This document shows positions 1 to 64,000 of a stretch of DNA of 64,000 nucleotides, in pieces. Position 1 is the stretch's first letter. Every line of letters begins with the position of its first letter. A program made the translations under genes and the position numbers. Under the pieces are notes generated by a model, which saw only the letters and a list, made by a program, of their open reading frames with translations, ran no database searches and was not told the origin of the DNA. The DNA comes from Dipodascopsis uninucleata var. uninucleata (taxonomy: Eukaryota > Ascomycota > Lipomycetes > Lipomycetales > Lipomycetaceae), in NCBI GenBank assembly GCA_030568195.1, contig JAJLTO010000022.1:62001-126000 (forward strand), given 5' to 3'.

Positions 1-1161
1 CTGGAAGTGCTGCCATATACGGTCTCCGCAACAAACAAGATATTTCTATTTTTATTCTCCACCCGTATGGAAAGGTATCTCCTATACAGGAGCTACAAAT
101 GACCACTGTGACAGACGACAATGTACACAACTTTGCTGTAAAGGGTGACTTCGATGACTGCCAGGATATAGTGAAGACTCTATTTGACGATGTCGAGTTC
201 AATAGCAAGTACCACCTTGGAGCGGTTAACTCGATCAACTGGGCTCGTATTTTAGCACAGATTACATACTATTTCTACTCATATTTCAGATTGCAAGAAA
301 AGACCAGTGGCCTTGCAAAGCCTATTCGATATGTTGTACCTACCGGTAACTTCGGTGATATCCTAGCAGGTTTTTATGCGAAGCGCATGGGTCTTCCAAT
401 CGACAAGCTTATTGTTGCGACCAATGAAAACGACATTCTAGACAGATTCTGGAAATCTGGTGTTTACGAAAAAAAAGCTCCCGGAAGTGACGTGGTAGGT
501 GTAAAGGAAACTCTCAGTCCTGCTATGGACATTTTGATAAGCAGTAATTTTGAGCGATTACTTTGGTACTTGGCCCGCGAACAGCTTGCTACTACTAATG
601 AGGAGGCTGGTGAGATTCTCATGAAGTGGATGATTGATTTAAAGACTACTGGAAGGGTCGTTGTACCACAAGCTGTTGTCGAAGCTGGACGCAAGGAATT
701 TGGCAGTGAAAGCGTTTCTGATGAGCAGGTGAGTAATTGGAGAGTATTCGTCTTATATTTAGTTTTTGTAAATTTTTAGAATTAAAACGCTAATAATGAC
801 ATAATAGACTGTCGAGACTATCAAGGACATATATGTTAAAACCAAGGGATACGTTCTTGACCCTCATACTTCCGTTGGCGTCACCGCCAGCTTACGCCAT
901 GCCGACAGCAGAGCTACCTATGTATCTCTTTCTACTGCTCACCCAGCTAAATTTGCTGATGCTGTTGACAAGGCACTTAAATCTTTCGAAACTTATTCCT
1001 TTGACAACGTATTGCCTGACGCTCTCAAGGTACTTAGTACCCTTCCAAAGAAGGTTACTGTTATTGAGCAGGCTGACAAGGAGCTTGTCAAGAAGCATAT
1101 TGAAGAAGAGATAAAAGCTGAGAGGTCCTCCCAACTAGATGGCTTGTCAGATCCGGTTTGA
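1..1161 (+). CDS. THR4: Threonine synthase, C-terminal part (5' end outside window), two exons
   Basis: The pyridoxal-phosphate enzyme converts O-phosphohomoserine to threonine, the last step of threonine synthesis. The reading frame is open from base 3 and lines up closely with the second half of yeast Thr4: GSAAIYGL at the left edge, then FNSKYHLGAVNSINWARI, VPTGNFGDILAG, ATNENDILDRF, LSPAMDILISSNFERLLWY. The exon stops at base 728 before a GTGAGT donor. The intron is 729-807 (79 nt, phase 0). Exon 2 is 808-1161 and carries LDPHTSVGV and LSTAHPAKFADAV, both typical of the C-terminus. The true start lies left of the window. ATG at 99 is an internal methionine, since conserved sequence precedes it. 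Family assignment is secure. Confidence 0.95.
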
Positions 1162-1717
1162 AGTAGCTTTTAATTATTGGAAGGCTGTTGTTAGAAGTTG
1201 TAAGTGCGTTTTTGTTTGCCATCTTTATATGTATTGCTTGTACGCTGTGTTATATAAGATTTTTAGTATCAATTGTTGATTCCGTTCAAAATTCAACTAA
1301 ATAAGCGAAGATGCTCTTTTCGAGAGCAATAAAAAAATATTTCATTTCTAATATAAAGCCTCCAGCTTCTTGATAAATAGCATTTGTACTTTGATGAGAA
1401 ACTCATATTATACTCTGAAATTGATATAAATATGAATTAAATAATAGCCTAAAGTGGCGCTGAGAGTGGTGAAGCTTACGGTTCTCTTAAACCATGGAAG
1501 TGCGTCCGACTTTTTTACTGTATAACTGGTCCCAACTTAGCCATAATCGAGATAGATGACTAACGAAAACTATTTTTCAGCATCCAGCGTGTGATCTTAT
1601 TCTATATCATATTATTTAAAAATCGAGTCTTGAGAAACACGCAAGATAGACATTAAACAGAAATTCAACAATAGCTTACTGTACGCAATTAGATTCGATT
1701 GCCTATGAACATTAGTC
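1162..1717. other. Intergenic, THR4 3' flank and hydrolase promoter
   Basis: AT-rich spacer of 556 bases between two genes on the same strand. It must hold the THR4 polyadenylation region (several AATAAA-like runs near 1318-1335) and the promoter of the next gene. No further coding signal is visible. Confidence 0.6.
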
Positions 1718-2652
1718 ATGATGGTGTCCGCTACAGACGCATTCACTCTACCTGAAGACACTCCAAAGTCAAGTATTACGACAGTAAATATTGCCGGAAT
1801 CTTGGTTTACATATATGGTCTTGAAGAATTGACCGAGGAGCAGAAAAAGGATGTTGTTGTGTTCTTCCATATACACGGCAGAACAAGAACATATAAGTCC
1901 TCGGAAGAAGCAATTTTACAGATTCTCGCCGATGTGAGAAAGGCCACGAGTCGTTCAGGTACTAAGAAAGGATTCATTGGCGTAACATTTGACAACCGTA
2001 ACCATGGTGCCAGAGCCATTGACACAATATCTATTGCTTCGTGGCATGGAGGTAATGAAAACCATGGGTAGGTATTAGTACTATTCAGAAACCCAAAAGT
2101 CTACGAGATATATATCTAACATTGCTTTACAGACAAGATATGATGTCGATGATTGATGGTATCGCCCTTGATATCCAAACTGTGATGAAGTATATTGAGT
2201 GCTACTTGAAGGTAATCAAACCTACAAAATTTATTGTCACTGGAGTGTCGCTAGGTGGCCATGTAACTTGGAATCTTTTGTCTACTGATCCCCAAGTTTC
2301 TGAGGCAATTATTGTTATTGGAAGTCCCGACTTGTCGAGTATGATGGCAGATCGTCTAGGAGGATACAAATCGCTAGAAGAAATTCCAGAAAACACGCCA
2401 AGATGGCCGGCCAGTCTTAGTCCAATATACAGATCCAGAGATGAATTGATTACTCACATCACTGGGAAGAAAATCTTGATTTTGAATGGTGAAATCGATA
2501 CCTTGGTTCCCGACAAGTTCACAAGACCATTCGTCGAGAAATACGGTTCCAATAACGAGATAGAGTATATTTGCCAGCCGAATGTAGGACACATTTTTTC
2601 GTGGGAAATGATAAACAAGATGGTAGAATGGTTTATACCTTTTTTGAACTGA
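1718..2652 (+). CDS. Alpha/beta hydrolase, two exons, 289 aa
   Basis: Predicted soluble alpha/beta-hydrolase of a fungal family of unknown substrate. Exons are 1718-2067 and 2133-2652; the intron 2068-2132 has a GTAGGT donor, a TCTAAC branch site at 2115-2120 and an acceptor at TTTACAG. Without splicing the frame ends at the TAG overlapping the donor. The joined protein shows an early HIHG oxyanion-type motif, FDNRNHG, then the nucleophile elbow GVSLGG, an acidic residue in GEIDTLVP and a late histidine in NVGHIFSW, which together make a complete Ser-Asp-His triad. There is no signal peptide or membrane segment. Two adjacent ATG codons open the gene; either could be used. Substrate is unknown. 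Confidence 0.85.
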
Positions 2653-3098
2653 TTATAAACCTTTACATTTAATGGAAATCACCTTCATTTGGACAAATAC
2701 GCACTCGAAGATTTCGACCCATAGCGTTATACACGAATATTGACTTACTGTAGTAGGTATAGCTAGTACAAGCAGAGAGTAGTAATGATATAATAGACAA
2801 AATTTCACCAATAAAAATAATACTATGAATCTTAGTTTGATCACAATATAGTAGTCGATAAAAAAATGACAAACAAAGATATTGTGGTAGTCTAACAGAA
2901 GAACAAATGCCTAAAAATACCATGTAACATAACATATTGATAAATAATAAGTCAAAAGAAAATGATAATATGACTTCTTACAAACGAATAATACAAATAT
3001 ATCTTCAATGTTGAAAATCCTTCAGATGCAAATATGAATACTGTATTGAAAGTAAATGCCGTAAACACAAATATATGAATTAATATTCTGCTAATACC
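2653..3098. other. Convergent intergenic region
   Basis: 446 bases of AT-rich sequence between the 3' ends of two converging genes. It presumably contains both 3' UTRs. No gene or structured RNA was recognised. Confidence 0.6.
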
Positions 3099-3881
3099 TT
3101 AGTAACGAAACCGCTTGATATTCTGTCTCACGTCTGTATGATCGATAGGCTCGTTCTGCATCGTTAAGCGTCGTTTGAGACCGTTTGCTTGCTGTTCCTG
3201 GAGACGATTGTTCTCTTCTTGGATTCGCTGCTCTTCTTCCAGCTGCGCTGACACAGCACTGAATAAAACATCGTCTGGAGTCATCATTAAAAAATCTCTT
3301 GTATTCTTTGCAATTGATTCCCGTGAGGGTAGAGGCTGTGATTGATCTAGCTGTATGTCGGATCTAAACGTGAATTCTCCGTTGGCTATATACGATGCAA
3401 AATCCGTACCACTTACAGGACCGTTCTCAGCATCGCCTGCGATATGTGTTCGTCTGCCCCTACAAGTTACATTTTCTCCAGTACCTCCAGTAGTATCCAC
3501 ATTCTCATCCTTGCGATCGTCCATGCTATTTCCGTTGGTTCTATTCTCATCTTGTCTCATTTCATCCCCTGAGAATGGAACTTCATTCGGTACCCCAGAC
3601 TTCTTTCGCAGTGCCCATTCGTAAACATTTCCGCCTTCTGTCAGAACTGCCAACATATCATCTATCGCATCCATGTAGCCTCGCTCTCGGGCACGGCTAA
3701 TATCTTTGTTAGCTTCTCTATACAACTTAGTAACAGCGACAGCTGCCGCTTTGAAGCTGCCCAGTAATTGCGATTCGTCTTCTAGTGATGCATGGCCATT
3801 ACTTCCCTTTCCCCCGCTACTGTCCATCGAATGAGGAAGATTTGACGACAACGACGACATATCCATCCTTGAATACGTCAA
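3099..3881 (-). CDS. HAPSTR1/UPF0472 family protein, 260 aa
   Basis: Single-exon gene resembling the C16orf72/HAPSTR1 family, with yeast YJR056C as the likely fungal relative. The supporting block is at residues 40-80: LLGSFKAAAVAVTKLYREA followed by RERGYMDAIDDMLAVL, the conserved helical core of that family. The rest is low-complexity: a Ser/Gly-rich N-terminus, an acidic and Asn-rich middle, a glutamine/glutamate coiled-coil stretch around 205-235 and a basic tail ending KRFRY that could act as a nuclear signal. In animals the family works with the ubiquitin ligase HUWE1 in stress signalling; the fungal role is not settled. It is divergent from the ISWI gene across a 480-base promoter. Confidence 0.75.
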   Translation of the reverse strand: MTYSRMDMSSLSSNLPHSMDSSGGKGSNGHASLEDESQLLGSFKAAAVAVTKLYREANKDISRARERGYMDAIDDMLAVLTEGGNVYEWALRKKSGVPNEVPFSGDEMRQDENRTNGNSMDDRKDENVDTTGGTGENVTCRGRRTHIAGDAENGPVSGTDFASYIANGEFTFRSDIQLDQSQPLPSRESIAKNTRDFLMMTPDDVLFSAVSAQLEEEQRIQEENNRLQEQQANGLKRRLTMQNEPIDHTDVRQNIKRFRY

Positions 3882-4361
3882 AGATGCACTGTGCCACTTG
3901 ATGCCTTCGTAGTACTAGCTAGCTGTTGAGATCGGACCCAATACTGCTCTTGAATCTTAACGCACCTGTGCAAATTTTCTTTTCGTCATCGCTTCCTAGC
4001 TATAGTCTGAAATAACAGAAGAACAAATCTGTGGCGCATATTGGTGGCACGCGGCACAAGTTTATCTAAATAGCAAGTTTAAACCATATAGGTTAAATAA
4101 TGCTAATGTATATGGTGTAAATCCACTATTATTATGCATATCACATGTGGCTTTACACTCCTTATGTTCTTTTCTACGCGAGTCTCACTTCATCCAGTTC
4201 TTTCAACGTCAATATTTCTAATTATTGAAGTACTTTGGCTGATGTTATCACGACCGTACTACTGCAATACGCTATTTTCAATTACGTGATCATTACACAT
4301 TGCTTAAAATATAAGGATCGCTAAAAAACTGTTTACGTGAAAGTGAAGCCGGGGAGTGAAA
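3882..4361. promoter_or_regulatory. Divergent promoter region
   Basis: 480 bases separate the start codons of the HAPSTR1-like gene (minus) and the ISWI gene (plus), so it must drive both. It is AT-rich in the middle (around 4060-4140). No specific factor site can be assigned with confidence. Confidence 0.5.
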
Positions 4362-7300
4362 ATGCCACCCGCTCTCGCAGAGAAGGAAGAGAACGCGTCA
4401 GAGGTCGTAATGGAGCCAGCGAAGACAGCAGCTGAGCAGAAGTACGATGAAGTAGACGATACAGAGGTATGTATGAATTAGAGAGAAAACCATGCATTTT
4501 TTCTTTGCTGGATGCTGTTTCCGCGATTAGAAATGTTTTAGGTGATGGAACTGACACGATTTTCAGATACGAGATGATGATGAGGATGATGACAATGACG
4601 ACGATGAAGCCGACAAAGACTATAAAACTGAGCGATCAGACAGAAAGCAGGTTCTACAGGCAAAGCAGAAGCGCTTAAATGCTGAAAAGGTATATGATGG
4701 ATGAAGGGATAAGATACGGAGAGATCGGACAATGGTAGTGAAACTAAATGAATTCATGAAGAGCAGAAGCTAATGTTGATAAATCCATCCCGGGATGGAT
4801 TGATAATTTATAGCTCGCCGACTCAGCACGCCGTTTTAGATACCTTATAGGTTTGACAGATCTTTTTCGTCATTTTATTGACATAAGAGCTGAACAAGAT
4901 CAGGAAATCCGACATATTCTCGAAGAGGCGGATAATAAAAGCTCTTTCAAAAAAGGGAGGGGTGCTTCTAACTCTGATCGTCGCCATAGAAAGACAGAGC
5001 AAGAGGAAGATGCTGAACTTATTCAGGAGGAAGAAGGAGAAGAACCGCAGACCACTGTATTTACCGAGTCGCCAAAATTCATCCACGGTACCATGAGAGA
5101 TTACCAAATCCAGGGTTTAAACTGGCTTATTTCATTACACGAAAATGGTATTTCTGGAATTTTGGCAGACGAAATGGGTCTTGGAAAGACTCTCCAAACA
5201 ATCTCTTTCCTTGGGTATTTGCGATATGTACAAGGTGTGAAAGGGCCACATCTTATTGCGGTACCAAAGTCGACAATGGATAACTGGGCTCGTGAATTTG
5301 CTAAATGGACTCCTGAAGTGAAAGTATTAGTATTACAAGGTTCTAAGGATGAGCGTGCTCAATTGATTAATGATAGACTCTTAACTCAAGACTTCGATGC
5401 TTGCATTACCTCTTATGAAATGATTCTTAGAGAGAAGGCTCACCTTAAGAAGATTGCATGGGAGTATATTATTGTTGATGAAGCTCATCGTATTAAGAAT
5501 GAAGATTCTATGCTTAGTCAAATTATTCGCGTGTTCAACTCGCGAAACCGACTATTAATTACTGGTACTCCTTTGCAAAACAATCTGCATGAATTATGGG
5601 CATTGCTCAACTTCATTCTTCCAGACGTTTTCTCTGACTCTCAAGTATTTGACCAATGGTTCGAATCCCAGAATTCAGATCAGGATACCGTTGTGCAACA
5701 GCTCCATAAAGTTTTGCGTCCTTTCTTACTTCGACGCGTCAAGTCTGATGTGGAGAAATCTCTTCTTCCGAAGAAAGAAGTCAATGTTTATGTTGGGATG
5801 TCTGATATGCAAGTAAAATGGTATCAGAAAATTTTAGAGAAAGACATTGATGCTGTTAATGGCGCTGTTGGGAAGAGAGAGTCAAAAACTAGATTGTTAA
5901 ATATTGTTATGCAGCTTCGAAAGTGCTGTAATCATCCTTATCTCTTCGAAGGTGCAGAACCAGGTCCTCCTTATACAACTGATGAGCATTTGGTTCAGAA
6001 TGCAGGCAAAATGATCATGCTTGATCGACTTCTTAAGCGCCTCAAAGCACAGGGATCGCGGGTTCTTATATTTTCGCAGATGAGTAGACTACTTGATATT
6101 TTAGAGGATTATTGCCTTTTTAGAGAATATGAATATTGCAGAATCGATGGTTCTACTGCTCATGAAGATCGTATAGCAGCAATTGATGAATACAACAAAC
6201 CTGGATCAGAGAAATTCATTTTCTTACTCACAACCCGTGCTGGCGGTCTTGGCATTAACCTTACAACTGCAGATATTGTTGTTCTCTATGACTCGGACTG
6301 GAATCCTCAAGCTGATTTACAGGCAATGGATCGTGCACATCGTATTGGTCAAACGAAGCAGGTTGTTGTCTTTAGATTTGTCACTGAAAATGCTATTGAA
6401 GAAAAAGTACTGGAGCGAGCAGCTCAGAAATTGCGATTAGACCAACTTGTTATTCAGCAAGGGCGCTCACAACAACAAGCAAAGAATGCTGCTTCTAAGG
6501 AAGAGTTACTCTCTATGATTCAACATGGTGCCGAAAAGGTCTTTCAGCAAGCTTCGAGTAGCAATTCTGTAGCACTTGATGATATCGATGAGATTCTGAA
6601 GAAATCGGAACAGAGAACTGCTGAACTTAATGCTCGATATTCAAAACTAGGTCTGGATGATCTGCAAAAATTTACGTCAGATTCTGCTTACGAATGGAAT
6701 GGTGAAGATTTTGCAAAGCGAAAGCAGGGTATTTCAGTGAACTGGATCAATCCTGCCAAACGTGAACGTAAAGAGCAGACTTATAGTGTTGATAAATATT
6801 ACAAGGGAGTGTTACAAACTGGAGGTAGGACTGCAGGACCGCCAAAAGCACCTAGACCAAAACAAGTGCACATACATGACCATCAATTTTACCCACAGAG
6901 ATTAATTGAGCTGCAAGATAGGGAGACTGCCTATTTCAGAAAACAACAAGGATATAAAGTGCCTCTTCCTGATGGAGACGAGGAAGATCTTGACGAGCGT
7001 GAGGCAGAGCGTGATCTGGAGCAGCAAGAAATTGATAAAGCAGTGCCATTGACTCAAGAAGAAGAGGAAGAGAAAAAGCAACTGGCGACCCAGGGATTTA
7101 ATACATGGTCAAGAAGGGACTTCACACATTTCATTCAGCTTAGTGCCAAGTACGGAAGAGAAAATTACGAAGCTATTGCGTCAGAATTTGACGGTAAAAC
7201 GTTAGAAGAAGTCGAGGAATACAGTAAAGTCTTCTGGGATCGATATACCGAAATTGACGGCTATGATAAATATGTTAGCCAGATAGAAGCAGGGGAAGAG

Positions 7301-7717
7301 CGTGCAAGAAAGCTTAATCATCAGCAAAAACTTCTTAGACAGAAGATTGAGATGTACAAAGCTCCTTTGCAACAGCTACAAATACAATACCCTGTAAACA
7401 ATTCCAAGAAGGTTTATACTGAGGAAGAAGACAGATTCCTATTAGTACAGCTAGACAAACTAGGTCTAGACTGTGAAAATCTTTACGAGCTAATTCGGGA
7501 TGCTATAAGGAATTCTCCATTATTCAGATTTGACTGGTTCTTTCTTTCTCGAACTCCATTAGAGCTGTCGCGACGATGCTCGACGCTAATAACAGCAGTG
7601 GTTCGTGAGGTTGAAGGTCCAAAAAAGAACGCAAAGGATAGAGACCGTGATGACGAATACGATGATGGACCTGCATCGAAAAAGGCGAAGAAGACGAGCA
7701 GAGGAGGAAGAAAATAG
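4362..7717 (+). CDS. ISW2: ISWI-type chromatin-remodelling ATPase, three exons, 1043 aa
   Basis: SNF2-family ATPase that slides nucleosomes. Exons are 4362-4466, 4567-4689 and 4814-7717, all junctions phase 0. The second acceptor is placed at 4813 because it gives [18 protein letters not shown], the conserved ISWI pre-helicase segment. Helicase motif I, DEMGLGKT, is at about residues 195-202 and motif II, DEAH, at 298-301, followed by the C-terminal helicase with RAGGLGINL and DRAHRIGQ. The C-terminus has the HAND region, a SANT domain from about 837 and a SLIDE domain from about 941, then a basic tail. Exon 2 encodes an acidic patch. The length fits ISWI (about 1050-1120 aa). Isw1 and Isw2 cannot be separated safely; the N-terminal block favours Isw2. 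The organism may have only one ISWI. Confidence 0.95.
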
Positions 7718-8025
7718 AGCTAGACTTACATGAGTTCTACTTTTAGGTGTATCGAGAAGAGCTCTCAAGCTTCCTGTAATTTCTTTTGTCCTCTCTATAT
7801 AATTACTATTATTATGTATATGTATTTATTAGTATGATGTCCATTTACTATGTAATGTGTGCTGTTAGATCTTGAAAAATTATGAAATAATGGAAACTTA
7901 TAGAGAACGGATTCAAATATTTCTTAATACAAATAAATCCAATACCATCAACCGGATTAAATATATACAAGTATTCCATAAGCAAGCTATCAATAATCAA
8001 TTTATTGCATACAAAAGAGACAGAC
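7718..8025. other. Convergent intergenic region
   Basis: 308 AT-rich bases between the ISWI and PPE1 stop codons, presumably both 3' UTRs. Nothing else is visible. Confidence 0.6.
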
Positions 8026-9270
8026 TTAGACAAACTTTGGCGAGAATGCTGAGGGTATCTGAAGTACAGCATCACGGCGATTTCTAGAATAAAACTGTGA
8101 GAGTAGGGATACAACTGTCGAAGGCTTATCCTCCTGAATGAAATGACCAGTATCGCTCACAACCTCCAGTTGAAATTTTCCTTGCATTTGACCTATTATA
8201 AGCTCCTTGTCTAAACGGTCTGTACCAGCTAGAATCAGCATTTTTCCTGCACGAATAGAGAGAAATCGTGCAGACATCCCCTTGAACCACTCTTGCCAGA
8301 ATGGTTCAGTTCGTGCAAGCTCAGTTCTCCATGTGTAAGTACCATTTGGCTCCTCTGATAAAACGGGAGGGACAGATATACACGCAGAAGCAGGATTACG
8401 CAGAGTATGCGATCGGATGTGCCATTTTATTCCATCGGAGAGTGATCTGAACTTAGATGGTCTTATAGAAAGAAAGCCATGCATATACGAGAGACCATCC
8501 AGTGCGGTGCCTTCTACTATATCCAGAGCAACTATACCACTAAGCCTCACTTTATTTTCTTTGATTGCTCCAGATTCCATGAGTAACTCTGCAGCCCTTG
8601 AAACAACTGCACCTCCAAGTGAGTGCCCCACCAAAAATATTTCAGGGATACCAGCATCCGACGAATGCTTACTAAGTATGTACCAGAGAGCTTCAATGAA
8701 GTCATTAGCTAAAGTGTCGAGTCGAAAATCGTAATCATCTGCTGTATCGTGTGTTTCACCATGATCTCTGCAGTCGATCGATGCCATACCGACTTCTTTG
8801 TTGAGCTCTCTGAAGAGAAGTGAAGCAACAAGAGCAAACGACAACGCGTTTGATCCAGCACCATGATGAAACACAAAGTACACAGGTGCCTTCCCTTTGT
8901 TCTCTGGTGGTGTACAATATACGCTATGAAAGGATCTCGGTCCAGAAAGGGGAAGAAATTCATGCAACTTGAAATAGTCGGTCCAAGGACTTTCTGGATT
9001 GGCTGTAACGATTCTGGTCTCAGTACTGCAGTATTCACAAATATTAGGTCAGTTACTAGTAGATCTATATTAAAATATCAAATACAAGGCTACTCACACA
9101 TGAATTGAATCAGGATGGCTCTCACTGCTCGATGCCGTTGACAAATGATACTCATCAGGTCCTGGTGCCTCCGCAACAATGCTGTCGAGTGACGATGTCC
9201 GAGTGTAAGTTGAGTCTGGCATAGCGGAACTAAATTTTGATTTTAGTATATTTTTTTGAAGATCGGACAT
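8026..9270 (-). CDS. PPE1: Protein phosphatase methylesterase, two exons, 390 aa
   Basis: Removes the C-terminal carboxymethyl group of the PP2A catalytic subunit. Exon 1 is 9098-9270 and exon 2 is 8026-9025; the 72-nt intron has a GTGAGT donor and CTGCAG acceptor, phase 2. The start at 9270 gives MSDLQKNILKSKF, which resembles the yeast Ppe1 opening; an ATG further upstream lacks support. Exon 2 opens with SPWTDYF, matching the PWS/TxYF segment before the hydrolase fold. Family motifs follow: FHHGAGSNALSFA (oxyanion region), DCRDHGET, the nucleophile elbow GHSLGGAV, LILAGTDRLDKEL and the catalytic histidine in DTGHFIQED. Length and triad are complete, so it should be active. Confidence 0.93.
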
Positions 9271-9745
9271 TTTATATAGCCAGCTGCTATTGATGCTATT
9301 AATATGCAAGGTGTTTACTTTGGAAGATTGAAGTTTCGATCCCCGACCAGAGATCAAAAGGTAAGAGATTTAATCGGAGAGTCAGTATTATTTGGCTATG
9401 ACACTTTGAGAAACCTAATAAGGATTTGGGATTAATAGGATACATCGAGAAGATATAGCCATATTGCGCAACACAAATCTTCAGTAAAATCATTGATAAT
9501 GGGCTAGATATATATAAACTGGAACTCTTGTAAATAGAAATTTGACATGTTTTAGACTGTTTCGCAAGAAATAAATACATAAACTCACACCAAGATCAAT
9601 TACAATAATACAGATTAAACACCAAAAGCATCGCAGTTTGAAATACTTGCACCAAATTACGACATCTAATAACATCAACAGGTCATTTATAGCTCACCCC
9701 TCCGAAAAATGTGCATGGTCGTCTATTTTTAGCGAATCGATTGAT
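9271..9745. other. Intergenic, PPE1 promoter and VMA21 3' flank
   Basis: 475 AT-rich bases between the start of PPE1 and the stop of VMA21, both on the minus strand. It should contain the PPE1 promoter. No other gene was found. Confidence 0.55.
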
Positions 9746-10199
9746 TTACTGTGACTTCTTGGTTTCTTCGCCGCTAAGATGCTCTTTGAGTCCCTTGTTA
9801 TATACACCATCCTCTCTGAAAGCGAAGATGACATAGGAAATAACAACTACGTTAGCCATAATAGCGGCGACTAGGCCGGCCCATTGTCGGTTTTCATCTA
9901 CATTAGAAACTAGTTAGAAGCTTAACTCTCACTGAATGCCTTAGACGTTGTATACTTACTAAAGAACAGATGGAGGGTGAGATAGAAGGATCCCAAGGGA
10001 ATGATGACCATGGCAGCCGTGAACATGGCAAGAGCTTTGACGACCTCACTAATAAACACAATCAGTATCAGTATCAGATAAAAATAATAAAATATCGATG
10101 AACTAAGCAAGATTTACTCTTAAGCGATACTTACGGAGAGACAATTGGCTCCTTCTTAACTGAAGAAGCGGATGATGATGTAGCACTTGAACTGGACAT
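9746..10199 (-). CDS. VMA21: Vacuolar ATPase assembly membrane protein Vma21, three exons, 101 aa
   Basis: ER-resident chaperone for assembly of the V0 sector of the vacuolar proton pump. The gene is split into exons 10135-10199, 9960-10048 and 9746-9897, with GTAAGT donors at both introns (86 and 62 nt). The joined protein has a Ser-rich N-terminus, a first membrane helix containing the family signature ALAMFTAAMVIIPLGSFY, a loop, and a second helix AAIMANVVVISYVIFAFRED, matching yeast Vma21 (MLFTAAMV and AAAMANVVLIVYIVVAFRED). It ends in KKSQ, a canonical di-lysine KKXX ER-retrieval signal, as in yeast (KKED). Individual exons are too small to stand out as open frames. Assignment rests on both helices plus the tail. 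Confidence 0.93.
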
Positions 10200-11026
10200 A
10201 TTGCTAGTTCTTTTACTTCAATTTGAGCTCGCTATATTGCTTTCAATTAGTACTCATATATCCAAGAGCTTAAATTGATATATTAAACGAATTATAGTCC
10301 TTACTTGTATATTAAAAAATTATTTTGTCAATTAGCTGTTACGTTCACTGATTTTGCAGGCAGAAGCGATGACAGTTCTACAAAGGCCGATTATCAACAA
10401 AAGTTACCCGGTGCAGATTACACGAGATCGTCATACTATGTTATTTACGATGTTGACAGCAAAATGGAAGTCACCAAATAGAAGCAATGAGTAGTATGGA
10501 TATGCTTACTGCTGTTCTATTAATATAAAGGACAATTTGTGATAAAGTTTGAAATTACTATAGTATAAGTGAAATTGAAAATTTAGAGTAAGATAGATTT
10601 TAGCTATTTAAAAAGATATATTGAATAATAGCCGTCAGCATTTTGGTACATATAAATCCAGTTGAACAGTAATAGAAAACAGATAGGAGAAATCAACAAA
10701 ACGATAGAGCCATAATTTTTGATTAACAACAAGAAACCAAAACTGTTATAGTAATATTGATGATAAGCAGGAAAATGGAGTCGACGCTATTTGAAGCAAT
10801 TGAAATGCATTCATGCGGCTACAGATGCCCATGTACAGAAGTACGTTCATCTGCCTACTACTCTAGCAAAAGAACCGAAGAGCAAAAATTAAATAGAAAA
10901 ATGCACCAGATCCCATTACGCCAGATACAAAACAAAGAAGAAAAAAACCTAGATAGTTAACAAGGTAATGCACCCCAAGAATGAACCAGCAGCATACAAT
11001 AGCAGAACCAAAATAATTAAAACATA
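10200..11026. other. Intergenic, VMA21 promoter and Iec3-like 3' flank
   Basis: 827 bases, strongly AT-rich. Small open frames (for example 10757-10960, 67 aa) have no recognisable motif and are probably chance. The VMA21 promoter should lie directly right of 10199. Confidence 0.5.
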
Positions 11027-11617
11027 TCAAATGTCATATTCCAAATCCTCTTGTAATAATGTCAGATCATCACGTAGATGTGGAGGAGTCGATGGCTGAT
11101 CGCTAGCATGACCATTTGAGTAATTGTCGGGGCCTTCAGACTCGTGGTTCTCATTTCCTGAGGTGGATGCAGATTTACGTAGCCATTCCTTAATTTTCCG
11201 CTCTCTAGATAGCTCAGCAGAACTAATAGACAACTCGTCAATCATTTCACCATCTTCATTAACTCCCTCAATTCTCACTTCTTTATTAATCTTTCCGTTG
11301 CAGAGATCGAGTAGTACATCAAGCAATTGAGCATTTTCTGTATTAAGTCGTCGGAGAGTTTTTCTAGATGCCCGATCAAGACCTTCTAAATCATCGTGCT
11401 GCTTCATAATTTTATCAAACTCAGCACGCAGTTTCCTATATTTCTTTCTAAATGATTTATATGGCTTCCTTGGAGATCTAGTTGAAAGCGTGCTGGCTTC
11501 ATTTTGCTTGAAATCTCCTGTAGAATGTATCTCATCCTTGGCACCATGAGAAGACAGCTCACTACCATCCATATCGCCAAAATCTTCGCTTACTTTCTCA
11601 CTTTCTGTCTCAGTCAT
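11027..11617 (-). CDS. IEC3: INO80 complex subunit of the Iec3 type, 196 aa
   Basis: Small nuclear protein matching the fungal Ino80/Iec3 family. The diagnostic block at residues 52-107 reads KPYKSFRKKYRKLRAEFD, then a coiled-coil stretch and LRRLNTENAQLLDVLLDL, as in fission yeast Iec3 (YKSFKKKYRKLR ... LLDLLLDL). The N-terminus is acidic and Ser-rich; the C-terminus is low-complexity and ends in an acidic tail. Single exon, with the ATG at the first methionine. The family is known from Taphrinomycotina and filamentous ascomycetes; budding yeast INO80 lacks a recognised equivalent. Recognition is by motif memory only, so function is inferred. Confidence 0.75.
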   Translation of the reverse strand: MTETESEKVSEDFGDMDGSELSSHGAKDEIHSTGDFKQNEASTLSTRSPRKPYKSFRKKYRKLRAEFDKIMKQHDDLEGLDRASRKTLRRLNTENAQLLDVLLDLCNGKINKEVRIEGVNEDGEMIDELSISSAELSRERKIKEWLRKSASTSGNENHESEGPDNYSNGHASDQPSTPPHLRDDLTLLQEDLEYDI

Positions 11618-12975
11618 ATTATAACTTCTGACTACTTCAACACTGATTAAAGAGAGATATATATCGATTTCAATTATAGATACAACTAAAATATTCGCTG
11701 ATATCCTAATTTAAATTGGAAGGTTTCCAGTCTCGGTGTTCAAATTTCTGCTCTATGGAGAAGTAAACACCTATTTTGTATTAGGGTTTATATTTCGGCC
11801 AGCCGAAGTGACAATTCTGATGGGTAGACGATACCTTAATAATGATCTAGAGGAAACAGATATAATATTATACATCAGCTCTATAAGCATTGGATTAGAT
11901 ATTTTGATAGCAAAACACGACAGAACACAAGAAAGAGAATTGAAGCGCTAACCCTCAATTATTAACTAATATTTCGACATTAGGTAATAGAGGGTCCGCT
12001 TTATATAGCGCGAAACTGTCAACGAAAACAACGAAGGCAGATGAAGTGTAGTATATTGCTATAAGAATGCTCTGTACATACATCTGATCTAGTAAGAGGA
12101 GATGTGGATTTTAAACTACGAAGTGGAAAAAGCTAAACTGCTAATATATGCTGATATGACAATTATCTACAGGCTGTGCAAGCAGCATATACTACCAGCA
12201 AAACAACCAGCAATGCAAGTGATCAAAAACTATAGTTCGTATTATGCCAATAAACGTGGTGCGAAAGAAAATATAAATAAGCGCTGTTCACTAGATAATA
12301 GCAGATGCACACAATAGTATGACATCTCAGGAACGCTCAGACGGTTCTTCGAAGTCGATGTTTTTGGACTTAGCGGATATCGTCAATACTGTGCTATCAG
12401 AAGAGAAAACCTGAGAATGAAACCAGATCATTTCTCCATACCGGCATATCTATCTACCTATCTTTATCTATACAATTAAACATGCCCCCCGCCATAATAA
12501 TTTCTGGATGCTTAAAAAAAATCGGAAGTCAGATACCGCAAACAGTTGTGATTGATTTAGTTTTGTGAGGATCACCAAATGCATGACATTATAATACGGG
12601 ATATATGATGAATAGCGCATTGAAATTTCATCAAACTAATATCTTGTAGTAAGTACAGTTCCATACCCAAGACAATAGCGCAGCAGCTAGTAGAAAATAT
12701 TGACCTACTGTGAATTATTAAAGCTAGACATGAGAAATTCTTCTGTTACATGCTTTAATTCTGCTCTGGACCTATTTAGGGTTTATACAGGGATAGGAAT
12801 GCAGAGATATTAACCAGCATTGATGATAGCTGGGACTAGACTGACTATAGCAGTTCTTGAGAAATATAAACGGGGCTGGCCCTCATATTCAACAAACCAG
12901 ATGTAGAAACCGTAAGGGTCTAGTGCAGGATGCCGTAAAGGTTCCTAAATATTCGAGCTCTGTTTTTGATATTAT
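11618..12975. other. Intergenic, no gene recognised
   Basis: 1358 bases between the Iec3-like gene and the tRNA. Two short open frames (11736-11951 and 12102-12317, 71 aa each) lack recognisable features and do not look like real genes. The Iec3-like promoter should be in the first few hundred bases. Confidence 0.5.
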
Positions 12976-13046
12976 GCGTTCGTGGTTTAGCGGTAAAATT
13001 CGTCGTTGCCATCGACGAGCCCCCGGTTCGACTCCGGGCGGACGCA
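12976..13046 (+). tRNA. tRNA-Gly (anticodon GCC)
   Basis: A complete 71-nt cloverleaf without intron. The acceptor stem GCGTTCG pairs with CGGACGC (one G-U), followed by discriminator A. The anticodon stem CGTCG/CGACG encloses TTGCCAT, with GCC at 13008-13010. The internal promoter A box (TGGTTTAGCGG) and B box (GGTTCGACTCC) are intact, and a T5 run for Pol III termination lies at 13051-13055. It is nearly identical to yeast tRNA-Gly(GCC) in the D, anticodon and T arms. Confidence 0.97.
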
Positions 13047-13625
13047 ATTGTTTTTGTTTCAATTTTTGGTCTCTCTGCTTAATACGTTTAGCAAGTAAAT
13101 TATTTTCTGCTGGTTTTTATGTCGATGTTATTGATATCTGACCCAGGATCACAGTCACTGACAACTCGCATAAAGTTCTCGCGAGTAGCCGAATGTCGCG
13201 ACGCTGTCCAGCTGACTTCGACATTCGTATTAGTATGTGCAGTGCGCTCTCGGTTAGGATTAAGAGTTCGGAGACTCTCAAGCTCAAATTTTCTAATTTT
13301 CGTTTTCATTTTGGCTTACGATCTACGACACGAATGATTCGGCATGTCCGAAAACACTGATATGGCTATTCTTGAATGCAATATGAGCGTCGACCCCATA
13401 TGTGGCGTTCAAGACTTCGACATATCTCGCTCGCATGCAGCAGCTTTGCCCGTTAAACACATTAATACGACACCGGTGACACGAACAGAAGTACAACTAA
13501 TTATAGACTGCCGTGCCAAGCGCAAGCAACAGTCACAGGAGGCACTGTAATATTATATTCTAGCATCAGAATCACAAAAAAAGGAAATCGCGCTTAGCTT
13601 GTTGACGCGATTGTCATCGGCGGGT

Positions 13626-13645
13626 AGTCTGCTTCAAAGCAGACT
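13626..13645. repeat. 20-base perfect palindrome
   Basis: AGTCTGCTT and AAGCAGACT form a 9-base inverted repeat around a two-base centre. It lies inside the LTR-like segment. It could be a regulatory site or hairpin; no function is known. Confidence 0.7.
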
Positions 13646-13700
13646 GCGTGCTCGCTTTCGCTGGTGAGATCATATTCTTGGCTGCCTAGTATGAATAGGA

Positions 13701-13724
13701 GTAATAGCAGTAATAGCAGTAATA
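13701..13724. repeat. Short tandem repeat, GTAATAGCA unit
   Basis: Two and a half copies of the 9-base unit GTAATAGCA, preceded by a diverged copy. A minor microsatellite. Confidence 0.8.
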
Positions 13725-13860
13725 TGGACTAACTAAACTAAATAGACCTGCATAGCCTAGGTTTAGAAGGTCTTCCGAGACCTAAGAGTGCTATGTATTA
13801 AAGTTATCGTTTTGTGCTTATATTAAACGTTAAATGCAATAAACAAAAACTCTAAACATA

Positions 13861-14743
13861 TTTTGTGGAACTTCTAAAACACCAAGTACAATAGTTCGGC
13901 ATTTCGACTACGGAGAGTATTTGCTCACTATCAGTGAGGACCGTTGCTCATGGTGCTGGTTGCCTATACAACTTTTATAGGTTACAAGGACTGGAAGAAG
14001 CAAATATGGTCTTCTCTGAACTAGCTGTCTATTTTAGGAGAGAGTCTTGTGATCCATCTGTGTGATTACTTGCATGGACAGTGAAGATTATGCCAAGAAC
14101 GCACGACTACGATTTCTATGCGACCTAGGTCAACTAAGCCGTCGTGGCGAATAAGGGTAGAACTCAGTTTACACCCCGGGGATAAAAGCTTTTCTAAGAG
14201 CGCAACATGCTGCTACGACTAACAGAATATTCACGTAGGAAAGATGTGGTGATAAGTACAATACAGGGCTAGTCATACTCATCACCTAGTCTGCGATGTC
14301 AGAGATGCAATGTGGACACGAGTGATGAAGGTGACTCAAAAGCAAAGACACGACTTTCAGCGAAGCGAATATGATGATGATCTATGTATAATTGAGATTA
14401 CACGGCTGTTGGTTATATAAAGTTTTTTCTGAAAATAAGCTGCGGAAAGTGTCGTTAGTAGACCAAATCCGTTGTGTTTGGATACGGAACTTCATAGATA
14501 ATATTACCTTCGCTGTGAATATAGCGTCTGAATGAACGTTTGTCTTATTTGCTAATAAAATATGAAAATATTAATCACATGTATTAGCAATCGTGCTACT
14601 ACGTAGCACTCCTTATTGCCATACGTGCAGCTGTATTGGCTCAACCAAAAACTACTTAAAGGTGGTGAAATATCCTCGTGAGTAACCTTCTGCTAGGGAT
14701 CTATAAATTGCTCCACCTAGACAGAAGGACTAATATTAAAATA
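13861..14743. other. Intergenic, promoter side of the secreted propeller gene
   Basis: 883 bases without a recognised gene. A TATATAAAG-like box near 14415 and AT-rich sequence before the ATG could belong to the downstream promoter. Confidence 0.45.
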
Positions 14744-15946
14744 ATGTTTATTAAAGTCGTATTGCTTGCAGCTTGGACAGCTGTTGTTTCTGCTGCCGTT
14801 ACTACCAGCACTGCTGAGACGTCCTATCCCGTGCCGTCTATCATCAATCAGTATGGAAAGACTCTTTCTCCGAGTTACAGTGTAGGATCCACGCTGCATA
14901 CCAATTTCAAGGTCTATGACACGTTGGATTTTGGCTATCTTAATGACTGGAGCAATGGATACAAGCTCTACCGTGAGGCTGGTGGCCTCTGTTCTCTCTC
15001 TGGGCGCAATATCTGGTTCCTGGGAAAGACCAAGGTTTTGAACAAGGCCACTGGCAAAACCGTCAGTACTGTGGATAGCAGTGGTACGATTTCCACTACC
15101 TTCCAGCATGCCTGGACTCTTGATTTTACTGCCAACTTAACTACAGGCATCTTTGATCCTATTCCATACACCCTTGCCGAACAAGATGCAAATACCAAGG
15201 ATTCTAGCAAGGTTTCTCTATATTCTCACGCTCATTGCGTCCAGATAAGTGACACTGAAGCTGCGCACTTCTGGATGAAATCTCATCATGTTGACTTGGT
15301 GTCTAGCAAGACAGATGGCAATACTCTTGCTTACTACAAACTTGATCCTGCTACCAACAAGCTCAATGTTCGTCGTGATTCTTCTGTATTCTTTCCATAC
15401 ACCACATATTCATATGGTTCATTTGCTAATGTTGTTGTGAATGGAATTGCCTATTTATATGCTATCGACACTCGTCACCTGAATTACGATATCCATGTCG
15501 CAGCTGTTCCTGTTGATAAGATCAAAGACATCAAGTCGTATACGTACTATGACGCAAGCAATGGCCAGTGGTCATCTGTTCAGCCTCTCAGTGACAGTCG
15601 CAGAGAGAAGCATGCCGTGGTATCTTACTGGTTGGGATTCCGCTCTGGATCCGTGTTCTACTCTGAGTACCACAATGCCTACTTGATGGTCTTTTTCTCC
15701 AACTTACAGGACAATAAGTTCCGGGTCTTCTATTCTACCACGCCTGTTGGACCATGGAAGGGACCAACAACTATCTATAGCAGCAAGACCGGTGCGCTCC
15801 TCAATGATCATGGCCTTGCCACTCCAATCTATTACGATAACACCTACGACTTATTGCCGTCTGGAAAAGAGATCTTACTTACCTATACACACACTGTATT
15901 TGGGGATGAGAAGTATGTCAAGGCTATCAAGGTCAAATTTGCCTAA
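14744..15946 (+). CDS. Secreted beta-propeller protein (DUF4185-like), 400 aa
   Basis: The start is placed at 14744 because it opens directly on a signal peptide, MFIKVVLLAAWTAVVSAA; the frame upstream has only a GTG. The mature protein reads as repeated beta-rich blades: GGLCSLSGRNIWFLGKT, then SLYSHAHCVQISDTEAAHFW, YGSFANVVVNGIAYLYA, SGSVFYSEYHNAYLMVF and FRVFYSTTPVGPWKGP, each pairing a 'seen by' segment with a source-like phrase, as in DUF4185/glycosidase-type propellers. Length suits a five-blade propeller with nothing missing. Catalytic residues cannot be assigned. Codon use is smoother and more GC-rich at third positions than in flanking DNA, so the gene looks functional and well expressed. 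Substrate is unknown; a carbohydrate is a guess. Confidence 0.75.
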   Translation: MFIKVVLLAAWTAVVSAAVTTSTAETSYPVPSIINQYGKTLSPSYSVGSTLHTNFKVYDTLDFGYLNDWSNGYKLYREAGGLCSLSGRNIWFLGKTKVLNKATGKTVSTVDSSGTISTTFQHAWTLDFTANLTTGIFDPIPYTLAEQDANTKDSSKVSLYSHAHCVQISDTEAAHFWMKSHHVDLVSSKTDGNTLAYYKLDPATNKLNVRRDSSVFFPYTTYSYGSFANVVVNGIAYLYAIDTRHLNYDIHVAAVPVDKIKDIKSYTYYDASNGQWSSVQPLSDSRREKHAVVSYWLGFRSGSVFYSEYHNAYLMVFFSNLQDNKFRVFYSTTPVGPWKGPTTIYSSKTGALLNDHGLATPIYYDNTYDLLPSGKEILLTYTHTVFGDEKYVKAIKVKFA

Positions 15947-18900
15947 TTGCGAACTTCTAAGTAATTCAGCCATATAGCAGCTATCAAACATAATTTATTC
16001 TTTGCGATATGACCAATATCAATACTATATTTCGCTACTTAAATCAATGGAACCTTCGTCTTCGTTCGGCTGTCTGTACTATTATTAAGCTGGAATGATT
16101 TATTTTCTTTAGCATAGCTCATATATACTCTTCAAATTTCAAGCAGATTTAATTATATATGTCCAACTTCTACGCTCTTCTGATTAGGCATATCAACCCG
16201 TACGTAGTCTGTTTCTGTTTCTTTTCAAGTATATGCCTGTTTCCCTAACTTCGGTAATATTTTTGCCGATTAAGCGAGTCAAGAACATGTTCGCTGTTGT
16301 ACAAACTGGCCGTTAAACAAGACATGCGCTAATTAAAGTTTAATTTCGGTCGTTAAAGGACCAATTGTGAATAACACACTCTAGTGTCTTGCAGTACATT
16401 TTATTTCAATTCAAATAACTCTGCACAAGTGCAGTCGCCTAGTTCAGTCTCGGAGACAAATAATGGCTGGTAATTTTACAATACGGTTTTGCGGACATGA
16501 AGTATAGCTCATGGTGCCTTCGCAACTACTATCAAACGTGGGGGGACAAAATCTTAAATAGACAAAAATATCTTCCTGTTAGCGTCAACAGCGATGCGAT
16601 TGAGCAGCTTCATTCATACGTTCGTATAGTATTTTATGTGTGCCAGACCACAAGCCAAGACATAGCCTTACATTATTTGATCCACATTTGTTGAATAGCT
16701 GCATTGAGAAACTATAACATATATTGCCAAGGGCATCACCATGTCCTCTAATATATCTTTATACATAGAGAATTAAATAATAAATAAATATATTATAATA
16801 TTAGTGCACTATCCAAGACTGGAATTGCCCAGAAGTAGAATCACTGTCATATAAACGAGTCGAGGTTTGATTATAGTGTTATTAATATAACCTTTGGACA
16901 TTGTTTTCGCTATTGCTGCAGCTGTACGCACGATTACAGACAGAAGATAATATTCCTTTTAAGAATTATATGACAATCACAATCTCCTGAAGCGTAGCAC
17001 AGTAGATCGTCATTTCAGTAATATTGGCATGATAAAGACATGAAGGAAATCAAGCCAGGCGTCAAGCCATCTATAATTTTAAACAAAAATGTTACTTTAT
17101 ATGACGGTGTAGCATTCTTCGATGACTTGCATGCATCCTTTGAGAAACTACTAGATCATCGAGACAACTTCCAGACCTTACAGTGGACCCACAAGATTCA
17201 AAAGTTTCAAAAGCATACAGATCGAAATATGAGATCTCCACGATGCGTAAATACTAAAAAACTAAGCTTTTCTTACTTCTGGCTACTGTAGTATGATTAA
17301 CACGACTTAAAAGTCGACATATGATTTGTTGAATATGATTATTCTACCGCTGTCGCAATCAGCATTGTTTTGAGGACGATTCAATGGGAATCGATAGTTT
17401 GATACCAAGTTGCTTTACAGGTGAATCAGTACTTGCGATGAGTTTATAAATTTAATACCAATTATAACTGATACAACTCATGATATAGTTCCTATGGTAA
17501 AAGTATTGTTGGACGAATGATCTGTGACTCTAGTACCACACCAGGTGAGAGTATTTTTACTATATGATTCTCAATAGAGCTACCGTATAGCTAGACAATC
17601 TTGAAATCATGCTGGCTATAGATGTAGTTTATTTAGATCGCGATAGATACGAGGCAGAGAGGATCATATTGTGCAAAGCATTGTGTGTTACGAGATGAGT
17701 GTTCTAATAATTTCTTCTGATATTACAACATAGCCTCTAGTTAAAGCCCCATTAAACTGCAATATTCAATACTAGAGAGGTCCCATAACTGACTAGATAA
17801 AATCTTACGATCATGTTTTACGGTATACCGTATCGTTTTTCTGGTGTCAAGAAATTTTATTCGCATTCTGAAATTGTTGCTGGATTTAATGGATAAATTG
17901 CTTAGGAAATATAATGGTATTCTATACATCCAACAATAAGCCTTTACTATATATATATCCCATGTATTATTCATTTTGACCAACAAAAGTAATAAAAAAG
18001 TGATATCATTACACGGCTGAAGAACAACGGAAATCCTAATTACGACAGATAAAATAATTAGGATATTATGTTATCCATAAGAGAGGTTAAGAGAAGAACA
18101 GTGTGCAGATGCTGCGAAGAAAAGAAATAGAGTGAATGACGTATAACTAAGGCAAGCGGTCCAAGAATTAGGTTTTCGATCATACTACTAGACATCCGGG
18201 ATAGCTAAAATACGTTACACTTGATCTATGTCAGGATCATCTGGCCGGCAGAGTCGTTTGGTGTTTATTTTGGTTGTAGTTAATAATATTCCGTTCAATG
18301 TATATCCTGGTCTCATATGCACTTTCTTATGGTTATAGACCCTATTCATCTAAACGTACGCATCACAATAGAGTGATAATAATGCAACTTTGTCTCACGG
18401 TTGACCTCAATTTAATTGTAACTATCATGCTGGTTGGTCCGCCCCGTTGGATCAATGATGAGGGGTGCCATAGCTGACATCCGAGGATGAAAACTATAAA
18501 ATATTAACAATTAAGAATAGCACCAGCGGAAATGGATTCTAATAAGAGCATTCTAGCGGACTGCTTTCACATGCTTGCTGTTGGTGTTTGAGGTAATAAG
18601 CATCTGTAATTTAAAACGTAACAAAAGGCTATAGAGAGCCATTTCCTCAAGCGTTTATTTCCACGCAGCTAGTATTTGCTATCGTCTTGTCTCTTGACTC
18701 TCTTCATTCCAGTCACCAAGATACTTAATGAAGCAGGTAGGCCAAAGGAAGCTGCAAAGGCTTTCTTATATACGATGGTCCCAGATAAATGACACTTGAA
18801 GAAGATCTCTCCAAGGATTGAGGCTCATCTGGCGTTTGAGATTGAATTAACGCGAGCATCATTCTGGGATATTCAAAAATAATGACCGACTGGCATTTGA

Positions 18901-19219
18901 CCTCCAAGCTTATGATTCAATCGGATTGTTCTTTACTCAATGTTTAATATCTATAGCTGGGACTGACAACATATTCGGAGGACGGTTAAAAATGTTTTGA
19001 CAGTATTCGCATGTACACATAATGCATTAAAGCTGAAGGAGTTGCTCTACATATCTGGCAGCTGTGAACTATATCTATTGATGTTCTAAGCATGACATTT
19101 CCACAGTAGTGGGTGAAGCCAATCCAATAGATATACTGAAGGATGATGCACCTAGTATAGAAAACGTAGTGGAGCGGCAAACCATCTCTATTTGAATAGC
19201 ATTAATCTTGTAAATATCA
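15947..19219. other. Long gene-poor stretch
   Basis: 3.3 kb with no supportable gene. Short frames such as 16497-16694, 17040-17291 and 18986-19180 lack motifs. The composition is ordinary and AT-rich. Some segments around 18.7-19.2 kb look faintly coding-like on the minus strand but could not be assigned to a family. Confidence 0.5.
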
Positions 19220-19336
19220 GTTGCGGCCATACCAAGAAGAAAACACAGTTCCCCGTTCGATCAACACCAGTTAAGCTTCTTTGGGCCTACTCAGTACTGC
19301 GGTGGGAGACCACGCTGGAATCGTAGGTGCTGCAAT
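19220..19336 (+). rRNA. 5S ribosomal RNA gene, solitary
   Basis: About 117 bases matching fungal 5S rRNA throughout. It begins GTTGCGGCCATACC, continues with GAAAACACAGTTCCCCGTTC and GATCAACACCAGTTAAGC, then GGGCCTACTCAGTACTGCGG, TGGGAGACCACGCTGGAATC and GGTGCTGCAA. The two ends pair to form helix I (GTTGCG with the 3' GCTGCAAT). The internal control region (AGTTAAGC and the C-box segment) is intact. It is followed at once by eight T residues. No 18S, 5.8S or 28S gene adjoins it, so this is a dispersed 5S unit, as in fission yeast, Neurospora and Yarrowia. Confidence 0.93.
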
Positions 19337-19343
19337 TTTTTTT
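19336..19343 (+). terminator. Pol III T-run terminator of the 5S gene
   Basis: Eight consecutive T residues immediately after the 3' end of the 5S rRNA, the standard RNA polymerase III stop. Confidence 0.9.
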
Positions 19344-19741
19344 AAAAACGTTTTCTATTTATTTTATTATAAAATAAGGATCATTTATCATTTCAAGCTT
19401 TGCTACAGGATATAAATGCTTATCAGAGTCAGAAACTAGAATGATAAATGAAAGAGAACACGTTTAAACTTATAGCCGCAAATAATACTATGGAAGGACG
19501 TCTAACGGAAGTTTATGAAGCAAATTCTTTGCTGTTTCACGATTAGGTATTATTTACATAAGCGGTTACAAATGAATTGTCATATGCTACATGACAATTG
19601 TAGTAATAATCTCCTTTGGTGATGATTTCAACGCATAATGTCCTTTCCTTTCTTGCCAATGATATTTAAATAGTTGTATCCGCAGTTTATCGTATATATT
19701 TTAGATAAGACATATAATACTAGCAGGCAATAAAGAAAATA
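19344..19741. promoter_or_regulatory. Spacer and promoter of the SDR gene
   Basis: About 400 AT-rich bases between the 5S terminator and the SDR start. TATATATTTTAG at 19693-19704 may serve as a TATA element. No factor site assigned. Confidence 0.4.
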
Positions 19742-20707
19742 ATGGCTTCTCTCAGAGATTATATTCAAATGCTTGGTCATCTCAGACCTTACAGTCCCAA
19801 GTTTCTAGAGAAAGATTACCCAGATTTAGAGGGTAAGGTGTGCATTGTTACTGGAGGTGCTACTGGAATTGGGTTTGAAGTCAGTAAGCGTCTGTTGGAG
19901 AAGAAGGCAAAGGTCTATATCGCAGCTAGAGACAAAGGAAAATTAGTGAATAGTATAGCTAAGATCAAGAGTGATTTACCGTCTGCTAATGTCGATTATT
20001 TCATTGTGGATTACTGTAAGCTTAGTACTGTGAAAGAAGGAGTGCAGAAGTTCTTGGATAACGAAAGCCGTTTGGATATTGTATTTCACAATGCTGGTGT
20101 CATGGCACCTCCCGCCGGATCAAAAACTGACGATGGCTACGAATTACATCTCGGCGTCAACGATATTGGACCATTTTTGTTACAAAAATATCTCGATAAG
20201 ATCATAATAAAAACGGCCAAAATCTCACCACCTAATTCTGTGAGAATCATATGGGTGAGCTCGTCGGTACATGCACTTTCACCGTTCAAAGGCGGAATTA
20301 ACTGGGATGACATCAATAATGATTTCAAATGTTCATTTCAGGTCGGCTATGGCCAAAGCAAGGCTATTAATGTTTATCAATCAATATTGTGGCCGAAATA
20401 CCACGAAGGATCTGGAGTGGTTAGTCTTAGCGTGCATCCTGGCAACATCAAAAGTGAATTACAGCGATATGCCAACAAGTTACAAAAATTTATTCTTAGC
20501 TGGATTATATATCCTACACAATATGGAGCATATACAGAGCTTTATGCTGCTCTTTGTCCTGATCTTACAGAAAAAAATGATGGAGCATATATTATTCCAT
20601 TCGGTAAGGTAGGATTTGCGCGGCAAGACATAATTAACGCGGCAAATGGTCCTGAAGGAAAGAAATTATGGGAATATTTGGACACAGAGGCCAAGAAATA
20701 TACGTGA
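19742..20707 (+). CDS. Short-chain dehydrogenase/reductase, 321 aa
   Basis: NAD(P)-dependent oxidoreductase of the classical SDR fold, close in style to fungal retinol-dehydrogenase-like or WW-domain oxidoreductase-like enzymes. It has the cofactor motif TGGATGIG near residue 38, NAG (FHNAGVM) near 117, the catalytic serine in IIWVSSSVH, and the YGQSK (YxxxK) motif near 203. PGNIKSE after beta-6 is typical. There is no signal peptide. All catalytic residues are present, so it should be active; the substrate cannot be told. It stands alone, with no metabolic partner next to it. Confidence 0.9.
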   Translation: MASLRDYIQMLGHLRPYSPKFLEKDYPDLEGKVCIVTGGATGIGFEVSKRLLEKKAKVYIAARDKGKLVNSIAKIKSDLPSANVDYFIVDYCKLSTVKEGVQKFLDNESRLDIVFHNAGVMAPPAGSKTDDGYELHLGVNDIGPFLLQKYLDKIIIKTAKISPPNSVRIIWVSSSVHALSPFKGGINWDDINNDFKCSFQVGYGQSKAINVYQSILWPKYHEGSGVVSLSVHPGNIKSELQRYANKLQKFILSWIIYPTQYGAYTELYAALCPDLTEKNDGAYIIPFGKVGFARQDIINAANGPEGKKLWEYLDTEAKKYT

Positions 20708-21163
20708 TTAATCCATGGAGTGCGAACAACTTGAAAGACTAGCTGCTCTAGCTGAACTATTTTTTAACTAATAATTTGTTGTATTTAACATGCTCGAAAG
20801 CATTCATATGTACGATATTACTATAAGATATTAATAATTTAAAAATTGATTTATATGACGGATGATTGTGTTTCTTTCAGCTTCAAGCCGGCTGTCGTCA
20901 AGAAAGAGAATTGAAGCATTTGTGGTCGCAGAGACCAAAATAGTCAGACATATCCGACCTGCTTTATAGTATTACTACCAGCAGAAATCTTAGATTAGTC
21001 GGAATAGGGACCTCTCAAATTATATATGAACTTCGTAGGAGCCATAGACTAGCAGACAACGTGTCAATTAGATTAAGTTATACATTTCTCAAGAAGTGTA
21101 TTACGATAGCATAAGGAACTATATATATATATATACCTCAAGAGCGACGAGCATATGACATCA
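20708..21163. other. Convergent intergenic with TA microsatellite
   Basis: 456 bases between two converging genes. A run of about eight TA units sits at 21118-21135. No gene seen. Confidence 0.6.
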
Positions 21164-22573
21164 TTATTCAACTCGCCAAAATCTTACAGCGTTGTCTAGA
21201 TCAACGGACAATAACTGATTGCGACTCGGCAAGTAATGTAGTTGATTGAGTAACAAACGTTGCTGACTGTTAGCTAACTCGAGATCCTTAGTGTTAATAT
21301 CAGGAAAGAATCTCCACTTTCTATTTTCAACCGTGTCATATACATTTACTGCCCAGTCCACACTTTTGAAAGCTATTTTGTGGCCTAGCCATTGAATCCC
21401 GCGCGGTGCTAAGTAGTGTTTCATCATCTCGTCGGCTTTTAGCTCCCATTGCTGGACTAGCTCACCAGAAGAGGCATCCCATATGTAAAGCATGGCGGAA
21501 CCTCCCCCAGCAATCAAAGTACCTGACGGATTCCAGCACAAGTCATTGAGAAAAGAGCGCCCTTCAATCAAGGGAACTTTGAAAAGTAAGCTGCCATCAC
21601 TAACTCTCCTAACTATTAAGAATTGTCCAGAACTATAAGCTACATATTGCTCGTTAGGAGAAAATGCTATGGTAGCACCAATAGAATGGTCTTCTTTAAT
21701 ATCAATCAAGGAAGCTCCATTTTGGGCATCTACTATAGCTAGTGTGTTTTCATGTCTGGCATATGCAATCAAGCGAGAGCCTTGACTGAGAGCCACTGTA
21801 TTGAAACCAATATAAGGATCCTCGAACTCTTTAATAAGTGCAAATTTCTCACTGCGGGTTACAATATCAAATGCAATTGTCTTTGTCGGATCATTTCCAC
21901 GGTAGAACACTAATCGACCATCATTAGTAATAGTTGAGACAGATCTACTCAAGATTGATCCTCGAAGCGTAATCAGATTCCTGGCAAGATATTTGTTTCT
22001 TGCATTTAGGATGCTATCGTAAATATCGTTATATAGCTTGTCTTTATCCATATAGTCAACAACAAAAGAATATTCATCTTTGATTTTACCTAAAACAGCC
22101 GTTAAAGCCTTGTCTGTCAGCCTCTCAATATCAGCTTCTGCGATACGGTGTTCTTTGCATGACGGGTGTCCAAGTGAATCAAGTTCCCAGATAATAACAT
22201 TATCTAGTTGAGAACTCGTCGGATGAGGAAGGTTAGAGTGAGATAGTAATATATAATGATCGGGATGAAGGGGTTGCACGCTAAACTCAAGGTGGTCGAC
22301 AACTCCAGGATGACCCACAAGCTCGTTCAAGAGCATTAAGTTAAATAGATTATATATAAGGATACGCGACAAAAAAGCTATAGCTAGCAGCCGTGAATCT
22401 TTGCTTACTGCAGCTGCTGTAGCCTCTTCGACGAACTGTAGCTTGGAGATTTCATTTCCCCATGATAGAGGATTACCGTCTGCCCATGACGGTGGCTCGT
22501 TATTAAGCTGAAAGTCATAGTGTAGGCCATGATACGTCCATTGTTTTAAAAAGTCATCGCGAGTCCGCATCAT
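21164..22573 (-). CDS. WD40-like beta-propeller protein, 469 aa
   Basis: Single-exon protein with no recognised named homologue. Several WD40-type blades are visible: LAIAFLSRILIYNL near residue 65, VIIWEL, IGATIAFSPNEQYVAYSSGQFLIVRRVS, LCWNPSGTLIAGGGSAMLYIWD, and a final VDLDNAVRFWRVE at the C-terminus. The blades are diverged and few carry a clean WD pair. A region between about 150 and 200 is charged and helical, interrupting the propeller. No signal peptide. It is probably a scaffold or cytoplasmic interaction protein; its partner is unknown. Two ATG codons open the frame (22573 and 22570). Confidence 0.75.
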   Translation of the reverse strand: MMRTRDDFLKQWTYHGLHYDFQLNNEPPSWADGNPLSWGNEISKLQFVEEATAAAVSKDSRLLAIAFLSRILIYNLFNLMLLNELVGHPGVVDHLEFSVQPLHPDHYILLSHSNLPHPTSSQLDNVIIWELDSLGHPSCKEHRIAEADIERLTDKALTAVLGKIKDEYSFVVDYMDKDKLYNDIYDSILNARNKYLARNLITLRGSILSRSVSTITNDGRLVFYRGNDPTKTIAFDIVTRSEKFALIKEFEDPYIGFNTVALSQGSRLIAYARHENTLAIVDAQNGASLIDIKEDHSIGATIAFSPNEQYVAYSSGQFLIVRRVSDGSLLFKVPLIEGRSFLNDLCWNPSGTLIAGGGSAMLYIWDASSGELVQQWELKADEMMKHYLAPRGIQWLGHKIAFKSVDWAVNVYDTVENRKWRFFPDINTKDLELANSQQRLLLNQLHYLPSRNQLLSVDLDNAVRFWRVE

Positions 22574-24327
22574 CCTGAAATGTCAGCTATCGTGCCAGTT
22601 ATTGTAATATTTAAGGAAAATTCTATACAAGATTATCAAATACAGTGATTTGAATGCTATGTGAGTAGAATGCTCATCAGTCTCTTCAGCCGCAGCATTT
22701 TTGCAGCGTTCTATTACATGCGCCCTATTTATGAATCAATAGATGAGTAATTTAGGCTACGTAGCATGCCCTCAATTTGATATTTAGAAATCTGGTATTT
22801 GTACTGCAGCAAGCAATTTGCGAAACCTAAGTTGTAATTTTGTATGTTAAAGAGTATCAAGGCTTTAATGCTGAAAAAAAGATCATAGTATTTAAAGTTA
22901 TACGTTTATATTTAGACGAACATACAAGAAACTCTATTCAGAGAGTAAGAATCTAGATCGCTTTGCTCCTATAGTTGTAGAGATCGTCTTTATATCGCCA
23001 CATTAGTGCATCAGCGGTTCCATTTCTTCTCGAGTCATCTAAGGGAGTAGCCGCTTGGTATAGTAGGTTTACAAAAGAGTATATAGAATATGCACCACCA
23101 CCGACTATTGTTGTTGCCGATGCCGTACTTTCACAAATACTATTGGTATGCCGTACTGACATACCTTGAGGCTATTGCAGCACTATTTGTCAATCTCTGC
23201 GCTCTCTGCTAGATATCTAAATAAAAGACTAACGATTGCAATTATAGCTTTGAAGAGGAATTTCGTAAATACCAGTAATATCTCGTAGCGAAACTATCTT
23301 AACTGCACTAGGGAAATCGCAAATAAAAAAACCTCAGGAGCGTCAATGGCAATGACTTCGAGCATTATGGCGAGCACCACGTCACATTGTACTCGAAAAT
23401 ACTCCGTAGAATTTTTCAATCCTGAATATTCCTCATGGTGATTGGATTTACATAGGCACCAGCAGGTGCATTTACAACTTTGGGAGGTCGCTGGCTCTTC
23501 GCCAACTGTGGGCTACTGCTAACAATCAACGGGAAGCACAGCGACACCACAAAAGCTGGGAAGTGGAGTCCTTCGTTTTCTAAAACAAAGGTACTTCGAT
23601 AAGCTTGTACGTCACGAAAGCTCGTGAAATTAAACACGCTCTTCTATGAGAATTTCGCACTGAAAGCCAGAAGACTAATATTCTAGTATTTTATATCATG
23701 ACAAACTTGATCGATTCCTTTTATGTACTGATATAGCATTTGATGAATGGACTTGCTGTACTCGCATTGGTCGCCTTAAACTCGCTAATTATGCGCTCCT
23801 TATGATCGATAGTGAAGGATACCGTAGTTTATTAATACATGGTGAATATACATTTATAAAATCCTTTGTAGTTACAAGCGTTTCTTACCTCTAGCACTGC
23901 GATAAAGATGGCTTGAGATAGTGCTGGGCGTCTTTTCAAACGTCCATTGTACCTTAAGGAGGCAATGCCCGTCCTAATCTTGTTGCCGCAGAGATGTTTT
24001 TGACTGCTTCACCTCGATCAGGTCTCAAGCATATATATTTTAAATCCGCATAGCTCGAGAGCTCTGACTTTTATAGTGACAAATTATTAATGTGGCAAGA
24101 ATAGTGAGAGTGGGAGTGTTTGCGCATAAGGCTGACTCATACTTTAACCAGTAGTGCCTCAACGACACATGTAAGATGGATTTTATTTAAGATGTCTATT
24201 TCCTGCACGATCACTGGATCAATTTATCAACTATCAACTGTCAACTGTCAACTGTCAATTCTATTGTGTTGACTACTACGGAACAATAATCTTCTAGATA
24301 TATAAAATTTTTCCGCCCTGACTTAAT
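22574..24327. other. Intergenic, no firm gene
   Basis: 1.75 kb. Two short minus-strand frames (22953-23162 and 23416-23637) contain plausible-looking peptides but no motif, no reliable splice linkage and no known family. A minus-strand stretch near 23880-23990 is also coding-like but unassigned. Treated as unannotated. Confidence 0.4.
24227..24260. repeat. Heptamer tandem repeat (TCAACTG)
   Basis: Five near-perfect copies of a 7-base unit, TCAACTA then TCAACTG, ending in a diverged copy. It lies about 70 bases upstream of the GFA gene start and may influence its promoter. Confidence 0.85.
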
Positions 24328-24738
24328 ATGCAGCGTTCAAAACTGTCCGGGGGATGTGAGTGCGGCGCCTGCCGTTATGAAATCTGCGGCAACCCATACA
24401 CTACTGTTATATGCCATTGTAAAAGCTGCCAGCGACAATCAGGTAGCGCGTTTGGAACTTCTCTTTTATTTGAATCCACATGCTTCCGAATGACACAAGG
24501 AAACACGCGAGAGTTCCGCCGACAAAGCGACTCTGGTGCCGTGATGCATGGATTTTTCTGTCCGAGCTGTGGCACTCGTTTGTACAATAAGTCGTCAACT
24601 ACTGCGGGTCGGGTGATTGTAAAAGGAGGAACTCTTGATGATACGTCGAGTATTTTTCCATTGAGGCAATTATGGGTTGCAGAAAAACAGCCTTGGCTCG
24701 AACTCCGCGATGTTCCGCATTATTTCAAGCAGACCTAG
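24328..24738 (+). CDS. GFA-domain (CENP-V/GFA family) zinc protein, 136 aa
   Basis: Small protein of the glutathione-dependent formaldehyde-activating family, a broad fungal group of mostly unknown substrates. The zinc ligands are all present: CxC near residue 10 (GGCECGACRY), CHCKSC near 30, and CPSC near 77. The typical SGSAFG and GFFCPSCGTRLY segments are also present, as is VKGGTLDD. The length is standard for a single GFA domain. No introns. The family fold binds zinc and may act on a small thiol conjugate; the real substrate here is unknown. Confidence 0.9.
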   Translation: MQRSKLSGGCECGACRYEICGNPYTTVICHCKSCQRQSGSAFGTSLLFESTCFRMTQGNTREFRRQSDSGAVMHGFFCPSCGTRLYNKSSTTAGRVIVKGGTLDDTSSIFPLRQLWVAEKQPWLELRDVPHYFKQT

Positions 24739-27128
24739 CTTCTTCTAATTACTCGACTCCTGATTTTATATATGGCTCTCACGCGCGGCTTTAAGACTGC
24801 ATGTAAAGCTTTATACTCAGTACTAATATGAAAAAGACTTGAAACTTTTATAGAGTAGCGAAACAGACGTTCTGAGCGCCTTGTATAAGGGCGCTCGCGA
24901 AATCGGATCAAGGTCGTCTGAGTTCAAGGGTTAGTATAAAAATTAGGCAGAGTGTCGGAAAATATTGCTCACGCTTTCAGATATAGCGGAAAAGAGCGGT
25001 TATAAAAAGTAAAAGAGTTTTTAAATCGAGCTTAACATAAATAAGAGTTAATTAATCCATAAAAGTTTAGCGGAGAGTTCATAGACCCGAAGAATTTTCA
25101 GCACCATAGAGCACCATAACTAACCACTAGCAAAGATCTTCTTATAATGTTCATGGCATCACAGCTAACCATGGCCTGCTTAAAATTGCCGCGAGAGATA
25201 GATAAACTGGTAGACTAGTAAGAACATGATAGAATCGATGAATGCGTAGCACTAAGTGGGCATCTATCAGAAGTGTTCAGTTATCTAAAACATATGGGCA
25301 GCTTCTGTATAATCTTATTTCTCACAGGAACATACCACAAGTTCAGCCATATATTTAGCACATCCGGTATTAATCATAGCCTTGGCGGAATTTGAGCCTC
25401 TTTGGAAGTACTCATATATTTTCGTAAAACATGCCGAATCATATCGCTTAGGACCTGCAGCGACATATTGGAAGAGTATTACTATCTAAGCTTAAATTCA
25501 GAGCGATTCAGGACCGCCCGTAGAATGGATATCCTGTAAAGTCAAGCTCTACAAGAGAGATAGGCTTTTTCGTTCGTTATGGCGTGAGCGGATTGACTGC
25601 AAGACTGATTTTGTCTATAACAATGGAACCATCTCCCGTTAATTGCCGTCACTATATGATGATATTTGCGTATCAGATTATCCACCAACCATCTGTTACT
25701 GGAGACGAATATGCTGCTGAGTCAAATCTTGATTATACCTGTAAAATATTATCTAGTCTTGTTGGATAAGCTCTCTGATGGTTTACGACCAATTTGCAGG
25801 CTGTGTTAGGCCATGGTCTTGGCAGGAGCGGTATTGCTTGGAACCCCCCACCGTTATATAGGGCCTAGACTTCTCAGCAGTAATTATTTGAAACTTATGT
25901 AAACTACTTGTCTAGAGATTAGTATTAAGACCAGACCGCGTTTGTCGAGCGAAAGATTTAAAATTTAGTTTGGTAGGACACAATGTCGTCGAGAGATGTC
26001 AAAAGTATAGATTATCAATCAGGCAATGATAAAGTAGATAACTTTAGGAAACGTGTAATAGGAGATTTTCTGCACACCAATTTTAGTAAAATTTAGATCT
26101 TTTAGATAACGTAATTAAGCAACAGCCATAAGCAGGAACATCAACCTGCCAAGTCCTACTAAACCGCCGTCTTATGCACTATAAATTTGAACTCAAGACT
26201 GAACTATGTTTCTCAGCTATATCGTTTAACCTTGTTTGAGCTAGTAAATATGATAGGTGACGCTTGTATTCTTATTAGTTCTCTTGCTAATTTTTATTCT
26301 TTGTAGCCAAAGTTGCTTAGCAGTCTTAGCACTCTTGAATGAATCACACAATATAGAGGATAGGGCCAAGATAATATCAAGTTCAAATGGCTTCCGAATA
26401 CTAGAGTATCAGTCCCGTTGGATAAGGAATAATCCGCCGAAAACCCTTCGTTGCTGCAACAAGTATTACGATACAAGCATGAAGTTTTATTGATATCGTT
26501 ACTGTGCTGGAACACTAATTCGAAATGAAATGCCAATACCACTCTCTCAACTGGCCGGATACGACGGCAAAGTTTTCTGCACTGCAGAATTGACTGCCAA
26601 ATTTTTTTCTGGATTTTCTTCTTAAACGCAAATTGTATACTTAAGAAAATCTGTTCTAACTTTATAGTACATGGTGGTTGTAAAAAAATTAGGTTTGATT
26701 TCGCGACAGCATACAGATGTTTATTCATGACGGGAAGTGAATTTCGAGACATGTAACAGCGAATTACAAGATCTGATATATAAACAATGGTCTAGATTCT
26801 TTAAAATTAGAGTAGAATTTAGCTTTATTATAGTTTTTTATTGCTTTGTTCGTAGTGGACTGTGGACTATATCTATATTTCGCGAAAAGCCAAATCAGTA
26901 CAGTCTTAGGGATAATTTTATGAGAACAGTTCTATAGGAAATATGGTCATAAAATGAGAGATATAAATAAGCAGTGTATTTGCTTTATTCTTGAATTATC
27001 AATGAACTGAAATCTGCTGCAAGAAGCATTAAAAAATTAGACTGTAGGAACTGTACTATCTCGAATTGGAAAGCACTGGAGACGGGCACTTATACATTTT
27101 GGAGAGAGCACACATATAGTCTACAGCA
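24739..27128. other. Gene-poor stretch before the ferric reductase
   Basis: 2.4 kb without a supportable gene. A 61-aa frame at 25584-25769 and a hydrophobic frame at 26257-26493 (starting at GTG) were examined and not accepted. The ferric reductase promoter should be in the last few hundred bases. Confidence 0.5.
24874..24896. repeat. Inverted repeat, GAGCGCC stem
   Basis: GAGCGCC and GGCGCTC form a perfect 7-base stem around a 9-base loop. It lies about 135 bases after the GFA stop and could mark its 3' end region, but fungal genes do not use hairpin terminators. Function unknown. Confidence 0.6.
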
Positions 27129-29364
27129 ATGTATGGATTCACTGCGCTGTTATGTGTCATATTGACACTGAAATTGCAAGGTGTCTTGGGTATAAAGAAA
27201 GATGGATGTCGATACCATTGTTTCTATGCTGCATATGATGTTTCTACTGAGATTTGCCCCGACGACTCCTTTGATGAGGAGGCAGACTATTACTCTGGTT
27301 ACAAGCTCTTTGCTCAGTGTGCCTGTCCAGATCCTATTTATTCGGAGACATACGCAATGTGTGTTCAATATTGTGAACCGTCAGTTCAAGAGGGGGCTTG
27401 GAATTACTGGGATAAGTTGTGCTCAAAGGCCGGAACAATACTTGATAAAAGTTATTCCGAATATTTAGCAGAAGGGATGGTTTCATATATTTGCGAACAA
27501 AACTATACTGACGGAGCAAACGCTACTGTCCCTATTCTTCAGAATAGGACAGATCTTCTCCTGGATATACACGCAGAAGATGCATGGGACATTAATTTCT
27601 ATCTCTCATCATACTTTGGAAATATCTACTTGGTTTACTGGGGTGTCTTTTTGATAACTTCGTTTATTAGGAACGTATATGTCAGATTCATGAAAAAGAG
27701 AGGAGGAAATAATCGCGTGAATAAACTCTGGGGTTTGATCAAGCGCTACTTTTTAGTTTCGTCATTATTCAATGGACGACATTTAACAAAGATTAAGCTT
27801 GGTAGTGTAGCTATAGGTGTCATGCCTCTCAGATGGCAAACTATTATGGCCTGGGGATTCTGCTCTCTTAGCGTTGTATTCTTGTTTTCCGGAAACGACT
27901 TCTTTGTTGGTGACCCTTATTATAAGAACGTCAACAGACAACACGTTGGATACATTGACACACGAGCTGGCCATTTCGCCAATATAATACTACCCCAGAT
28001 ATATTTTTTCGGATCAAGAAATAATATTCTGATGGTGTTGTGCAATTGGTCTTTCGATACATTCAATATTCTTCACAGATGGACTGGTAGATGGTTTATT
28101 ATATACGTTGCGCTCCATGGATGGCTGCTTTCAATGGTAACGCTGAGAAATGCTGGCCAAGCAGACTACATTGATTACTTTTGGCATACACCTGAAATTG
28201 ATTATGGCATTGGGGTTAGTATAAAAATATTTTTAACCATAGAATTCTTATCTGATTTTAATAAAATTTTCCCACTAGGCCGCATTTGTCACTGGATTTA
28301 TGATTTTGAGTGGTATATACTCATTCAGGCACTATTTCTACGAAATATTTTTATGGTTCCATATTGCGGGATCAATAACAATACTACCTCTGATTTACTA
28401 TCATATTCAATGGGGTGGAGGAGATGTTCACTATATTTGGGCTACCATCGCACTCTGGGGCTTTGATCGTGTTGTTAGAGTGTGCAGAATTCTTTATTTC
28501 GGTGTGGGTATGAAGGCAGACGCCAAAGTTGTGGGGGACGCAACTTATCTAGAAGTTAATCTCTCGCGGAAATACAAGCCACAGCCAGGTCAGTATGCAT
28601 TTTTGTATGTGATGCGCCATAACTTTTGGGAGTCACATCCATTTAGTGTAATGTCGGAGCGAGATGGTAAATATATATTTGTTGCGAAGAGACATCACGG
28701 TATGACTGGTAAGCTTCATTCGAGAATTTCAAATGCATCGGAGAAGTCGGATAAGGTCAGTGTATGGATTGAAGGATGGTATGGTCAGCCATATCCTTTA
28801 GATAAATATGACACAGTGCTTCTCGTTGCTGGAGGAATAGGAATAACAGCAATGTGGTTTGCATGCTCAACCCTAAAGGCCAAAAATATCAGCGGTCAGC
28901 GAATAATTCTTTATTGGGTGGTGCGATCTGGCGAATCGCTTAAGTGGGCCGAAGAAGAACTCAAAGGACTCTCTAAGATGGGCGGAAATTCTATTGAAAT
29001 AAATATCTATGTGACGTCACAAGACTACACTGTCAAAGATATAAGCGCCGATCCAGATTTAAGCAGCGACCAAGATGCGGAGAACAGTTTGAATTTTGAT
29101 ATAGAGGAGGGAAAGAGCAAAGACGTTATAGATGCTATTGGTCAGGCGAATGGATCGAAGGAAAAGGACAGAATCTCAATCAATTATGGTGAGAAGCCCC
29201 ACATCCAACACGTTATCCATGATACAGCATCAAATGCTCCCAGCTCAGTTGCTGTATTTGCTTGCGGGCCCGGATCTCTCGCGGATGCTTGTCGCCATGC
29301 TGTTGCTGAGATCAGCGATACGTACAACATCGACTACTATGAAGATTCCTTTTCGTGGGCCTAA
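27129..29364 (+). CDS. Ferric/cupric reductase (FRE family), two exons, 723 aa
   Basis: Plasma-membrane metalloreductase that passes electrons from NADPH through FAD and two hemes to extracellular metal. Exons are 27129-28214 and 28279-29364, with a 64-nt phase-0 intron (GTTAGT donor, CACTAG acceptor). A signal peptide covers residues 1-21, followed by a Cys-rich extracellular region. Heme ligands form two His pairs 14 residues apart: H316/H330 and H390/H404. FAD binding is marked by HPFSVMS near 482, NADPH binding by GGIGIT near 547 and CGPGSL near the C-terminus. All core parts are present. An acidic insert lies within the NADPH domain (about 620-660). Iron regulation is expected but no site was verified. 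Confidence 0.92.
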
Positions 29365-31027
29365 GCGGAAGACTACACTTTTTTTTTGGTATTATGCTAT
29401 ATGTATATGTAGGGTAGTTGGGATTTAGATTCTGTGATTCACTTTATCAAGTAGAAATCATGTGCCCTTCAATAACCTGTTTGTGTCGATTAATTAATAC
29501 AGAGCCATATGCTATTATATACTACCAAGAAAGACGACGTTTACGCAAATAAATCTTCCAGTAGATAAGAATGCATCTTGCGCACCAAATATCAAGCAGT
29601 TTACAGCGGATACAGCACTAGAAGGATGTAAATCAAAAATATTTCTCAGAACACCTTCACAGGACTATACGACCAAAAAAAGTGGAGCATCAGATGCCTT
29701 CTTGGTAAGCGCAATAGTCAGACTGATACGCCAATGATTGGACATAACGTTCGCACTACCTGGTTCCGTACAATCCCTCGCTATATATAGGGCTTACCAG
29801 GAAAGCATGCAAAGACACCCTCCAAAGACACCATCCAAAGAAACCAAGCACCCAAAGAAAAAATATAACACAGGAGAAAAATTCCTTAGAAAAAAATTTT
29901 CACAAGAAAGCCTTCAAAGCGAGCAGGCTGCGCAGGACTCCTTGACCAACAAACATGTGCGCGCTCTCACGCAGGAAAGCCACCTAACTTATAATAAATG
30001 TGAGAAGTGGGCGTAGGTGTAGGGCTAGGTTTATGCATGAGGGAGCAGTAAATCTCATCAGTGAAAAATTTTCGACGAGAGAAAGTGTGATGTCAAACTA
30101 GGCGGAGATAGCGCGCGAAGGAGGTTGGATGGAAATAGCAAGTCGCTACATTTAGGGTAACTATTTTTTTTGAAAGCAGCACAAGGAATCGTTTGCTGGC
30201 GTGAAGCCAATAGGAGCATTAGGGTTAGAGGGACGCTGTTAAGAATTTAAGTTTGAGGACGGCAAATATGTCCACCAATTTATAGTATGTGCTACCATGC
30301 CCCGCCTTTAGCCGATTCAACGGAAAGCTACTTTCTAGTTCCCAAGCCTTTAGTTGCTGAAGCGCAGCGTGCAGCACCGCTTGTGCTATTCGACACAGAA
30401 TATGAAAAAGTGGGATAGCGAAATACAGATATTAGCAGGCACGTAGAGCGACGACGATAGAACAGTCACATAATATGCAAATAACAGAACTATGAGCGGT
30501 GTAGTCCAGTTCTGACGCTGATCTTTTAACTGGGCAACGATTGGCTAGCGGAGAGTTGACAGAAGAAGGTTTATGGACAGAAGATCTTGCCTCAGGACAA
30601 ATAGCACTTCAACGTCACCGCGGGAAAACTTCGCGATAACTTCGGTGAAATAGAATGCCACTAGTGTTAAGGTTTCTACATGTTCCTAACTTAAATGTAC
30701 TATTCTAGCTAAGCTAGCTTAACTAAAATATGAGGAAACTGAGAAAAATGAGTAAATCGCACTTGTATTCACCAAATAAATCTAGCTACATCGTGAATGC
30801 AAACCATTTGTCCCGCTAAAGAACATAAGCCTCTTTTCCACTCAACCCAATCCAAAGGTTATTCGCCTTGGCACGGCATAACGAAAGCAAATTTGATTGT
30901 ACTCGTTTTAGCTAATAAAATTTTCGCTACTACCACCTCCAGAAAAACGGTCTTCGCACCATCAACCCCGCCAGCCACTATCACCACTAAGGTCTGCTCA
31001 ACTTGAGACTACAAATCAGTATCTCGT
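29365..31027. other. Convergent gene-poor region
   Basis: 1.66 kb between the stops of the ferric reductase and GH32 genes. Lysine-rich frame 29738-30016 and frame 30797-31006 look like chance. Some G-rich patches near 30000-30240 occur, including a single TTAGGGTTAG. No gene supported. Confidence 0.5.
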
Positions 31028-33103
31028 TTATTTCCACGACGATGCCACAGGATAGACCTCAATAGAGATGTCCTTGAATGTGCCAACGGAGAAGAGGGAT
31101 ACGTCAGTGCTCGCATCCGACGGAAATATCTGAGCCGTAATAACGGATTCTCCGCTACCTCCAAAAACCTCGACTGAAGACCAGTCGAGTAAGATGCGCA
31201 TCTGAACATAACCCCCACTTTGGGGAACTAGTGGAGCGTAATAAACTCCGGGGAAGGAAGAACTAAAAGAAACATCGCCCGAGTTACTGCGATCAACAAA
31301 CATGCTGGATGTTGCAAAATCGTAGCCAATTATTGACTTTTGCGACTTCTTGTTCGTTCTAACCTCAACTCCGAATGTTCCAGTTGCTTTTGACGTGGCT
31401 GCTTTGAATTTGATGGTGATATCTAGCGCTTTACCACTTACAGGAAGAGTAAGATTTTTATTGGAAATGCGAGACCACGAATTATGGTAGGATGGCTTGC
31501 GTGGCTCCAGCGACGATATAGACACTGGCTTTTGGAGCAAGCGGGTTTCGCCATTGACAGTACCAAGAGTAAACAAGCGAGGAATAGACATGGCGCTTCG
31601 CCACGGATAGGTGGGGATATCTGCTCCATAGGCCCAGTCACTCATCCATCCGATTGCTATACGCTCATACTTTGATAAGCCGTTGTAGGAAGAGGCGGCA
31701 TAGAAGTCGGGTCCATGGTCCACCCAATTAGCCTCAGGTGGTAGCGAACTGTTCGAGAATACAATGTCGCCGACCTGCAAGTGACCATAACCACCAGTCG
31801 CTGTATCTACGATTTCAATATGAGCGGACTTGCCTGCAAGGTCACTGACATCCCAGCTATCCCATACGATGCCGCCACCACTTACGCCAGTGGCAGTCCT
31901 GACAACTGCGCTGTTCACTATGAGATTTATCGTAGTCTCGGAGTCTTCAGTTGTGTTGTAAGTTGTCGCATTATATGGATTATAGCAACATCCAAACTGA
32001 AACATGATGTATTGACTTGACACAATGAAAGAGCGTGACGATAGAGTTCCTACGGTTGCATCAGCGTTTTGCAATGTCAATACAGTTCCATCAACTGGCC
32101 CCTGCCCAACAAGGTCACCTGTTGCGGTCCAGCCAGCAGCGGCAAAAGTTGACGCAGACCAATCCTCAAATACGTAGCTATCTGCGGATGGTTCTTGAAC
32201 ATAGACATTGTCACTATCAGGTACAAAAGTTGTGCCGTTGAATGTGCCAACCACGTACTGCGTAGCTGAGCCCAATCTGTCAGGAACGGCAGGTCCGCCA
32301 GGATTGATACCTATCATCACTACCCATTTCTCATGTCCCTTCTTCCCGTCAACGAGAAGCGGGAATAGACCTGGGCACTCCCACTGGCCGCCAACTGCGT
32401 TTACCGGGCCAAACTCACTAACGTTTTCCCAGTTCTTTAAATCTTTAGAAACATAGATCAGTAGCTTATGGAGATTAGCTAGTGAAGCGACCATTACCCA
32501 TTTGGATGATTCTTCGTGCCAAAATACGAAAGGGTCACGAAAGTTTTCATACTGGTCAGCATACTGCTCAGGTGGGGTCAAGATCACGGGATTACCAGAG
32601 AACTGAGTCCACGTAATTCCTTCATCTGTGCTATAAGCAATTGACTGAGATTCCTGATTGTTCAGGACTTTCTTCTTATTGCCTAACGTGAGATCTTGAA
32701 CAAACTGAGAAGTGAAAATGCTCACCAAAGGTGGCTTATTCTTTGTACCAAAGCCACTTGTTCGACTAGCATCAGAAACTGCGCTTCCGGAATAGATCAT
32801 TTCGGTCAAAGCACCGGATGAATCGTGCTCTGCCTTCATGGCAATTGGCTTTTCAGTCCAGTGAATCAGATCACTACTAGTGGCATGACCCCAAGACATG
32901 TTTCCCCAGGTAATTCCATCGTAGTTGTACTGATAGAATAAATGGTACACTCCCTTATGGTACAACAGTCCGTTTGGATCATTCATCCAATTTTTTTGAG
33001 GACTATAATGAAACTGAGGACGGTAAATCTCATTGTACTTCTCCTTAGCGGCAGCTAGAGAAGCCGCAAAGAATGCGAAGGTAGCAAACACAGTATAAAG
33101 CAT
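31028..33103 (-). CDS. Secreted GH32 fructosidase (levanase/inulinase/invertase type) with inserted domain, 691 aa
   Basis: Glycoside hydrolase that releases fructose from fructans or sucrose outside the cell. A signal peptide spans residues 1-19. The three GH32 catalytic motifs are present: WMNDPNG with nucleophile D42, FRDP with D190, and WECPG with acid/base E242. A domain of about 145 residues (312-455) is inserted before the HGPDFYA propeller strand. It reads GWTATGDLVGQGP, SSRSFIVSSQYIMFQFG, IVWDSWDVSDLAGKSAHIEI and ATGGYGHLQVGDIVF, the lectin-like insert known from many exo-levanases and bacterial fructanases, and absent from yeast Suc2. The C-terminal beta-sandwich ends with DWSSVEVFGG. 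Single exon. It is divergent from a sugar transporter. Exact substrate cannot be told. Confidence 0.92.
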   Translation of the reverse strand: MLYTVFATFAFFAASLAAAKEKYNEIYRPQFHYSPQKNWMNDPNGLLYHKGVYHLFYQYNYDGITWGNMSWGHATSSDLIHWTEKPIAMKAEHDSSGALTEMIYSGSAVSDASRTSGFGTKNKPPLVSIFTSQFVQDLTLGNKKKVLNNQESQSIAYSTDEGITWTQFSGNPVILTPPEQYADQYENFRDPFVFWHEESSKWVMVASLANLHKLLIYVSKDLKNWENVSEFGPVNAVGGQWECPGLFPLLVDGKKGHEKWVVMIGINPGGPAVPDRLGSATQYVVGTFNGTTFVPDSDNVYVQEPSADSYVFEDWSASTFAAAGWTATGDLVGQGPVDGTVLTLQNADATVGTLSSRSFIVSSQYIMFQFGCCYNPYNATTYNTTEDSETTINLIVNSAVVRTATGVSGGGIVWDSWDVSDLAGKSAHIEIVDTATGGYGHLQVGDIVFSNSSLPPEANWVDHGPDFYAASSYNGLSKYERIAIGWMSDWAYGADIPTYPWRSAMSIPRLFTLGTVNGETRLLQKPVSISSLEPRKPSYHNSWSRISNKNLTLPVSGKALDITIKFKAATSKATGTFGVEVRTNKKSQKSIIGYDFATSSMFVDRSNSGDVSFSSSFPGVYYAPLVPQSGGYVQMRILLDWSSVEVFGGSGESVITAQIFPSDASTDVSLFSVGTFKDISIEVYPVASSWK

Positions 33104-33219
33104 GATATACTTCGAATGCCGTCAGCTGTCTTTGTAGCGTTTTCTATTTTTGTGATATGGCTTTTTTTTGGCCCGTACTACAGTGAAGACGACGCCTTTT
33201 TATCAGCGATTGTGGTGAA

Positions 33220-33238
33220 CGGAAACGGACTGGCTCCG
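33220..33238. promoter_or_regulatory. CGG triplet cluster, candidate Zn2Cys6 binding site
   Basis: CGG at 33220-33222 and 33226-33228, then CCG at 33236-33238, giving CGG-N7-CCG with an extra direct CGG. It lies about 120 bases upstream of the GH32 ATG. Zinc-cluster activators typically bind paired CGG triplets, and such a factor is encoded nearby. Inference only. Confidence 0.4.
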
Positions 33239-34052
33239 CTCGCCGCTAGCCAGTAGTTTTACAGCTCCGTTGGAAAGGTCATCTGCTACGCGGGTGATAT
33301 GCATATGCAAAAGTGGGTCGGAACGAGAGAATAATTTGCGGCCGATAGCTTCGGATGCGCTTGTAGAGGATGATTCCATAGAATTGAGGAGGCCTTCGAT
33401 TAACACCTTTGTTGAGTTTTGAGCGGTTACCTAAAAGGACGTTTTGAGATAAGAGGACGTCCTGAGATAAAAGAACTTTGCAGGCATCAACACTCGTATA
33501 ACTTATTCAACTTAGAAGGTGTAGATGTTTATTGGCTGGTAAGCTATAAATGAGGGGTTGGACTACTCGCTGGCGTAGGACAACTAATGTTCCTAGTTGC
33601 TAGCTCCAGGGATGGTTTATCTTAACAAAAGGCAATAGTAGCTTTCTCTGGAGCTAATTTACCTAAAATCAATCCCCACAGATTGCTTTAAGTTGTATTT
33701 TGCAATTTCTGTTAAAATAGTCACATTCATACCATGAAGCTACTAGAGATAAGTGAGACAAATGGTTCAAAATCTCCATGTTGACTGACTATTATGTTCA
33801 GAATATACTTTATGCTTCTTTAATTATGGTGCTTAACTATATCGCCGAAACTTGGGGCGGCCCACAGAATAAATATCTCCAGTTCGAGTTAGATGTTCTT
33901 CATCGCCGTCGACTGTAAGACTCAATATGCTATCTGTACGTATATGTCGAATCATAGTAGCTGAAGTTTTACTTCTTCATTTGAGTAGACTGGAAATAGA
34001 GTGTGATCCAGTTTATTTCTTATTCATATTTTTAGCAATACAGCTACATCAG

Positions 34053-34063
34053 CCCCGCATTTT
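34053..34063 (-). promoter_or_regulatory. Mig1/CreA-like site upstream of sugar transporter
   Basis: On the minus strand the sequence is AAAAATGCGGGG: a GCGGGG core with an AT-rich 5' flank, as in yeast Mig1 sites. It is about 230 bases upstream of the transporter ATG. Confidence 0.45.
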
Positions 34064-34292
34064 TCCCCTCCCCGTTGCGTGATAAACGGGAATGCATCAT
34101 CAGACGCATCCATCAGCTCTGGGTCTTCCGAACAAGCGCGAAATATTAGTGGAGGGGGCTCAGAGTTAGATCTATACCCCTCAAATATTGATGACAAATG
34201 CTTGAGTTTCGCGCATACTTATATCATTGGCTGTTTCTCGCTTCAACATACAGGACACCAATCATCGACAGTAAAAGAAATAGCGCTTCAAG

Positions 34293-35941
34293 ATGGGTAT
34301 TATGCTAAAGAAACCGGAGGGCACACCCGGCAAGTCCTGGGTGGCAATCTCAATTGGAATGTTTGTTGCCTTTGGCGGTGTACTCTACGGATATGATACT
34401 GGAACTATCAGTGGTATAATTGCTATGAGCTTTTGGGAGAACAAATTTTCAACTGGTTATAGAGATAGTACTGGCCATCTCAATATTGATTCTTCTGAAC
34501 AGTCGGAGATTGTCTCTATTTTGTCAGCAGGTACCTTCTTCGGTGCTCTTCTTGCGGCGCCTCTGGGTGATAGTATAGGTCGTCGGTTTGGTTTGATTGC
34601 CTCAACCTTTGTTTTCTTCTTTGGCGTCGCACTTCAGGTTGCTGCGACAGCTATTCCCTTATTCGTCGCCGGCAGATTTTTCGCTGGACTAGGTGTTGGA
34701 TTGATCTCAGCGTTGATTCCACTTTACCAGTCGGAGACAGCACCAAAATGGATTCGTGGTGTCATCGTTGGATCATACCAGTGGGCTATTACGATTGGCT
34801 TGTTACTTGCGTCAATCGTTAACAATGCCTCAAAAGATCGTGACGACACTGGCTCATATCGAATTCCCATTGGCGTTCAATTTGCCTGGGGTCTCATTTT
34901 AGTTGGTGGAATGCTTATTCTACCATAAACACCTCGATATATGATCAAGAAGGATAAGCATGCAAGTGCAATGAAGTCATTGGCTAAAATTCGACGTTTG
35001 CCAGAAACTGACGCAGATCTAATTGACGAGCTGAATGAAATTCAGGCAAACCATAACTATGAGCTTAGCCTTGGTAAATCCTCGTACAGAGATTGCTTCA
35101 GAGGAAATATTCTTAAGAGAGTGATTACAGGATGTTTCTTGCAGGCACTACAGCAATTGACTGGAATTAATTTCATTTTCTACTACGGTACTCAGTTCTT
35201 CAAGAACTCTGGCTTCAAAAATTCGTTTGTCATCAGTTTGATTACGAATTGTGTGAATGTCGCATCAACTGTGCCAGGACTCTATGCGATTGACAAATGG
35301 GGTCGACGACCAGTTCTTCTATGGGGTGCTATTGGAATGTGTGTTTCGCAGTTTCTTGTAGCCATTATTGGTACAACTACGACATCACAAGACGCACACG
35401 GAAATATCATTGTGCTCAATGAAGCTGCACAGAAGGCTGCGATTGCATTAATCTGTATATTTATATTCTTCTTTGCCGCGTCCTGGGGACCGGTTGCTTG
35501 GTAAGTCTAATCATTATATGACTATTGTCAGAGCCATAATTATTAACTAAGCATTGAAATAGGGTCGTGACTGGAGAGATCTTTCCTTTGAAGATTCGTG
35601 CAAAGGCCCTGTCCATGACAACCGCTACCAATTGGCTGTTTAACTGGGCTATTGCTTATTCTACACCATACCTTGTCGATTATGGTCCAGGCAATGCAAA
35701 TTTGCAGTCTAAAATTTTCTTTCTCTGGGGAGCATGCTGCTTTCTTTGCATTGCCTTCGTGTATTTCATGATTTATGAAACGAAAGGACTGACACTTGAA
35801 CAGGTCGATGAGCTGTACAGCGAGGTGTCTGTCGCAAGAAAGTCTGTAGGATGGAAGCCCACTATCAAATTTACAGATATCCAAGAGGCAGCAATGGGAG
35901 AGAAAGCCGATATTGCTATGGAGGAGCACGCTTCTGCTTGA
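34293..35941 (+). pseudogene. MFS sugar transporter with one in-frame stop, two exons
   Basis: Hexose-type sugar porter, 12 membrane helices, almost intact. Exons are 34293-35500 and 35563-35941 (intron GTAAGT...ATAG, phase 2, TTAACTAAG branch). Family motifs are complete: GYDTGTISG in helix 1, GDSIGRR, YQSETAPKWIRG, QQLTGINFIFYYG, DKWGRRP, GEIFPLKIRAKA and YETKGLTLEQVDELY. Codon 212 (34926-34928) is TAA where the family has glutamate in the P-E-T/S-P-R motif after helix 6; the frame then continues at once with TPRYMIKK. Only this one base explains the break. It may be a recent pseudogene, a polymorphism, or a sequencing error. Divergent from the GH32 gene, so likely the fructose/glucose importer of that system. 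Confidence 0.85.
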
Positions 35942-38410
35942 GGCTTGTGATCCTTACACCACCTAACGTTGTTTTTTTTTTGTGTTTGAAGAAGCGGGGG
36001 ATTAAAGTTTTAAAGTTTGTTAGGTAGTGGCTACGCCAAGTGAGGGATTTACTTGTGAATGTAGATTTTAGCAATAAATACGATATCTGTTTTAATGTTC
36101 GGTCGCAGTGTCGAGGCAAAGATATTCATTTTAGAGTGTAAGTATGGCCTGCATATTAAGAACAAAAATCGACGAATGCTGTAGAAACCGGAGCCGTGGA
36201 TTTTGAATTTTGGATGCATTTAAGACAGGTTATAAAGTGACGTCAACTCTACACATAATCTAATTGTGGCGTATAAAGCTGTTCATCCCCACGTAGTAGA
36301 CGACAGCATGTCAAACCGGAAATTTGAATAGGTGGGGAACTATAATGGAAACATTAAAATATGATAAAGTAAAATAAATGTTAAGAACGAGAATTAACAA
36401 CTGAGATTAAAAACGAAGGTGAGTTTATTAGATATATTTCTTACGTGAAGTAGTGACATATTGTTACTCTCAATGGGATACAAAAGCTTGTATAGAAATT
36501 GGCTTTTACTGTTTTCATGGCGTGGCGAAGCAAGATAGCCGAGAAACTGGTCGAACAAAGTGATTTGCGCATTCAAAACAGTTATCTAAGAAGGAAATCA
36601 TTTAGTCAACGTCATGATTATAAAAGCTTGAAGTCTGAACATTCCAAATAGTATTTAGTGGTTATTTTAAGCCAACTGCCACGTAATGCCCACATCGCCA
36701 GACTGAAAGTGCGAGCAAAAAAAGATAATTAACTGGATGATAGCTGTTAAATAAAGCCATCTGTCAGAAGAAAGCTAAGTGCACTCGATGAACATGGGTG
36801 TCAGCCATCGAGTCGAAAACAGGGACGGCTTAAACTTTGCAAAACGTTTTCCAAGATGTAATTAATGATTACGCTGTTAAGTGTTAGTGATATCTATCTT
36901 CTCGTGTTCTTATGATATTGAGAGATTGGGGATCTGATGACAGTGACGAAAATGTAACCAAGAATCAGAATATACGAGTAAAGACGTCATGAAAAGGATA
37001 TCATATGATTCAAGCTACAGTTGCTGGTAAAATTTGACGGCAAAAGGCGTATTGTTATCAAACCAATGTCTAATAGATTGATCATCAGACAAGCCAAGCA
37101 GTAAACCTACAGAGGACTGAGTTAGCTATATTACGTGAGCTGCAGAGACACCACTTGATAAAACTGTCCATTCGCGGCAGTAATAAAAAAGATGAATCCT
37201 ATTGCAGCATTGTAGCGCGCTGTTACTTTATCTTGGTTCTCATGTTCTTTTAAGCGATAAGCCAACTGACTATTCAGAAATGGTCTGTCGCAGAAGCTGA
37301 AGAGATACAAATTTAGAGTGGTATGGTTCAGGAAAGACTACTTGCAAGGATACAGAGCAGGATCTTCCTTGTTTGTCGTCTTGTTATCTCCGCTCCCGAC
37401 AACAGTATAACCAGAATTTAAGTGTGCGTGAATACAAAGGACAATGTCTTCTATCGCAAAATATTACATGCGTCAGCAGCGATACGGCAGCCATTTGAAC
37501 TATGATTAGTGAGAATTTAGAACCGTCATCGCTTAAGATATCTATGGAAGAGAGCATCCTGGCTTAAAATCGAGTAATGCCTGTTCTCCACGGTACGGGA
37601 AGACATAATAGATGATTTCAGCTGGAACTGAATAGTTGGAACTTAAATATTGCCTAGTACAGTCGATAAGCACCTTTACAATGCCAGGTGATCTAGTCTA
37701 CCAGATCAAATAGCTGATTCGTCCCCTTTGTTTCATGTCGTGTCCTCTTAATTTGGAGCTAGACTAACGTCATTTTCACGCATATAAATATCCTCTGGCG
37801 ACATATATTTTCACATTCGATCATATATCGAAAAGCAGTCGCTATGTACCGTGTACAGGAGCAATGTTAATCTATATGCATGCATTGAAGGCCATCAAAT
37901 ATTGCGTCAGTGACGTGAAATGTCCTGCTATTCCATTCCAAGGTTAACAGCAGTCGCTACTCGGCAAGTTAATCTGGGACTAATCTAGTAGCCTCCATAA
38001 TAAAAGGTCTAATAGTCTGAGAAGTCCAAAGAACGTGAACTACGGGATTGCTCGGGAATCGTGCGATGCTTGTGCTTGTAACACGAAGCCCCTCAAATTA
38101 TATGAATACTTGAAAGAAAACTCAGCAGTGTGTTCTAGTCTTCTCTGTGCTTTCGGACTCCTATTCAATTGTGATGACTCGAATAATGGCTAGTTTCAGC
38201 CAGTGCAATGACGATTATGTTTTGTTAGTGCGAGATATTCAAACACCATTAAAATTATTGAAATTATTTTCTATTTCTTTTAATGAGCCGGGACTCTGCC
38301 TGATGATATGCATTGCTTTGTTCATGTTGATGTTGGTTAAAGATGGATGCAAAGAGTGGAGCTGAATCGGATTTCCTATTATGTCTCCTCGGATATCTAT
38401 TTTAGGATAG
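35942..38410. other. Gene-poor stretch between transporter and regulator
   Basis: 2.5 kb with no supportable gene. On the minus strand around 37160-37430 the sequence reads faintly as protein, with one stop, but was not assigned. The two flanking genes converge here. Confidence 0.45.
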
Positions 38411-40615
38411 TCAATCGGTGATAATGTCATCAAAAAAAGGGAGACCAAAAAAAGAAATAGATTGCAGCCATTTCATGTCATCTTCTGAGATGTTCAAGCT
38501 GGAATCACCGAGATCATTATTATTCGAGCTGGTTCCGTCTTGAGTGAGGCAGTCAGAGACATTATAAGGCAGGGTTGAGCTTGGTATAGCTTGCCCTGAC
38601 TGTACTACTTGACCAGGTTCCGATGATATGATCATCATGACCTTGGAGCGGATCCGAATTAAGAGATTCCGGTATAGCGCAGCAGTCTTAGATCTCTTTT
38701 CGAGACTCTCGGTCACGCGCATGATTAAAGCCCAAGAATTCTCGACTGCACTTTCGTCCATATCTTTCCAGACCGACGGTATGAGTCGAACAATAGTCAG
38801 AACTACAGCAGATGTATAGATGTAAAACAAGTTAAACCAACAAATTGGACTGATAGGTCCGTTGGAATCTTTGGTATTAAAATACACGAGTTCAGGCAGT
38901 AGCATAGCCGATTTTGCGCACATTTTCGAAAACATAATAGAGGCAGATGTTACCCAGGAATCGTGTTCGTCCCAGATAGAACTTGCCTTCTGCAAGAATT
39001 CAGTCGATAATCCTTGGAGAGGAACTGAATTCGTTTCTGCTGATAGAGAAGACCTTGCTTTACGGTGCGGTTGACTTGTGAGCAAGCGAAGCATACAGGT
39101 GCGCAAAACTATTATCTGAACGTGAAGATATCTAGCAAACAAGATACGAGCCTGACCTTGTATTCTGTTGTCCAGCGATGACAGATTATTTGTAGTCGAA
39201 AATGCTTGTAAGAACCAAGGGACTTGAGCCTTCCAGTCAGAAAGAGCTTTCAGATGTTTAAAAGCGTTATCGACAAGTTTAAACCAGGAGCCTCTTAGAT
39301 CCTTGGAATACAAATCTACTTCTGCATAATCTAATGTTTGAAAGAGTTCAATGGTCACAATAAAAAAAGTCATTAAAGAAGGACGGTTCTCTGGTTGACA
39401 TTCAATATGTGTCTCATAGATTAGCTCATCATCTACAACACTCGGTAATGTCACAGAAGTAGTTTGCCAGATCATGGCGGGCCGTCCAAGAGTCAGTCCT
39501 AGAAGGCGATCTAATAGAAAACATCCATACCAGAGTCGCCGACGCATTTCTAACTCGATCATATCTTCGCATTCGTTCGAATCTACATCGACATGAAGAC
39601 CAAGCGACTGAGCTAAGCGAATAGTCAGACCCATTAAGCTCCAGCATAAATCTAGCTGTTCGGTTTCTTGAAGATATTGACAAGTTATTACCAGAGCTTG
39701 CACTAGTTCAAGGTCAACAGGTGGAGCGAAGGCTTCCAAAGAATCTAAGTGTAAAGCCTTTTTCGCACGCTCAAAATATACACGAAGAGCTTCATTCCGT
39801 TTCTCAAAAGCTAATTCATTTGAGAAGTGTCCACCAAATGCAAAAACCATATTTAAAGTGACGTAGAAGTACGGGTGCGATTCCAAGTCATAATCACCGC
39901 TCCAAATAGCTTCGTAAGTTTTCATAAAGCTGTGTTTGTGTACAAATGGATATATAATATGCGTGTATAAGAAATAGAGCGACACTAGCTCATCAGCCAA
40001 CCTTCTCGAAGGCAGATTTATGTCACCAAGAGGAAGTTTATGTATTTTTCTTGAACTTTTTGCAGCGTGCGGACTGTCATTCATTCTAATGTGAGGCTGC
40101 TGCAGCGACCCGTTATAAATGCTCAATATTCTGTTGGTTAGCTGATCTATGAATTTGTAAGATGAACTTCCAAAATCCGAATTGGGACCGTCTTTATCAT
40201 GTACAGTCATTTTGGTACACATTGCATCTGGCACATCTTCTTCATCGATAGTGTCATTTATGTCATTCGTATTGTCAATGGCATTTGATATTGCCTCAGA
40301 TTCAGTTATTGCTGACGATATAGCTCCTGCTTCTTCGTTAGTCACTCCTTTTTTCCTCGATAATGGTCCTGCGGCATCTGCTGCACCAGCTAAAATTGAA
40401 AGAGAGCTATGACATTCTTCGCCGGAAGCTTTTCGAGGAGTTGGATATTTACATACTCGAGTCGGATCTTTCTGGCAAGCTCCACAAACAGGCTGGACCC
40501 CGTCACATTTCACCTTTCTTTCCCGACACAGCAGACATGCCTGGGCAATTCGCCGTCTCTTTCTCGAGCGGATGTCGCTAGGTGTTGCATTATGATTAAT
40601 AAAAGTGAAATCCAT
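38411..40615 (-). CDS. Zn2Cys6 transcription factor, 734 aa
   Basis: Fungal zinc-cluster regulator. The N-terminal DNA-binding domain has all six cysteines (C27, C30, C37, C44, C47, C55: spacing CX2CX6CX6CX2CX7C) preceded by the basic run SRKRRR. A Ser/Ala-rich linker follows, then the fungal-specific middle homology region, about residues 200-480, with MNDSPHAAKS, a helical block and LRRLWYGCFLLDRLLGLTLGRPAMI, a hallmark of that domain. The C-terminus is low-complexity and acidic with Asn/Asp repeats, possibly an activation region. Position beside the GH32 and transporter genes suggests it controls sugar use, like Aspergillus InuR/AmyR-type regulators, but the target is inferred only from location. 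Confidence 0.92.
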   Translation of the reverse strand: MDFTFINHNATPSDIRSRKRRRIAQACLLCRERKVKCDGVQPVCGACQKDPTRVCKYPTPRKASGEECHSSLSILAGAADAAGPLSRKKGVTNEEAGAISSAITESEAISNAIDNTNDINDTIDEEDVPDAMCTKMTVHDKDGPNSDFGSSSYKFIDQLTNRILSIYNGSLQQPHIRMNDSPHAAKSSRKIHKLPLGDINLPSRRLADELVSLYFLYTHIIYPFVHKHSFMKTYEAIWSGDYDLESHPYFYVTLNMVFAFGGHFSNELAFEKRNEALRVYFERAKKALHLDSLEAFAPPVDLELVQALVITCQYLQETEQLDLCWSLMGLTIRLAQSLGLHVDVDSNECEDMIELEMRRRLWYGCFLLDRLLGLTLGRPAMIWQTTSVTLPSVVDDELIYETHIECQPENRPSLMTFFIVTIELFQTLDYAEVDLYSKDLRGSWFKLVDNAFKHLKALSDWKAQVPWFLQAFSTTNNLSSLDNRIQGQARILFARYLHVQIIVLRTCMLRLLTSQPHRKARSSLSAETNSVPLQGLSTEFLQKASSIWDEHDSWVTSASIMFSKMCAKSAMLLPELVYFNTKDSNGPISPICWFNLFYIYTSAVVLTIVRLIPSVWKDMDESAVENSWALIMRVTESLEKRSKTAALYRNLLIRIRSKVMMIISSEPGQVVQSGQAIPSSTLPYNVSDCLTQDGTSSNNNDLGDSSLNISEDDMKWLQSISFFGLPFFDDIITD

Positions 40616-40739
40616 AGCTCTCTTTAGCCCATTTTAGACCAATCGAAATACGGGATTTATTTTTGGTCGCGTTTTGAAGAGTTCTTCCTGCCTCTATTTC
40701 GTGTAGCCGAGATTCTTAGGGTTACCTTATTGGCGCCTC

Positions 40740-40752
40740 AAAAAGTGCGGGG
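40740..40752 (+). promoter_or_regulatory. Mig1/CreA-like site upstream of Zn2Cys6 gene
   Basis: AAAAAGTGCGGGG: GCGGGG core (40747-40752) after an A-rich flank, about 130 bases upstream of the regulator ATG. The third such site in the sugar gene neighbourhood. Confidence 0.45.
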
Positions 40753-40924
40753 AATTTACGAGCAGTTAATTGCATGGAGACTTCAGACATATGTTACGAT
40801 AGGAGAGACCGGTAAATTTTACCTTAAAAGAATACATACAATAAGCATATAATATCAAATTTTTTTGACAATAAACCAGACATTATTGGTATCTTTATTT
40901 TGCAGGTGTCAACCCCATGGATCT

Positions 40925-41020
40925 CGAACGCGCCATTCTTCTGTAGATATCTTCCCATCGAAGATCCGATACCGCGCTGAGTACAGTTATAGCAATGCTT
41001 TCTCCAGTCTTAAACTAAGG
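40925..41020 (+). pseudogene. Sugar transporter remnant (helix 10 loop)
   Basis: The translation SSVDIFPSKIRYRAEYSYSNAFSSL resembles the conserved GEIFPxKIRAKAxSxxTxxNWL segment of sugar porters, as seen intact in the transporter at 34.3 kb. Only this short piece is recognisable. It could be chance, though the IFPSKIRYRA core is quite specific. An eroded host gene copy is the best reading. Confidence 0.35.
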
Positions 41021-42939
41021 CCAAAATTGTTGTCAACTTGTTCTTTGGTATTATACCGAGTTACAGAGGCATAGACTGGCCAACTTCTTCTGAAAAGCAC
41101 TGCTGTGTAATGATATCGGTGACTATTTGAATCACTCAGTCATTATCTTTCTGATAAAATATCGAGCTATGTAGTTTGATTGCTCATCAGAGCTCCGCTT
41201 CGAACAACAGCACCTTACTCGCGGTATTCTAGCAAGCAGGAGGCATGAGAAGGAGATATATAGAACTGCCTCATCAAGCACCTAGGACATCGATCAAGTA
41301 GCTCAAGTCCATGTATCACCCAACTGGCCATCTCTTCTTGGTCCGCTTGACCATGGTCTTACCAGTAGTAGTGTTGTCGCTAGCTAGCTTTTGTATCAAC
41401 CGAAAAAAAGAGTCATTTTCCAAACACTATATTACCTTTGGGTTCAATGATCTACCTTCAAATTTCTTACCGACATCGAAATCTTTCACATCGGCTATTT
41501 GATTATTTTGAGAGACTGTTAACGTTCGTCGCTCTACGCTCATGTAAGCCACAGCATTTAGGACATAAAATAATCCGAGCCCCTGCCCTATTCCGATAAC
41601 ACCAACAAGGCACCGACGACACTAAGATCTTTCTGTGACTCCGCAGGCGGGTAACTTTGCTGCCTCAAATTTCTCCCAGAAGAGCTATCCAAGTCGCAGA
41701 TATGTTAATATATTGCGAATAGGTTCCATCGGAATGAATACAGTGAAATTTTTTAACTCGGGAAAAATAATTCTTCGTCAGGTAATTGACAGATATCGCA
41801 AGCGAAGCAAGACCATCCCTTTATCAGGACAACGTCACCGATGGGTCCAGTCGGTGGTACTTTTGATGTGTTGAACGAGATGTATTTTAATCATATTTCT
41901 AATACCTTTGTGCCCAAGACTTGTAAGAGAATGCTCATCGCAATCACCATTTATTTCGGAAAACTTGAATGGCATACTCTGTATATCTTAAGCAAAGGCA
42001 CAGTATACCGGAAACTAGTTCCATTGCAAATCCCTTCCCAATCTCTATATAGTCAAAGTCAGATATATGTAGCCGTGAACAAGCTATCATGGAATAGCCA
42101 GACTGATGCAACCTGTCGGCTAATACAATATCATGTTTGCACGCGTCCTTCATAAAATATCGCCTTCTTCACAACTAGTACATTATTATTTGTAGTTTCA
42201 TTATAGAGAACTATGGTTTATAAAAATTAGAGCTGTTGATGTTCTTCATATTCGCTCTGTAAATGGTGGATCCATGCCTATATAGCAAAATATATTCGGC
42301 AAGCCTAAATTGGTAACCGACTCTCAGCAGTGAGCTTCCCGAAATATTGTAATCACCTGCTTCATAGTAAAAGCCAGTATAATAGTATCATTTTCGGAAT
42401 GCAAAGGTAGATACAAAGAAAGCTCAATGCTAAGGCTAAGGTATATTTGGTATCAATGCTAAATTATCTATTATAGAATAGCGAAATCAGCCTTCTACAT
42501 CTAAGCCTTGCTGCGGAGAAAGTGGCATTGCATTACATGTAGTCCGATGCAGTACATTGAAGGAGCATGAGAGTAGTCAAGCTGTCAGACTGGATTTTAG
42601 TCTGCAGACATGTAATACATTAGAAAGTAATTCATTCTCAGTGGTTACAGTAGAAGAGACCTAATTTATAGCAACGTCTTAAGCCATATGCAACTATACA
42701 TAATTTTGAGGGATTCCTTCATAACGAATTCTATGATTTTCTGTTCAGAAATAACCTAATAATGCCAATTATACTATTCAGTCGAGTAAAAATGCAGCTA
42801 ACTTCCATCGAGCAGTTGGCCAAGCAATGAATATCGAGGTAGCTATTGTTATGTCGCATGTACACTGAACTTCCATCTCGGGCGAACAGTTCAATCGACT
42901 TTGCATAGGGTTACATGGGTTTCCGAGACGAAGGCTTGG

Positions 42940-43640
42940 CCTGGCTAATGCACCCCGCCTCTCTCCCCTCTCTCCCCGCCGCTTCTAAAAAGAGCAGACA
43001 GAGCCAAGTACTCCAAGATTCAATTACGAGCTTAAAGGTTGCAACTTAAATATGAACTTTTGAAGCTGGCATTACGCAACTACTGGCATCAGTTTTACCT
43101 CTCAATTATTCTTTATTAACCCACTTAGATCGTAGCCATTCCAACCACAAGACCAAAGTGGCCCAGGTACTACTCTTTATTTTTAGTGGATCTTACGCGT
43201 AGGAGCAGGACTTTGAGCCCTGTTGCCTTCATTGACTATGATAGCCACTTCAAGCTTCCTCTCCAGAATCGAACCCTTTTACTCCAAAACAACGGCAGGC
43301 CGTTATCCTATTGCAGAAAGTTGACGGGGCAGAAATTTTAATGATCATTGCCGGCTCGGGGCCATACAAGTCGATAATTTACATTGATCATCGAAGAGCT
43401 TAAAAAAGTATTCGTCGTTTATCTCATAACACATCCCTCCAAAGTCAGCAGTGTTAGCACGTATTGGCTCTAGATTATTATGTCTATCCAAAGAAGCGAC
43501 GTACTCTCAAATAAGTGGATAACTGATTTATCTGCGCTATCCCAGTTCCACTCTATAATTGCTTATATCCAGACCTACGTAGCTTAATCTTCGAAATAAG
43601 TGTATGACTACTGCAAGCATATAGCAGGCTGCGGCAATCT
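42940..43640 (-). pseudogene. Degenerate 5' third of an 18S rRNA gene
   Basis: Read on the minus strand, the sequence tracks the fungal 18S rRNA from its 5' end for about 690 bases in order. Anchors (plus-strand positions): GTAGTCATA (43603-43611), AAGATTAAGC (43582-43591), AAATCAGTTATC (43518-43529), GATGATCAATG then GTATGGCC (43361-43400), AAATTTCTGCCC (43327-43338), GGGTTCGATTCTGGAGAGG (43258-43276; one mismatch), GGTCTTGTGGTTGGAATG (near 43137-43155), AAGCTCGTAATTGAA (43020-43034), and GTGCATTAGCC (near 42943). Overall identity looks like 70-80 percent with small indels, so it is old and not expressed as rRNA. No rest of the rDNA unit was found beside it. Confidence 0.88.
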
Positions 43641-46299
43641 AATTAACCCATAAGCGCAATATGTAACTCATTAATCAATCTCTCGATACCGGCTCGTAGA
43701 CTGGTTCAGACAAACAAGCTCTCTCTTCGGTTAGGAAATTAGTTTAACGCCGCGGACAGATAGAAACCCAACCAAGAGTCTCATCAATTTTGCAAGCTGC
43801 TGAGATAAATGGTACTGGTGATACGGAAAAATTACTTGTAATCCTACTGCCTTCTTTAGTATTTCTTCAATTAGTTTCTCATAAATGTCCAGCTTTCTCA
43901 CATGCGTAGTTTTATCATCACTAGCTAAAAAGGAGATTACGATCAGCCTAGATCTAGTCAAAAATTTATCAATAGTTACTAAACTTGATTGATACCCAGC
44001 TAAATTTCGTAGATGATACTTGTAATCTGTTAGTTATTCACTAAAGCCAGGTCTTCCTGACAGAGCTACATATATGAGGCCGCCTGGCCCCACCTTAGTA
44101 ACATATATCTCAGAGAGAGTGTATTAATTTGGTTTATATTTGGTAAAAGCACGGAGTACTTGGAAACTTGCGTAGCTAGTATGCGCAATCTCAGAACATC
44201 GCGATCTATAGCATCTGTTTTCTCCATTTTTTGTTCATAAAATACACATCAATTATCTCCTTGTGTTCCTGCAGCTATTCGTGCTCTCCACTATTATCCA
44301 TTCGAGTCGGCCGCTAGATAGAGACTGAAAGCTTTGAATATTCTTATAATTTTCAAAAGAAACCGACTCTCTCCGTCAGTGAACCATGTTTTGCAATGAG
44401 AACATTAAGTGAAATCCTCACTATTACAATCAGTTAAAACGCTGAAGAATTCATACACAGGAACACAATCTTTTAAGAAAAATATTATCAGTAAGCTTAA
44501 GAACTTTATTTAAATAGTTCTTTGGCCCACTTTCTATAGTCTATGCGAGGCTTACTGGCGTTGCCCTTCAATTAATCACTATCTCCCGTAGAGACGAGGA
44601 ATCAAAACAATAAAAATAAAAATACAGGTACAACATTAAACTTTGGTATGGAGTTTCAGCCCGGTATAACCTTACCTGACTTTGATGAGTGCTGTTTAAA
44701 CTCACCAAGGCAAATACATCTCGATTAGCTAACTACAGTACTTCTATTATCTGATTCTTCTTAAGCCCGCATCATTCACTTCATAGAAATTGGTGGGCTA
44801 GATAGACTATAACAAAGATTCTGAGTTGCCAATGCCAGGCTGATCCAGTTACCGCGTAATGCAATAGATAATGCTCATGTGATGTAATTACAGCGCACAA
44901 TAATCGAGTACTATGAATGCATATGAGTGGAGTAAGACGATTATTGGAAATAAGATACGGCTGACTGTTAACCTGACATAATAGCTTCAGTTCCTCTGGA
45001 GCTTAGCTTTTGAAACAATGATATTTGAGTAAAGTATATTATATCCATTGAGAAGAGTTTACAGATCTTCGATATTGACCACCGAAATACTCTACTCGTG
45101 ATTCTAATATCATCATCCCGGAAGCAATGGAAGCTCAGACCATGAATTTATCCAGTTAAGTATGCTTGGCTTGTATGCTACTGACATCCTAAGGACTATA
45201 GGGACAAGACTGTCAACTTTCGCAGTCTCATTCTAAGAAGACCTACGATAATCTTGATGAAATTACCACTATTGCCGGCATAAATAGTTCTCATACAGAA
45301 CGGAAGTGTATTTATATAGAAGATAAGAGCTCACAATCTAGAAATTTCCTGTACCTAAATAAGACCATTTTTGAGAAGCGCTAAAAGTGTCATCAGAATC
45401 CGTTGGTCTCACTTACAAGACGTACTAAATTTTTATTTTTATTTATTCTATTAGCCGACATAGTGAGTTTTGGTTATCAGTAGTATAGGCGTAGGTTTTG
45501 CCTGTCTTATACATCCATTATCTCCTACGCATTATCTCCTGCAGTAGACTCAGGTTGTTAGATACCACGACAGCTGCGGATAGCAAGAGGGCCCATAATC
45601 TAGCGCTAGTTCAATATATGCCTAATATAAAATATGAATACCGATATAGGTATCCTATATTAAATAAATAGCACAATACTATAACCGTTAATTTATGCTA
45701 TTCAGAAAATCTAAAGAGCCTTTATGCCATAGTAGTATATAAGTTTGATGCAGAGTTCCTTTACCAACCACTTGTTCCTGGACAAAATCCTCAAATGTAA
45801 CGCCACAGTTGAAAGAGGCCTAGCTGCAGCCATTCACAAATTTGAATATGATAATTGATCGTTCACTTTATACAAGAGAAAGTATACAGCTGGCAATTAT
45901 CCTCTTCAAAATAGGATTGAAAAACAGGACTTCTAGAAGCCATCTGGAAATCACATAGGTTAGACTCGTGCGGCTGTTAAGGGCACTGTTAGTTCTCTGC
46001 ATGGAAGAATCCAAATACCATACTTAACCTAACCCACAATAATTTAGTTATCGGAAATAGAAGTTTACACGAGGATGACTATACCTACAAAATGGTCACC
46101 AAATGCGCCGACTACATTCTGTAAACTTCGCGAACAAGAATATTAATGCTTTAGTCTGAATTAATTTATCTCTAACCAAAATTCGCTATGAGTTTTTAAC
46201 TGAATCTCAATTGTTCTGATATAGTATATAAATCTATCAATAAGGAAATGACTTAAAAGCACATTACAAACAAAATGTCATATATTTTATAACTACGCT
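43641..46299. other. Gene desert, right part
   Basis: 2.66 kb with no intact gene. A 76-aa minus-strand frame at 43731-43961 lacks motifs. No rDNA spacer or tRNA was identified upstream of the 18S remnant. Confidence 0.45.
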
Positions 46300-48309
46300 T
46301 CATACAGATTCATTGCTTTCTATATGCTCCGATCCTGAAAGCTTTATTTCCTCGGTCTTTGCTTGTACTGGATCGTGCTCTAATCCAACCTCCGCTAAGA
46401 CCGCTTGCATGCGCTCAAGGTCTACTGCTCCAGAGTTGTCTCCGAAAACAATGTCCATCTCCTCAAGTGTTTTGTATCGAGTCTCTGGCAATATGAAGAG
46501 TACGAACAGGAACATAAGCAAACAAAATGAGCCGAAAAATATATATGTGCCAAATTTCAAATGATCAAGCATATTTGGTGTCACTTGTCCCACGACGAAC
46601 TATAAAACGGTCAGCATAAAATATAGGGTAAAACAGAAGGTATAACGACTTACGTTCATCATATAGTTACAACTAATAATAATGCTGACAGCTTGACTTC
46701 GATGACCTGGAGAAAAGATCTCAGCACAAACCAACCAAGCTACTGGTCCCCATGAATAGGAGAAATTAGCGCCGAAAATCTATAATCAAGTTAGAAATGC
46801 GCTAGTAATAAATAACTGTAGAAAACAATCACTGCTTACGTATATGAATATCACTCCTGCCCATCCAGCTACTTTTCCACCTGGGACACTGTAGTTTCCG
46901 TCATAGTGGCCAACAATGCCTGCTACAATTGCATGAGACAGCATCATACCAATGGCGCCTGCCATAAAGAAGATACGACGACCAAATCGATCCACAAAGA
47001 AGATTGCAGGGAATGTAGCAACAAAGTCGACAATTCCTAGGACACCAGTAGCCAATAGAGATGTCGTAGAGGCGTTCAAGCCGAGACTACCAAAAATAGT
47101 TGGAGCATAACTATAATTCTAAGTTAGAGATACAATAGCACTACTATACGACAGGAGAACATACTAGATGATAGCATTGATACCACAAAATTGTTGAAAA
47201 AACATGATTGTACATCCACAAGCAAGTCGCCGGAAAAGGCCAGGATTGGTGAAGAGCATACCCACTTTTGCTAATGCCAAGCTAAACCCTTGCTTTCCAG
47301 GATGCTGTTCTTGAGCAGTGCGCTCGTCAAAGAGGACAGAAGCCATTATCTCGAGGTATTCCGTTTCGACAATTGGATGATCTAGAGGTAATCCATGTAA
47401 CTTACTGATAGTGTTACGACACTCAACTTTCCGGCCCTTTGACATCAGCCAACGCGGACTGAACGGTAAGAAGGGTGTCCCAATAAGAAGAATTACCGCA
47501 GGTACAGCTTGTAATGCCAATGGTAGTCGCCAAGCAAGAGATTTTTGTCCATTGCAGCCTCCGACAGGGACATCAGTATAAGGATTCCACGTATCTGAGT
47601 CGACTACTGCACCCTTAGCACAAGCCTGTCCTCCAATAAAGCTAGTACCATAGCAAAGCCAGTATGAAACCATGATTCCGCCGCCTAATTAGGAGATTAG
47701 ATCTAAACGCAGTAAATATACGACTAACAAGTACATACAAATTCCAATCTGCTGCACAGACACGAGTGCACCTCGAAACTCCGATGGTGAAATTTCAGCC
47801 AGGTACAAAGGCACAACGTGTGATATTTGTCCGACAGCTACTCCAGCTATGATACGTCCCGCAAAGAGATACGCCACATCTTGAGCACCAGCACAGAGAG
47901 CGCTGCCAAAAGCGAAGAGCTAGACACTATGTTAGTCTTGTTGAGAGACTAGAACGGAGTTACTTACAAATGCTGCAACTGTTAGACTGTATTTTCTGGA
48001 AATCATGTTCGCTAATGGGCCATTGATGAGCGCTCCGAGCCATGCACCTAGTTGTAATACCGAAACGACCCATCCTTTAAGGACAGAATCGCTATATACA
48101 GCAGGAAACCTAGCTCCAAAATTTTGACCAGTCAACAAATTCGAGAGAACTCCCTGGTCAGTACCGTAGAGGAAAGAGCCAATACAGGTGAAGAGGGTAG
48201 AGCAAAGGAGAAAGCGATTTGCACTTATCAGACCCAGGAAACCAGACTTCCGGTTTTCGGTGAGCTGTTGCATTCGCGAGGATTTAACCTCTGTTGAAAA
48301 GCCAGGCAT
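46300..48309 (-). CDS. MFS sugar transporter, six exons, 579 aa
   Basis: Complete sugar porter with 12 predicted helices. Exons, in transcription order: 47968-48309, 47739-47919, 47165-47684, 46840-47110, 46654-46779, 46300-46599. All five introns (48-60 nt) have good donors (GTAAGT, GTATGT, GTATGT, GTAAGC, GTAAGT) and CTAAC/CTGAC branch sites, and keep frame. The ATG is at 48309. Motifs include YGTDQGVLSNLL, LYLAEISPSEFRGALVS, FSPRWLMSKGR, FFQQFCGINAIIYYAPTIF, VDRFGRR, SYSWGPVAWLVCAEIF and LPETRYKTLEEMD. No stop or frameshift. It differs clearly from the 34.3 kb transporter, so it is not a recent duplicate. Substrate is probably a hexose, but could be another sugar. Confidence 0.93.
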
Positions 48310-51300
48310 GATGCGTTGATTAGCTGTCAAGAGTTAAATAATGAAGTCATAAAGCCAAGCTTACTGTCTGATACGAATGACTCGGAAAATTTCGCTACTT
48401 ATATAGTAACAAGGGAGAGCCAAGATTTTATTAGCTTAATCAATATAGGAAGTGGTCTGGCAGGGTCTGACAGATGGCACCATAGAAAATATTTAAGTGG
48501 GGAAACAGTGTTTTAAATTAGGGTTTAGCGAACTCCAGCTCTGAGGCATTGATCAAAACACATTTCAAATTTAATCGTTTATTTTGCCTCGTTACGAAGC
48601 TGTCTGCGAAACGCGAAAACTCTAAAATATGCTCTACGAAATGGAAATCTGGGGTATACCGGGGTCACTGTAGCCTCGCGTGAGTATCCTAAGCATTCGA
48701 AAGGATCAGTCCAAGCACATATACGCCGGTAACTGGAGAATGTGTTCTCACTAGTCGAATCGAATAGAACTGTTACAGTTATTTCGCCATTTTGCTTTGT
48801 GCCTTTTAGAGATTCTGCCGTCTGTCAGGTCCCCAGTTGCTCGCTCAACGGAAATGCTCTTCGGTCTTAGCACTTGAAAACTACGTGAAAATTATAATAT
48901 CTGTTGGCAATAATTATTATTTCACTACAAAGGAATCCTTCTATTCAAGATATATAATCTGCAAGGTGCTAAACACAACTTGCAACCTTAACGACGTAAG
49001 AACGGAACGGATCTTAGCTGCTCTTGACTGATAGGGTGTTCACGCAAACGTGCTATGTTATTTTGTTCTCCTTCCGGAGCAAACTGTGAAGCCAAAATAT
49101 AATAACGCTTCTGAAAACATATCAATAGGCTTCATGCATGAGCATCTAGCAAAAGAGCTTACTGGCAAACGAACCAACCTAGATTTGTTGGTGTCATAGA
49201 CCATGGCCCTAAAAGATCTAAATATACTGGAAGCGCTACCATGGTCAACGTTGATCTCGCTAAAATTGCAGACAACGTTAGAGAAGAAGGTCTCTTCAAA
49301 ATAAATGCATTCCATGTTATTACGTCGAAGTCAAAAGAGGAACTGGATTTGAAATTGCTCCTATTTCTGATTGCATTCTCGAGTAATTGAATCATTGAGT
49401 CACAAAATGACGAGGTATTAATGTCTGAATGCAACTTCCCCAGGCTGTTTATGACCAATTACCTACAGAATAACATTGACGAAAGCATTTTCCTGCTCTC
49501 GAGGCCCTTTATAGTGGGGTTGGCTTGCAATTGCTTCATTAGAAACTATATCGACTGGTACTTCAGTAACGGTTTTACCATACATTCTCCGTCACTTTCG
49601 CGCCACTGTTTACTCTGAATATTCGCGGTACCTATATATGAATTATTTTAATATCAACCATAGCATATGAGACTCTCTTGAATTGCTCATTCATGAAGAT
49701 GATTAAGTGTATCTCTGTTTGTGATGGCCAGATAATTTTGACAATTCTGCAGCTCAGGAGCTGCGTGCGCAAACTAGATCAGCCGTCTATCATAACTGCG
49801 CAGTACCGTAAAATGTTCTCAGCACTTAAATAGTTTTCGTAATTTAACTGCCATCAAAATTCGACGGAACTTATCAATTGTTGAAGTGAAGCTTCAGAAA
49901 GATATCATGTATGCTCTATCAAGATACAGATATTGTGAGTCGCAGTCCGATAACACTCTGGTATCCAAGCAATCTTAAGGCATAATGAATGTCCCTTGAG
50001 TCTCTACGGGTCACCTGCATCGTCTGTTGTTCAATTTTAAATATATGCCTCAAATGAGTTGTTCACGAGACTGCTTTACAATCAAAAATAGCTCTTCTTC
50101 TACTGATCAGTGTAGGATTTTACAATCCTTAATCCATAATGCAATACGTCATGTTTAAGTGAGATAAGTTAATTGTCGGTTTGCAAGTAATAAAGCTTAA
50201 AAATATTCGAAAAGAAAGTTAAACTCATTATCTCGTCTCGAGGTACACCTTAAATCTAGTTTCTCGGGGCTAGGGTATTACAATAGACTCGTCTCGAGAT
50301 GCTGGGGTAACTGAGATCTGATTAAGGCGGCTCTAGTACTACTCTGTCTCTGTTCAATATTGGATCTAGCTTTAAGATAACGTCTTGTGGACTGCGGAGC
50401 TGGTTGAATTGGATGTCGCATTTTGTATTTGCCACAGTTAATGATTATTCTCTGTTATGAATCAGACTGGTTCCTAGGAATAACATTATAAATGGCGGAT
50501 ACTTCTGCGATTCGCTCGAGGATACTGTTTGTAGAAGTCGATCCGTTAGACTGATCTATTTGAGATATACTTTGGATATAAGCTGATCACACATATATTA
50601 TCGTAGAGCCTAAAATGAAACGGAGGAAAAAGAAAGCAAATGATACTTACTCTAAATTTACAATGAACTGATGAACAAGAACAGACAGGTCGTATATCGA
50701 TGGTCGAATAAACCAAGAACCAGAATTAACACCTCAAAGCTGAAATGTAGAAAGGACTGCATTGTTATTATTATACGTAGAATTAGGAATAATTAATCCA
50801 GTTTTACTAATTATCAGCCTAGATCAATTGAAACCGCTATACAAATCTTCCATAATAGAGATTTTTTTGTAAGCGTGCAATCCTTGGATATCGCACTCAA
50901 TAGAGCACGGGGGGCCAAAATCTCAATGAGGAAGGCTCGTCATACATTTTGCTAGCGGTCCTCACTTTTTTATTTTAGTGATAACAAGGTTTCTCATGGG
51001 GAAGACGCTGACACGAGAGTATCGATCGATTCATTCGTCTCGATGCTGATCATAGAGGGAACAGGCAAGATTGTGGCGAGACATTGTAGACTCGATATTA
51101 CTATGAAGCGTAACCATGAGATTTATGCTAAATCTGCAAGTTACATTGCTGATGTTGGAAATTTGCGACTATCCTCCATAAAGGATTGATGATGGGCCCG
51201 CCGCTTATCTCACCAATGTGACATTCGACATTTTATAGTAATCTAACTTTGTATTGCCTTTCATGAATATTTGCTTTTTCATTTAGAATACTGGGCGTGT

Positions 51301-54300
51301 GGAACAAGAAATGATTCTAAATCATAATGGAGTATTGTCACTTGTGACATCTATTTAAGCTCCAGCTGCCAACCTCCGTGGGTACCACTACGCTTACGCT
51401 CTCATATGTCTCAAGGGATTTTTTTATAATATGCAGTGATGTGAAAGGAAGATCCGAGCTACACTCCAAAACATCATATCTAAAATAAGATATCAGTTGC
51501 AGAGTACATTCCTAAATTAGCCAGCTACATAACTTTCGACACTACGAAGTTTGTTGAATGACCTATGCTTAAGCTACTTAGGACTACTATAACTATACGT
51601 AGCCTTTAGTCGTCAAAGTCACCGTTCGTAGTCATCACGGGTTATATAATGCGAATTTATCCGAACTGATGGCCACTCCGGCCTTATATAGGGGACTCGG
51701 TATTCGTCAATATCGTAGCTCATATGTTGAGCTTGGTGGCGACGTAGCCAGTGCTATCGTGTTCGGTGGCACAATAGATCGGAGGTATAAGCTTTCTTGT
51801 CAATCTTCGAGCTCTTCTCGACTATTTTGTAAGAACTGTTAGAAACTGGCTTGGCATGTCTCTTCGTCCCGCCAATTATGCGCCTACTAAGAATTCTTTT
51901 TCATCCGGACCCCGCAGGTGGAAGGCCACCAATAACTACGTGCATCCAATGAGCAACTGCCACACAAATACAATTGAATGAAATCGTCTCTACTGGTTTA
52001 ATACTTCCATAAGATATCGTAATATCCCAGCTTTCCCAGTTGATTGTAGCGCCCAAAGTCACAGGATGCAGCCACGATAGACGTGTGCCATTAGCAAATC
52101 ATAAAACAGCTGACACTGCTCAACTTTAGTCAAGCACGCACTATAACAGATATACCGGCAGATCTAGTGTAATTTTGAATGAATCACAGCTTACTACGAA
52201 TGATATGTACGACACGTTCCGTAGCATGCATTTTTATTCGAGATTGAGAACAGGGAAAAATGAATGGCTGAATGCCAGTGTCGTCTGCGAATTAGACGAC
52301 GCGACCGCTAAGCGTAGTGTAGATCTTGTTAAGCTTCGTACGAAGTGATTTACAATATTAGGATACATCTACGCAGTCTTTTCCAAAGCCAGATAGTAGT
52401 ACCATAAAGTCCGTGATGCCAATAAGCAAAGCATTGGCAACAAAATCATTATCTGTTGTTGACCCATTTACTAGTTCTACTGGTGATGCCTATAGACAGA
52501 GCCAGCTCACAAGCTAATAGCACTTGCTTGTGTCCTAGAGATATCAGATGCGATGAATGATAGGATACTGGACGCGTACAATCGGCACATCTCCGATGGT
52601 TGATACAAGCAGAAGGCGCCATGACAATGACACCGCTCCCAATCGCAGTCGCCCTGCACTGCGGTTTATTTCGAAGGGTATATATGTATAGGTGGAATTC
52701 CAGGTTACTTCATCTAGCGCTCAGCTGCAAGGCCACAGAGCCAACGGCTCAGTTTGTCATATGCGTCATAGAAAAAAGAGGCACCGAGCAAATACTTGGA
52801 TATCTCCGATCAGACCCAGCCATTCATCATATTGTGGATCTATCTGTTGGAACGTGCAAAACTTGACTCTCTCTGACCATACAACGTTGAGATGCAGTTG
52901 GTTGAGCAGTGTATTTGAATCATCTGGCACGTTAGATGTCGGTATGAATGACAATTGCAGTAAAGATGGTTTAGAAGTATCTGCTTGCTTGCGTACCTCA
53001 TAGATGGCCAGTCCAAGTGGTTTCTTCGAGGACTGCGGCATGTGTTAGGACGTGTTCTGATATTCATCCAACTCTACTCGAAGTCAATCGACGTGATTCT
53101 GATTAAGATGGTTGATAAACTCTGACTGCAGATTTTTCAAGTTTCAAAACTCGTAGCTCTAGAGTGCACGCTATGCGCGCGACTCATCTGGAGCCTTGAG
53201 AGCCGAATCAAACTAGATTACTAGGACTTTATTCTAAGCGTGATAATCGAAATCAAGAATCGACAAGTCTGTGGTATACAGCCTTAAATTACAATACTCG
53301 CTATCTTATATGTCCGGCCCCATTGCTGCAATCGCTTGCTCTTCCACTTATCGTCGGTCCAGATACTTTCCGTAGTATCTACGTACGTGATAACACTCTA
53401 CGTGTAAGACCTCGTAATTTATCTAGATACTCCGTACACCTCGAAACGCCAAGCTATCCCACGAGCCATTCTTCATTAACGTGTACGTAAAACGCATTAG
53501 TGCGGGCTCCGAAATACGGTGAGATTTCAAAGTCTGATAAGACAGTTCGTATTGATAACTTGTCTGGTTACAGGACCGGATCACCGAACTTGGTGTTATT
53601 GATTTCCGGCTCATAAACACTATGAGTAAAGATGTAAACTCGAGCTTATCGAATCGCTTTGGACACACTAAACTTCCATCACAAGAAGAGAGCTTTTGAG
53701 TGGATAATATGTTATAGTTACATGCGGTCTGGATTGAGAAGCAGGCCCAGTCTTTGAAGAGGGTGAAGCAACCAATCTCGATTAGGCACGGTTCGAAATC
53801 GATTCGTATGAAATTATATGATACAGCTGTAGCTTACGCTGTAGGATGGTGTAATCTCAAGCTCGTGAAGCTGCTTGCTTCCAGTCACGGATATTTCCAT
53901 TGAATTTCCAATTCCTAATAATTCACGATATAGTCCAAAACGCAGTTTAATTGCAAGTATGCTTGCGAATACCTTACTATTTCTCTGCATCCATGTCATA
54001 ATAAAACTATTAATCAGCAATGTTGATGAAGTGATTGGGACAGAATGGGTGATGACGTTCCAAGTCCTTTCTGATAGCTTTGCATGCAGTCGCACTCGTC
54101 GCCACGGCGATTCTAATTATTAGGCACTGAAAGTCCTGATTCTTGACTGATATCCTGATAGTTCGTTTTATCGAGCGACCTTTGCCTCTCCAAGGGTATT
54201 CAAGTAGGCTTGCTATCCACGTTGGATTTCTGATCTCCGAAATCAACCTGACTTTTGGACACGGTAAGATCTAGCGAAATCCAAGCGCCAGTGTGTGGAT

Positions 54301-56399
54301 TCTAGCCCAATGAATTTTGATGGAATCTGCAAAAGCTCTGTACTAAGTACTGGTTCTTTTCTTTTGGCTTTATTTTTGTTTTTTTGCTAATATGATTGTT
54401 AGATTTGTTAGTGTCGTGATAGGTGATCACCTACTTCGCGTGCAGCATGGGAGTCGATGTTATGTATCCAGCAGTAGGAATTAGAGACACCGGACATTCG
54501 ACTGCGAGCAGAAACTCAAGTTTGGTCCTTAACAGTTCTATCGAAGACTTTTAATTCTTTTATTCTATAGATCTTTAATGCAGATGTGGTCAAGCTCAAT
54601 GGAAAAATAGGCTTTTTTGGCGGGTCATCTGTATTGTAGTCGGTATTCGAACATGTAAATTGAATAATTTAATTAAAACATAGTGGATTTAGTTTATTAA
54701 AAATACTTATGACTCGATATGTTGTCGACTGCTCTGTCAAGTTGACTCTAGCGCTATCTACTTAAAAATTGTGGATACCATTCCAGTCTATTCATCAAAA
54801 CGTTGACGAACTTGGAAGTCTAATAGTTTCTGTTTTCACAAAGTAGAGTGGCAATAGCGTGTCTGCTAAGGAGCCTATTTTGATTATACAACATTTCGTT
54901 TAGCGGCAACGTAATCCATGATGAGAATCGATTGTTACGCCGCTCCGACAAGGTCGCTGTCGTTAAATTCGGCACAAGTCACACGTTTTGACTAGTCGGT
55001 TTGTGGAAGTTTGGCCTAAAATTTGTCTATTCTGACCCAAAATACTTTAGAGAAAAGATATAGGGTAATGACTACTTGTCAGTCGCAAAGAAATCAGAGA
55101 GATAACTGGAATCGATGGGCAGTGAATAAGAGTGCACTAGATATGTTGCCGTTTCGAAGACACAATGAGCTGCCAATTCAGGGGTCAGGTACTAGCGCAG
55201 ATTAAGGTTCGATTATAGTAATAAGGTTTTTATATGGGTAACAAGAAGAGGAATGCTGCCCAAGCAAAACAGCACTTTGCGATACCTACAAAACTTGAAT
55301 TCTGGGTTCTCACATTAGCGCAGATCAGCCACATTTTAAATTGCCATTGTTTCTACATAGTCTAGCTATACTAGGATAGCTTTAAAGCGTGATTATAGAG
55401 TTAACTTTTCTCGAAGAATATCCCGCCGGACTACCTCGGATGTAGACGGCAATACACGGCGACTGAGGGATCAAAAAAAGATCGAATCAGTTAGAAGTAA
55501 TTTTAAGTTAGATATCTATGAGCCATATCCTACTGGCCCGTCGACTATATGGGCTGAGATGTCTATATGGACATGATTTGGCTCCAATCTTAGCAACCAT
55601 CACGGCTTACGAACGTCCCCGGGTAATTTCTCTACAGAGAATATAAGTTACAGTTAGCTCATGATCATCTGTATACAAAGATAGTAGTACTAAGGTTGGA
55701 TACCACTTCTTTATAATCGAAAATTTGTACACGATTATTTAAACTGAGTCAAGAGCTCGGTAGAGCTGACCTTTTCCACAAAAGTAAATGTTCGGTCCCA
55801 TAATAATACTCATGGTTCTTTTAATTTATTCCTACAACTAATTGCCTTGAAATTTTCCAGGTACCGGGACAAGACATGTCAACTCTGGGCTGAGCATACA
55901 ATTGACTCCAAAGATTCTACCTTCAGCAATCATGTCTGATAACCTGCTTTCTGTTCTAGAGAGAGCCGCTATCGAGCTGTAATGGCAGAGGGCCAGATTG
56001 ATAACACTTGTCACAAAAAGTCCTGATTAGTGCGACATTAAAATGATGAATTTATAGGGTCATATGACTGTCCTTGTCCTTGTTGAGCGTGCTCGACGAC
56101 TCAGGTGACATTACGTTCCAGAATGGAAGTTGCGAACGACTGCAAAGTAGTGATGTGAGTATGGGGTATGTCAATATGAGCAGCGTCTATACAGAGAAGA
56201 TGAGAAGTCAATTTCGACAAATATCATCTGTGTGCCTTCCCGACCTGACACTAACATTGACAGTAGAAGAGTATTAACGTTGGAGAGAGAAAAGCCTTGG
56301 CAAATTTCAGATCCGTAGATTCATACATCGAAAGAGTTGGGCAAATGTCTAAAATTGCTTTAATGATCTTGTCACTATAATCCAGGCACAACCTGTAAC
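48310..56399. other. Largest gene desert in the window
   Basis: About 8 kb without an intact gene. The first few hundred bases hold the transporter promoter. Many short open frames occur, none with a recognised motif. Some stretches (49.1-49.5, 51.8-52.2 and 53.8-54.3 kb, minus strand) look like remnants of coding sequence but were not assigned. No satellite array, tRNA or rRNA was seen. Confidence 0.5.
48491..48502 (+). promoter_or_regulatory. Mig1/CreA-like site upstream of six-exon transporter
   Basis: ATTTAAGTGGGG: GTGGGG core (48497-48502) with AT-rich 5' flank, about 190 bases upstream of the transporter ATG at 48309. Confidence 0.45.
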
Positions 56400-56670
56400 C
56401 AACTCTGGCTCCTCTTCATGTCCAATAAAATGGAACTTGTCGATGTCATGATAGGGCATAACCTTAATGCTGTCTTTAGCCAATTCTCGTTTGCTGTAGA
56501 CTCTGTGAGAAGCATAATTTGGAGACTTGGGCGACTTGCCAGATCCCCGGAGATCAATGATCACTACAGTATACGTTTCAGCAAGAGTACCAGCTGCAGC
56601 ATGCCATAGCTGAGACCTTTCGTCCCTAATCCTGTTTTCACTAAAAGGGTCTCCTATTATTTGTAACAAT
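56400..56670 (-). pseudogene. Alpha/beta hydrolase remnant (haloacid/fluoroacetate dehalogenase-like)
   Basis: A short minus-strand frame reads LWHAAAGTLAETYTVVIIDL, then RGSGKSPKSPNYASH, VYSKRELAKDSIKVM and FHFIGHEEEPE. This is the N-terminal half of a dehalogenase-type hydrolase, where families have YTVVCPDLRGYGDS, YSKRxMAxD and FxVVGHDRGG. The nucleophile elbow is eroded (GHEEEP instead of GHDRGG) and no C-terminal half follows. It is an eroded host gene. Confidence 0.75.
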
Positions 56671-57028
56671 GGTCCAATTGGTGGAATAACTATAATTTTA
56701 GACCTAGCTGATTATGCGCTATATAAGTGTGGAAATAAAGATGGTATGACATAGGAATATCTATTTTTGTTAAAATCTATGGCCTAATGAGAAAAGACCT
56801 CTCACAAGAAATGGTATCCAATGTCTAAGGAAGCTAGATATATCATGATGTAGCAACGGCGATCAATAGGGAAGACACAATACATTTTGAATTCATGCCT
56901 ATAAGTCCATTAAGATAGCGAAGCGATAGATTACAGTAACACAAATGAGACAGCAAAATATTTAAACTCATCTCAATCAGAAGCACATTTAAAGTCAGAA
57001 AATAATTCTACTGCTTGATCGGAATTAC
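56671..57028. other. Spacer between two eroded genes
   Basis: 358 AT-rich bases; nothing recognised. Confidence 0.5.
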
Positions 57029-58014
57029 TCTTTTTTATCGAAGACTGTTCTGCAAGGCATCCGCAATCGTGACCGCTTTTGCTGCATCCCTCAAGTTGAA
57101 ATTCACTTTTTTGTCGACTAAGACCCATTCTCGGAATGCCTTTAGCTTTCTATGAATCCTTCTGCAGACAACTCCTTATGACTGCTCGCCGACTCTAAAT
57201 GGTGCCCCACTGGTCCAAATCTCAATGTTCCGCAACTTTGGCGACGGATTAACAGCTATTCTTCCTTTATCCCCAATAATATCTGCAATCGTCTCGTGTC
57301 CGCTCACATTGTTTCGATTACCGTAAATCGCAATTTTCTTGCCTTCTTTAAACTTCACAATACCGTACACATCATCTGCATTGTCCCATGCTTGAAATTC
57401 CAGATACACGTTTGTCGTCCCCGTCGCATATGCCTCCTCGGCTGTCACGTGTTCTCCGAGCAAATATAAGCACATATCCACATCATGAATATTATTATCA
57501 GTAAATATTACTCCTGACGTCTTGATAAGATTGAAAAAAGTCTCGCTGTGCATCGCTTTATCCATCGTTTGCGCCCTGCTCGTGCTAATCCTCCCGACAT
57601 ATCCTTCTCTTATTTTCTGAGCCGCCTTAACAAAGACCAGTGCAAATCTTGGAAATGTACATACTACTTTTAATTCGGGATACAGAAGTGCGTCCTCAAA
57701 ACAAACCGTGCGTCCTTATTGTTTGCTGCCAATGGCTTCTCACGAAAGACATGCTTTCCTGCTGCCAATGCATCTCGTATCTGTTCCTTATGAAGGTCTG
57801 TAGGAGTAAAAATCGCAACAGCTTCGATTTCATGATCTAATACCGGTTCTTTGTAGCTTTCATACGCTCTCACTTCAGGAATCAACCCCTTTGCCCACTC
57901 CTGTTCACTTTCAACCCGTACATATACTGCCACAATTTCAAATGCTTTCAAATCCAGCAGATTCTTAATGTGCACCTCTCCAATGCGGCCCGCACCTGCA
58001 ACGCCAAACTTCAA
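57029..58014 (-). pseudogene. Gfo/Idh/MocA-type dehydrogenase (inositol dehydrogenase-like), broken
   Basis: Three pieces in order on the minus strand. The first (57670-58014) is a Rossmann domain with KFGVAGAGRIGEVHIKNL, a YESYKEP segment, AVAIFTPTDLHKEQI and AAGKHVFREKPLA (EKPxA motif). The second (57176-57565) has the C-terminal domain with FTDNNIHDVDMCLYLLGE (the usual HDxD) and GHETIADIIGDKGRI. The third, near 57040-57110, reads KVNFNLRDAAKAVTIADALQNSLR, the family's C-terminus. Frameshifts and stops separate them, the middle is damaged, and no ATG stands at the expected start (TTG there). About one gene length remains, so erosion is fairly recent compared with the 18S remnant. Confidence 0.85.
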
Positions 58015-58578
58015 AATCTGCTTTCGCGTAGTTATCTTGCTCTCTTTTCACTTAATTACAAACTTATCCATCTTTTCCGCCGACATTTTGCTACTATTTA
58101 TATTTCTCTTGTGTTGGTAGTGCTTTTTTGAGAACACAATCAGTATTGCGCTGCTTTCATGGAGTTATCCACAATCTTGATACCGAATTGGTGTCAATTG
58201 TCAACGCATTGCTTAAACTTTAGAGGTTACACGCTTAAATATCTTACCTAAGTTTACGTTTGTCTGAGTTCTTTTTCAACTATTTTATTAAACAGTTCTG
58301 TAAATCTGGGGAATGTGCTCTTTCTTATAGCTTCCACACTTTTATATTAGCTCTGTCAATCGGCGCCATTTCTGCTGTCCGGAGGAGCAGTCGAAATTTT
58401 GTCTATTCTAGCCAATAACGGAATTAGACCCTCGTCTTGTATTCTCTTAGACTCATCCCAACCTCTGCATACTAGACGTTACCACTATATGTCCTTTGAC
58501 AAGCTAGAACCCTTTCAATTTCATTCTCTTCTACCTTACCGATATTATATTTTACGCGCACTTAATCCTTGTTTTATA

Positions 58579-58621
<43 letters not shown>

Positions 58622-61600
58622 GATCTCAAGTGTACTGGCGTTTTCGGTTCTTATCCTATCTTTTAACTTTCCTACTCCACAAGTTGACGACACATTCCTA
58701 ACTTAACAGCACTCGACTACTTCCTCATGTTCTCCTTTCAAACTCTTTCGCCGCTTTCTATTTGCACTCCTTAGTAACAACACTCTTCTATGCGTCTAGT
58801 AGCGACGAATTGAGTTCGATTGCTATTACACCTACTGTTCGAGAGCCGGTATTAATCATAGTGATCTCGAGGTATGAAACCAGGTCCACTACAATAACTA
58901 AATGAGCTTCGAGAATTTTTAATCCTCATGTGGGCATCGTACTTCAGGTCTATTTGTTTACGAGAAGTTTGTAGATGTGCCGTATACTTGATGCGAAAGA
59001 TTATCTTAGAACTGGATGCTATGGCTATAGTGCTTATCCTCCGTTTAGTTGCATATAAATCGGGAAAGAAGATATATTTCACTTCATGCAGCCATATTAA
59101 CAAATTTCGTGCCAGTTATAATGAGTTTAAAGCCTCAATTTAGCCATCTATCGATAAATAGCTATAAAATTTCACAGTCTAGACTGTAGAGAATACCTAT
59201 TGACATTAAGAACGTTAAAGTTGCATCCGCTACAACTATATTACCCTAAGCCAATGGTATGTGTATATATACCTGTTTTTGCTGCCTCTTACGATATTGC
59301 TGCTTTATAACGAAAAAGTAATCTTGTCCTGTCGGTCGTTAACTGAAGAATTAAGAGCTCCATATGTCTATTTTACGCTTATTCGTAGAATTTTTTGCCG
59401 GGCTTTTTCTGTGTATCACGCTAAATTCATCCAACCAATGAACTTACCTTATACAAGGATCTAGCAAGTTATGTTGGAATCCTCCAAAGAACCGTAATTT
59501 TGTGTAAGACTAAGATCATCGGCATTATCTAGTAGTCGAATAGCTTATTGTAGTTTAAATCGCACGGGAGAACTAGTAGTAGAACTCGTCAGAGGCGGCG
59601 GTACGCTCGTCGCTGGTTTGTAACGCGTGTCCTGGTGACTCTATTCCTGCACATCGTCGCATAGGTTTTGCTCTTCATTTCATTATTGAGAGAGATCGTA
59701 AATCAATGCTTCTGTTCTAAGCGACTAACTCTATATGTGCGAAAGTCATTAGATTCTGTTTCAACATGATCTACAGGATTATTCAGATGGAGAGCCCCTC
59801 GTCAAATTTCTCTCTTCGGCTGCATCGAAGCGAGTGAACAAACACGCTGTTGAGCTATTTTTTAATATGTGCATTCATTTTTCTGTTCTACCGAATCATC
59901 TTCTCCTATACCGTTAATCATTTACTTAAGGACGAAAGGTTCTACATATAATGATCGATTTGAGTCTCAGACACTCATTCTTATCAAGCTATTGCCATAA
60001 GCATGACAATTCTTTCCCAGTTATGAGTACTACCTAGAATTTTGTCTCTGGCCAACTACAGGTTATATGAGTACATTCCTTCTCTATATAATCAACAATA
60101 TCCCGCTAGCTTTCTATCAGTTGCATCTCTTGGAAGGCGGCATCTTCCACAGGCTTATAAAATCTACTCTCTAGTTATTCTCTAGACTGCAACTGCCATA
60201 CGTGATTTTTACGTCCTTCTTCTATGACAAGCGTCTTGTTCTTAGATGTGAGATGTACAACCGTCTTATTATAAAACGATATGGTTGACATCAGTACTAG
60301 CAATTTTATTCTGCACATTGTAAATACGTTCTGCCCACAAGAACCTCCTTCTCTTCTGATAATGTCAGATGCGATATACTCTTCCTACGATGCAAAAGAT
60401 AGCCACGACCCAAGCGGTTAGCACCCAAGCAATGGTTGCACCACACTACTTCATTCATCCTTGGCATCCCTCTGTTAGGACCCACTGCTCAGTCACCGCT
60501 GAGAGACGATTTGCTTTAAATTAGTCTAATTACTATGCTAAAACTAAGCCAATTTAATTGTTTTCAAAAGTTCGTGATGCTGTTGCTTTATTCTATGAGA
60601 CAAAATAATTATTGCTTAGGTTCATCTTACAATGCATGTGCGCTAATGTTTCTATTACCGTCATTAGCGTGAGTAGTCCTGATCGATCTGTATATTAATT
60701 ACATGCATAATTAGTGCAGTTTTCTTAACTGATTTTCAGAGATAGCGTATTTTATTGGAGATAGATCCATCCTTGTTGTTGAAGCTTTCGACGGACCCGG
60801 TGTAAATCCTTGATAGCCTCGTTAAAATTGAAACGGCTGTTTCGGGACTGAAATGCCGGGTAGATCGCTCTTAAATGACAGTTGTGGGCCACTCTACCGG
60901 TGTATAGATCACTACCATGCCGCTCTTGGGAGTTGAGAATACGGATCCGCGTGATGGATCAACATTTTATAAGCCGGAGACGCGTATTGAGCAATAGTAT
61001 TATTCTTGTCGGCAAAAGGAGAAGTAGCGCTGATTTCTCGGAAATCAAAAAGAAATGATTTCCATATTATGACGCCGACTTCAGCCAGATAGCCACGATT
61101 GTGCTTCTAATCTACGACGAGGAGAGCAGTCCTTGGTTCACGACTCGCAGTCCCGATTGTCATGTTGATTAATATCTTCTTGCTCCTGGAGCGAAAGATT
61201 TCGTGTTAATCGGCGCTAACCACGTACTGGGAGACGTTAGAGGATGGATGGATGATCGGGAAATAGTGGTTGAGAGTAAAAAATGAATATTTTAGTTTCG
61301 TATTTATCTATTACTGACTGTCTTTTGTTCTATGAAACCTCAAAGTAAAGTAGTTCTAATAAGTGTTGGTTATCTTAGTGATGGCTTTGCATAATCTGCG
61401 AACTGTAATGACGTTATTAGGCTCTTAAAATACCGAAGATTTTAATTCTATGTAGCGAGAGCCGAATAAGCTCCTAACATTGTTCATATAGACTGGTTTT
61501 AGCTAAGACCTTGTAATCACACACACATAGTAGTTAAAAGCCGAATATGATGTGAAGCTTTTTTAGTACTCTCGGTAATAAGAGAGTATCTAGAAATCTA

Positions 61601-62262
61601 TAACTGTAGTGCAAGGAGGTAGAGACGTTTTTGAAATGATACAATAAGAAATCTGGTGAGAACGCATATTGAAGTAAGCTCTATATGACCACAGATGCTT
61701 ATATTACCTGACTGCTTCAATGCTTGATTTTTGGGTATATTGCTCTATCCTATGTAGTATAGTAGAAAATATCTGAAGATTGTGCCTGATTACCCGAGGA
61801 TATTTACTTCATAGAACGCTTGGAGCGCTAAATGTAAACGAATTAGATGTTAGGGTTCATTAACCAATGAGCGAGAGCTTGTCACAGTTGATATTCCCTA
61901 CGTGTTGAGATGTCGTGAGAAAGTTTATGATCCTGATCCCTACACTTTGATATCATTGAGCTGGTACTTGTTTGAAAATAATCGTAGAAATAGGATCAAT
62001 GAACGACGCGTATACATGTAAGCTGCGACAATATAATACGGCAGCTAAATGGCAAGCACAAGTGTAAGAGGAATGGCTTTTACTAAAGTTGTACAAACGC
62101 AGAGCGCATGGAAGAGTCGACAAGTTAATTCAGATATTTATTTTAGTTAAATCTCACCGAATGCAAAATTAGAAAACGTAAATTAGAAATCAAGTAATAG
62201 GATACTCAAGTAATAAAATAGGATAGAAAAAAGGTCAACATTTAACCAAGGAATAGCAACGT
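58015..62262. other. Gene desert before the OPT transporter
   Basis: 4.25 kb with no intact gene. It contains the AT microsatellite and a coding-like plus-strand trace near 61.06-61.26 kb with one stop that could not be assigned. T-rich on the plus strand around 58.0-58.9 kb. Confidence 0.5.
58582..58620. repeat. (AT)n microsatellite, about 18 units
   Basis: An uninterrupted AT dinucleotide run of nearly 40 bases, the longest simple repeat in the window. Confidence 0.97.
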
Positions 62263-64000
62263 TCACCAAACCTTTAAACCGAATCCCTCAGGAGGAATTG
62301 CTTTCAAAGATGCCTTACGCGCATAGTCTACGCCAGATGCATAAAAGCTATTACCCCACCAGGAAATATTTACTTGCGTGTATTGCAAAGCTGCAAAAAT
62401 AATGACGCCGCCGAAAGCAACACCGGCTGAGAGACCTGAAGTAAGGATGTAATTATACTTCGTCCACCAAGCAGTATAACGTCTACGAATATAATACATG
62501 AATATAAACGAAAGATAGACTCCAGGAATATAGTAAGTAAGGTTATAGGTGGATCCCCAAAATATAGTGCCATATCCCATAATAGCAGGATTTATCCGCT
62601 TCATCTTTTGCGGCCATCTCAAGTGAGCCAATGCAAAAGGTACGGCAATTACAGCTCCTATCCAAAAACTATGTTTTAGGGCAGGATATAGTGTGTTTAG
62701 TACACGATGCGGATTAATAATGCCATACATGATGGCGTCGGAATATACTGTTCGAGGAAAAGCGCAGACAAATTTGTCAGGCTGAGTAATGCTACAAAAG
62801 TCCTTGACGGAATGATAAAGAGATTCAACTGCACCGGCAGTACAGCAACATTGAATCAATGTTGCGAGCATCTGACATCTAAAGGTTGCTCGTTGCGGGA
62901 TTCGAGAATAGTGAGCAATTTTTTGATCGCCTATGAAACTTTCAGATTGCTCGTCGATGTTGTATCCCCACATGCGAATGACTATATTGGTAATGGGATT
63001 ACCTGGATCCATGTATCCAGCTAGGATTACCGAAAATGCTCCGAAACCGTTGGAATATCCTGTCCTTGACAAAACCACTAGAGTTGGTATGAACATACCA
63101 ATATTAAAGAAGAATATAGCAATTAATGTCCAGATTGGTACAGTGGTTGGCCAGGCAAAGATCGCGGCGAAAGCAGTTCCAATCCCCATAAAAAATACCA
63201 CAATGTACCACCAATCAGGAACTTCAGGATATTTAGACATTTGTATGCAATGAGGATCGTCAAAATCTTCGAGTGAGCTTCGATGTGGATGTCGTATCGA
63301 CACCCAAAACTTTTTGAACGTTTCCAAAATAAGCTTGTATTCGCTAATCATAATGAATACAAAGGTACAAGTATACACGGACCATAGACCACCAGTACCT
63401 ACAAGATTACCAGCCGATATATATGGTGTTGAGTAGTTGAGATATTTGGCTTCATCGAACTTATGATTTGTGAGAATTTTTGAAACGTTGTACGACGCAC
63501 CAAATCTGTCGTAAACGGTGTTGGAGTTCAGTGGTAAATATGCTGTCCACTTATAGTTTCTCCAATACAATATAACCATGATAAACCCAGAAAATAAAAT
63601 ACCAGCGAATTTGTTTATGAAAGCATTGAAGGGATACACCAATGGATTGCCATAACTGATCACAGACCAATCAAAGCTTGGTATGGGATTGACTCCAAAT
63701 CCGATGAATGAGCCTGTGACCATTGCAAGTGTGACATTTTTCGGTGCAATCCATGTCATCCAATTGAAGGTACTTAAAGCTTTGAATAAAAAATCAGGAA
63801 CAAAGAAGTATAAGAAAGACAGCACGAATGTCAAGAAGAAGAACTTCTGTCTGCTGATAGTCCAGCCATTTATTGAAGTTCTCGATTCTTTAACAATCAA
63901 AGCTCTGCTAAGAGCAAGGGTTGGCAAAACATTTGGGAATACGGCCTTAACTGGAAAAATTACCAATTTGCGCATGATGCCAGCAAGACCATATCCAAAG
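62263..64000 (-). CDS. Oligopeptide transporter (OPT family), 5' end outside window
   Basis: Proton-coupled peptide/metal-chelate transporter of the plasma membrane. The visible part is the C-terminal 578 or so residues, open to the right edge where FGYGLAGIMRKLVIFPVKAV continues into unseen sequence. About ten hydrophobic helices are visible. Typical OPT segments are FTFVLSFLYFFVPDFLF, GFGVNPIPSFDWS, the FAAIFAWPTTVPIWTL helix, SNGFGAFSVILAGYMDPGNPI, the soluble loop KIAHYSRIPQRATFRCQM, and NPAIMGYGTIFWGSTYN. No intron or break is seen in this part. The C-terminus EGFGLKVW is normal. It appears intact and functional. Confidence 0.93.
   Translation of the reverse strand, partial: FGYGLAGIMRKLVIFPVKAVFPNVLPTLALSRALIVKESRTSINGWTISRQKFFFLTFVLSFLYFFVPDFLFKALSTFNWMTWIAPKNVTLAMVTGSFIGFGVNPIPSFDWSVISYGNPLVYPFNAFINKFAGILFSGFIMVILYWRNYKWTAYLPLNSNTVYDRFGASYNVSKILTNHKFDEAKYLNYSTPYISAGNLVGTGGLWSVYTCTFVFIMISEYKLILETFKKFWVSIRHPHRSSLEDFDDPHCIQMSKYPEVPDWWYIVVFFMGIGTAFAAIFAWPTTVPIWTLIAIFFFNIGMFIPTLVVLSRTGYSNGFGAFSVILAGYMDPGNPITNIVIRMWGYNIDEQSESFIGDQKIAHYSRIPQRATFRCQMLATLIQCCCTAGAVESLYHSVKDFCSITQPDKFVCAFPRTVYSDAIMYGIINPHRVLNTLYPALKHSFWIGAVIAVPFALAHLRWPQKMKRINPAIMGYGTIFWGSTYNLTYYIPGVYLSFIFMYYIRRRYTAWWTKYNYILTSGLSAGVAFGGVIIFAALQYTQVNISWWGNSFYASGVDYARKASLKAIPPEGFGLKVW

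Follow-up and report, generated by a model that had tools for sequence, protein, structure and literature searches.

The DNA analysed here, referred to as the window, is a stretch of 64,000 nucleotides from Dipodascopsis uninucleata var. uninucleata. The part of it that concerns us lies between two genes carried on the minus strand and contains the following features (the exons of the sugar transporter other than the last were recognised by eye in the six-frame translation and the sequence):

38411 to 40633, minus strand: flanking fungal transcription factor of the Zn(2)Cys(6) type, an open frame of 740 codons whose upstream side faces the fragment (PF04082, E = 2.9e-35; PF00172, E = 3.9e-06)

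40634 to 46300, no strand assigned: intergenic stretch of ~5.7 kb around the fragment, in which neither a gene nor a transposon domain nor any further rDNA piece could be recognised (Pfam, Rfam)

42988 to 43627, minus strand: decayed 18S rRNA gene, 5' part only, from 18S position ~4 to ~667, ending in V4 (cmscan, and BLAST to the reference L010)

46303 to 47919, minus strand: flanking sugar transporter with short introns, represented by its 3' exons, the 5' end lying further up (last exon PF00083, E = 3.5e-10)

Window positions 42988-43627 correspond, on the minus strand, to the first (5') third of a eukaryotic 18S rRNA gene with its pieces in order. A covariance-model search of the window, a kind of check proposed in an earlier note on this DNA, found a significant match to SSU_rRNA_eukarya (Rfam, cmscan) on the minus strand at 43627-43049, running in order from model position 4 to 605 with 133.1 bits (E = 7.6e-36), well above the gathering score of 50. 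BLAST against L010 carries the match on to 42988, at 18S position 667, the alignment spanning 18S positions 4-667, and the fragment reaches a local-alignment score of 208.5, against at most 17.0 in resampled controls (n = 40). The Rfam model and BLAST thus agree with the earlier description of an in-order 5' part of 18S on the minus strand. The span given at that time, 42940-43640, had the location right but overshot the fragment by ~48 bases on its low side and by 13 on its high side, and the identity of 70-80% was slightly too high: against L010 it is 68.1% by BLAST (456/670 columns), 69.7% when the 613 ungapped sites are counted and 66.6% in one more alignment, that is, ~67-70%. The fragment is homologous to the eukaryotic 18S rRNA gene.

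The references were 13 eukaryotic rDNA stretches present in bacterial assemblies, retrieved by one pattern scan of genome contigs; an 18S pattern scan of viral contigs found none. Twelve of them score best as SSU_rRNA_eukarya and the other, a 149-base end (L011), scores best as the microsporidian model. BLAST gave one long piece for 9 of the 13, its low end falling between 42988 and 43018, as well as short pieces for L011 and L001 and, at the setting used, none for L005 and L009. The fetched references nearest to the fragment are L010, L008 and L002, which we take to be yeast-like; an 18S of the fission-yeast type, used in addition to the fetched ones as was one of the Pezizomycotina type, is about equally near. 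In the tree, the fragment sits on a long branch (~0.57) beside fungal sequences, with adjacent supports of 0.22-0.86, and a placement near the fungal sequences is weakly suggested.

Several observations bear on whether this could be a divergent but functional 18S. A functional gene would be complete at ~1.8 kb; here homology stops near position 667, and the similarity of the downstream flank to 18S positions 640-1800 is at chance level, so that no continuation was found there. The invariant core is not intact either. Within the region covered, the 12 fetched 18S sequences all agree at 214 columns, of which the fragment keeps 148, alters 56 and is without 10; this departure at 66 of the 214 compares with 0-15.1% for each of the 12 fetched sequences when held out and scored on the columns shared by the others. 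Since 56 substitutions fall within 204 present, otherwise invariant columns, we infer that the copy must be old.

Helices maintained by compensatory change are not seen in the fragment: relative to L010, 66 helix pairs are changed and 32 broken, 10 being doubly compensated and 30 broken by a single change. The four most divergent fetched 18S, which share 60-72% identity with L010, clearly reverse this balance (doubly compensated/singly broken: L012 19/11, L009 22/12, L001 22/8, L005 31/14), and nearer 18S controls are about even (L006 5/6, L007 5/8, L013 10/9, L003 9/10, L004 13/10). The broken share of changed pairs, a noisy measure, is 0.48 for the fragment and 0.31-0.46 for nine fetched 18S when compared with L010, and 0.49 against an overlapping 0.38-0.57 when compared with the Rfam consensus. 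In a shuffle test that preserves substitution types (2000 shuffles; sequence-only alignment for single references), compensated pairs lie above the shuffle mean for 9 of 9 single references, a small excess. It is weakest against L007 (8 compensated pairs, 5.4 expected, 288/2000 shuffles as high) and strongest against L013 (15, 7.7 expected, 3/2000); the corresponding values are 10 against 5.6 (62/2000) for L010, 13 against 6.2 (6/2000) for the Pezizomycotina type and 18 against 11.4 (24/2000) for the Rfam consensus, or 21 against 11.0 (3/2000) when the consensus is used with a structure-fitted alignment. At the 81 usable pairs that are invariant in seven references, 5 are compensated against 3.6 expected (546/2000) and 60 are paired against 60.6, and at the 41 pairs that are the same in every one of the 12 fetched sequences the numbers are 2 against 1.8 and 28 against 29.9; a slight excess (9 against 5.3, 121/2000) persists at the 131 pairs whose invariance is limited to the three yeast-like references. 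Since the excess is gone at invariant pairs, it is attributed to a parent 18S that differed from the references, and the invariant-pair result is what would be expected if the parent was already different in the variable helices and the copy then decayed freely. A functional divergent 18S is ruled out by the core-column losses and the helix tests. The fragment is a dead, non-functional piece of an rRNA gene with no sign of present activity and, being partial, unconstrained and the sole large-unit rDNA match within the window, it has the characters of an rDNA pseudogene.

The stretch around the fragment had been called a gene-free 5.7 kb, a description that is correct as far as known domains go: a Pfam search of 40634-46300 at E 0.1, in six frames with X at stops, gave no match, which rejects a hidden gene or transposon domain at that threshold. 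Of the single frame pieces searched, those lying inside the gap or on its border had no match better than E 0.2, the transporter's last exon excepted. The longest stop-free run of the gap, 121 codons, is unremarkable (32/200 resamples equal or longer), and a permissive Rfam search of the gap returned the 18S fragment and two matches far under their gathering scores. By a crude coding score, there are other low-coding stretches in the window, some of them longer than the gap; the score is unfit to rank such deserts, since it also called the transporter's last exon non-coding, and the longest low-coding stretch that it picks out contains a decayed rhamnosidase-like gene.

Some neighbouring sequences deserve a mention of their own. 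Just upstream of the fragment, at 43734-44248 on the minus strand, lie two runs without stops close to each other, one of 60 and one of 100 codons, the longer with a slightly raised coding score and no Pfam match; the pair is possibly a dead gene. The decayed alpha-L-rhamnosidase-like gene lies at 51937-53660 on the minus strand (PF08531, E = 0.00074; PF17389, E = 8.9e-07 and 2.2e-05), where the Pfam pieces are colinear and spread over three frames with many stops around them, and introns may cause some of the shifts. With the sugar transporter and the zinc-cluster regulator near it, this relic perhaps belongs to a decaying sugar-use cluster. The window also gives matches to ISWI and GH32 among solved structures, which, like the zinc-cluster regulator, point to an ascomycete. 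Finally, 19219-19338 on the plus strand is a lone, apparently intact 5S rRNA gene (96.4 bits), the large rDNA unit being absent from the window; a lone 5S gene away from the large unit is the arrangement of fungi with dispersed 5S genes.

How did a third of an 18S gene come to lie in this spacer? One possibility, already raised in the earlier note as the loss of a former rDNA locus, is that the fragment is the relic of an rDNA array or of a chromosome-end rDNA locus that has since disappeared. In that case, 43628-46300 could be transcribed and intergenic spacer that is no longer recognisable. Yet no further 18S, 5.8S or 28S was found at gathering score in the window or to E 10 in the gap. Five comparisons of the flanks or gap with 18S or with the spacer of the yeast-like L010 all remained under the control maximum, as did three of the four with 5.8S/LSU pieces, for which the LSU references are partial. 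The fourth aligned the stretch before the fragment, 43628-46300, with the start of the L010 5.8S/LSU at a score of 18.5, where 20 resamples reached no more than 17.0. This score is met by 8/300 resamples, is unremarkable among nine comparisons and finds no support in cmscan. A continuation into the remaining 18S, 5.8S or 28S was thus looked for in the flanks and the gap and gave no convincing piece; spacer DNA is not recognisable across species without the organism's own rDNA, and the absence rests on the 18S, 5.8S and 28S. Since no convincing further piece of these genes was found, the lost locus is unsupported and we regard it as very improbable.

Another possibility is that 18S rRNA was reverse-transcribed and the copy then inserted. 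The homology does begin at or beside the mature 5' end of 18S, as such an origin would have it, but its exact start says little, because the external spacer would be unrecognisable in any case. Moreover, the 3' two thirds of the gene are absent, and neither a tail nor a target-site repeat was found: there is no A or T run of at least 7 bases in 42501-44200, and direct matches between the flanks reach 6 bases at most, a length expected by chance, inverted matches being likewise at chance. Any target-site repeat would, however, be eroded by now. LINE-type copies are usually truncated at their 5' end, whereas the fragment is the 5' end of 18S. We regard a retrocopy as very improbable too.

It is also conceivable that the fragment was carried by a transposon, now dead, that had captured part of an 18S gene. 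A listing of repeats in 38000-48000 contains one weak direct and six inverted pairs, none of which coincides with the ends of the fragment itself. Among those bracketing the fragment, the most exact is an inverted pair of 17 bases (16/17 matching) at 42114-42130 and 45444-45460, which would be the ends of the putative element. Such a pair arose in 0/100 resamples of the gap in one run and 71/1000 in another, and it occurs in 6/42 real, overlapping stretches of the same length, four of these being one TA-repeat tract and one the gap itself. Extending the alignment of the two ends adds nothing (76/300 controls as high), and there is no target-site duplication: the bases directly outside 42114 and 45460 do not repeat, and the direct-repeat test is at chance (14/100). 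The pair is just slightly rarer than chance would have it, thin evidence for element ends, and a carrier transposon seems a very unlikely vehicle.

The mutations themselves speak of ordinary decay. Over the 613 ungapped sites compared with L010, there are 186 substitutions, which the count of transitions and transversions suggested earlier divides into 111 and 75; the same alignment has 12 deletions totalling 27 bases and 2 insertions totalling 3, mostly small deletions, in line with the many indels reported before. The commonest change per base is C-to-T on both strands (58/257 C or G sites). By context, it affects 18/79 CpA, 12/64 CpC, 15/40 CpG and 13/74 CpT. CpA shows no excess over CpC and CpT together (25/138; p = 0.48), and CpG is the sole raised context (p = 0.02 against the rest). 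There are also 53 A-to-G or T-to-C changes, and the RIP indices differ little between the fragment and the window (TpA/ApT 1.06 vs 0.87; (CpA+TpG)/(ApC+GpT) 1.17 vs 1.23). Transitions and CpG sites are thus mildly favoured, as ordinary mutation would have it, and the fragment is the product of ordinary decay, not of repeat-induced point mutation (RIP). The earlier judgement that RIP alone does not explain the changes was, if anything, cautious, the CpA signature of RIP being wholly absent; the context counts exclude RIP at CpA as the cause of decay. That RIP mainly ruined this piece is accordingly the least probable of the readings considered, in spite of the prevalence of C-to-T and of long displaced rDNA that, as excerpted in PMC2621366, was RIP-mutated elsewhere, given the flat CpA, the many transversions and A-to-G/T-to-C changes and the near-background indices. 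Arrays of rDNA themselves are described as shielded from RIP in the relevant excerpts of two reports (PMC4994206, PMC5496416).

The reading that we favor, with a probability of roughly 0.85, is a single old insertion of a short rDNA fragment followed by drift, and the ancient rDNA insertion already contemplated in the earlier note fits the decay, the core loss and the indel data. The DNA-level nature of the insertion, its route, its great age and a parent in the host lineage's own rDNA are what we infer from the locus as it now stands. In this scenario, a piece of the nuclear rDNA unit, made up of the 5' third of 18S, perhaps with a stretch of the preceding spacer, would have been transferred at the DNA level, by copying or by relocation, to the spacer that separates the transcription-factor gene from the sugar-transporter gene, probably by the end-joining repair of a break or by ectopic recombination. 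Once outside the array, it would no longer have been subject to the homogenisation by which the copies of the array stay alike, and would have decayed unconstrained to ~70% identity through ordinary point mutation and mostly small deletions.

Partial, unconstrained copies of 18S dispersed off the array are known as pseudogenes in animals and plants, where many are thought to be retrotransposed. The fragment is equally partial and unconstrained, but it bears no mark of retrotransposition. Closer precedents come from the fungus Stagonospora nodorum, in which rDNA remnants are scattered outside the array (PMC2621366, PMC3017866). According to the portions of these reports that treat them, alignment of the remnants shorter than 1 kb (repeat family Y1) reveals no CpA RIP, although their RIP index values are extreme, and their consensus has 46% global identity to the array, whereas non-array rDNA of at least 1 kb shows CpA RIP and has a consensus 89.5% identical to the array. 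As far as these portions go, the fragment resembles the short Y1 remnants in being under 1 kb, off the array, strongly diverged and without CpA-to-TpA RIP. It differs from them in several respects: Y1 consists of several copies, mostly under 300 bp, and has much CpT-to-TpT and extreme indices, whereas the fragment is one piece of 640 bases in a different fungus, with no excess at CpT and indices near background. With the long S. nodorum copies, it shares the fact of rDNA moved off the array and inactivated (PMC2621366, PMC3017866), but it is shorter, lacks their CpA RIP and is compared, at ~70% identity, with a foreign 18S rather than with its own array. On these partial descriptions, the fragment fits the short S. 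nodorum class, shaped by drift rather than by CpA RIP, and is of a kind already described. Its presentation as unusual in the earlier note was therefore overstated, scattered short non-array remnants without CpA RIP being on record in the same portions (PMC2621366, PMC3017866). Literature searches turned up no report that could be assigned to this particular fragment, a negative that says little.

The finding has little reach beyond its locus, where it is a case of rDNA decaying through drift, with no CpA RIP, after its departure from the array. It also carries a warning for annotation, as a partial SSU match of this sort is not to be taken for contamination or for a second rRNA gene. If orthologous copies exist in relatives, the fragment could serve as a marker of the neutral rate and of deletion bias.
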